Origin: Pseudomonadota bacterium
GTDB lineage: Bacteria; Myxococcota_A; UBA796; GCA-2862545
Reading direction: 5' to 3'
Assembly: GCA_005797785.1 (NCBI GenBank)
Contig: SYKL01000459.1
Span: forward strand, 1-35,800
Length of the DNA stretch: 35,800 bases
Below the pieces are notes generated by a model that did not search any database, was not told where the DNA came from, and saw only the letters and a program-made list of their open reading frames with translations. Shown here in pieces: positions 1 through 35,800 of the stretch; position 1 is the first letter of the stretch; the number at the start of each line of letters is the position of its first letter. The position numbers were made by a program, and so were the translations under genes.

Positions 1-80
1 GCAGGGAGGCGTCCAAGTAGCGCCTGAAGATGAACCAGATCACCGTGAATATCGCCAATCGCAAAGGTACGTCCTGCCAT
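1..80 (-). CDS. PPP-family metallophosphatase, N-terminal fragment
   Basis: Reading leftward from an ATG at 80, 26 complete codons run off the edge of the window. The peptide begins MAGRTFAIGDIHGDL, and GDIHGDL is the first metal-binding motif (GDxHG) of PPP-type serine/threonine phosphatases and related diadenosine-tetraphosphatase-like enzymes. In that family the Asp and His bind the dinuclear metal centre that hydrolyses phosphomonoesters. Only this motif is visible, so the substrate (phosphoprotein or Ap4A) cannot be told. The gene is divergent from the DUF6929 gene at 118, with 37 bases between the starts. A Hanks-type kinase lies at 23 kb, but a functional link is speculation. Confidence 0.75.
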   Translation of the reverse strand, partial: MAGRTFAIGDIHGDLVHLQALLGRLP

Positions 81-117
81 CGGGGCCACCATCGGATTAG
101 CGTGCACGGGGGGTAAA

Positions 118-1059
118 ATGCCTGACGCCATCGTGGCACGGTCCGAGTCTGCGTGGAAGGCAGACATCATTTCTCGCCGCAAATTGACCTACACTACGCC
201 GCTCGATCCGAATCTCGGGTGCCCGCGTCACGTACGTTCGGCCTCTGGAATCGTGACCTGCGGCGACGGCTGGTTGGTCGTTCAGGATGACGCGAATTTT
301 CTCGCAAAGGTGTCCGCCACCACCGTGGCTCCGGTTCCACTCCCTTTGCGTAATGGCTTTCGTTTGTTTGACAAAGCAACAGGGGGTAAAAAGAACAAGT
401 GGGATTTGGAGGCGATCACTTCGATTGACGGGGCATTTTATGCGTTTGGCTCGGGATCGACCCCCAACCGTGAAGTGGTGTTAAGGGTGACTGGGGATCT
501 CGCGAATCCGGAGGTTCAGATACGAGATGCAGCCGATTGGTACGGGACCTTGTCCACTTGGCTGGCCGGCGCGGAATTGAACATCGAAGGTGTGAATCCC
601 TGGGGAGGCCAACTTTGGGTCGCACAACGTGGCAATGGAGCGCCCACCGCGGTCGACGCCCTTTGGAGTTTTGCCGTTGCCGACTTTTTATCTTGGTTCG
701 AAGGCGGTAAGCCACCAGAGATCTCGTCGGCAACCACGGTGGATCTCGGGAAGGTCGACGGGGTGAGGTTGACCATGACCGACCTGACGTCCTCCGCGAA
801 CGAACGCTTTTTTGTCGCCGCAGCCGAGGATTCACCCGATGCAGTTCAGGATGGCCCGGTCGTTGGTGCAGCGATCGGCATTTTGGACGCGGAGAATTCG
901 CGCTGGACGCGAATCTACGAGGAAGGGAAGCCGTCTCTCGACAAGTTCGAGGGTATCGCCCAGGATTCAGACGATCCAGCGCTCTTTTGGTTGGTGACCG
1001 ATGCGGACGACCCTGATGTCGCGGCGGATCTGTGTTCGGTACGGTTTACAAGGACTTAA
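118..1059 (+). CDS. DUF6929-like beta-propeller protein
   Basis: 313 residues with no signal peptide visible. The pattern resembles DUF6929 proteins, which are related in fold to SdiA-regulated and phytase-like propellers. An early segment around residues 42-62 reads SGIVTCGDGWLVVQDDANF. A Lys/Asp-Glu-Ala stretch (NKWDLEAI, about 92-99) is followed by the family-like GSGSTPNRE at about 111-119 and LNIEGVN at about 152-158. Function in this family is not established; binding or esterase-like roles have been guessed. The start is ATG 118, just after a GGGGG run. The 3' end overlaps the convergent GNAT gene by 14 bases. The family call rests on remembered motif spacing, not a profile search. Confidence 0.6.
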   Translation: MPDAIVARSESAWKADIISRRKLTYTTPLDPNLGCPRHVRSASGIVTCGDGWLVVQDDANFLAKVSATTVAPVPLPLRNGFRLFDKATGGKKNKWDLEAITSIDGAFYAFGSGSTPNREVVLRVTGDLANPEVQIRDAADWYGTLSTWLAGAELNIEGVNPWGGQLWVAQRGNGAPTAVDALWSFAVADFLSWFEGGKPPEISSATTVDLGKVDGVRLTMTDLTSSANERFFVAAAEDSPDAVQDGPVVGAAIGILDAENSRWTRIYEEGKPSLDKFEGIAQDSDDPALFWLVTDADDPDVAADLCSVRFTRT

Positions 1060-1975
1060 GAGATTTCTCGAGCACCGCGTACTTTCGAATCACATGGAAG
1101 CCGTCCTTCAGCGGGAGGTGCTCTCTTTCCCAGGGCATTAGGTGGACGCCCGCTTTGTACCCAGACTTCCGGGCGGACTGGTGGGCAGCGGCCACCAACC
1201 AGGCCGCGAGGCCCGCCTGCCGAAACTTAGGTCGAACGCCGAGGGTGTTCACCACAAACCAGCCGCGTTCCGAATGATCGGCGTCCGGCAAAGCGAAGAG
1301 GATCCCCGCGGGTTCACCCTCAGGAGAGCGTCCGATCATCACCAGCCGCGGATCGACCTTCTGCCGGAGTGGGCGGTACCACTCCTGAATGACAGACTCG
1401 GAGACGTCTGCGAAGTTAGGCACCTTTGAATAGGATTCCGACCGGATCTGATGCAGAAGATGGATCGCCTCGCGGTAGGAGGCCTCGCTAGGCCGGCCTT
1501 CGCCAGGGTCCAACGCCAATTGTCGAACGGTCCATCCGGTCATGGACAAACGGGCGACGCGATCGGTGGAGGTGCGGATCTGCGCGTCGTGCTCAGCAAC
1601 GGCTGCGACAAAGTGCGCTACGTCCGAGTATCCAGCGCCTAGCCAGCGGTCGGCCCGATCGAGCGGCTCCGTGACAAAGGGGGCGTCCTCAAAGGGGCCA
1701 AGGCTGGCGCCATGCGGAAACCATGTGCACATTTCCACGGGCCCACGTACTTTTTTGCAGCCATGGGCGCTAAGCCAGCTCTCGGCTTCGCGCAGAACCG
1801 CTTCCGATCCTACCCAATCGCCGATGGTTCCGACCTCCGGGGTGTCGGGGTGCATGCTGGCGAGGCATCGGGAATCTTCTAGCGCGAACGGCGCTACTTT
1901 ACCGACTTCTTCGTAGAGAGAGAGGCGACGGAGGTCGCCGCCCAACGAATTCCAAGCGTCGCGATCGATAGGCAT
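1046..1975 (-). CDS. GNAT-family N-acetyltransferase
   Basis: 309 residues. The C-terminal half (about 130-309) looks like a GNAT fold: a beta strand FVVNTLGVRP, then a pyrophosphate-loop-like FRQAGLAAWLV in place of the usual Q/RxxGxG/A, then a long helix and a final strand. The N-terminal half carries a GPVEMCTWFPHG segment and a small-residue/aromatic pattern similar to YghO-like GNAT proteins, which have a degenerate first domain. Such enzymes move an acyl group from acyl-CoA to an amine; the substrate here is unknown. Its ATG overlaps by two bases an upstream ATG of the divergent gene, so the two promoters must be packed tightly. No strong Shine-Dalgarno precedes the start, so a slightly different start is possible. 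Confidence 0.6.
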   Translation of the reverse strand: MPIDRDAWNSLGGDLRRLSLYEEVGKVAPFALEDSRCLASMHPDTPEVGTIGDWVGSEAVLREAESWLSAHGCKKVRGPVEMCTWFPHGASLGPFEDAPFVTEPLDRADRWLGAGYSDVAHFVAAVAEHDAQIRTSTDRVARLSMTGWTVRQLALDPGEGRPSEASYREAIHLLHQIRSESYSKVPNFADVSESVIQEWYRPLRQKVDPRLVMIGRSPEGEPAGILFALPDADHSERGWFVVNTLGVRPKFRQAGLAAWLVAAAHQSARKSGYKAGVHLMPWEREHLPLKDGFHVIRKYAVLEKSLKSL

Positions 1976-2030
1976 GGAATTCGATAACGCATGGACCGCT
2001 GGCGCGCATCGGCGCTCGAATTACGAGGTA

Positions 2031-3557
2031 ATGATGATTCCGCAACGGTTTTCAGATTTGGCCGCTCAGGCGGCGATCGCGATGCGATGGCCGACCTTCC
2101 ATGGGTTTGCGTTGACCGAGACCGAGCTGGACGCCTTGCGCGCCGATGTGGAGGCGTTCTTGGGCGCCCTTCCGCAATCGGATGTGATCGAACCCTGGGA
2201 AGAGGATGGCGAACCCTGGGAATTGCGGATTGACCTTCCTGATCTTACGCCGGACGAATGGGTGCCGCTATTCGAACATCTCACCTCCTTGGAAGCGGAT
2301 TTTTTGCTCGTGCCCGGTGTTCCGCTCATGGTGCAGCACGCGGAGGATCAGGGCTGGTTCTCGCGTGACCGCTTGGTGGGCGGCGGGGTGTGGGCCGATG
2401 TGTGGCGGGAGGCGGAATCGGACGAGGTGATCGCCCGTCGCTGGATGCGGCGCTTGTCGGCGGAGGATCCCGCGCTTGGTGCGCTCGCCGGCGAGCTGAC
2501 GGAGGCGGTTCGCCGAGTTAGCCCGGATCTCCAATTTCGATCGGTGCAAGGTGATGATTTAGTTCAGCCGATCGTTCACCCCGCGACCGGCCGGTTTGGG
2601 GTGGAATTGTCGTTTTCGGCGGAGACCCCCGATCGGCTTGCGGATCCAGTAGTGCGGTCGGAGATTTTGTGCGCAATCGCCGATGTGGTTGAGGCGCACC
2701 GGAGGGATCCGCAAATCCGCCTGGCTCCGGATTTGGCATGGGACCCAAGGTTTAACCTGACGGTTGTGTTGTGGTTCATCGCACCCGCGGTGGAGCCGTT
2801 GTTCGGCGATCAACCGTGGACGCCGCGTCTTCAGTCGTGCCGCCCTTCGCTGGACGGTTTGGGTTCCCAGGTGCGGGATGTGGAATGGCAGGTGCTGCCG
2901 AAAGATCCTGCCAAGCACGAGGCTTCTGCGGTGGAGGCAGCGGATAAGTTGGCATTGAGTGGTGTTTTGGCAGCCGGCGGGATGCCACGATGGCTTCGTA
3001 CCGATCGAGGATGGTCGTTTGCTCCGGTATGGCGCTTTGAGGTTGGGAAGACGGAGACTTCGCTCTGGGAGCAGATCCCCGAAGTGAAGGGCGCCAGAGG
3101 ATGGCGGTTGGTTCCCGGATGTCCGCGAGGATTGGATGAGATTTGGGGCCAGTTGGAGCCCCGATGGGTGGTATCGGAAAATTTATGGTTCTTTCGTGCC
3201 TGGGATCCGGTGCGCGAGCTGGACTGGGAGATCGCCGTAGAGGAGCGAGAAGCTGAGGAATGGGACAGCCAGGTGGTGGACACCCTCGATGCGGCTACGG
3301 GCGGTTGGGAGCTTCAGCCGATTCGGGACAGCGCTGGACGGCGGGGCTTGGAGGCAGAATTGGCGCTCACGGGAGGAGAATCGGAGTTCTTTGCGACGTT
3401 AGAGCGAGCGGGCCGAGCCAGCCACCCCGCCTTGTCCTCGATGGCGACATTTGTGCAAAGGGCGGGGCGATGGCGGGTGCAGTTTTGGGAGGCTCGGCCT
3501 CCTACGGATCCGGACGCTCGAATCTGGGAAAAAGCAGTGCTTCGAGCGGCGCAGTAG
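2031..3557 (+). CDS. conserved-looking protein of unknown function, acidic and Trp-rich
   Basis: 508 residues from ATG 2031 (or 507 from 2034). An in-frame ATG at 1974 would overlap the GNAT start, whereas 2031/2034 follows an ACGAGG and opens with MMIPQRFSDLAAQ, so I prefer it. The protein is soluble-looking, acidic and rich in tryptophan, with repeated stretches such as EPWEEDGEPWELRI and later WRFEVGKTETSLWEQIP. There is no signal peptide, transmembrane segment or recognisable catalytic motif. Codon use matches the neighbours. The end (3557) almost touches the convergent dsbD-like gene. I do not recognise a family. The reading frame is long and intact, so I trust it as a gene but assign no role. 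Confidence 0.65.
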   Translation: MMIPQRFSDLAAQAAIAMRWPTFHGFALTETELDALRADVEAFLGALPQSDVIEPWEEDGEPWELRIDLPDLTPDEWVPLFEHLTSLEADFLLVPGVPLMVQHAEDQGWFSRDRLVGGGVWADVWREAESDEVIARRWMRRLSAEDPALGALAGELTEAVRRVSPDLQFRSVQGDDLVQPIVHPATGRFGVELSFSAETPDRLADPVVRSEILCAIADVVEAHRRDPQIRLAPDLAWDPRFNLTVVLWFIAPAVEPLFGDQPWTPRLQSCRPSLDGLGSQVRDVEWQVLPKDPAKHEASAVEAADKLALSGVLAAGGMPRWLRTDRGWSFAPVWRFEVGKTETSLWEQIPEVKGARGWRLVPGCPRGLDEIWGQLEPRWVVSENLWFFRAWDPVRELDWEIAVEEREAEEWDSQVVDTLDAATGGWELQPIRDSAGRRGLEAELALTGGESEFFATLERAGRASHPALSSMATFVQRAGRWRVQFWEARPPTDPDARIWEKAVLRAAQ

Positions 3558-3558
3558 C

Positions 3559-5883
3559 CTACTTGGCCGCTTGATCGAGAGCTTCGGTCACAATGCCACC
3601 GGTGATGATTTCCGGAAGGGGGATCGCCGGCTTGGAACGGTCGGCGGGAAGCACAAGATAAAACGGAACTCCAGCGCGTCCGTGCTTCTTCAGCCATTCG
3701 GTGATCACCGGGTCGCGTCGCGTCCAATCGGCCTGCAGAGGGATGATTCCGTTTTTTTCCATGGAATTGCGAACTTGTTCGCTCGCTAGAACCGTTTTTT
3801 CGTTGGCTTTGCAGGTGAGACACCAGTCGGCCGTGAAGTCGATAAAAACGGGCTTTCCGTCGGTAGCAGCGACATTGGCCTCCGAGAAACTCTGCCACGG
3901 GATTTCGTTCGAGAAGTCGAGGCCTTCCAGTTGCAGAGCCCCGGTTTGTTTTGGTTCGGGGGCTGCAACCGCCAATGAATCTTGAAGGGACCACGTGCCG
4001 CCGGCGGTTACTAGTGCGATCGCCGCGATCGCCGCCGTCCATTGGCGCGCCGGCGTTTCGGCCAAGCCACCCCACTTTCCAAAAACCCAAGCACCGAACG
4101 ACACGAACAGAAGGAAGGTCAGGAAACCGACCGCGCCGTCTCGACTGGTCTGCGCGGCGTGGACGCTCGCCAACCAGATCGTGGTAGCCATAAGGGTAAA
4201 CCCCATCAATTGCTTGAAGGTCTCCATCCAGGCGCCAGGTTTGGGAAGCAACCGAAACAGCGCCGGGACCCAGGCAACGACCAAGAAGGGAAGCGCGAGG
4301 CCGAATCCTACGGTGAGGAAGAACAACACGATGACGGCGGGTGGTTGGCTGAAAGCGAATCCCATCGCAGGCCCAAGGAAAGGCGCGCTGCACGGGGTGG
4401 CCAAAAGCGTGGCGAAAACTCCCGTTAGGAAGTGACCAGCGAGTCCTTCGCGGGCCTGTGCGTTTGCCATTTGATTGCTTCCGATCGCTGGAATCTCGAA
4501 CACGCCGAACATGGAGAGTCCGAAAGCGAAGACGGTGGCCCCGAGGGCGACCACATAGCGGGGATCTTGGAATTGAAATCCCCAACCGATGCCACCGATC
4601 GTCGCCTGGGCGATGATCGCGACCACGGCCAGAGCGGCGAACGAAAGCAAGATACCGAGGGTGTAGGCGACGCCGGCGACGCGGCGGTCGCGATCGGTGA
4701 GAGACGCCTCGTCCACGAGTCCGTACAATTTGAGGGTTAGCACCGGCAGAACGCACGGCATGATGTTCAGTAGGAGGCCCCCGATGAAGGCGAACACCAT
4801 CATCAAAGGCGCCGATTGGGCTGGGCCGGCGGGCGCCTCAGTGGGTGTCGCCTCGGGTGCGGCCGGGACCTCGGCAAACAAAGGCGAATTGGATGGAATA
4901 ACCGTGGCATCTGCCGATGCCCATGGAACAACCCCGGTGATTTCCGTCCGAACTGTCTTTCCGCCGATGTCCACCTGAAACAAGCCGCCGAGACTGCTTT
5001 GAGCCGGCAGTGGATCAAGGGCGAGCGCCTGGCCTTCGAGAATGGCGATCCAAGAGCCATCCGCACCGGCCTTCACAGACGATGAAAACAAGATGAGCTC
5101 GGCAGAGGCGATCGGCGTGAAAGCGGGCCAAGTGCCGGTTTCCGGCAGCGGTGGCAACGGTTTGCCATCGATGGAAGCGAGCCGAATGGCGTATTTGAAG
5201 TCCTTTTCGGGCTGCAATGCGGAGGCATTGGCGGCCATTTCTACGGCGAGTTCGGGATGGGTCCCAATCGCCGAAGGATGCTGCATCTGATAGTGTTCGA
5301 ACAATGCTGCTTGTGGTGAGATGGCCGTGGTGCCTACAGGCAGCGATAGCGAAAGTGACGCTTGACCGGGAATGCAGTTGACTTCGCAAACGAGCCAAGA
5401 GACGTCCGCGCCGAGAGTCACTTCCGAGCTCGGGAGCTCCGGTGGTAGATGAATGGTGCTCCAAAGCAGCACTTGATCTTCGTAGCCGTACGAAACGATG
5501 CCTTCGAGTTCGAAGTGTTGTGGAACGGGGAATTCGTAGGGATCAGCGGTTGCGCCCGCCGGTAAGCTCCACTTGATCTCCGTAGGAAGGCCGATGTCCC
5601 CGGGAGATTTCCAGTAGGTGTGCCAATTGGTTTGCTGTTCGAGCAGAACGCCGACGCGAACGGTGGAGCCCGCTTGCACCGCGCTCTGATCGGCGATCAG
5701 GCGGGACAATACGGGGTGGGGTCGATCTCCCGCGTCAGCCGGACGAAAAACAGCTGACGAGGGCAAATTCCCCAGGTCGACCGCGGGGGGCGGTGGTGGT
5801 TTGGGGGACGCTGTTCCGCTAGCGAGCGCAAAGGACGATAGAAACAGGAGCGAGGTCATGGAACCCATCCGAAGGCCGCCCAT
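3559..5883 (-). CDS. dsbD: DsbD/ScsB-type protein-disulfide reductase
   Basis: 774 residues. This membrane enzyme carries electrons from cytoplasmic thioredoxin to periplasmic thiol proteins. From the chosen ATG at 5883 the order is: signal peptide (about 9-25); periplasmic DsbD-alpha/ScsB-like domain with WLVCEVNCIPG giving Cys166 and Cys170; a Pro/Ala linker; an eight-helix DsbD/CcdA core from about 360 with MPCVLPVL (Cys377) and TPCSAPFLG (Cys498); and a C-terminal thioredoxin-like domain with FTADWCLTCKAN (Cys688, Cys691). All three cysteine pairs of the relay are present. A longer frame from 5991 would overlap the DUF6165 gene and lacks a signal peptide, so the start at 5883, preceded by GGGG, is preferred. 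It is third in a minus-strand cluster after an AmpG-like permease and the DUF6165 gene. Confidence 0.93.
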   Translation of the reverse strand: MGGLRMGSMTSLLFLSSFALASGTASPKPPPPPAVDLGNLPSSAVFRPADAGDRPHPVLSRLIADQSAVQAGSTVRVGVLLEQQTNWHTYWKSPGDIGLPTEIKWSLPAGATADPYEFPVPQHFELEGIVSYGYEDQVLLWSTIHLPPELPSSEVTLGADVSWLVCEVNCIPGQASLSLSLPVGTTAISPQAALFEHYQMQHPSAIGTHPELAVEMAANASALQPEKDFKYAIRLASIDGKPLPPLPETGTWPAFTPIASAELILFSSSVKAGADGSWIAILEGQALALDPLPAQSSLGGLFQVDIGGKTVRTEITGVVPWASADATVIPSNSPLFAEVPAAPEATPTEAPAGPAQSAPLMMVFAFIGGLLLNIMPCVLPVLTLKLYGLVDEASLTDRDRRVAGVAYTLGILLSFAALAVVAIIAQATIGGIGWGFQFQDPRYVVALGATVFAFGLSMFGVFEIPAIGSNQMANAQAREGLAGHFLTGVFATLLATPCSAPFLGPAMGFAFSQPPAVIVLFFLTVGFGLALPFLVVAWVPALFRLLPKPGAWMETFKQLMGFTLMATTIWLASVHAAQTSRDGAVGFLTFLLFVSFGAWVFGKWGGLAETPARQWTAAIAAIALVTAGGTWSLQDSLAVAAPEPKQTGALQLEGLDFSNEIPWQSFSEANVAATDGKPVFIDFTADWCLTCKANEKTVLASEQVRNSMEKNGIIPLQADWTRRDPVITEWLKKHGRAGVPFYLVLPADRSKPAIPLPEIITGGIVTEALDQAAK

Positions 5884-5920
5884 CGTACCCCAATTCGATG
5901 TCAACCGAGATTGGCGTCCG

Positions 5921-6316
5921 TCAAACTTCGTCGGGCTTCTGGTAGGAGCGGTACCCTTTTTGTTCCGGCCATTTTGCACCGGTATGGGCATTGATCGCGC
6001 GCTTTAACGCCGCACGCTTGTCGTTTGTGAGGTAAACGCTCCGGGCAAGACGGACAAAAGTCGGTCCAAAGTCTTGATTGCGCTCGTGCTCGCGGATGTC
6101 ATCCTCGATTTCCCAGAGCTGGCAGTTCACGTCAAACAACTCCTGCCATTCTTGCAAGTCGGTCCAGGCCCCGCCGACCTGTCTTTTCCATCCCGAAGCG
6201 AGCTCGGCCAACTCGTCAACCACCTTTACGATTTGGTCGGGAGCCAGACGTTGGGACTTAATGGTCAGAATGGCAGCGCGATCGGCTACTTCTCCAGCAC
6301 TTACTTCGATGATCAC
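5921..6316 (-). CDS. DUF6165 family protein
   Basis: 131 residues, matching the usual length of DUF6165. It opens IIEVSAGEVADRAAILTIK, the family's typical MxIEVSxGExxDKxxILxIK start, and contains LWEIEDDIREHERNQDFG and LARSVYLTNDKRAALKR, both strongly conserved. Members are small, soluble and helical and often sit near envelope or polysaccharide genes; the biochemical role is unknown. The start is GTG at 6316, and its first bases overlap the TGA of the upstream permease (GTGA), which suggests translational coupling. A gap of 37 bases separates it from the dsbD start. Confidence 0.88.
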   Translation of the reverse strand: MIIEVSAGEVADRAAILTIKSQRLAPDQIVKVVDELAELASGWKRQVGGAWTDLQEWQELFDVNCQLWEIEDDIREHERNQDFGPTFVRLARSVYLTNDKRAALKRAINAHTGAKWPEQKGYRSYQKPDEV

Positions 6317-7587
6317 GAATTCTCCAAACGGCTACGGATGGCGGGCAGCAACAGAAAAGCCGGCAACGCCATAACAAAGGTGATCGCAAAAAAAGTGGAA
6401 TAACTAGTACTTTCGGTAATGTAACCGCTGGTGGCACCCGCAATGGATCGGGTGAAACCGGCGAGTGCCGACAGCAGCGCAAAACGGGTTGCCGCTTGTT
6501 CGCCCTTGGTCGCCTGGGTGAGCACCGCCAGAAAAGCAGCGGTTCCTAGGCCCTGAGTCAAGCTTTCAAACACGCTTGCGACGTATACCCCGGAGCGAGA
6601 TGGCTCAAGCGCTACCAAGCAATACACGAGGTTTGAAAGAGCCTGTAGCGCTCCCAGGGACCATAGGGCGTGAAAGGTGCCGATACGCGTGGTGATCTCC
6701 CCGCCGACCAACGCGCCGATCACCACCAAGGCCGTCCCCAGTGTGATGGAAATGATGCTGATCTCCTGCACAGAGAGCCCAGCATGCTTCCAAAAGGGGT
6801 CGACCATAGGGACGATGGCCGCGTCGCCCAGCTTGAATGTCAATACAAAGGCGACGAGAAGAATGGTTCCTAACCAACCATCCCCGCGTAACCAGCGGAA
6901 CAATTCCGCGGACCACTGCGTGAGTGGGCGGGGCGTTTGGGGAAGCTCCCGTAATTGGGTTGCGAGCAGGGCCCCGATCAGACAAAGTGCGCCGGCGATC
7001 CAGAAAATATTGGTCCAACTAAGGTATCCGCTGAGCCAGCCGAGCCCCCCGCCGGCGCTGAGCATCGCGGTGCGGTAGGCGGCGACCCGTACGCCATTTA
7101 GTCGGCCGTGCATTACTTTTGGAGTGCTCGCGGTGGAATACCCGTCGATCGCAACGTCTTGGGTAGCGCTCGCGAAAGCAATACCCAGCAGCAATATCCA
7201 AAACCAAGGGGAGGTATGACCGGCCACGGGGAGGGCGGCCGTGAGAAATCCAGCGCTCAAAAGCGAACCTGCGATCCACCAGCGGGCAGTGCCATGTCGG
7301 TCGACCAAAGGAGCCCAAAAAACCTTGAAAGTCCAAGGTAGTCCGATCAGGCTCACCAAACCCATCTGTTTGAGGGAGGTGTTTTCGGCAGTAAGCCAGA
7401 GAGACACAAGTTTATTGACGATTCCATACGGCCAACCCGATGCCAAGTTGATCGCGGCGATGGTCAGCCACCAACGCGCACCACTCCAAGGAGAAGGGCG
7501 AAGTTCATCTTTAGGTGGTTCGAACGGGGCGACCATTGGATCCGACCAATCGTCGCGGTGGACAGAAGGACTCTGCAGCGACGGCAT
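6313..7587 (-). CDS. AmpG-like MFS permease
   Basis: 424 residues with about 12 hydrophobic segments. The N-terminal half has the AmpG/acetyl-CoA-transporter-type features: an opening helix WWLTIAAINLASGWPYGI, a loop WAPLVDRHGTARWW, and the signature FASATQDVAIDGY in transmembrane helix 4-5. AmpG permeases import anhydro-muropeptides for peptidoglycan recycling; related AmpG-like carriers move acyl-CoA or siderophores. No recycling gene (ampD, nagZ, anmK) is nearby, so the substrate is open. The start may instead be ATG 7536, since neither ATG has a clear Shine-Dalgarno. It heads a cluster with DUF6165 and dsbD and diverges from the lipoprotein at 7627. Confidence 0.82.
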   Translation of the reverse strand: MPSLQSPSVHRDDWSDPMVAPFEPPKDELRPSPWSGARWWLTIAAINLASGWPYGIVNKLVSLWLTAENTSLKQMGLVSLIGLPWTFKVFWAPLVDRHGTARWWIAGSLLSAGFLTAALPVAGHTSPWFWILLLGIAFASATQDVAIDGYSTASTPKVMHGRLNGVRVAAYRTAMLSAGGGLGWLSGYLSWTNIFWIAGALCLIGALLATQLRELPQTPRPLTQWSAELFRWLRGDGWLGTILLVAFVLTFKLGDAAIVPMVDPFWKHAGLSVQEISIISITLGTALVVIGALVGGEITTRIGTFHALWSLGALQALSNLVYCLVALEPSRSGVYVASVFESLTQGLGTAAFLAVLTQATKGEQAATRFALLSALAGFTRSIAGATSGYITESTSYSTFFAITFVMALPAFLLLPAIRSRLENS

Positions 7588-7626
7588 CCATGGGGTACCA
7601 TATTCGAGTGGTTTGAAGGAGGCGTC

Positions 7627-8724
7627 GTGCGAGGTTGGGTGATGTGGCTCGGCGGGTTGGGCCTATTGTCTGGGTGCGACCCCGAGTTCGCCGAAGGAGA
7701 GGAGGACGACCTTCGCACTCTTTCTGCGGTTTGGACGTCCGGTTCGGATGGACGTTCAGAAATTTCCTTCGATGTGGAAGGAGAGAGTTCATTTTTGGTG
7801 ACTTTGCGCCCGGAGGCGGGCTACTCCGCTTTTGTGGAAACCCTGACCGATCCGGATGGAAACCAAGTGTTGGTTGGGTCAGATTTTACCAGTGGATCCT
7901 ATGAATTCACGAACGCTGTTTACGCGGATGCGGTGAGCAGTTTGGGTTGGCCGATCACCGACGGTGAATTGTCGGAGGGAACCTGGACTCTTGGTGTAGG
8001 TGTGGTGGACGAGCAGCTCTATTTTGCGAATGGGGTCGACTTTGAAGTCGAAGCTCAACTCAAGGAAGATACAACATTTTCGGAAGGCGAGCTGGCGGTG
8101 GATGTGGTTTATGCGGGCTCGGCCGTCGGCGACGGCGAGGTGATCGCTGCGGTGGAAGAGGCGGTGGCCTATTGGGAGGACATTTACGCCGACATCGGGA
8201 TTACGTTGGATGTCAGGTATTGGGATATTGAATCGGACGATCCGCTGAATGCGCCTGGAGTAGGGTCGGGGGATACCTACGAGTCTATCGCTGAAACGAC
8301 GCGATTTCGGGCGATCAACGTCGTGATCGTCGACTCGTTGACGGACACCGGCCTGTTCGGAATGGCGGGCGGAATACCGGGACCACTGTTTGCAACCGGA
8401 CAATCCGCGGTGGTGGTGTCGGCGTCCATGCATTCGGGTGACGATCTCGCCTTTTCCAACGGTGAAATTGCGATTCTCGGCGAGACAATGGCACATGAAG
8501 CCGGACATTTCCTAGGTTTGTTCCATCCGGTCGAATCGACCTACGATCTGTGGGACGTGTTGGACGACACGCCGGAATGTTCGAGCGCGGACGAGTGTCA
8601 GGCGGTATTGGAGAACAATCTGATGTTCCCGTACCCGGTGTGCGATTCGAATTCGTGCGTTCCCCAAAATGAACTTTCCGATGGCCAAGCGGCGGTCGGC
8701 AATCGTTATGTAGCAGTGCGTTAG
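7627..8724 (+). CDS. metzincin-like zinc metalloprotease lipoprotein
   Basis: 365 residues from GTG 7627, chosen because AAGGAGG lies four bases upstream and because it yields a short lipoprotein signal with lipobox LLSGC (Cys17). A longer frame from 7558 would bury this signal. The mature N-terminal part (about 25-145) looks like a beta-rich, PPC-like domain. The C-terminal part carries the zinc site MAHEAGHFLGLFHPVE (HExxHxxGxxH, residues 290-300) and, 30-odd residues later, NLMFPYP, a plausible Met-turn (Met333). That arrangement defines metzincins. It probably acts at the outer membrane on extracellular proteins. Several Cys residues near 317-345 and near the C-terminus could form disulfides. 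It is followed after nine bases by a second secreted protein. Confidence 0.85.
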   Translation: MRGWVMWLGGLGLLSGCDPEFAEGEEDDLRTLSAVWTSGSDGRSEISFDVEGESSFLVTLRPEAGYSAFVETLTDPDGNQVLVGSDFTSGSYEFTNAVYADAVSSLGWPITDGELSEGTWTLGVGVVDEQLYFANGVDFEVEAQLKEDTTFSEGELAVDVVYAGSAVGDGEVIAAVEEAVAYWEDIYADIGITLDVRYWDIESDDPLNAPGVGSGDTYESIAETTRFRAINVVIVDSLTDTGLFGMAGGIPGPLFATGQSAVVVSASMHSGDDLAFSNGEIAILGETMAHEAGHFLGLFHPVESTYDLWDVLDDTPECSSADECQAVLENNLMFPYPVCDSNSCVPQNELSDGQAAVGNRYVAVR

Positions 8725-8733
8725 GAGTCGGTC

Positions 8734-9195
8734 ATGTGGTTGTTGGCAATTGGACTTTCGTGGGCTGCAGACTCCAACCCGGTGCAGGACCAGATCTGGC
8801 GAAAGCTGGCATCACGGGACGCTTTTGAGGGTTGCCAGGCTCTGAGCGCTCTGGGGACCCCGGAGCAGGTGCGCGATGCTTTGTTGGTGTTGTCGGCCGC
8901 GGAAGCGCCGGCTTGGGTGCCGATGCGTGCGGCGTCTTGCGTGGTTCCGTTGGCGGCCCAAGATCCCCTTGCACTTGCTGCAGTGCGCGGCTGGATGACC
9001 GATCCCGCCGTGCCAGGGCTGGCGCTCGTAGTAGTAAATGAACTTGACCAACTGCCTGAGCCTCTAGCGAAAGAGCTGGCGGTGTCGGCCGTAGATCGAA
9101 TGAAGGTGGACGCCCGTTTTGCGCGGCGGGCGCCCGCGGCGCTAGAGAGTTCGGTGCACGCTTCGGTTCGGGAACTCAGCGCCGGGGCAAAGTAG
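8734..9195 (+). CDS. small exported HEAT-like protein
   Basis: 153 residues. A short hydrophobic start (MWLLAIGLSWAADS) looks like a signal peptide cleaved after AWA or close by. The rest is Ala/Leu-rich helices in pairs, with segments such as EGCQALSALGTPEQVRDALL and ASCVVPLAAQDPLALAAV that resemble HEAT or ARM repeats. No catalytic motif is seen. It starts nine bases after the metalloprotease stop with an AGGAG before the ATG, so the two are probably co-transcribed, and it may assist or be a substrate of that protease (inference). Its 3' end overlaps the convergent TatD-like gene by 20 bases. Confidence 0.65.
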   Translation: MWLLAIGLSWAADSNPVQDQIWRKLASRDAFEGCQALSALGTPEQVRDALLVLSAAEAPAWVPMRAASCVVPLAAQDPLALAAVRGWMTDPAVPGLALVVVNELDQLPEPLAKELAVSAVDRMKVDARFARRAPAALESSVHASVRELSAGAK

Positions 9196-9955
9196 GCCAC
9201 AACCGACGCGCGTTTTCGGCGCATTGTTTCCATAGAGCCTCAAGCGGTTCGCGGCGGGCATCTGCCACCGCTTGGGCCACGTGCGGAAGATAGCGCGGTT
9301 CACCTACTAGAATACCGGGTGGAGCCATAGATGGGCTGTCGGTTTCAAGGAGAAGGCGATCCGGCGGAATGCGGTGGAGCGAACTGCGTAGCTTTTCTGC
9401 CGATTTTTGAAGAACTACTGGACCGATCGAGACATACAGCCCCAGGTCAAGCACGGCTTGCAACGCGGACTCCGGTCCATTCCAGGCGTGCAGCATCCCA
9501 GAGAGCGGCGCCTCCCGCTCAAGAATGCGGAGTATCTCCGGATAAGCGCGGACGCAGTGCAGTATGACAGGCACTCGCTTGATTTTTGCGATTCGCAGCT
9601 GAGCGATCAAAGCAGCGCGCTGACGTTCCCACCGGACCGAGGAATCGGGCCCCCGCGCATGCAGCGCATCTAAACCAACTTCTCCGATACCCGCGAGCGG
9701 CATTTCTTCGAGTTGCTTAAATAAAGGAACTTGTTCGCCATCCGTTAACGTCGCGGCAATCCACGGGTGAACACCGATAACGGCGATACCACCGTTGACC
9801 CGGGCCGCTTCGTGCGTGAGCAGCCAGTCGTCGGGGGTTTCCGACGCAAAAATCCAGGTGGATACACCTGCTTGCCGCGATCGGTGCAACACGTCCGGGA
9901 GCGTGGGCCCCAACGATTGCAGGTGCGTGAGTGCATCTACACCGTTAGAAAGCAC
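9176..9955 (-). CDS. TatD-family metal-dependent hydrolase, first HxH His replaced
   Basis: 259 residues, the usual length for TatD hydrolases (3'-5' DNase or related metal-dependent hydrolases). Family motifs visible are IGVHPW (about 60-65), GIGEVGLD with Glu92, ILHCVRAY with His133, MLHAW with His156, and LLLETDSP with Asp206. The N-terminal motif normally reads D-x-H-x-H-L; here it reads DALTHL, so the first metal-binding His is Leu9 while His11 remains. The DNA is clear (GAT GCA CTC ACG CAC). The start is GTG at 9955, one base after the stop of the preceding gene. It is last in the nadE - ABC - small membrane protein operon. Metal binding may be altered or supported by one metal only. 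Confidence 0.88.
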   Translation of the reverse strand: MLSNGVDALTHLQSLGPTLPDVLHRSRQAGVSTWIFASETPDDWLLTHEAARVNGGIAVIGVHPWIAATLTDGEQVPLFKQLEEMPLAGIGEVGLDALHARGPDSSVRWERQRAALIAQLRIAKIKRVPVILHCVRAYPEILRILEREAPLSGMLHAWNGPESALQAVLDLGLYVSIGPVVLQKSAEKLRSSLHRIPPDRLLLETDSPSMAPPGILVGEPRYLPHVAQAVADARREPLEALWKQCAENARRLWPTLPRR

Positions 9956-9956
9956 G

Positions 9957-10340
9957 CTATTTGTCGCTGCAGGCGGGGATGTCGTTGGTGGCGACCGCCC
10001 GAACGTCAGGAACGTCGGCGGACTCGGAGTAGATCCAGAAGTCTTGGCCCTTCACTTCAACGGTAAATCGATCGTCGCCTGGTGAAAAGTGAAGCTGATT
10101 CCAACATTCATCGGTGATGTCAGGTCCGCACGGCTGTGGGTGTTCAAGCTCCAACCGGCGCAGTATCTCCGTTTTTGCGATCAACGCGTGCTCCGCCCGG
10201 CGCGCCACTTCCTCTGGTTCGTAGGGACCTCCCTGCAAAATCGCCGCCGTGACGGCTGCGCAGATTACCAATCCGATCGTGAGGGTCGCAACGAAGTTCG
10301 GCATTCGAGTCCGGGGATTTCCTCCGGTAACAATCTTCAT
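9957..10340 (-). CDS. small single-span membrane protein of unknown function
   Basis: 127 residues. A basic N-terminus (RTR) precedes one hydrophobic helix at about 15-36 (FVATLTIGLVICAAVTAAIL), followed by a polar domain with three cysteines (two in CGPDITDEC, one near the end in PACSDK). This is type II-like topology with the soluble part outside. It resembles type IV pilin-like proteins in layout only: no prepilin peptidase motif (G-F-T-L-I-E) is present. The ATG directly follows the ABC permease stop (TGAATG), and the TatD-like gene follows after one base, so it is firmly within the operon. It may be an accessory subunit of the ABC exporter (inference from position). Confidence 0.6.
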   Translation of the reverse strand: MKIVTGGNPRTRMPNFVATLTIGLVICAAVTAAILQGGPYEPEEVARRAEHALIAKTEILRRLELEHPQPCGPDITDECWNQLHFSPGDDRFTVEVKGQDFWIYSESADVPDVRAVATNDIPACSDK

Positions 10341-11123
10341 TCAACGCCTCAGATCGCGGTTCATGGATTGTATGGTGGCCGTCGCAGTGACGAAGGCGCA
10401 GCCCAGCCCAAAGATGGCGGCGCCAAGTGCGCTCCACACCCCCTGCGAGAGTTGGCCAAGAAGGAGCGTTCCGCAGATCATGGTGGCGAAAAATAGAACG
10501 AACCATACCAACTGCTGAGCGGTTCGTACATCTCGAGCGTGGAACGAAATCCAAGCTCCCAAGGTGGCAATAAACGTCGCCCAGGCGGGGCCCCCAACCA
10601 GAAAGGTCGCCAACCATGCGCCGCTGGGTGGGAGTTCCGCAGCGAGATCCTGGGTGATGGATAGGCAGCGGCCGATGATCCCCATCAACAGAGTGCAAAC
10701 CAGATAGGCCGCGAGTGGAAAACCAAGCGCTCCAAGGATCTTTCCGGTAAGAAGCTCTGATCTCCGCGTGGGGGTCAGCAGGAGGAAGGGAAGCGTGTGT
10801 AGCTCGCGGTCGTGCAGGAGCGAATGACCAGCAAAGACACCGGTCATTCCGAGGAACTGCGTGAACATCAGCCAGTTTCCAGCGCTCAGAGTCATCGCGG
10901 CGAGGCTCTTGAGGTCGGGGCTTACCCCCATTGCGGGGAGAGTCGTGTTGAGTTTGTCCACCGTGCCGGGGTCAGAATGCGCGATTTGAAAGGTGCCGAT
11001 TCCTAAGATCACCACGCCGCTGATCACCGCAAACAACACCGCCATGGACGCGAGCATCGCAGGTTGCCGACGTTGTTCGAGCCATTCACGGCGTGCGATT
11101 TGTAGAACTACCGGGGCGCGCAC
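10341..11123 (-). CDS. ABC-2-type exporter permease
   Basis: 260 residues with about six hydrophobic segments. The start EWLEQRRQPAMLASM is the typical amphipathic entry of ABC-2 permeases, and HDRELHTLPFLLLTPTRRSE with LLTGKILGAL is the conserved cytoplasmic region shared with CcmB/ABC-2 families. It overlaps the upstream ATPase gene by 16 bases and ends directly against the small membrane protein. Together with that ATPase it should form an export complex; the substrate is unknown. In myxobacteria, ABC pairs of similar type (PilH/PilI) take part in pilus function, but nothing here proves that link. Confidence 0.85.
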   Translation of the reverse strand: MRAPVVLQIARREWLEQRRQPAMLASMAVLFAVISGVVILGIGTFQIAHSDPGTVDKLNTTLPAMGVSPDLKSLAAMTLSAGNWLMFTQFLGMTGVFAGHSLLHDRELHTLPFLLLTPTRRSELLTGKILGALGFPLAAYLVCTLLMGIIGRCLSITQDLAAELPPSGAWLATFLVGGPAWATFIATLGAWISFHARDVRTAQQLVWFVLFFATMICGTLLLGQLSQGVWSALGAAIFGLGCAFVTATATIQSMNRDLRR

Positions 11124-11830
11124 GAAGCCTCCGTGTGGGTGCGGTAGAGCTCCAGCAAAGGAGCGGCGGGCCCGGTGGTAGGTTGCCAGGGGATATCACA
11201 ATGGACCTTTTGTTTTAGGTACACCACTCGGTCGGCGATTTCCGCGGCTCCACCAAGATCGTGCGTGGCGAGAATGACACCGATCCCGGCGTTTGCCGCC
11301 GCGCGAAGTGCCCGATGGATGGTGGAGGACACGAGAGGATCCAGATTTGCGGTGGGCTCGTCCAAAAGCAGAAGCTTCGGGGACAGCAGAAGTGCACGAC
11401 AGAGCGATAGTTTCTGGCGCATGCCGCTGGACCATTCGCTGACCGGCCGTTCCATTTCGTTCAGCAGGCCCAGTTCGGCCAAGCGCGGTGTGGCGAACTT
11501 GCGGATATTCGCTAGTTGTTCGCCGTACAAACTGCCGAAAAAACACAAGTTTTCCCAGCCGGTCAGCAGGGGGTACAGCCCAGGTTCCGCGGTAACGAGG
11601 CCGACCGCGCCGACGCTCGCTTGGGCGATTTCATGCGCATGGATCCCCGTGATGCGAATACTGCCCGATGAAGGCTGAACTAGGCCTGCAATCATCCAGA
11701 GTAGAGTCGACTTTCCGCCGCCGTTCGGGCCGATCAACGCCAGAACTTCGCCCGGAGCAAGCTGAAGATTCACCCGGGAGACCACGGTTCGCGTGTCAAA
11801 GGTGCGGCTGGCGTTTTCGATCGACAGCAT
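11108..11830 (-). CDS. ABC transporter ATP-binding protein
   Basis: 240 residues with all nucleotide-binding motifs in order: Walker A GPNGGGKST (34-42), a Q-loop region replaced by GLVTAEPGLYPLLTG, the signature SSGMRQKLS (about 134-142), Walker B LLLLDEPTANLD (153-164) and the H-loop ATHD with His190. The Q-loop Gln is not evident (AEPGLY), as in many ABC-2/CcmA-like ATPases of the drug and heme exporter group. It powers the permease encoded next (16-base overlap). The ATG at 11830 follows GGAAG and lies 15 bases after the nadE stop, so it is expressed from the nadE operon. Confidence 0.92.
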   Translation of the reverse strand: MLSIENASRTFDTRTVVSRVNLQLAPGEVLALIGPNGGGKSTLLWMIAGLVQPSSGSIRITGIHAHEIAQASVGAVGLVTAEPGLYPLLTGWENLCFFGSLYGEQLANIRKFATPRLAELGLLNEMERPVSEWSSGMRQKLSLCRALLLSPKLLLLDEPTANLDPLVSSTIHRALRAAANAGIGVILATHDLGGAAEIADRVVYLKQKVHCDIPWQPTTGPAAPLLELYRTHTEASCAPR

Positions 11831-11845
11831 GATTCCGCTTCCAAG

Positions 11846-13897
11846 TCAGAGGGATGCGACTCTTTCGTCGAGTTCTTTCAGTTCTGCGGTGAAGGGGGCC
11901 TGCACCGGTGGAAAACGAAATCCGGTCTTCGGATCGAGGTCAAATGCCGTAACTCGGAAGCTGATCGCGAACCGTTCCCGCTTCCATTGCGCGGCGCACA
12001 TGCGTTTGACGAACGTGCGAATGTGCGCGACGAAGGCCTTGGGATCTCCGCCGTAATGGGCTTGCAAGCTTGGCCAGAGGGTGTCGAACATCTCCACGGG
12101 ATCCTGCCCCTTTTGAACGAACAGGAACATCAGCTGATCGAGTATGAAGAACGGCATCAGGTCATCTTCATCGGTTTGAGCCTGCTCCAATGGGCGCAAT
12201 TCCGCCGTGGCCGGGGCCTTGAACACCGACTGAACTGAGGCGAGTCCGTGAAAACGGGCGGCCCACTGGAGCCAAAGCCCGACGAGCGATTTGGGCACGT
12301 TGGCGATCGGGGCCAGACCTCCGGCCGTATCCCCGTCCATGGTTGCGTAGCCCACCGCGGCCTCTGAGAGGTTGCTGGTGGTCAACAGAAGCGCGTTGTG
12401 CAGATTGGCCACCATCCACACCAGCGAGCCTCGTAGGCGTGCCTGAACGTTTTGTAGGGGCAGATCGTGAGCCGGGTTCGACCACGACAGGGCGGTGCCG
12501 GTCAACTTCTCAGTGAGCTGAAGATGAAGATCAAAGGCGGATTGAATACTTGTGGCGAGGTGTTTGGAGCCGATTTCGTCGGCGACCAGTTGTGCGGCAT
12601 TTCGAGTGTAGGCGCTGGAGTTCTCGGTCTCCATCCAGACGGTTACGAACTTTTGGGCGGTGAGCGCTTTGAGTTCAGCGACCGAGAGCGACGGGTTCTC
12701 GTAGCGGAGCATCCGATGAAGGATCAACGCGCACATCGTGGAGTCGCGACCTCCAGAAAGTGCGAGCGCAACGCAGGGAATCCCCGTTTTTCGAAGGTAT
12801 TCCCTCATGGCGAGGCATAGCGCCAGCTCCAATTCCAGGTGCGGAATGTCGGTTTCGAGAAGGTCTTGGCCGATCACGCCGTCTGCTCGCAGCCAAAGAA
12901 GGCTTGGATCCGCGGGCCGAACCGTCGTTCCGCGTAGCCAATACGGCGTTGGCGCCGGGGCCGAGGATGGTGTGGAAAAATCGCCGGAGATTGTAACCAA
13001 TTCGGGCAGTGGTCCAAAATCCCCGCGGTGAAGCGCTTCTACTTGTTGACGCCAGGAACCGGTGACCATCCTCTTGCGAGCGAGGCTTTCGATGTCGACT
13101 ACTTGGTCGATCACCTGAACATCCTCGGAGAAGCGGAATCTTTGGCCTTCGTTGAGGATCTGACCATCGACCGCGATCAACAGGCTGCCGTCAAAAATCA
13201 GCCGAGTATCATCACAACCCACCAAGGAGGAGAAGGCGTAGACTGAAAGGTCCTCCTCGCTGTTTTGGGTGATCATGCGGCGACGCATGGCCTGTTTTCC
13301 AAGGACAAACCAGCTTGCAGAGGCATTTACAACGATGGTCGCGCCCGCCAGCGCGGCGACCGACGCGGGACGCATCCCTTTCCATGCGTCTTCGCAGACT
13401 TCCACAGCAAACTTTCCGAGTCCGTTCGCTTCAAAGAGCAGCGATCCGATGGGGTAGTGCTTGCCATTGGGTGCTTCGAATCGGTCGCTTTGCCCTCGAG
13501 GCCAACCCGAATACCAACGGTTTTCGTACTCGACATCGCCGGTGGCGAGGTTTTCTTTGGCGATAAACCCGCAGATTTCCTGGTTGGCGACCACGGCAAT
13601 TGCGTTGTACAGTACGCCGCGAAACCGAATCGGAAGGCCTAGAAAGGTGATAATGCCCTCGGTGTGCGGCAGTACGGATTCCAGCGCGCGCCACGAGTGT
13701 TCGAGGGTGCCGCGCCGCAAAACACGGTCGCCAAGGCTATATCCGGACAGGTTGAGCTCGGGAAGCAGCAGCATCCGCGCCCCGCGTTGTTTCGCTTCGG
13801 TGAGTGCGGCGATGATCCGATCGGCATTTCCGGCCCAATCCCCGACGGTCTGGTTGAGGGAAGCAGCGGCAATGTGCGCGGCGCGCGGAGCAGACAT
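11846..13897 (-). CDS. nadE: glutamine-dependent NAD+ synthase
   Basis: 683 residues, the length of two-domain NAD+ synthases, which amidate nicotinic acid adenine dinucleotide using glutamine and ATP as the last step of NAD synthesis. The N-terminal nitrilase-like glutaminase has the full triad: Glu47 in LLPELNLSGYS, Lys114 in AKENL and Cys168 in VEVCEDAWKG. The C-terminal synthetase has the ATP-pyrophosphatase loop ALSGGRDST (about 379-387), in the variant with Arg where many enzymes have Ile or Val, and TSNLSEAAVGYATMDGD later. GGAGTT precedes the ATG. It is the first gene of an operon with an ABC exporter and a TatD-like hydrolase. Confidence 0.95.
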   Translation of the reverse strand: MSAPRAAHIAAASLNQTVGDWAGNADRIIAALTEAKQRGARMLLLPELNLSGYSLGDRVLRRGTLEHSWRALESVLPHTEGIITFLGLPIRFRGVLYNAIAVVANQEICGFIAKENLATGDVEYENRWYSGWPRGQSDRFEAPNGKHYPIGSLLFEANGLGKFAVEVCEDAWKGMRPASVAALAGATIVVNASASWFVLGKQAMRRRMITQNSEEDLSVYAFSSLVGCDDTRLIFDGSLLIAVDGQILNEGQRFRFSEDVQVIDQVVDIESLARKRMVTGSWRQQVEALHRGDFGPLPELVTISGDFSTPSSAPAPTPYWLRGTTVRPADPSLLWLRADGVIGQDLLETDIPHLELELALCLAMREYLRKTGIPCVALALSGGRDSTMCALILHRMLRYENPSLSVAELKALTAQKFVTVWMETENSSAYTRNAAQLVADEIGSKHLATSIQSAFDLHLQLTEKLTGTALSWSNPAHDLPLQNVQARLRGSLVWMVANLHNALLLTTSNLSEAAVGYATMDGDTAGGLAPIANVPKSLVGLWLQWAARFHGLASVQSVFKAPATAELRPLEQAQTDEDDLMPFFILDQLMFLFVQKGQDPVEMFDTLWPSLQAHYGGDPKAFVAHIRTFVKRMCAAQWKRERFAISFRVTAFDLDPKTGFRFPPVQAPFTAELKELDERVASL

Positions 13898-13968
13898 GCG
13901 AACTCCAGTGCGTCGTCGCTAATCTGGGCGGGCAGGGTGCGCTACAGTGCGAAGGATGGGGTGAAGCG

Positions 13969-15162
13969 ATGTGGTGGGCGTTGTTGGCTTGTCGGCAGCC
14001 GGAACCGACACCGGATGCACCGATCGACTTTTTGACGGCCGATCGGTTGGAGGAGGCGACCACCCGAATCACGGACCTGGGACCACGATCGTCGGGCACA
14101 CCCGGTGAAGAGGCCGGACATTTGGAGATGGAGGCCATGTTTCGCGAGTCCGGCCTGGACGAAGTTACGCTTGAACCCTTTGTTTGGGATCCTTGGCTAT
14201 CCGGCCCAACCACGGTGGAAGTCGGCGGTGAAATCTACGCGGCTGAGGCACTTTCGCCTTCGCCGCCGACCGTAGGCTTGGAATTGTCTCTTTCCGAGGG
14301 CTTGGGGGTCGGTGAAGCGTCGCTGTATTGGAGTTCCGATGGCAGCCGAGCGGAACAGTTTGTGGATGCGGCTTTTGGAGGTGCCGGTGGCATGATCCGG
14401 GTGACAGAAGATCTCGACTTCGATGGCGGCATGTTGGTCGAGGTGGGGCACACCTTGGAAGGGAGCACGCTTCCGGCCGTTGCGGTGGACAGCGAGACGG
14501 GCCATGCGATCGCAGAACATTTCGGCGAAACCGTCCGGTTGAACATCGGTTCGCAGGTGGTCGCGGGGCACACCTCCTACAATGTCCTGGCAAAAGTGGA
14601 AGGCAAAACTAACCTTCCTGTGTTTGTGGTTGCCCACTATGATTCTTGGCATCCGTCAGAGTCTGCGTTCGACAACGCACTTGGGGCGGCCGCTTTGACG
14701 CTGTTGGCGGGCCAAGTGGCGCAGGGGTCGGAGCCCGCCTACGATGTGTACTTCCTCGCGACAACGGGCGAAGAACAAGGGCTTCAAGGTGCTCAGGCTT
14801 GGGCCAACCAAAACGACGATTTGGCGCGATCGGGACGGCTGGTGATCACACTCGATGTTTTATGGAGTGGTGAAGGTCATTTTGTGGTGATGGCGTCCGA
14901 TGATGACCTGCGCGCAAGCGCGATGGCGGCTGCGGAAGCGGAAGGACTGGTGGAGGCGGTGGAGGGCGACGCCCTCTCGCTGGGTTCCGATCACGTTCCG
15001 TTCTTTGCGCGCGGAGTGCCTGCTATTTGGTGCGGTCGTTGGTCCGACAGGCATTACCATACCGTGGCGGATACGACGGAGTATCTGGATTTTGAGCTGG
15101 CGGGAGCCGCGCTTCGTTCGCAATGGCGGCTGTTGGCGGACGCGCTCGAATTGTCAGAATAA
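13969..15162 (+). CDS. M28-family zinc aminopeptidase-like lipoprotein
   Basis: 397 residues. The catalytic domain (about 205-397) has the M28 ligand set in order: AHYDSW (His223, Asp225), FDNALG (Asp235), TTGEEQG (Glu268, Glu269), TLDVLW (Asp296) and RHYHTVAD (His364). The region about 75-200 resembles a PA-type lid inserted before it. These enzymes release N-terminal residues from peptides outside the cytoplasm. The protein starts MWWALLACRQ, with a lipobox-like LLAC but only seven residues before the Cys and no positive charge, so lipidation is plausible but the signal is unusually short. ATG 13969 is the only reasonable in-frame start, and GGGGTGA precedes it. Confidence 0.87.
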   Translation: MWWALLACRQPEPTPDAPIDFLTADRLEEATTRITDLGPRSSGTPGEEAGHLEMEAMFRESGLDEVTLEPFVWDPWLSGPTTVEVGGEIYAAEALSPSPPTVGLELSLSEGLGVGEASLYWSSDGSRAEQFVDAAFGGAGGMIRVTEDLDFDGGMLVEVGHTLEGSTLPAVAVDSETGHAIAEHFGETVRLNIGSQVVAGHTSYNVLAKVEGKTNLPVFVVAHYDSWHPSESAFDNALGAAALTLLAGQVAQGSEPAYDVYFLATTGEEQGLQGAQAWANQNDDLARSGRLVITLDVLWSGEGHFVVMASDDDLRASAMAAAEAEGLVEAVEGDALSLGSDHVPFFARGVPAIWCGRWSDRHYHTVADTTEYLDFELAGAALRSQWRLLADALELSE

Positions 15163-15210
15163 AGCCACTTGTGTAGCGACGCAGAAAGTCGAGTTTCTGC
15201 AGGAGTGGGG

Positions 15211-15495
15211 CTAGTTCTTGGTCAGCCGCTTGGTGGTCGGCCGAATCAAATGGTCGAGGGTCAAATCCTCATCTCGCGGCTCCGGCTTCCGCGATGGCGC
15301 TAGCCCCGGCATCAAGTCTTCCAAGGTGAGATCCGGTTGCTCGTCTTCGCGAAAAGCATCGGACACACCGAATAAGTCCACCATTGAAAGTTGGGTGCCG
15401 CACTTCGGGCAGGCAGGACCGCGCGTGCCGGCGATCAGACGCTCAGGATCGAGGATGGAGGTGCAGTTTGGGCATCGGGCGTGGTCAAACGGCAT
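15211..15495 (-). CDS. small zinc-ribbon protein
   Basis: 94 residues from ATG 15495, which has GGAGAG upstream; a longer frame from 15546 would overlap the preceding gene. It begins MPFDHARCPNC and continues to CPKCG, giving a two-pair (CxxC...CxxC) zinc knuckle within residues 8-38. The rest is polar, with two DLTL(E/D)DL(M)-like repeats (DLTLEDLMPG and DLTLDHLIRP), possibly short linear binding motifs. It is soluble and has no signal peptide. It starts 11 bases after the stop of the polyprenol-kinase-like gene and so is probably co-transcribed with it. A regulatory or protein-binding role is a guess. Confidence 0.7.
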   Translation of the reverse strand: MPFDHARCPNCTSILDPERLIAGTRGPACPKCGTQLSMVDLFGVSDAFREDEQPDLTLEDLMPGLAPSRKPEPRDEDLTLDHLIRPTTKRLTKN

Positions 15496-15506
15496 GATCT
15501 CTCCGG

Positions 15507-16481
15507 CTAGGGAAGCAGCATCCATTGCACGATCGCAGTAGCGCACCCTGCGCCTACCGAGACAGCAAGATTGTCGTCGATGATCGTCGACAGGAGTTCT
15601 ATCACAGCGCCGGTGATCGCCGCAGTTGCCGCGAGCAGGATGGTCGAAGACAGAGGAACATCGCTATGAAATAGCAACATCCAGGACACGCCAATGGCGA
15701 ACGCGGAAGCCGCAAACGCCAAGCTACCTTCGAGGGATCGGCCTCGAAAGATTTTGGTCTTTCCGAAACGGCGGCCGATCATGCCCGCAAAAGGGTCGCC
15801 GACCGAGATCGCCAACAGGCCAAGCACAGCGGCATTGTGGGGCGCAGCCCAAGCGAGAATGAACAACCCCGTTCCAAACCACGTGGCCGAATTGACCCGG
15901 TGCCACTCGTGTTGGCGCGCGATGGGTCCGAAAATGCGCATTAAAAACTGGTTGAGACCAGGTAGAAAGCGGCGTCCGGTCTCCAGTGACCAGGCCCAGA
16001 TCACCCAAGCGGTGGCGGCAAGGATCGCCGTGGTGGGAGTTAGGATCAGTTCAAAAGCCGCTGCAACGGCCAAACCCATCGCGAGGTGGGTGATGCTTCG
16101 AAGCCAATTGGTCGGATGAAGGTAGCGAACCGCCATGCCTTGCTGCCGCAGCAGAGTGGCCATCGCTTCATATTGAGGAGACAAACGATCATAAAGAGCT
16201 TGCCAATCTGCGCGGGCATCGCTTAACGTCGCAGGATCCGGCAAAATGGCGACCATTTCCCGCACCGCACTGCGAAATTGCTCCTCAGCCCAGGAGATTG
16301 CCGCAGTGACGTTCCACTCTTCCAAAAGCAGCCGAGCGCCTTCGCGAATGCGGTGCAGGGTCGCTCGTGCGGTCTCGACCGCTGTGGGTGTCCATACGGC
16401 GGGATCGAGCGCCATAAGAAGGGCATGAAACTGCTCTGCGAGATCCCGTGGAGAATATGCTGGCAGCGCAGCGACGGTCAT
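15507..16481 (-). CDS. polyprenol/phytol/diacylglycerol kinase-like membrane protein
   Basis: 324 residues from ATG 16481, preceded by GGAGGGG; earlier ATGs at 16499 and 16553 are possible. The C-terminal 200 residues are hydrophobic with about six spans and hold the CTP-dependent dolichol/phytol kinase signature: SVGDPFAGMIGRRFGKTK (about 226-243) followed by RSLEGSLAF (about 248-256). This family phosphorylates long-chain isoprenoid alcohols or diacylglycerol at the membrane. Residues 1-115 form a charged alpha-helical extension that is not usual in the short bacterial homologues. A strong terminator lies just upstream (16,550-16,580), so it should have its own promoter. Its product could feed the same lipid-carrier pool that UppP (24.7 kb) serves, which is inference. 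Confidence 0.75.
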   Translation of the reverse strand: MTVAALPAYSPRDLAEQFHALLMALDPAVWTPTAVETARATLHRIREGARLLLEEWNVTAAISWAEEQFRSAVREMVAILPDPATLSDARADWQALYDRLSPQYEAMATLLRQQGMAVRYLHPTNWLRSITHLAMGLAVAAAFELILTPTTAILAATAWVIWAWSLETGRRFLPGLNQFLMRIFGPIARQHEWHRVNSATWFGTGLFILAWAAPHNAAVLGLLAISVGDPFAGMIGRRFGKTKIFRGRSLEGSLAFAASAFAIGVSWMLLFHSDVPLSSTILLAATAAITGAVIELLSTIIDDNLAVSVGAGCATAIVQWMLLP

Positions 16482-16549
16482 CCCCCCTCCAGCTCCCATT
16501 ATAGCGGGGTTCGAAATCGCCGACACGCCGGACAGAAATAGATCTTGAA

Positions 16550-16580
16550 ACAAAAAAACCGGGGGTTACCCGGCTTTTTC
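16550..16580 (-). terminator. rho-independent terminator after the small basic gene
   Basis: On the minus strand the hairpin CCGGG-TAACC-CCCGG is followed by a run of seven T. Arms are at 16,559-16,563 and 16,569-16,573. It lies 25-50 bases past the stop of the 54-residue basic protein. The plus strand also ends in a shorter T run (CTTTTT), so it may work both ways. Confidence 0.8.
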
Positions 16581-16605
16581 GTGTCACGAGTTGCGGCAAT
16601 CCATC

Positions 16606-16770
16606 TTACAGATGGAAGAGCGCCTTCGCTTCTTTGCTCTTGACGAGCTTCAGACGACCACCTGGACGCTTGACCTTCGCGTGGCCGGCTTTGCGGGCGC
16701 GCTCACGGTGCTTCTTGGCTTTGAGCTTAGCGCGATAACGGGCGGTCACATTGCGTTTACGGGCGGCCAT
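16606..16770 (-). CDS. 54-residue highly basic protein, ribosome- or nucleic-acid-associated in style
   Basis: 54 residues from ATG 16770, set by AGGAGT five bases upstream; the longer frame from 16926 would overlap ygiQ. The peptide starts MAARKRNVTARYRAKLKAKK and is packed with Lys and Arg almost to the end, closing KSKEAKALFHL. There are no Cys or acidic stretches. This composition is that of small ribosomal proteins or nucleoid peptides, but it does not match bS20, bS21, bL33, bL34 or bL36 as I know them, so I leave the function open. It is followed by a strong terminator and preceded by an 85-base gap, so it is probably a monocistronic and well-expressed gene. Confidence 0.75.
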   Translation of the reverse strand: MAARKRNVTARYRAKLKAKKHRERARKAGHAKVKRPGGRLKLVKSKEAKALFHL

Positions 16771-16855
16771 GGGAACTCCTAATTCAGCCGGAAACATCGC
16801 TGTCTGGAGCGTAGGCCGGCGAGACCAAACAACGTAACGTGCGGGCCTCGGTGGA

Positions 16856-18781
16856 TCAACTCGCGGCGGATCCGTTGAGTCCTTCCCAACGCTCCTCGTC
16901 GACATCCTGCTTTGAAGCTCGCTCAACCTTCATTCCCATGGAGCCGACTACGGGTTCTGGAGCCCGCGCCTGACGAATCCATCCCCCGCGTGCAGGTCCG
17001 GGTGGAACAAGGCAATCCGGCGTGTGCCCGATCAAGTCGGTGCGGCCCCAAGTGGTAAGGGCCTCCCGAATCGCGGGCCATTCCTCGCGTTTCCAATAGA
17101 ACATCATCGAACGTTGGCGACTGCGTTCTTTGTGCCCGCGCGCGACATGCATGGGTTGTTTGGTGTACGGATCCGCTCCCGAAACGTACATGGCCGTGGA
17201 AATCGTACCGGGAGTCGGCATAAAGGTCTGAACTTGCCGGCATTGAAGGCCATGTTTCTTCATGTACAATGCAAGTTCAATGGCGTCTTCTGGGCCACAG
17301 CCCGGATGTGCGCATTGGAAGTAGGGAACAATCAGTTGTTTCTTGCCGACGTCGTCGCTGGCCTGCTTGAACCGGCGTACAAACTCCTGAAAATGTGTGA
17401 CTTCCGGCTTCCGCATCGCATGCAGCGTGCGCGTGGAAACGTGCTCGGGAGCAGTGGTTAGTGAGCCAGAAACATGATTTTTCGCAATCTCTTCTACAAA
17501 GTCCCCGTCCAAGGCGGCGAGATCATAACGCAGACCGGAGTTTACAAATACGCGTTTGATTCCTTTGATGTCGCGCACTTTGTGCAGAAGATCTTTGTAC
17601 GGTTGGTGATCGGTACCGTAGTGTTTGCAGCGAATCGGGTGCAAACAACTCACTCTTCGGCAAACTTTGTTGGCGGCATCGGAGGTGCACCGCATGTGGA
17701 ACATATTGGCGGTAGGGCCGCCGAGATCGGAAATAATGCCGTTAAACCCTTTCTGTTGGGTGAGGACCTCCACCTCGCGAACGACGCTTTCGGTGCTGCG
17801 GGAAATGACCTCTTTGCCTTGGTGGAGCGTCAAAGCGCAGAAAGAACAGCCTCCCGCGCAACCGCGATTCACCGTGATGCTGCCGCGAATGGCTTCAAAA
17901 GCGGGGATCTTTTCCCGATAACAAGGATGAGCTTCATTTGCGTAGGGGAGCTCGTACAGGCGATCGAGCTGTGCAGTGGTCAACGGTTGTGACGGGGGAT
18001 TGCATAAAATGGCGCGGTCGCCGTGCCTCTGAAGGATTGGCTTGGCGCAGTGGGGGTTGGACTCCCGGTACATGGTGACGGTGAGTTGGTTGAAAGCGAG
18101 CGGATTCGCTACGCAATCTTCGAAGGAAGGGACTTCCTCCACTCCGCCCTCGGGAAGGGGATCCTTCATGCCCAGGGCCCAGGCCACCCCCGCAATGTCG
18201 CGGCAATCCTCGATCGTTTTTCCTTCGGACAAGCGCTTCGCGATTTCGATCAACGTCAGTTCGGCCATTCCGTGGCAGAGGAGGTCCGCTTTGGCGTCCA
18301 GCAGGATCGAACGGCGAATCTTCTCCTGCCAGAAGTCGTAGTGGGTAAATCTTCTCAAAGAAGCTTCAATTCCACCGAGAACTACTGGCACGCCCGGCCA
18401 CGCCTGCTTCACACGGTTGGCGTAGGCGATACATGCACGATCGGGCCGCAACCCCGCTTTTCCTCCTGGACTGTAGGCGTCATCGGATCGAAGCCGCCGT
18501 GCAGCGGTGTAGTGATTGACCATCGAATCCATGTTTCCGCTGGTTACACCGAAGAATAACCGAGGTCGACCCAGGATTCGAAACGGATCCGGGCTATCCC
18601 ACGCCGGTTGGGCGATGATGCCCACCCGGTAGCCGTGATCTTCGAGCCAACGCCCGATCAGCGCGACCCCGAAACTGTTGTGGTCCACGTAAGCGTCGCC
18701 CGTGACCAAGATCACGTCCAACGGTTCAGGACCTGCTTCTTCCGGGGTCATTGGGAGAAAACGCGCGGGCATTTCTTCCAC
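16856..18781 (-). CDS. ygiQ: YgiQ-family radical SAM protein
   Basis: 641 residues, the usual length for YgiQ/UPF0313. Family hallmarks are the N-terminal cobalamin-binding-like start LDVILVTGDAYVDHNSFGV, SGNMDSMVNHYTAARR, VVLGGIEASLRRFTHYDFW, and the radical SAM cluster motif RGCAGGCSFC with Cys308, Cys312 and Cys315 binding the [4Fe-4S] cluster. The C-terminus contains the conserved TFMPTPGTISTAMYVSG and a Pro/Gly-rich tail. The reaction is not established. GGAAGAA precedes the ATG. It begins 28 bases after the stop of the repeat-protein gene, so it may be transcribed with it. Confidence 0.94.
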   Translation of the reverse strand: MEEMPARFLPMTPEEAGPEPLDVILVTGDAYVDHNSFGVALIGRWLEDHGYRVGIIAQPAWDSPDPFRILGRPRLFFGVTSGNMDSMVNHYTAARRLRSDDAYSPGGKAGLRPDRACIAYANRVKQAWPGVPVVLGGIEASLRRFTHYDFWQEKIRRSILLDAKADLLCHGMAELTLIEIAKRLSEGKTIEDCRDIAGVAWALGMKDPLPEGGVEEVPSFEDCVANPLAFNQLTVTMYRESNPHCAKPILQRHGDRAILCNPPSQPLTTAQLDRLYELPYANEAHPCYREKIPAFEAIRGSITVNRGCAGGCSFCALTLHQGKEVISRSTESVVREVEVLTQQKGFNGIISDLGGPTANMFHMRCTSDAANKVCRRVSCLHPIRCKHYGTDHQPYKDLLHKVRDIKGIKRVFVNSGLRYDLAALDGDFVEEIAKNHVSGSLTTAPEHVSTRTLHAMRKPEVTHFQEFVRRFKQASDDVGKKQLIVPYFQCAHPGCGPEDAIELALYMKKHGLQCRQVQTFMPTPGTISTAMYVSGADPYTKQPMHVARGHKERSRQRSMMFYWKREEWPAIREALTTWGRTDLIGHTPDCLVPPGPARGGWIRQARAPEPVVGSMGMKVERASKQDVDEERWEGLNGSAAS

Positions 18782-18809
18782 TAACCGCTTTGGGTGGTAG
18801 ATTCCCGAA

Positions 18810-20477
18810 CTACGGGATGACGCTCACTGCGACCTGCTCAAACGATAGTTTTGCCGCCCCACACTTTAGTTCGCCCTTGAACCAGCCGTCACCGCTGCTG
18901 GCCAGCGCCTTTTTGACCTTGCAGAACTGTCCCTTCATCAGGTCCGCTTTGGCCGCCCAGGGGTCCCCGCTGGAGATATCGATGATTTGAACAGTCTTAC
19001 CTTTCTTCACCGAAAGTCCCATGAAGCGGTCGCCGCCTCCGCTTGACGTCGCACCGGCGTCTGTCTTGCTGGTCGCTACTTGGTAGAAATAATAGGTGCT
19101 TCCATCGGTACAGGCGACCGAGCCGGAGTACCAGCGCCCGTCGCTAAGCGTCATCTCGGCCGCAGCGTGGCAGCTTTTGCCGACGATGGTCGACATGTCG
19201 CTGTAGTACGCATCTTCCGGGCTTAATCCGGTGATTTTGAAGTCGGTACCTTGAGCGATCGTTAGGGCCCCGGTGCCGGCGACACTTGCGGAGGCGGCGC
19301 CCCCCGAAACACTAGTTGCTACCTGATAAAAATAGTAGGACGTATTGTCGGTGCACTGGACTTGCCCGGTGTACCAGCTGCCCTCGCTCACGTAGAGATC
19401 GCCATCCGCGTAGCAGCTTTTGCCAATGATAGACGCTCGATCGGCATAGTAGGCGTCTTCTGGGCTGACGTCCGCGATTGTGAATGCGGTGCCACTGCTG
19501 ATGATTCCGGAGGATGCGCCAACTTCGAAGGCTGCCTGATAGAAGTAATACGAGCTTCCGTCGGTGCAGCTTACGGGACCAGAATAATAGTTGGCATCGC
19601 TCCAGCTCAGATCGGCGGTGGCGGTGCAGCTTTTGCCGACGATCGACGCCATGTCCGGGTAGTAGGCGTCCTCTGGGCTGATGTCGAGAATGGTGACCGC
19701 AGTGCCATTCGCGATGGGACCGAGTGCGGCCGCGGTCGTTTCCGGTGCCGCATAAAGTACATCAAAACTAAATTGGTAGAAGTAGTAGGTGCTGCCGTCG
19801 TCGCACGAAACGCCGCCGGAGTAGAACTTTCCGTCGCTCCAGGGCAGGTTGTCGCTCGCGGTGCAGGACTTGCCAATAATTCCTTTGCGATCGGCATAGT
19901 AGGCGTCCGCTGAGCTGACGTCGGTGATCAACACCCGGCTGGACGCGTAGACGGTGTCGCCGTGCGGCCTATTGGCAATGAAGTTTGGATCCATGCCCAA
20001 AACATCGAAAGATACTTGGTAGAAGTAGGGGTCCTTATCGCCACAGTGCATCGCACCGCTGTAGTAAATTCCTTCCGAGAGCGTGAGCCCTTCGGACACG
20101 GTGCACTGAAGACCCAGATAGGAGTCCTTCGTGCTAAAGTAGGCATCTGCCTTGGATAATCCGTTGACGCGAACCAGAGTGCCCGCCGGCACGGTGGAAG
20201 GAAGCGCGCCGGCCTCCACTTTCACACGGTAGAAATAGTATTTTGCTCCGTTGCAAAGGAACTCGCCGGTGTACCAAGAGTCGGCGTCGGCCACTGCGGG
20301 GGCACTGCCCACAGTGCAGGTTTGACCCACCAAAGTCGCCTTGTCTTTGTAGTAGATGTCGGCCGCGTCCACATCCAACACCTTGACGCTCGCTCCGACA
20401 GCGAGGGATGGAGCTCCAAACGCGACGCTTGGGAGAGTGAGCGCGGCGAAGATCGACAATGCGATGGGACGAGTCAT
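18810..20477 (-). CDS. exported protein of seven paired-cysteine repeats
   Basis: 555 residues from ATG 20477 (ACGGAGTT upstream), which gives a clean signal peptide MTRPIALSIFAALTLPSVAFG; a longer frame from 20639 hides it. The mature protein is seven repeats of about 58 residues set 70-83 apart. Each has a start like V-x-I-x-D-(V/I)-S-x-x-D-A-Y-Y, then (I/L)-(I/V)-G-K-S-C, then W/Y-Y-S-G-x-V-x-C, and ends S-x-Y-Y-F-Y-Q. The two Cys in every repeat are 20 residues apart (21 in the first). This predicts one disulfide per unit in a rigid rod or bead-like fold, possibly SH3-like. I do not recognise the family. The last repeat is the most diverged. Confidence 0.8.
   Translation of the reverse strand: MTRPIALSIFAALTLPSVAFGAPSLAVGASVKVLDVDAADIYYKDKATLVGQTCTVGSAPAVADADSWYTGEFLCNGAKYYFYRVKVEAGALPSTVPAGTLVRVNGLSKADAYFSTKDSYLGLQCTVSEGLTLSEGIYYSGAMHCGDKDPYFYQVSFDVLGMDPNFIANRPHGDTVYASSRVLITDVSSADAYYADRKGIIGKSCTASDNLPWSDGKFYSGGVSCDDGSTYYFYQFSFDVLYAAPETTAAALGPIANGTAVTILDISPEDAYYPDMASIVGKSCTATADLSWSDANYYSGPVSCTDGSSYYFYQAAFEVGASSGIISSGTAFTIADVSPEDAYYADRASIIGKSCYADGDLYVSEGSWYTGQVQCTDNTSYYFYQVATSVSGGAASASVAGTGALTIAQGTDFKITGLSPEDAYYSDMSTIVGKSCHAAAEMTLSDGRWYSGSVACTDGSTYYFYQVATSKTDAGATSSGGGDRFMGLSVKKGKTVQIIDISSGDPWAAKADLMKGQFCKVKKALASSGDGWFKGELKCGAAKLSFEQVAVSVIP
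18819..20390 (-). repeat. seven tandem protein repeats
   Basis: In-frame repeats inside the exported protein. Units occupy residues 30-87, 100-159, 181-240, 260-319, 331-390, 412-469 and 495-553. Units 3 to 6 are most alike, with SPEDAYY or SSADAYY followed by GKSC; units 1, 2 and 7 are more diverged, which suggests expansion from the middle of the array. Confidence 0.85.
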
Positions 20478-20499
20478 GCGAACTCCGTTGTCTTTTGTC

Positions 20500-20527
20500 T
20501 GGTTACCACGACTCTGACGTGCGGCAA
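20500..20527 (-). promoter_or_regulatory. possible sigma-70 promoter of the repeat-protein gene
   Basis: Minus-strand TTGCCG (20,527-20,522) and TAACCA (20,505-20,500) are 16 bases apart, about 25 bases upstream of the ATG at 20,477. Only three to four bases per box match consensus, so this is weak. Confidence 0.3.
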
Positions 20528-20560
20528 GGGTTTTGGTTCTTTCGCAGGCCTTTCGTGGGG

Positions 20561-21169
20561 TCAGATACGTTGGAGGAGCCACCAGAACCCCATACAACTG
20601 ATACCGACGGAGAGCGAGGGAACGGCGATCGAGGTCCATGTTGAAGAGTATGTGCGCAACCGGAGCAGCGCTGGCATGGCGATCAGCACCAAGGAAAGCT
20701 GACCTGTTTCCACACCCAGATTGAACAACAACAGCGATGATAGAAGTTCGTGGCGCGGAACAGCGACCTCGGCCAGCACTCCGGCGAAACCAAATCCGTG
20801 GATGAGTCCCAGACCAAGAGTTGCGACAACACTGCTTCGTACAGAGGGTGTTCGGAGATTTTCAAGACCGACGACGATGATCGTGGCGGCGATGGCGGGC
20901 TCAACAATGGACGGAGGAGCCTTGAGATAGCCGATAGCCGCCGCCGAAAGGGTGATGCTGTGAGCCAGGGTGAACGTGGTCACCACCATGGCGATGTCGC
21001 GTGCTCGTTCGGCCCGAAGCAAGAGCGCAAACAGGAACAATAGATGGTCGTAGCCGGTCCAAATGTGCTCCACGCCCAGGAACATGAAGTTGGCGTGGTC
21101 CGCCTCAAGGTGCGCAGGATGCGCAGATGCAAGGTTGAAGAACCAAATCACAGAGGCTGTTCCAACCAT
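20561..21169 (-). CDS. HupE/UreJ_2-like membrane protein
   Basis: 202 residues with a signal-like first helix and about six spans. The motifs are those of HupE/UreJ-type proteins: FLGVEHIWTGYDHLLFLFAL (His and Asp near the membrane face), FTLAHSITL, IVEPAIAATI, GLIHGFGFAG and LLFNLGVETGQL. Members are linked to nickel or cobalt uptake when next to urease or hydrogenase genes, but no such genes are here. ATG 21169 is preferred over an in-frame TTG at 21187. It overlaps the hydrolase gene by 22 bases and so is the third gene of the YkgJ - hydrolase - HupE unit. The first conserved His and the DHLLF motif are intact. Confidence 0.8.
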   Translation of the reverse strand: MVGTASVIWFFNLASAHPAHLEADHANFMFLGVEHIWTGYDHLLFLFALLLRAERARDIAMVVTTFTLAHSITLSAAAIGYLKAPPSIVEPAIAATIIVVGLENLRTPSVRSSVVATLGLGLIHGFGFAGVLAEVAVPRHELLSSLLLFNLGVETGQLSLVLIAMPALLRLRTYSSTWTSIAVPSLSVGISCMGFWWLLQRI

Positions 21170-21978
21170 TCGGCAGCCGAGGGCCAAAGTAAATTACCTG
21201 ACTTGCGAAACCACCCAAAATGACCAATTTCCGCAAGTCCGAAATCGGCGGGATGCACCGTTTGAAACGTGTGTCGATCTTGAGGAAATCGCTCGGCGAA
21301 AGCCTGAACGGAACGAGGAGGCGCGTACGCGTCGTCCGAAATGCTGATGCTCTTTACCCTTCCAGGATAGGAGGCGAAGGCCTCGATTGCACCAGGTTTA
21401 TGGGCGAACAGGTATTCCGGATGCCGTCCCCATTGGGCCCATTCCTTTGCCGCTCCGCCAGGAAGATCCTCGCCAATCCCCATCCAGCCTGGGATGTGCC
21501 CTAGGGTGCCTGCGATGATAGGCATGCCCACATGCCAAAGCGCCGCCATCCCGTAGCGTCTGGGGCCGTCCCACAGCCGCCAATGGCCGGATTGTGCCGC
21601 GATCAACAGTGTGGATTGAACGCGAGGATTGACGCTTAAACCAACAATTTGCCCCCCATAGCTGTGGCCAATGATCGCCAGGGGAACCCCGGGAACTTGC
21701 TGCTCGGCCCATGCGTGAACCGTTGGAACATCCCGCTCCGCCCAAATCGACATAGAGGCGCCGGAATCGCGCGCATGACCGTGTTTGGACCCGCCGATTC
21801 CTCGATAGTCGAAGGTCGCGACCGCCCATCCCCTTTCAGATAACCATTGGGCGAAGGCACCATAATAACGCTGCGGGATGGCCGTGCCTCCTTGAATGAT
21901 CGCTAGGCCCTTGGGTTGATCGGGTTTCCAAAGCCGAACTTCGAGTTGCGCACCGTCGATCGTCGGAATGGAGCTCAT
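21148..21978 (-). CDS. alpha/beta hydrolase (serine hydrolase)
   Basis: 276 residues from ATG 21978, whose ATGA overlaps the stop of the YkgJ-type gene, a sign of translational coupling; the longer frame from 22014 lies inside that gene. The nucleophile elbow GHSYGG is at 104-109 (Ser106), an acidic residue sits in SDDAYAP (Asp215 or Asp216), and the catalytic His is in IGHFGWF (His253). The oxyanion region is IIQGGTAIPQRYY, and FDYRGIGGSK follows. This is the layout of COG4757-like predicted hydrolases (S33-related lipases or esterases) in the cytoplasm. Substrate unknown. Confidence 0.85.
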   Translation of the reverse strand: MSSIPTIDGAQLEVRLWKPDQPKGLAIIQGGTAIPQRYYGAFAQWLSERGWAVATFDYRGIGGSKHGHARDSGASMSIWAERDVPTVHAWAEQQVPGVPLAIIGHSYGGQIVGLSVNPRVQSTLLIAAQSGHWRLWDGPRRYGMAALWHVGMPIIAGTLGHIPGWMGIGEDLPGGAAKEWAQWGRHPEYLFAHKPGAIEAFASYPGRVKSISISDDAYAPPRSVQAFAERFPQDRHTFQTVHPADFGLAEIGHFGWFRKSGNLLWPSAAEWLEQPL

Positions 21979-22415
21979 CGGGTGAGCCCAAGGCGTCGGC
22001 GTGCATCCAGACAATTGGCGCTTCCCCGCGTAAAATCTCGGCAGGTGCGAGGGCGATCTTCATAGACCGTACATTGATAGCGGCCGTCGCCGACGAGGCA
22101 GCTGCACCGCGAACCGGCCCGCAGGACGTTCCAACGGCCGTCGACGCGCTCCAGACGCTCGGGGTGGCTCCGTACGAAGGGATCGCGTTTCGACACTTCC
22201 ACGGTGGTGTACGCCTCTCGGCAGCAGGCGCCGCAGTCTTGGCAGTCGAGGGTGGGTTCCCATGCGGGGCAGGCGCTCGCAGTGCTGGAAACTCGCCGAT
22301 CTTGGTGGCGACGGCACCTGTCGACGGGGGCGCCCCGGCCTCCCACAAAAAACCAGCCGCAGTCTTTGCACGACTGTTTCGGTCCGGGCTCGGGCCACAA
22401 CGGGTTAAGCTGCAT
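21975..22415 (-). CDS. YkgJ-family cysteine-cluster protein with extra N-terminal Cys domain
   Basis: 146 residues. The C-terminal 90 residues are the YkgJ/UPF0153 (CxxCxxCC) family: LDCQDCGACCREAY (Cys58, 61, 64, 65), then CSCL, CTVYEDRPRTCRDF and a final Cys, which together probably bind an Fe-S cluster or zinc. The first 50 residues add another four cysteines (16, 19, 34, 49) in a ribbon-like spacing C-x2-C-x14-C-x14-C, which is not a usual part of the family. The start is ATG 22415, and the divergent HExxH gene starts at 22414, so the two start codons overlap in CATG. It leads a coupled unit with the hydrolase and HupE-like genes. Function of the family is not known. Confidence 0.85.
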   Translation of the reverse strand: MQLNPLWPEPGPKQSCKDCGWFFVGGRGAPVDRCRRHQDRRVSSTASACPAWEPTLDCQDCGACCREAYTTVEVSKRDPFVRSHPERLERVDGRWNVLRAGSRCSCLVGDGRYQCTVYEDRPRTCRDFTRGSANCLDARRRLGLTR

Positions 22416-23049
22416 GCGGACCGTTAACCCATGGAATGTCGCGTTGGCCTACGAGCGACCGATCCTGTCCCGTTATTTGGACCCACTCGAGTTGGTGTGG
22501 ATGGCCACCGCTCGGCGGTTGGGACTGAAGATCCGCCGTAATCCGCACATTTTTTCGATGACGGATGGGACGGGATTGCTGGAACTTGGGCCAAGAGACA
22601 GCCTCGATCCCGATGATACAGTCGCTCAGATGATCTTTCACGAGCTGTGCCACTGGATCACCAACGGCGTCGAGTCCTTCGGCGAGCGAGATTGGGGGTT
22701 TCCGCTGACGGATGAGTATGATTGGAGGGAGTACGCCTGTTTACGGCTGCAGGCGGGGCTGGCCGAGAGATACGGACTCCGGGGTATGTTTGGACCAACT
22801 GGGATTTTTCGGGAGTACTACGACGTCATTCCTGCCAATGTGCTTGAGCCTTTGGATGACAGCGAAAATGAACGACGAATCGTCCTTCGAGCGGAGCAGT
22901 GCCTGGAGGATGTGGCTCTGCCGCAGTGGGCTCCCTTGCTCGGCGCCTTACGAGCGACCGCTGAACTCCGCGGTCTGTTAGCGGAGTTCCTTCCAGACTA
23001 TCACACCGAAATCGAGGGTGATGAGTTGCCGAGCCTGTGGGGGCGTTGA
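22414..23049 (+). CDS. HExxH metalloprotein with EpmC-like signature
   Basis: 211 residues from ATG 22414; a longer frame from 22204 runs antisense through the YkgJ-type gene and is rejected. The core is IFHELCHWITNG (His76, Glu77, His80), followed by D-W-G at 93-95 and a possible third ligand Glu106 in DWREYACL. The spacing H-E-x2-H-W-x3-G-x7-D-aromatic-G is the same as in EpmC (YfcM), the elongation factor P hydroxylase, as I recall its sequence; outside this block similarity is weak. It may be a hydroxylase or a peptidase-like protein. No EF-P, epmA or epmB gene is in the window. It is followed after 57 bases by the kinase gene. Confidence 0.65.
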   Translation: MRTVNPWNVALAYERPILSRYLDPLELVWMATARRLGLKIRRNPHIFSMTDGTGLLELGPRDSLDPDDTVAQMIFHELCHWITNGVESFGERDWGFPLTDEYDWREYACLRLQAGLAERYGLRGMFGPTGIFREYYDVIPANVLEPLDDSENERRIVLRAEQCLEDVALPQWAPLLGALRATAELRGLLAEFLPDYHTEIEGDELPSLWGR

Positions 23050-23106
23050 GCGGGTTTTCCCCAAGGAAGTCTCCGATGGGGTAGACTGTGCCGACGTGAG
23101 GAAAAG

Positions 23107-24717
23107 TTGGCGGAAGGCCGGCGATATCGCATTCATTCAATGCTTGGGAAGGGAGGTTTCGGCACCGTGTACCGGGCCGATCTTCTTGGAGAGGGAGGAT
23201 TTACCCGAAAGGTTGCATTAAAAGTCCTTAATGCTGATATGGTCGGGGTGGAAGATGTCGCCCATCGGTTGCGCGACGAGGCGCGGCTGTTGGGTTTGCT
23301 CCGGCATCGCGCCATTGTGCAAGTGGATGGTCTGGTACTGCTGAACGATCGTTGGACGGTCGTGATGGAGTACATCGAGGGCTCCGATTTACAGCGGTTG
23401 TTGCGGGCGTCTGGACCGATGCCGCTGGGTTGTGCGTTGGAAGTGATCAGCGAAGTGGCCAGTGCGCTGGATATCGCCTATGCGACACCGGGCCCAAATG
23501 GAGTTCCGTTGCATCTTTTGCATCGGGACATCAAGCCGCCGAACATTCTGCTGACGGCGGCCGGCGAAATCAAAGTGTTGGACTTTGGAATTGCGCGCGC
23601 GGAATTCAGCGGGCGTGAGGCGCAAACGAAGTCGGTATTGTATGGGTCCATTGGGTACATGGCGCCGGAGCGCATGGAGTTTGAAGAGCTTCCGGCGGGC
23701 GATGTGTACGCATTGGGCACGGTGCTGTTCGAGCTCTTGGACGGGGCGCCGCTAGGGAAAAGCTCGATCAATCCGCAGAAGCATGCTGCGCACATCGATG
23801 CTTCGCTTCAGCGGCTGTGGAAGAAGATTCCAGCGGTTCCCGCCGAGTTCCCGGAGTTGCTGAGGTCAATGTTGGCTTACGAGCCGGACGAACGACCGAC
23901 GGCTCGCGAGGTGGAGCGCCGATGTCGGGCGCTGCGCTCCCAGGCGACGGATCCGTGGCTTCGCGATTGGGCGGAGAAAGTCCTTCCACCCTTGTTGGTG
24001 GCACCTGTCGAATCCAAGATTGATGACTTTTCGGGCTCGATTGTGGTCGAACGAACGACACAGCCGGATGCTCAGTTGGCGGCCACGCCGCAGCCGGGGG
24101 CGTCGGGACGGGTGGCGACGCGTCCTCCGCCGCCACCGCCGAATTCCGCGCGACCAAAGAAGGGTCGTTCCTGGCTATCTACGCTGTTTTGGGGTTGTTT
24201 GCTGTTTGTGTTCGTGTGCGTGCTCGCGGTGACCCTGCTCGGTGGAACGGCCGTTGCAGGGGTGTTTGCGATCCTGATGACGCTCCTGTCGCCAGGCGAG
24301 TCTCCGGCGCCGGTGGACACCGGGGGCACCATTTCTGAGTACGAAGACCTCGCAGACGATTTGCAGGATCTGGAGAATCTCGGCGAACTTTTGGGCGGTG
24401 GAGGAGGGGTGCCGCCTTGGGTTGTTGCCTCGCCGTTGGTAGAGCCCTGGGCATCGATGCAGCTCCCCCTGGGACAGGGAGTTGTGGGCTTTTGTGATGG
24501 AACTACGGTGATGATCTATGAGTCGGAGCGTGATTCCGCAAAGGTCAGGGAGCGTTGGGGCAGTTACTTTGAGGGAATGGGCTACAAACAGACGTACAAC
24601 GCGGGTATTCAAGGTGGTTATACAACCACATACCAGGCCGCGGATTCGAGCATGTACACCGTCACCATCATGGATGTGATGGGAATGATGATGGTGACCG
24701 TCACCAAATCGATGTAA
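23107..24717 (+). CDS. transmembrane Hanks-type Ser/Thr protein kinase
   Basis: 536 residues. The N-terminal kinase domain (about 6-275) is complete: GKGGFGTVYRA glycine loop, VALK (Lys39), HRDIKPPN (Asp141, Asn146), LDFGIA (Asp159) and GYMAPER. After it come a low-complexity linker with a proline run (341-346), a hydrophobic stretch with at least one membrane span (about 358-394), a Gly/acidic spacer and a C-terminal domain of about 90 residues (about 445-536) outside the cytoplasm that may sense a ligand or the cell wall. The start is TTG 23107 with GAGGA five bases upstream. Codon use matches the neighbours. Confidence 0.93.
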   Translation: MAEGRRYRIHSMLGKGGFGTVYRADLLGEGGFTRKVALKVLNADMVGVEDVAHRLRDEARLLGLLRHRAIVQVDGLVLLNDRWTVVMEYIEGSDLQRLLRASGPMPLGCALEVISEVASALDIAYATPGPNGVPLHLLHRDIKPPNILLTAAGEIKVLDFGIARAEFSGREAQTKSVLYGSIGYMAPERMEFEELPAGDVYALGTVLFELLDGAPLGKSSINPQKHAAHIDASLQRLWKKIPAVPAEFPELLRSMLAYEPDERPTAREVERRCRALRSQATDPWLRDWAEKVLPPLLVAPVESKIDDFSGSIVVERTTQPDAQLAATPQPGASGRVATRPPPPPPNSARPKKGRSWLSTLFWGCLLFVFVCVLAVTLLGGTAVAGVFAILMTLLSPGESPAPVDTGGTISEYEDLADDLQDLENLGELLGGGGGVPPWVVASPLVEPWASMQLPLGQGVVGFCDGTTVMIYESERDSAKVRERWGSYFEGMGYKQTYNAGIQGGYTTTYQAADSSMYTVTIMDVMGMMMVTVTKSM

Positions 24718-24739
24718 CGCTTGCTTATATTGCTAGGGA

Positions 24740-25555
24740 TTAAAGCAAACCCGACAGAAGCAAGCCGGCAGCAACGATCGCGCCAGTAACACGCCACACG
24801 CCGAAGACTGCAAGCCCACGCTTCTGCAAGTAGGCGACCATCCACTTGACCGCAATGGCGGCTGAAATCCAGGCTGTCACCAAGCCTATCGCTAGGCTAC
24901 TCGCTGAATAGGTCTCCATGAGGAGATCGGCGTGTCCAAGGAGTTTAAAAGCGGTCGCGGCTCCAAGGGTCAACAGTCCAAGGATAAAAGAGAACTCCAC
25001 TGCCGCCTGCAGGGACAGCCCCACCAAGACACCCGCGACGATCGTCATCAGGCTGCGGCTGGTCCCTGGCCACATCGCCACGCACTGTGCCAAGCCAATC
25101 CAGATGGCCATACGGGGAGAAATAAATTCAAGTTCAACTTTTCCAGGAAGGTCGGGGCGTAATCGGGAGCCCCACAGGAGCAGAGCCACCCCACCGACGA
25201 ACCATGCTACGATAATTGGCCATGGACCGAACAAAATGGCTTCGATGGCGTCGTCGAAAACCAGGCCGATGACCGCGGCGGGTAGAAAAGCGACCGCGAG
25301 GGCGACCAAGAGCGACCGGCCGGCGGGGCTTTGCCCCAGTGCGCCTTGGCCAACTTGCAGCAGACGACGGGGATAGAGCATCAGCACAGCGAGGATCGCC
25401 CCCGCTTGGATGCAGATGGCGAACGCGTTTGCCGCTTCACCCTCGGGGATCCCCATCCAACGCTGTACCATGAGCAGATGGCCCGTCGAGCTCACCGGAA
25501 GGAATTCAGTAATTCCTTCCACGAGTCCGAGCCAAAAGGCCTGCCATCCGCTCAT
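24740..25555 (-). CDS. uppP: undecaprenyl-diphosphatase
   Basis: 271 residues with about eight spans. It removes one phosphate from undecaprenyl diphosphate to recycle the lipid carrier of peptidoglycan and polysaccharide synthesis. The first signature is LGLVEGITEFLPVSSTGHL (Glu13, Glu17, His26) and the second is MWPGTSRSLMTI (PGTSRS about 163-168, Arg167); both carry the catalytic residues of BacA/UppP. The ATG is at 25555. It lies six bases downstream of the stop of the LURP-one-like gene, so they may be co-transcribed, and it is convergent with the kinase gene (22-base gap). Confidence 0.96.
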   Translation of the reverse strand: MSGWQAFWLGLVEGITEFLPVSSTGHLLMVQRWMGIPEGEAANAFAICIQAGAILAVLMLYPRRLLQVGQGALGQSPAGRSLLVALAVAFLPAAVIGLVFDDAIEAILFGPWPIIVAWFVGGVALLLWGSRLRPDLPGKVELEFISPRMAIWIGLAQCVAMWPGTSRSLMTIVAGVLVGLSLQAAVEFSFILGLLTLGAATAFKLLGHADLLMETYSASSLAIGLVTAWISAAIAVKWMVAYLQKRGLAVFGVWRVTGAIVAAGLLLSGLL

Positions 25556-25561
25556 GTCGAA

Positions 25562-26140
25562 CTAGTCCTTTCCGCCTTCGATGGCGAGCAATAGAACGGT
25601 GATGCCTACGCCCATTCGAGGATCGAGCTTGCCCGGGCCTGGGGTGAAGTCGACATCATAACCGAGTTGGAAGGGGTTAAACTTCTGCTTGATAACGCCT
25701 TCGAGCTGACCGTCGATGGTGACGTGGTAGGTTTGAGGGATCAACTTGAGGAACTTGCGAAGCACAATCATCGCGCCGCCGGTCTCGAGGACCTTGCCCA
25801 CTTCTTTGTCTTCGTTGTCGAGAAGGGTCCATTCATCGCGGAAGATGGACTTCAGACCGGCGCGCTTCGCTGCGCCGAGCTTCTCGCCGGTTGCGGCGTC
25901 CACAACATCGTAGGCGCCGGAAAAGTCGCCAATGCCGCGCGCTGTGATGGTCAAGCGTTTGTTGGTCTGGGCCTCGTCACCGAAAACGTTGATTTCTTCC
26001 TTCAGTTTGAAGGCTTTCTGTTTAATATAAAATTGCAGGGAACCGTCGGTTCCGAAAATTCGGAAGGTATTTCCTAGAAAGGAGAATAAAGCCTTCTTCG
26101 CAACATACTGATTCTGGTACGTGGTAACGGCAGTCGACAT
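25562..26140 (-). CDS. LURP-one-related / YxjI-like lipid-binding-fold protein
   Basis: 192 residues. The sequence has the LOR/scramblase-like barrel pattern: an opening QNQYVAKKALFSFLGNTFRIF, a strand QFYIKQKAFKLKEEINVFGD, a middle YDVVDAATGEKLGAAKR, and a C-terminal hydrophobic strand or helix (GVGITVLLLAIEGG). This Tubby-like fold is shared by plant LURP-one proteins, B. subtilis YxjI and phospholipid scramblases; bacterial roles are not established. The start is ATG 26140. It is divergent from the DUF2804 gene at 26205 (64 bases between starts) and followed closely by uppP. Confidence 0.8.
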   Translation of the reverse strand: MSTAVTTYQNQYVAKKALFSFLGNTFRIFGTDGSLQFYIKQKAFKLKEEINVFGDEAQTNKRLTITARGIGDFSGAYDVVDAATGEKLGAAKRAGLKSIFRDEWTLLDNEDKEVGKVLETGGAMIVLRKFLKLIPQTYHVTIDGQLEGVIKQKFNPFQLGYDVDFTPGPGKLDPRMGVGITVLLLAIEGGKD

Positions 26141-26204
26141 GAATCCTCCAGCGGGTGATGCAGCCCCTAACGCGATCGCGCGAGTTGTCCCGGGGGTTTT
26201 AACG

Positions 26205-27209
26205 ATGCAACACCAACCTGTGCCAAACGCGGTGTGTTCTGGAGACGGGCAGCCCCGTTTTGGTGCCTATGAAGGCTCGTTCTCAGACGTTGACCTCGGA
26301 CCGGTGATGGACCGAGATTGGAAGGGATTGTTTCGTCGGATCGGCAGGAGAAAGCGTTGGCAATACCACTATTTCGCGACCGATGAAGTGATGGGCGCAT
26401 TCGCGGTGGTTGACCTTGGATATGCGGCGAATGCATTTTGTTATGCCGCCGATCGGGAAGGTAAAGTACTTTACGATCGAGGATTCCTAGGGTTGGCCGG
26501 CCTGAGCGTTCAGATCAACGATCGCCCCGCGGACGGTGCCGTAGCGCGTTTTCAGGCGCCGGGGGTGCGGTTGAGTTCCCAACGAGTGGATGAAACCTAT
26601 CGTTGGGAGCTGGAAACCGGCGGCATGCAGCTTCACGCTTTGGTTGCTGGCAAAGGGGCAGCCCCCGCGTTGACGCTCGTGGCGCCTGTCCCTGGGAATA
26701 AGGTCAATGTTACGCAGAAGATCGGCGCTTGGCCATTGTCGGGGACCTTACGAATTGGCGAGCGGTCGTTTTCCCTCGATGGCGGCCTTGCCGGGGTTGA
26801 CTATACCAATGGCTTGCTCGCCCGAGAAACGGCTTGGCGATGGGCGTTTTCGTGTGCGACCATCGGCGGAAAGCCCTTCGGCTTCAACTTGGTGGAGGGC
26901 TTCAACCAGGGAGAAGGGCGCGAGGACGTGGTTTGGTACGACGGGAAGTTGTTTTCGTTGCCGCCGTGCCGCTTCGACTTCGACAAAACCCAGACGGTTG
27001 GAGAGTGGAGGATCACGTCCGAAGATGGGAAGGTAGATCTTACATTCTCGGGGTTTGGCGAGCACCGGGAGGAGCGGAACCTTCTGGTCGCGAAAAGCCG
27101 CTTTATCCAGGTGATGGGGACCTTTTCGGGTCAGATCACACTTGGAAAAAAGCGGCTGAAGTTGGACCGAGTATTGGGAGTGACCGAAGATCAGGAAGTA
27201 CGCTGGTAG
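26205..27209 (+). CDS. DUF2804 family protein
   Basis: 334 residues from ATG 26205, chosen because the frame then starts MQHQPVPNAVCSGDGQPRFG, where DUF2804 proteins begin; the earlier ATGs at 26121 and 26139 overlap or abut the divergent gene's start. Family features are KRWQYHYFATDEVMGAFAVV, DLGYAANAFCY, the GGLAGVDYTNGLLARETAWRW block and SRFIQVMGTFSG near the end. Members are beta-rich and may bind lipid or hydrophobic ligands; no enzyme activity is established. It sits between LURP-one-like and methyltransferase genes, both with lipid-related folds, and ends 12 bases from the convergent methyltransferase. Confidence 0.85.
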   Translation: MQHQPVPNAVCSGDGQPRFGAYEGSFSDVDLGPVMDRDWKGLFRRIGRRKRWQYHYFATDEVMGAFAVVDLGYAANAFCYAADREGKVLYDRGFLGLAGLSVQINDRPADGAVARFQAPGVRLSSQRVDETYRWELETGGMQLHALVAGKGAAPALTLVAPVPGNKVNVTQKIGAWPLSGTLRIGERSFSLDGGLAGVDYTNGLLARETAWRWAFSCATIGGKPFGFNLVEGFNQGEGREDVVWYDGKLFSLPPCRFDFDKTQTVGEWRITSEDGKVDLTFSGFGEHREERNLLVAKSRFIQVMGTFSGQITLGKKRLKLDRVLGVTEDQEVRW

Positions 27210-27221
27210 TTGTCCAGGACG

Positions 27222-28073
27222 CTAGGCGATCCGGCGCAACTTCATTTGAACGTCGCTCGACCAATGGCTCGCGAAGCCAGTCACGCAGGTGGACAGGTAG
27301 CGGTCGTAGTCGTCGAATACCTGATCGCCCCAGGTTCGACGAATGTAAGCTTCGTGCTCACGCATCCGGCGTAGCCATTCGCCAGTAGTGCGGCCGTAGT
27401 CTTCACGGCGAGTGTGCAATTCGAGGATTTCCCATTTTGGATTCACGGCTTGGATAAGGTCTTCTAAACGTGGGTTTAACCCGCCGGGGAAGATGACGTC
27501 GGCGGTGAATTGCAGGTCCTCAAGGTCCTTTCGGTTGCGCGGAACGCGATTTCGAAGAATCGCCTGAAAGCCAAAACATGCGCCGGGTTCGACCCAGGTT
27601 GCGAGTTTGTTGAAGTATTGCCGATACAATTGAACGGCGAGTCCGGCTTGTTGCTGCGCAGGGGAGCACAGGTGATCGATCATTTCGATCGACACCAACG
27701 CCCCATACGGTTGCACCGGATCGTGATCGCGGTAGTCGCAGATCATGATTTCTACGCCGGGAATTTCGCGAGCCTTCGCCCAATTGGCTTGTTCGGTGGA
27801 CAGGGTGACGCCGTACCCGCGCTTGCATCCACGCCGGGTTGCATAGTCGAGCATCGAGCCCCACCCGCAACCAATGTCCATCACCGTTTTTTCAGGGGTG
27901 ATCTCGGCAAACTCATAGAGAATGCGAGCTTTATTTTCCTGCGCATCTTCCAGCGATTGGGCGGGATCGGCGAACACGGCACTGGTGTAGTGCATGTTCT
28001 TGTCCAACCACAATTTGAAGAAGTCGTTGGAAACGTCATAGCTGACTTCGATTTGAGCTTGGTTTGAGGTCAC
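27222..28073 (-). CDS. cyclopropane-fatty-acid-synthase-like SAM methyltransferase
   Basis: 283 residues. CFAS and mycolate-cyclopropane-like enzymes move a methyl group from SAM to lipid double bonds or to other lipids. Here EVSYDVSNDFFKLWLDKN (about 9-26) and MHYTSAVF match the family entry, DIGCGWGS (66-73) is the SAM-binding loop, GVTLSTEQ (88-95) follows, and SIEMIDHL and IFPGG are the conserved catalytic-side segments (family: SIEM-x-EH). At 283 residues it is the short type without the N-terminal domain of E. coli Cfa. The start is GTG 28073 with AAGGGGG upstream. The gap to the next gene (28,074-28,307) is AT-rich and holds promoters only. Confidence 0.87.
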   Translation of the reverse strand: MTSNQAQIEVSYDVSNDFFKLWLDKNMHYTSAVFADPAQSLEDAQENKARILYEFAEITPEKTVMDIGCGWGSMLDYATRRGCKRGYGVTLSTEQANWAKAREIPGVEIMICDYRDHDPVQPYGALVSIEMIDHLCSPAQQQAGLAVQLYRQYFNKLATWVEPGACFGFQAILRNRVPRNRKDLEDLQFTADVIFPGGLNPRLEDLIQAVNPKWEILELHTRREDYGRTTGEWLRRMREHEAYIRRTWGDQVFDDYDRYLSTCVTGFASHWSSDVQMKLRRIA

Positions 28074-28255
28074 TGTACCCCCTTTTTGTCGGGGCGGAGA
28101 ATAGTGCGTTTCGATTCCTTCGACCAGAAATCAAAGAACAAATCAAACGAATTTAGGTAGTAAGCGAATAATAGTGGCATCGAGGGTTTGTTTTGTGTCG
28201 CGGGTTTTCATGAAAAATACCGGCCGGTCAGAATGTGGGAGTGGAATAAATCGGC

Positions 28256-28284
28256 TTGCATCGAGGAACAGAACCGCCTAGATT
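28256..28284 (+). promoter_or_regulatory. possible sigma-70 promoter of the SDR gene
   Basis: TTGCAT (28,256-28,261) and TAGATT (28,279-28,284) with a 17-base spacer, about 24 bases upstream of ATG 28,308. The -10 matches four of six consensus bases. The 28,074-28,255 part of this gap has AT-rich runs but no other clear signal. Confidence 0.4.
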
Positions 28285-28307
28285 GGCGCCCCTCGTGGGG
28301 AGTGCAA

Positions 28308-29282
28308 ATGAAGATCTTTGTGACCGGCGGCAACGGCTTTATTGGCTCTCGAGTGGTCCGTAAACTGGTGGAAGCAGGCCACGAAGTTCGTTGCCTGCTG
28401 CGGCAGACCAGCGACACTCGCCGAATTGACGACCTGCCTTTTGAGCGTTGGACCGGCGACGTCCGCGATTCAGCGTCGATGGCCGAGGGAATGCGAGGGA
28501 CGGACGGGTGTATTCACCTGGCGTCGGTATCGTCATGGGATCAGATTCGGTCGCCGGATCTGGAAACGACGGTGATCGATGGAACACGCAACATACTGGA
28601 AGCGGCGGTTGCGGCCGGGAAAATTCGGACGGTATTCATTTCGTCGTCGACGGCGGTGAATGCAACGTCGGAGCCCAAGATCTTCGATGAAAACACGGTG
28701 TTTGAGCTTGATAATACGCCGCTTAGGTACGCCATTGCCAAACATCGCGCTGAGGAGATGGTTCTCGACTACGTAAAAAACAAAGGTTTACCGGTCGTGA
28801 TTGTGAACCCTTGCGAGGTGTACGGTCCGCACGACACGGGATTCATCACTGCTGGCAATCTTCGCGACATGATTCGAGATTGGCCGGCTTTGGCATGCCG
28901 AGGTGGAACGGCGGTTGCCCACGTTGACGATGTGGCTTTCGGAATCGTTCGGGCGTTTGAAAAGGGTCGGGTTGGGGAGCGGTACATTCTGGGCGGTGAC
29001 AATTTGTCAGTCGAGGAATTGGTTCGATTGACCAACAAAATCGCCGGGAAGCCCAGCAAACCAGTGCTGAGGATCCCCAACGGCGCTTTGAAGTGGACGG
29101 TGCAGACCATGGCCAAATGGAAGTTGCCGACGCCGGTCATTCCCGAGGTGTTGGACTACGCGACCATGTTCTTCTTCGTCGATTGCGCAAAGGCGAAGTC
29201 GGAGCTCGGGTATTCCCCCCGACCTGCGGCCGAAGTAGTGCAGCCCGTTGTCGATTGGCTCAAGGAAGCCGGGCACGTTTAG
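28308..29282 (+). CDS. extended SDR NAD(P)-dependent epimerase/dehydratase-like protein
   Basis: 324 residues from ATG 28308 (GGGGAG upstream; a frame from 28188 lacks any family sequence in its extra part). It starts KIFVTGGNGFIGSRVVRKL, the dinucleotide-binding Gly-rich motif of extended SDRs, and has the catalytic Tyr141-x3-Lys145 (YAIAK), with Ser residues at 112-114 (ISSSTA). The layout is close to HpnA/dihydroflavonol-reductase-like (NAD-dependent epimerase) enzymes, where the substrate is variable (sugars, sterols or hopanoid side chains). No hopanoid genes are in the window, so the substrate is open. It is monocistronic, with its own promoter and the strong terminator at 29,302. Confidence 0.87.
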   Translation: MKIFVTGGNGFIGSRVVRKLVEAGHEVRCLLRQTSDTRRIDDLPFERWTGDVRDSASMAEGMRGTDGCIHLASVSSWDQIRSPDLETTVIDGTRNILEAAVAAGKIRTVFISSSTAVNATSEPKIFDENTVFELDNTPLRYAIAKHRAEEMVLDYVKNKGLPVVIVNPCEVYGPHDTGFITAGNLRDMIRDWPALACRGGTAVAHVDDVAFGIVRAFEKGRVGERYILGGDNLSVEELVRLTNKIAGKPSKPVLRIPNGALKWTVQTMAKWKLPTPVIPEVLDYATMFFFVDCAKAKSELGYSPRPAAEVVQPVVDWLKEAGHV

Positions 29283-29301
29283 GGTCCCTTCGTTTGTGCA
29301 A

Positions 29302-29334
29302 ATAAAAAACGCCGGGATGAACCCGGCGTTTTTG
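29302..29334. terminator. bidirectional rho-independent terminator
   Basis: A perfect 12-base-pair stem (AAAAACGCCGGG with CCCGGCGTTTTT) around the loop ATGAA, arms at 29,305-29,316 and 29,322-29,333. The A and T tracts on each side make it work for both the SDR gene and the convergent BsuPI-domain gene. Confidence 0.93.
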
Positions 29335-29351
29335 TTATCCCTGAGCGAGTA

Positions 29352-30389
29352 CTAAGGCGCTACGTTGGCCACAAATAGAGGAACGGACGGAGTTGCGGTT
29401 GAACCGACCATCCAGCCCCGGACTGTGTAGAACCCCGCCAGTTGCACGTCGTTGACGTCGAGCATCGCCATGCTGGTGGTCCAGGTCTTGGATTGTCCTG
29501 GAGCGAGCGTAAGGCTGGTGACGCCGATCGGGGTGTGGTCGTCTGTCCACTTCGCGATCGCAGTGCCGGTGGCATCGCTGATGGTGAAGTTGTAAGGTTG
29601 ACCGTCAGCAAATTGGAACGTCTTGCTGGATGTGCTGGTGTTTTTCACCGTCAACGTCAGCGAAGCGTTGGCATTGACTTGATTGCTCGGACACGGTTGG
29701 GTGATGCAGGCGATGGTGTTGGGCTGGTTGTTGTAACGCCCGGCGCTAAGGGACAGTGTCGCTTGAATACCGCTACTGGTAACGGTCTTTTTAGGCGCGG
29801 GAATCGTGTAGTTGGTGCCGTCAACGTAGCCACCAATCCGCTTGTATTTCGCACCCGCGGTGGACGTAAATTCGACGGGACCGACGGTTGGGGCGAAGAT
29901 GACGGAATTCATCGGAGACGGCATGCAACGTGCGGTCATTTCGGGGACCAAACCGAGGCTGTACGAGCGGCTTCCAGTGAAGGTGCCCACCGGGGTGGTG
30001 GAGGTCACATTGGTAGCGGTGCGCTGTACGCTGTAGGTGTCGCACGCGCCGCCGGTGAGATTTACCGACCAAGCGACATTGTTGGCCTTCTCGAAGCGTA
30101 GCAGATCCTTCCAGGCGGCCGCGTCGGCGTTCCAGAATTGGATGCGGCTGTAGTAGGTGGGGCTCAAGGCATCCTGGTAGACCCACATGTCCTTCCCCAT
30201 AAAGCCGGTGAGGTAGAACAGGTCGTCCCCGTCTTGGTAGTCAGTTGCAACGCGGACTTCTTGGGTACCGCTGTGGAAGATCCACTCATTTCCTTCCCAG
30301 AGTGGAAACCACGTTTCTGAGTAGTCGGCGGCCATGGCGCTTGCCGAAATTGAGCTTGCAACAGCCAAGAATGCGAAACGATTCAACAT
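29352..30389 (-). CDS. secreted protein with C-terminal BsuPI-like domain
   Basis: 345 residues from ATG 30389 (GGGAG upstream), giving the signal peptide LNRFAFLAVASSISASAMAA; a frame from 30428 adds only unrelated residues. The mature N-terminal part (about 22-200) begins with SETWFPLWEGNEWIF, a FPLxxGNxW motif common at the start of secreted beta-rich domains. The C-terminal part (about 242-328) fits the BsuPI domain, named after the B. subtilis intracellular proteinase inhibitor: ASLTLTVKNTSTSSKTFQF, GQPYNFTISDATG and SLTLAPGQSKTW. Some family members bind proteases, others do not. A trypsin-like secreted protease is encoded directly upstream. It has its own promoter (30,439-30,466). Confidence 0.75.
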   Translation of the reverse strand: MLNRFAFLAVASSISASAMAADYSETWFPLWEGNEWIFHSGTQEVRVATDYQDGDDLFYLTGFMGKDMWVYQDALSPTYYSRIQFWNADAAAWKDLLRFEKANNVAWSVNLTGGACDTYSVQRTATNVTSTTPVGTFTGSRSYSLGLVPEMTARCMPSPMNSVIFAPTVGPVEFTSTAGAKYKRIGGYVDGTNYTIPAPKKTVTSSGIQATLSLSAGRYNNQPNTIACITQPCPSNQVNANASLTLTVKNTSTSSKTFQFADGQPYNFTISDATGTAIAKWTDDHTPIGVTSLTLAPGQSKTWTTSMAMLDVNDVQLAGFYTVRGWMVGSTATPSVPLFVANVAP

Positions 30390-30438
30390 GATAGACTCCC
30401 CTTGACGCCAGCTCGGCCTTGCGACCAAACGGCCGGCG

Positions 30439-30466
30439 AGTCTATCGCTCCACCGGACCTCGTCAA
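30439..30466 (-). promoter_or_regulatory. sigma-70-like promoter of the BsuPI-domain gene
   Basis: Minus-strand TTGACG (30,466-30,461) and TAGACT (30,444-30,439), 16 bases apart, about 50 bases upstream of ATG 30,389. A perfect 9-base inverted repeat pairs the -10 region (30,438-30,446) with the bases just before the ATG (30,390-30,398). Confidence 0.5.
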
Positions 30467-30471
30467 GGATG

Positions 30472-30490
30472 CGTGAACGGTTCGTTCACG
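30472..30490. repeat. perfect 8-bp inverted repeat at the end of the protease gene
   Basis: CGTGAACG (30,472-30,479), a 3-base loop and CGTTCACG (30,483-30,490). It covers the TGA stop of the protease gene and lies six bases upstream of the TTGACG of the next gene. No T run follows, so it may be an operator or a weak terminator; which one is unclear. Confidence 0.7.
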
Positions 30491-32234
30491 GGAATGAGAT
30501 GTTTTCGCTGACGCTCAACGCCTCCGGGATCGGCTGATAACGCCACGTTCGGAGCTTCACGACCATGCATTGCTCCAATGTGGGGTCCGATGAGGATCCT
30601 TTCGCTCGGGCTTGGCTGACGCTTCCGTCGGATGCGACCGAGAATTCCAACGTCCAGGTGCCGTCCACGGCTTGTCCAGCGGTGGCACGTTCTTCATAGC
30701 AGGTGCGCAATTCGGGCAGTCGGCTTTCGGACACCACATGGATCATACGGAGGTGCGGTGATTCCTGGGGGGCTTGGGGCACGCCGCCATAACTGTTGCT
30801 TCCTGCGCTGGTTTCCGGGGAACGAACCATGGACCAGGCCAAGCCATCGCTGTCGTAGAACCAAAGCTCTTTTTGTTTGGTCCAAGCAAGCAATCCGGTT
30901 GGTGTGGCCCAGATGTGTTCATTGTTCGTCGAGGTATCAATTGTGGTATTGCGAGCGAGATCGCGCACGGTGCCGTCGGCCATCAACCCGTAAGTGCGAT
31001 GTTGATGGCAAACCAAGGTACGAACACCTGACCACACCGGACCATCGGTCGTGGTAAGGTTGGTACCGTCATGAACCCAGATGTCATTCTTTGCTTGTAA
31101 ATATGCTTTTCCTGCGCATGCCACGATGCCATCGACGCCGTTGATTTCCAAGTCCAACCACGCTTGGCCATTGTGGCGCATCACGGAACCATCTTTGCCA
31201 AGCGACCACACGTTGCCTTGGGAAACGGCCACCTGGGTGTTGGTGCCATCCCCCCAAAGTTCCCATTCGGTGCCGCCCTTGTGTTTGACGATGTGCCCTG
31301 TGTCCGACTGCACGGCATAGAGGGTGCCGTTGGCGTCGTCGGACGCAATGTCGAGATTGTTGGTACCACTTCCGAGATCGTACCAATCCAATTCGTTGCG
31401 AAGAAGGCGGACTTCACCGTTGGTGAATAGGACAAACGCTTCGCCTGCCGCACCAATGCTGATCTCTTGAACGAGCCCTTGCTCAAACGGCCGCGCCACT
31501 TCGGTTCGGATGGTCGGCGTATTTGGGGCGATCGGGTCGGCGCTTGCCACCGCCGGCGCCTGGCGCGACGCGATGCCTTCCAGAAGGTCCAAGTACGCGC
31601 GAATTTCGGTAGCAGGAATGGCGAGTTTGGTCGTCTGATCCGCGGTCAGCATGGCGACGTTGACGCCCACGACGGCGCCGTACATGTCCACCAGTGGGCC
31701 TCCACTGTTGCCCTGCTGCATGTTGGCGTTGTGCTCCACATACATCAACCCGTGGTCACCTTGATGCAAGGCGGTCACTGCGCCGGGCCGGATGGAAACC
31801 GGAGGATCGGCGCTCGCCCCGCCCAATGCGCGGACGGAGCCCATGGGAAAGCCGATCGCGACCACCGGCTGCGTTTCGAACAGCGTGGTATCGTCGCCCA
31901 ATACGAGATTTCGACCTTTGATTCCAGGGACATGTACCAACGCGAGGTCGTTTTGGGCGTACATGTCGACCACGATCCCTGAGGCATGGATGCCGTCGCG
32001 GGTGCCGCTGTCCAGGACCACCTCGACCGGGTGGTTTGTGCCCACATCTTCCACGACATGGCGGTTGGTGAGGATGTATTCATCGCGGATGAAAAACCCT
32101 GAACCTTCGCCGGTTGTGGTGCGAATGAGAACGGTGCCCTTTTTGAGTTTGCTGACCACGGCGGCGTCCAAGGACGCTCCGGTGGGCTCGGCAAGGGCGA
32201 TTTCGGCAGATGTAACGAGGGGTAGGAACCACAT
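30486..32234 (-). CDS. secreted trypsin-like protease with propeller-like and AgmX/PglI-like domains
   Basis: 582 residues from ATG 32234; a TTG start at 32270 would give a non-signal N-terminus. A short signal sequence (MWFLPLVTSAEIALAEP) leads a trypsin/DegP-like domain (about 25-215) with the triad His59 in TNRHVV, Asp96 in QNDLALV and Ser177 in GNSGGPL. Residues about 245-470 are beta-rich short repeats with W/G/D turns (such as GNVWSLGKDGSVMRHN), like a tectonin-type propeller. The last 95 residues carry a Cys-Tyr pair (ELRTCYEERA), FSVASDGSVSQA, CMVVKLRTWRY and a hydrophobic end, the AgmX/PglI (TonB-like) C-terminal domain seen in myxobacteria. No PDZ domain is present. The triad is intact, so it should be active. 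Confidence 0.85.
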   Translation of the reverse strand: MWFLPLVTSAEIALAEPTGASLDAAVVSKLKKGTVLIRTTTGEGSGFFIRDEYILTNRHVVEDVGTNHPVEVVLDSGTRDGIHASGIVVDMYAQNDLALVHVPGIKGRNLVLGDDTTLFETQPVVAIGFPMGSVRALGGASADPPVSIRPGAVTALHQGDHGLMYVEHNANMQQGNSGGPLVDMYGAVVGVNVAMLTADQTTKLAIPATEIRAYLDLLEGIASRQAPAVASADPIAPNTPTIRTEVARPFEQGLVQEISIGAAGEAFVLFTNGEVRLLRNELDWYDLGSGTNNLDIASDDANGTLYAVQSDTGHIVKHKGGTEWELWGDGTNTQVAVSQGNVWSLGKDGSVMRHNGQAWLDLEINGVDGIVACAGKAYLQAKNDIWVHDGTNLTTTDGPVWSGVRTLVCHQHRTYGLMADGTVRDLARNTTIDTSTNNEHIWATPTGLLAWTKQKELWFYDSDGLAWSMVRSPETSAGSNSYGGVPQAPQESPHLRMIHVVSESRLPELRTCYEERATAGQAVDGTWTLEFSVASDGSVSQARAKGSSSDPTLEQCMVVKLRTWRYQPIPEALSVSENISFP

Positions 32235-32240
32235 TCTAGC

Positions 32241-32270
32241 ATCGTACGGTCCGCTAATGCGGTACGTCAA
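32241..32270 (-). promoter_or_regulatory. candidate promoter producing a leaderless protease mRNA
   Basis: Minus-strand TTGACG (32,270-32,265), 18-base spacer, TACGAT (32,246-32,241), then only GCTAGA before ATG 32,234. A start of transcription at the normal distance would fall at or beside the A of the ATG. No Shine-Dalgarno is seen. Confidence 0.45.
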
Positions 32271-32291
32271 ACTTCCGATCGAAGAAGAGTC

Positions 32292-33752
32292 TTATCTCGG
32301 GTTTACAGCGATATTTGGGGTATCCTTGGGCGAGCGAAGTCCGGCGATGTTGGCGATGGTTGGGGCGATGGACCGGGTGTCTTGCTCCACCGAGAGGACT
32401 TGGCCGTGGATTCCCGCGCCGACCATCAGCCAGGGGACCAACTGATCGTAGTCGTAGGGTGTTCCGTGGCTTGTTCCCAGCCCTTCCGCACCGGGGTAGT
32501 TGTACAGGGCGTCTGGATCGCGGACCAAGTAGAGATCTCCAGATCGCTCGGAATCCACGGACAGACGCACCGCGCGATCGATGGCGTCGTCCGAGGCGGG
32601 TTGGTCGCGCCAGGGCACCGCGCGCGCGATGCCAGGGACCGCTTCCAAAGCCTCGGCAACCGCTTTCAAGGCGTCTAAACGTTTTTCCTGTAACAGAGAG
32701 GGCGGCAACCAAACCCCTGGGTCTTCGATCAGCACATCGCCGGTGATCCCTTGTGCTCGAAGTGCGGCGTTGGCGGCGGTGGTCAGGTCGGCCTGGTTGA
32801 TTCGCTTTGAGGTGTATGGGGCAGCGCCATGGTCGGAACTGAGCACCACGGTGTACTTTTCCGCGCCGATCTTTGCATCGAGGGTTGCGAACAATAGGCC
32901 TAGATCCTGATCCAATCGGAGGACGGAATCGACGGCCTCCCAGCTGTCGCTGGTGAAGCTGTGTCCGATGTAGTCCACTTCTGAGTAGCTGATCGTCAAC
33001 AGGTCGGGGGTTTCGTCGGCCCCCAGCGAATAACGGTCAATGGACGCGATGGCGGCCTCGGTGAGGGCCGTTCCGGCCTCCGGTCGGGCGAGGAAGGACC
33101 CGGGGAATTTGTCGCCCAGGGGGGCATGAGGGAACGTTCGCTCGCCACGTCCAGCGGGATCGGCCTCGAAAGCCTGATCGTCCGGAAACCACTGAGCGTA
33201 TTTTTCGGGAAACAGAGGAACCCATTCGGTTGTGGAGTATTTGCTGAGATCGACGTTTTCGAAGGGGGGCGTAAACCGGCCGGCCTTTTTGTCGAAATAG
33301 ACTACGGCGGCCGGATAATGGCCTCCAAGTAGGATAGCGCCTCGATCTTTGAGGGAGAGCGACACCACCGAACCGCCCGCCTCGTGGAAGACGTCGGCCA
33401 CGGGTTCGGTCCGAAGAAAGTCGAGATTGGCGCAGTAGGTCGGTTTCCCGTCGATCAACCAATCGTTGGAGGGGATGCCGTGTGCAGACGGAGAGGTGCC
33501 CGTCGAAAGTGTGGCATGGCCCGGACAAGTAAAGGTGACCGAGTGCTGGTGTCTTGCTGTTGCTTGCCAAGCAGCGGGTCCCGTTAAACGTGAAAACCCA
33601 CCGGTTGCCAATGTTTTTGCCCGGTCGAGCAAACGAGTGGGGAACTGGTCGACGATCACGAACACCACGAGGCGTGGCGTTGGGGGGGGTAACGGCGCTG
33701 CCTCGGGGGGTTTCAGACAGCCGAACAAGCCGAGCCACAGTAACGAGCGCAT
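32292..33752 (-). CDS. PafA-like alkaline phosphatase lipoprotein
   Basis: 486 residues. A lipoprotein signal (RSLLWLGLFGC, Cys12) leads a type I phosphodiesterase / alkaline phosphatase-superfamily domain. Two-metal-site ligands are all visible: Asp35 (VDQF), nucleophile Thr75 (FTCPGH), Asp260 and His264 (SEVDYIGHSF), Asp307 and His308 (SSDHGA) and His429 (GTSHGTPYD). The residues that make PafA a monoesterase, Asn96 (SNDW) and Lys135 and Arg137 (SLKDRGA), are present too, so phosphomonoesters are the likely substrates. GGGGGA precedes the ATG. It probably supplies phosphate outside the cell. The protease gene begins 57 bases after its stop, with its own promoter between. Confidence 0.88.
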   Translation of the reverse strand: MRSLLWLGLFGCLKPPEAAPLPPPTPRLVVFVIVDQFPTRLLDRAKTLATGGFSRLTGPAAWQATARHQHSVTFTCPGHATLSTGTSPSAHGIPSNDWLIDGKPTYCANLDFLRTEPVADVFHEAGGSVVSLSLKDRGAILLGGHYPAAVVYFDKKAGRFTPPFENVDLSKYSTTEWVPLFPEKYAQWFPDDQAFEADPAGRGERTFPHAPLGDKFPGSFLARPEAGTALTEAAIASIDRYSLGADETPDLLTISYSEVDYIGHSFTSDSWEAVDSVLRLDQDLGLLFATLDAKIGAEKYTVVLSSDHGAAPYTSKRINQADLTTAANAALRAQGITGDVLIEDPGVWLPPSLLQEKRLDALKAVAEALEAVPGIARAVPWRDQPASDDAIDRAVRLSVDSERSGDLYLVRDPDALYNYPGAEGLGTSHGTPYDYDQLVPWLMVGAGIHGQVLSVEQDTRSIAPTIANIAGLRSPKDTPNIAVNPR

Positions 33753-33803
33753 GATTCCCCCTGATGCGTGGTCTTGACCTAGTTTGTGGGCGGGAGCAAG
33801 CGG

Positions 33804-33821
33804 CGTTGCGCTATCGTTGCG
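33804..33821. repeat. direct repeat CGTTGCG, 11-bp period
   Basis: Two perfect copies (33,804-33,810 and 33,815-33,821) separated by CTAT, upstream of the phosphatase start at 33,752 and downstream of the AbiEi-like gene. One helical turn apart, so an activator site is conceivable, but seven bases can occur by chance. Confidence 0.45.
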
Positions 33822-33836
33822 GGTTTGCGTGTGGTG

Positions 33837-34859
33837 TCACGCAGTCGTTGCCGCTGTGCGCATGGCGTCATGATCGTCTTTAGGGACATTCGGGCGCCCC
33901 TTCAGGTCGAGGTAGATCTGCACGGGGTGCGCGACTTGGACATCGTCGACACTGGATCCACCCCAAAGGTAGGAAGGATCTTCGATTTGAATGAAACGAA
34001 TGTTCTGTGGGACGGCATCCGCGTGAAAACGCAGCGCCGCGGCATCGTCGGGCTCTGGGAGACGGTCGACCAAGAAAACCACCTCTGGAAAGTCCTCTCT
34101 GCCCTTGGTCCAACGTGCGGCGGAAATGCCGGTGAGGGCGTGGCTGATGCCGATTTCCGATAGGGAGGCGCTGGTGCGGCGCAACAACTCTTCCGGTGAT
34201 TGCGCGTCGACATGTCCGACGCACTGATCCATTCTAGCAAGATTCCAGGTTTCCCGCCAAGCTTCTAGCATGAGGAAGGTGTCGCGAACGCGAACGCCGT
34301 CGGAATCGCGGAGAACGAGCTGGTCTTGCTCAAGTCGCTGCACGATTCTGCTGGTGAAACCCTCATCTACACCTGCAGAGCGTGCGAGTTCGCGCTGGGA
34401 AAAAGCGCGGGTGGGCTCCAGCAACAGCACTCGAGAAATGCGGGAGCTGCGAGCGGCAAAAGCATTGGAAGGACGCCCGACCTGCTTCTTTATGGGGCGA
34501 CGTCCCTCGACGCGAACGAGCATGCCGGGAAGAACGATATGAGCGTTTCCAGCGGTATCTACCCACGGCAACTGAGCCTGCGTACACAGCTCTCGACCGA
34601 CGGAACCCATGTGGGGTGTGAAAATGAGCGGGATTAGCCGAGATCCGGCTGCGGGCACGCGGGCTTTGAGACGCTCAATTGCCATGGCGATGTGCGCCGT
34701 GCCGCCGGTGGGGGCCCATTCGACGATGAGCGAGCGCCAACCGCTTTTTACTTCGATGCCCGTCTCTGTATGTTCGATACGGACGGAATCCAGCGGGACG
34801 GAAAGGAGGTCGGCCACCAGTGCCAACAACAGATCGAGCGGGGGTGTGGAAATAGGCAT
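33837..34859 (-). CDS. AbiEi-like winged-helix protein (orphan)
   Basis: 340 residues. The central region has WVDTAGNAHIVLPGMLVRVEG (about 99-119) followed by a winged-helix motif FSQRELARSAGVDEGFTSRI (about 153-172), and the C-terminal half ends HPVQIYLDLKGRPNVPKDD. This order (Asp-rich GNAHI strand, wHTH, P-V-Q-x-Y-x-D-L) is the one in AbiEi-type antitoxin and related regulator families. Members act as antitoxins with the nucleotidyltransferase AbiEii, or as stand-alone regulators. No AbiEii-type gene is adjacent: the neighbours are the phosphatase and a small membrane protein. So it is either an orphan regulator or a remnant. Start ATG 34859, weak ribosome site. Confidence 0.7.
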   Translation of the reverse strand: MPISTPPLDLLLALVADLLSVPLDSVRIEHTETGIEVKSGWRSLIVEWAPTGGTAHIAMAIERLKARVPAAGSRLIPLIFTPHMGSVGRELCTQAQLPWVDTAGNAHIVLPGMLVRVEGRRPIKKQVGRPSNAFAARSSRISRVLLLEPTRAFSQRELARSAGVDEGFTSRIVQRLEQDQLVLRDSDGVRVRDTFLMLEAWRETWNLARMDQCVGHVDAQSPEELLRRTSASLSEIGISHALTGISAARWTKGREDFPEVVFLVDRLPEPDDAAALRFHADAVPQNIRFIQIEDPSYLWGGSSVDDVQVAHPVQIYLDLKGRPNVPKDDHDAMRTAATTA

Positions 34860-34967
34860 GTTTGCTCACTAGCCCAAAAATGGCGGTGTTGGCAAATCAT
34901 GATCGAGCGATTTCAGGAAATTGACGGGTAAAAGTAGATAATGTATGTGTGCGATCTTGTGTTAAAT

Positions 34968-35001
34968 GGGGAGCAATTGTGCAAATTCACCGAATTGCCC
35001 C
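34968..35001. repeat. imperfect inverted repeat downstream of the 62-residue gene
   Basis: GGGG-AG-CAATT (34,968-34,978) can pair with AATTGCCCC (34,993-35,001) with a two-base bulge. It lies just past the stop of the small membrane-protein gene and could be a weak terminator; no clear T tract follows. The remainder of the 34,860-35,009 gap is AT-rich without a gene. Confidence 0.35.
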
Positions 35002-35009
35002 GTATCATT

Positions 35010-35198
35010 TCAAGAAGACATGACCGCTGCGATTCCTCGTAGGGCGACGCCCAAGATAACCTGGGCACCGAAACCATAGTTCGCACCTTTCTTTGTTTCC
35101 GCGCCCTTGGCCAATGCGTGGACCAGAATGAGCCCGATGCACCCACCAAAAAAACCGGCTGCAAAGCCCAAACCTACGCTTCCTTCTTCGTCACTCAT
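35010..35198 (-). CDS. 62-residue small membrane protein
   Basis: 62 residues from ATG 35198, with CGGAGG four bases upstream. A short acidic start (MSDEEGS) is followed by a Gly-rich hydrophobic helix (about 7-29), a short polar linker (KGAETKKGAN) and a second hydrophobic helix (about 41-59), so it is a helical hairpin in the membrane. I do not recognise the family. It is compact and has a strong ribosome site and no overlap with other genes, so it is probably real. The Shine-Dalgarno can pair with a CCTCC a few bases upstream (see 35,203-35,216). Confidence 0.65.
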   Translation of the reverse strand: MSDEEGSVGLGFAAGFFGGCIGLILVHALAKGAETKKGANYGFGAQVILGVALRGIAAVMSS

Positions 35199-35202
35199 GT
35201 AG

Positions 35203-35216
35203 CCTCCGATGGGAGG
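35203..35216 (-). promoter_or_regulatory. hairpin over the Shine-Dalgarno of the 62-residue gene
   Basis: On the minus strand CCTCC-CATC-GGAGG, a 5-base-pair stem with a 4-base loop, covers the GGAGG that precedes ATG 35,198. If transcribed it would mask ribosome binding. The short stem makes it only suggestive. Confidence 0.4.
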
Positions 35217-35218
35217 AT

Positions 35219-35246
35219 ATGACGGAGTTTTCGGGAATGCTAGATT
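35219..35246 (+). promoter_or_regulatory. possible promoter reading into the right-end junction
   Basis: ATGACG (35,219-35,224), 16-base spacer, TAGATT (35,241-35,246), similar to other promoters in the window (TTGACG/TAGACT, TTGCAT/TAGATT). It points toward the GTG start at 35,277. Confidence 0.35.
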
Positions 35247-35276
35247 TTGGAAGACGTTTATTGGCGGGGAGGCAAC

Positions 35277-35400
35277 GTGCGGTGCGGGCCCGGACAGAAG
35301 GGGTACACTTCACTGGTTTTGGAGTACCCCGAAAACCGGCTTAGATATGGCGCCCCGCGCTGGTCCAGACGGAGCATAGCGGAGCAGAGACCCTCCTATC
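35277..35400 (+). pseudogene. start of an interrupted gene entering the high-G+C tail
   Basis: GTG 35277 has GGGGAGG four bases upstream and a plausible promoter 30 bases further up. The frame reads RCGPGQKGYTSLVLEYPEN and so on with ordinary local composition until about 35,350. Beyond that the base composition jumps, and the same frame becomes an Arg/Pro/Ala-rich shadow of the helix-turn-helix frame, ending at 35,663. I read this as a genuine gene start cut by an insertion, deletion or assembly join; no family could be recognised from the 25 or so natural residues. The end given here is approximate. Confidence 0.3.
35300..35337. repeat. two nested inverted repeats at the junction
   Basis: GGGGTAC (35,300-35,306) with GTACCCC (35,324-35,330), and GGTTTT (35,315-35,320) with AAAACC (35,332-35,337). 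The two interleave and cannot both form at once. They sit just left of the G+C break, as recombination or attachment sites sometimes do, but could also be a terminator or attenuator-like structure. Confidence 0.6.
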
Positions 35401-35449
35401 GTGGTGCATCACCGCCCGGACGCCCCGCGTGCTCGGGCCCGCGCGCCGG

Positions 35450-35800
35450 ATGCGGCACGTCCTGCTGGACGAGCCTGCGGGCCACGCAGAAGCCGAGGCC
35501 GAACCGTCCGATTCGGACTGCGGGCCACGCGCCGGCGCTGCGGGCCACGACCGCGGGCCACGCCAGCCGGCGCCGAACCGCTGGCTTCCGATGCGCGACC
35601 GGATGCGGGCGACGCTGGAGCGCGCCCGCCGCTACGCCCGCATCATCCGGGAGGACCGGCTGACGCAGGAGGAGCTGGCGTCCCGCGAGGGAGTGTCCGG
35701 CCCGCGCGTGAACCAGGTGCTGTCCTTCCTGCGGCTGGACCCGTCCATCCTCGGGGACCTGACCGACCTGACGAGCAGCGAGCCCATCCCGTCGATGGAC
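35450..35800 (+). CDS. helix-turn-helix protein, C-terminally cut by the window edge
   Basis: From ATG 35450 the frame is open for 117 codons to the edge; it is also open upstream to 35,345 without a better start than a GTG at 35,429. Residues 1-45 are Ala/Pro/Gly-rich. Residues about 46-100 are helical and basic: MRDRMRATLERARRYARII, then the clear HTH segment RLTQEELASREGVSGPRVNQ and VLSFLRLDP. The pattern (TQEELA-x-REGVS-x-x-RVxQ-L) is the ParB/KorB-like HTH found at the ends of serine recombinases and in small proteins near them. The third codon position is almost always G or C, unlike every other gene here, so it is foreign to the rest of the window. Confidence 0.7.
   Translation, partial: MRHVLLDEPAGHAEAEAEPSDSDCGPRAGAAGHDRGPRQPAPNRWLPMRDRMRATLERARRYARIIREDRLTQEELASREGVSGPRVNQVLSFLRLDPSILGDLTDLTSSEPIPSMD
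35477..35562. repeat. four copies of the 10-mer GCGGGCCACG
   Basis: Perfect copies at 35,477-35,486, 35,520-35,529, 35,540-35,549 and 35,553-35,562. Copies 1 and 3 encode Ala-Gly-His, copies 2 and 4 give Gly-Pro-Arg, so they are in two frames of the HTH gene. This points to a nucleotide-level repeat, not protein selection. Confidence 0.75.

Follow-up and report, generated by a model that had tools for sequence, protein, structure and literature searches.

The right-hand tail of the window, the window being the whole 35,800-nucleotide stretch of DNA analysed here, probably marks the left end of a GC-rich island able to move horizontally; its cognate helix-turn-helix (HTH) protein would bind four sites and have a control function. 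The evidence consists of a boundary shared with another genus, of a closely similar unit found in two bacterial classes, and of an array of four short sites whose spacing recurs among the relatives.

Composition break and element boundary

The window is a complete contig of 35800 bp and its right edge is the physical contig end, hence the tail and the HTH gene in it are cut at position 35800, and the remainder of the island would lie outside the contig. The initial annotation had reported a break in composition at about 35345-35400, with 301 of 400 G or C by hand count beyond it and values in the high fifties elsewhere. Recounting gave the same figure for 35401-35800 (301/400, 75.25%), the window mean is 58.6% GC, and a likelihood change-point was placed at 35348 or 35411. 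Left of the break, the richest 400-bp stretch has 67% GC. Among the 14 unmasked contigs sampled, the other contigs of the genome are at about 59–62% GC, with a 400-bp maximum of about 72% and none at 75% or more. Third positions are nearly pure G/C as had been noticed, 92.5% over 35399-35800 and 98.6% from 35591 on. Tetranucleotide profiles of the two sides, a comparison that had been proposed as a check, also differ: the tail lies at a distance of 0.76–0.79 from the left side, against 0.46 +/− 0.04 (maximum 0.61) among 400-bp pieces of the left side, and is nearer to the GC-rich same-genus genome G001 (distance 0.52). An ordinary high-GC host gene was rejected as an explanation, since none of the 400-bp pieces sampled from the genome is alike and the boundary is a shared one. 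That boundary has two descriptions:

35348..35357, minus strand: left boundary of the element, TGGCGCCCCG, where homology with genome G003 starts
35348..35357, minus strand: boundary core read on the minus strand, CGGGGCGCCA, resembling the 3′ end of the tRNA-Asn gene of relatives, GGGGAGCCA

In a search of 38 genomes, the tail was matched over its length at the DNA level by G003 only (record REDI01000059), which is of the same family as the window but of another genus. Identity is 69% from 35348 to 35800, and no match was found left of 35348. A second left end is present in G003 at the end of contig C40, after unrelated DNA (98.7% identical over 79 bp), and the two G003 copies part from each other at the very base where the homology with the window begins. 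TGGCGCCCCG therefore opens three copies, one in the window and two in G003, each behind a different unrelated flank. As the same left end occurs twice in G003 behind unrelated DNA, the break is best read as a conserved element boundary; a sharp boundary with unrelated flanks was likewise found for the pair L097/L098 described below. The boundary 10-mer resembles an inverted attachment-like core, although a 9-mer of it recurs by chance at window position 28284, so that the core alone is weak evidence.

In G003, the two left-end copies are in direct orientation, 5388 bp apart (L009, 8335-13722), the second being at the contig end. This corresponds either to a tandem array or to the assembler's reading of a circular form. 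When the genome and viral contigs were scanned for the left-end motif, only the G003 record, with its two copies, gave genuine matches; the others had no likeness past the motif and look like chance occurrences in GC-rich genomes.

Mobility could be judged on a relative of the element. Loci L097 (genome G174, from another class) and L098 (genome G038, from the window's own class) share 95.9% identity over a 761-bp stretch that begins at the tRNA 3′ end and closes with the HTH stop codon, and differ in their upstream tRNAs and in their downstream DNA. Judging from these sequences, a relative of the window element is evidently mobile. In L098 the GC content climbs from 65% to 72% at the tRNA/HTH junction, a break of the kind seen in the window, and the region is GC-rich (66–75%) in 12 relatives. 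Between the two readings first offered for the break, a mobile-element edge or an assembly join, the boundary shared with G003, the tRNA-Asn relatives and the L097/L098 unit favour the former.

Two genes on the minus strand left of the boundary were looked at. A 340-aa winged-HTH protein with a weak MarR match is encoded at 33837-34859, 0.5 kb from the boundary. In G027:C360 a homologue shares its contig with an HTH element, and several homologues occur close to contig ends, so this protein may be island cargo. Further left, at 30486-32270, a 594-aa protein has a trypsin-like protease match and a TonB C-terminal match just under the cut-off.

The HTH gene and its four sites

The gene that opens the proposed island and the sites it contains, all on the plus strand, are as follows:

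35345..35800, plus strand: 5′ part of the HTH gene, open frame to the contig end, first half of the protein
35612..35755, plus strand: ParB-type helix-turn-helix domain (PF17762, residues 72-119 of P0001; model of a homologue)
35476..35487, plus strand: site 1, TGCGGGCCACGC
35519..35530, plus strand: site 2, TGCGGGCCACGC, 43 bp after site 1
35539..35550, plus strand: site 3, TGCGGGCCACGA, 20 bp after site 2
35552..35563, plus strand: site 4, CGCGGGCCACGC, 13 bp after site 3

The ParB/KorB-like character first ascribed to the protein was borne out by a match to Pfam HTH_ParB (PF17762, E=3e-6, above the cut-off) and by PDB folds that include Spo0J, Noc and KorB; the kinship with proteins found near serine recombinases also held, PHROG 14161 (“recombinase”) matching relatives with E-values down to 7e-21. 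The domain in the window is the first of two that are present in full-length relatives. The model of the G001 homologue has two well-predicted helical HTH halves preceded by about 93 N-terminal residues of low confidence, which are probably disordered. Its closest solved folds are the DNA-binding domains of Spo0J, Noc and KorB, as local matches of modest E-value (about 2 Å over 87 residues for Noc), and the one PDB match by sequence is Spo0J. A ParB-type HTH DNA-binding domain is thus found both by profile and by fold. No match to the ParB N-terminal CTP-binding (CTPase) domain was obtained, full-length relatives included, and the protein had no matches among phage records, plasmids and viral contigs.

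Aligned with 12 relatives, the protein is 26–59% identical to them. Of the usual start codons in frame, the first is GTG 35429, and the N-terminal motif LLSWCI.., common to relatives, lies upstream of it, at 35393-35410. All 13 sequences share a tryptophan ahead of the first HTH, so translation probably starts upstream and the four sites are within the gene. Downstream of the HTH gene, a convergent gene for a sigma-54-type AAA+ regulator is present in 7 of 12 loci, and no recurrent ParA-like neighbour was seen among the 12. Two more minus-strand genes recur beside the regulator in L112, L114, L120 and L121.

The array in the window consists of four 12-bp sites, TGCGGGCCACGC or a one-base variant, spaced 43-20-13 and lying in the 5′ part of the HTH gene, 128–215 bp from the boundary. 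It was scored as four like 11-mers at offsets 0-43-63-76, with a maximum of 44. The window reaches 43/44, as compared to at most 36 in 1000 dinucleotide shuffles, and in all DNA fetched to that point scores of at least 40 were confined to the HTH genes of the relatives and of the window. The offsets were picked after seeing the data, and the weight therefore rests on recurrence. Exactly the same 43-20-13 spacing is found in L113, L114, L115, L116, L117, L118 and L122, and also in L097, though it comes from another class. Spacing is 43-20-15 in L119 and 42-20-17, with the last site inverted, in L120 and L121; L112 has four sites in another arrangement. In G003 one site is gone through a 20-bp deletion, and the N-terminal motif and the HTH are in different frames. 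No sites of the array were seen in L124.

The site sequence is near-constant inside one element and different from element to element: TGCGGGCCACG in the window and G003, GAATCGGGCCACG in G001, TCAACGCGCCACG in three loci, and further element-specific sequences (GAATCCCGCCACG, CTTGCGGGACACG and others). Coding repeats were rejected as an explanation. None of the spacings (43, 20 and 13) is divisible by three, and inverted sites occur, which makes the array a feature of the DNA. It would most simply correspond to putative protein-binding sites. The open-access full-text papers searched gave no description of a rigid four-site array whose sequence is particular to each element; tRNA-Asn islands and ParB-type HTH proteins are already known, and the rigid array is what is new here.

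tRNA-Asn genes, cores and recombinases

Of 379 genomes of the phylum covered by a protein search, 27 had matches to the HTH protein, the strongest being in the same order. The open frame before the HTH gene emerges from a tRNA gene in many relatives, and at eight loci ARAGORN placed a tRNA-Asn immediately ahead of the HTH gene. Among relatives the HTH gene usually starts at a tRNA-Asn 3′ end. Where no tRNA was called, it often follows an attachment-like core, GGGGAGCCAT, and in G015:C684 this core lies directly after a serine recombinase. The core is inverted (TGGCKCCCC) in the window, in G003 (twice) and in G027:C360, which suggests that the HTH end may have come to face away from the tRNA when the island inserted, the window copy being the distal end. 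No tRNA was found in the window, so that for this copy an element end at a tRNA 3′ end was not observed.

Neither was a recombinase found in the window, nor a serine recombinase in its own, incomplete genome. Serine recombinases are present in 13 of the 16 genomes searched, one of them adjoining an HTH core, and other tRNA-Asn genes of the relatives’ genomes abut serine recombinases. In L155 (G003:C51), a serine recombinase frame (5430-7148, plus strand) runs antisense into a tRNA-Asn (7091-7167, minus strand); by profile this recombinase resembles the cassette recombinase CcrB, far under the family cut-off. In L157 (G043:C229, around 180-227), a 46-bp partial copy of the 3′ half of tRNA-Asn lies beside a serine recombinase gene, and is read from its sequence as a displaced attachment half.

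Two further ideas were set aside. An empty site was not supported, the phosphodiesterase gene of the left flank not being beside tRNA-Asn in relatives. A tRNA terminator hairpin is strong between the tRNA and the sites in several tRNA-adjacent copies, and the window lacks it (z −0.5).

Proposed function, alternatives and known systems

The first gene of the island would encode a tandem HTH protein of the Noc/Spo0J type. From the geometry, this protein may bind the four sites that the 5′ portion of its gene contains; once bound, it would repress that gene and build a nucleoprotein complex at the recombination end of the island, in the manner of an accessory or directionality factor that assists a site-specific recombinase. 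The best candidate partners are the serine recombinases that adjoin tRNA-Asn genes in relatives. Binding of the protein to these sites, with repression of its gene and organisation of the recombination end, is, on present sequences, the most likely of the readings considered, and one we hold with some confidence. The sites vary between elements, agree within one and may be inverted, as fits binding sites. Counted against the island reading as a whole are the absence of a tRNA from the window, the failure to find a serine recombinase in the incomplete genome, a left flank that in relatives does not adjoin tRNA-Asn, the length of the inverted core, only about 10 bases, and the DNA match of the tail, in one genome only.

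An assembly chimera, in which the last 450 bp would have come from another GC-rich organism of the sample and been misjoined, is unlikely. The assembly is a draft MAG of 514 contigs, the break is just 450 bp from the contig end, and the tail is more like GC-rich relatives than like its own genome, all of which speak for a misjoin. Yet the join falls on the same base where two G003 copies begin, which would not be expected of a random join; an assembler needs a shared k-mer, but the shared stretch is only about 10 bases; and L098 has the same kind of GC break at its tRNA end.

Two other readings keep the island end and change the role of its parts. A layout in which repeats lie 130–220 bp from a core at the 3′ end of a tRNA resembles the attachment sites of tyrosine integrases, and spacings of 13 to 20 bp would be plausible for arm-type sites bound by an integrase, the HTH protein being a mere neighbour. 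We find this doubtful: the sites fall inside the HTH gene of each element, at most loci no integrase gene is seen next to them, and the recombinases seen at tRNA-Asn in the relatives’ genomes, in searches directed at serine recombinases, belong to that type, for which arm sites are normally unnecessary. Very unlikely, in our opinion, is a partition or maintenance locus made of a ParB-like protein and its centromere. The Noc/Spo0J/KorB-type fold and the clustering of the sites agree with it, but neither a match to a ParB N-terminal CTPase domain nor, among the 12 loci, a recurrent ParA-like neighbour was found, and it is the sigma-54-type regulator that recurs, in seven of them.

Going beyond the binding and repression proposed above, we suggest tentatively that these islands form a family with a self-addressing module, in which a tandem HTH protein of the ParB type is combined with four sites of its own at 43-20-13. 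Protein and site would change together, and several islands could then coexist at one tRNA-Asn locus without cross-talk. Many islands sit at tRNA genes; what is unusual is a control array that combines rigid geometry with free sequence. The family would offer a natural set of putative matched protein-site pairs for the change of specificity in ParB/Noc-type proteins, and four like 11-mers at offsets 0-43-63-76 are a simple signature for island ends in draft genomes.

Genomic islands targeted to tRNA genes include the Asn-tDNA islands of Klebsiella (PMC4891358) and those of the Islander set (PMC4383910). Relatives of the present element are like them in starting at tRNA-Asn 3′ ends and having varied downstream genes; the window copy differs, being without an adjoining tRNA and having its core inverted. 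Such islands are usually moved by tyrosine integrases, whereas the relatives show serine recombinases. The HTH protein shares its DNA-binding fold with Noc, Spo0J and KorB of the ParB superfamily, but has two HTH halves in tandem, a predicted disordered N-terminus and no CTPase domain match. PHROG 14161, a phage family of 143 aa, matches the HTH halves of relatives and only those regions, and the HTH protein is without a catalytic recombinase domain. Finally, RdfS, a winged-HTH directionality factor, controls excision of an ICE (PMC11963761). It has another fold and a tyrosine-recombinase partner; the likeness, a DNA-binding protein near an attachment site, would concern the way of working only.
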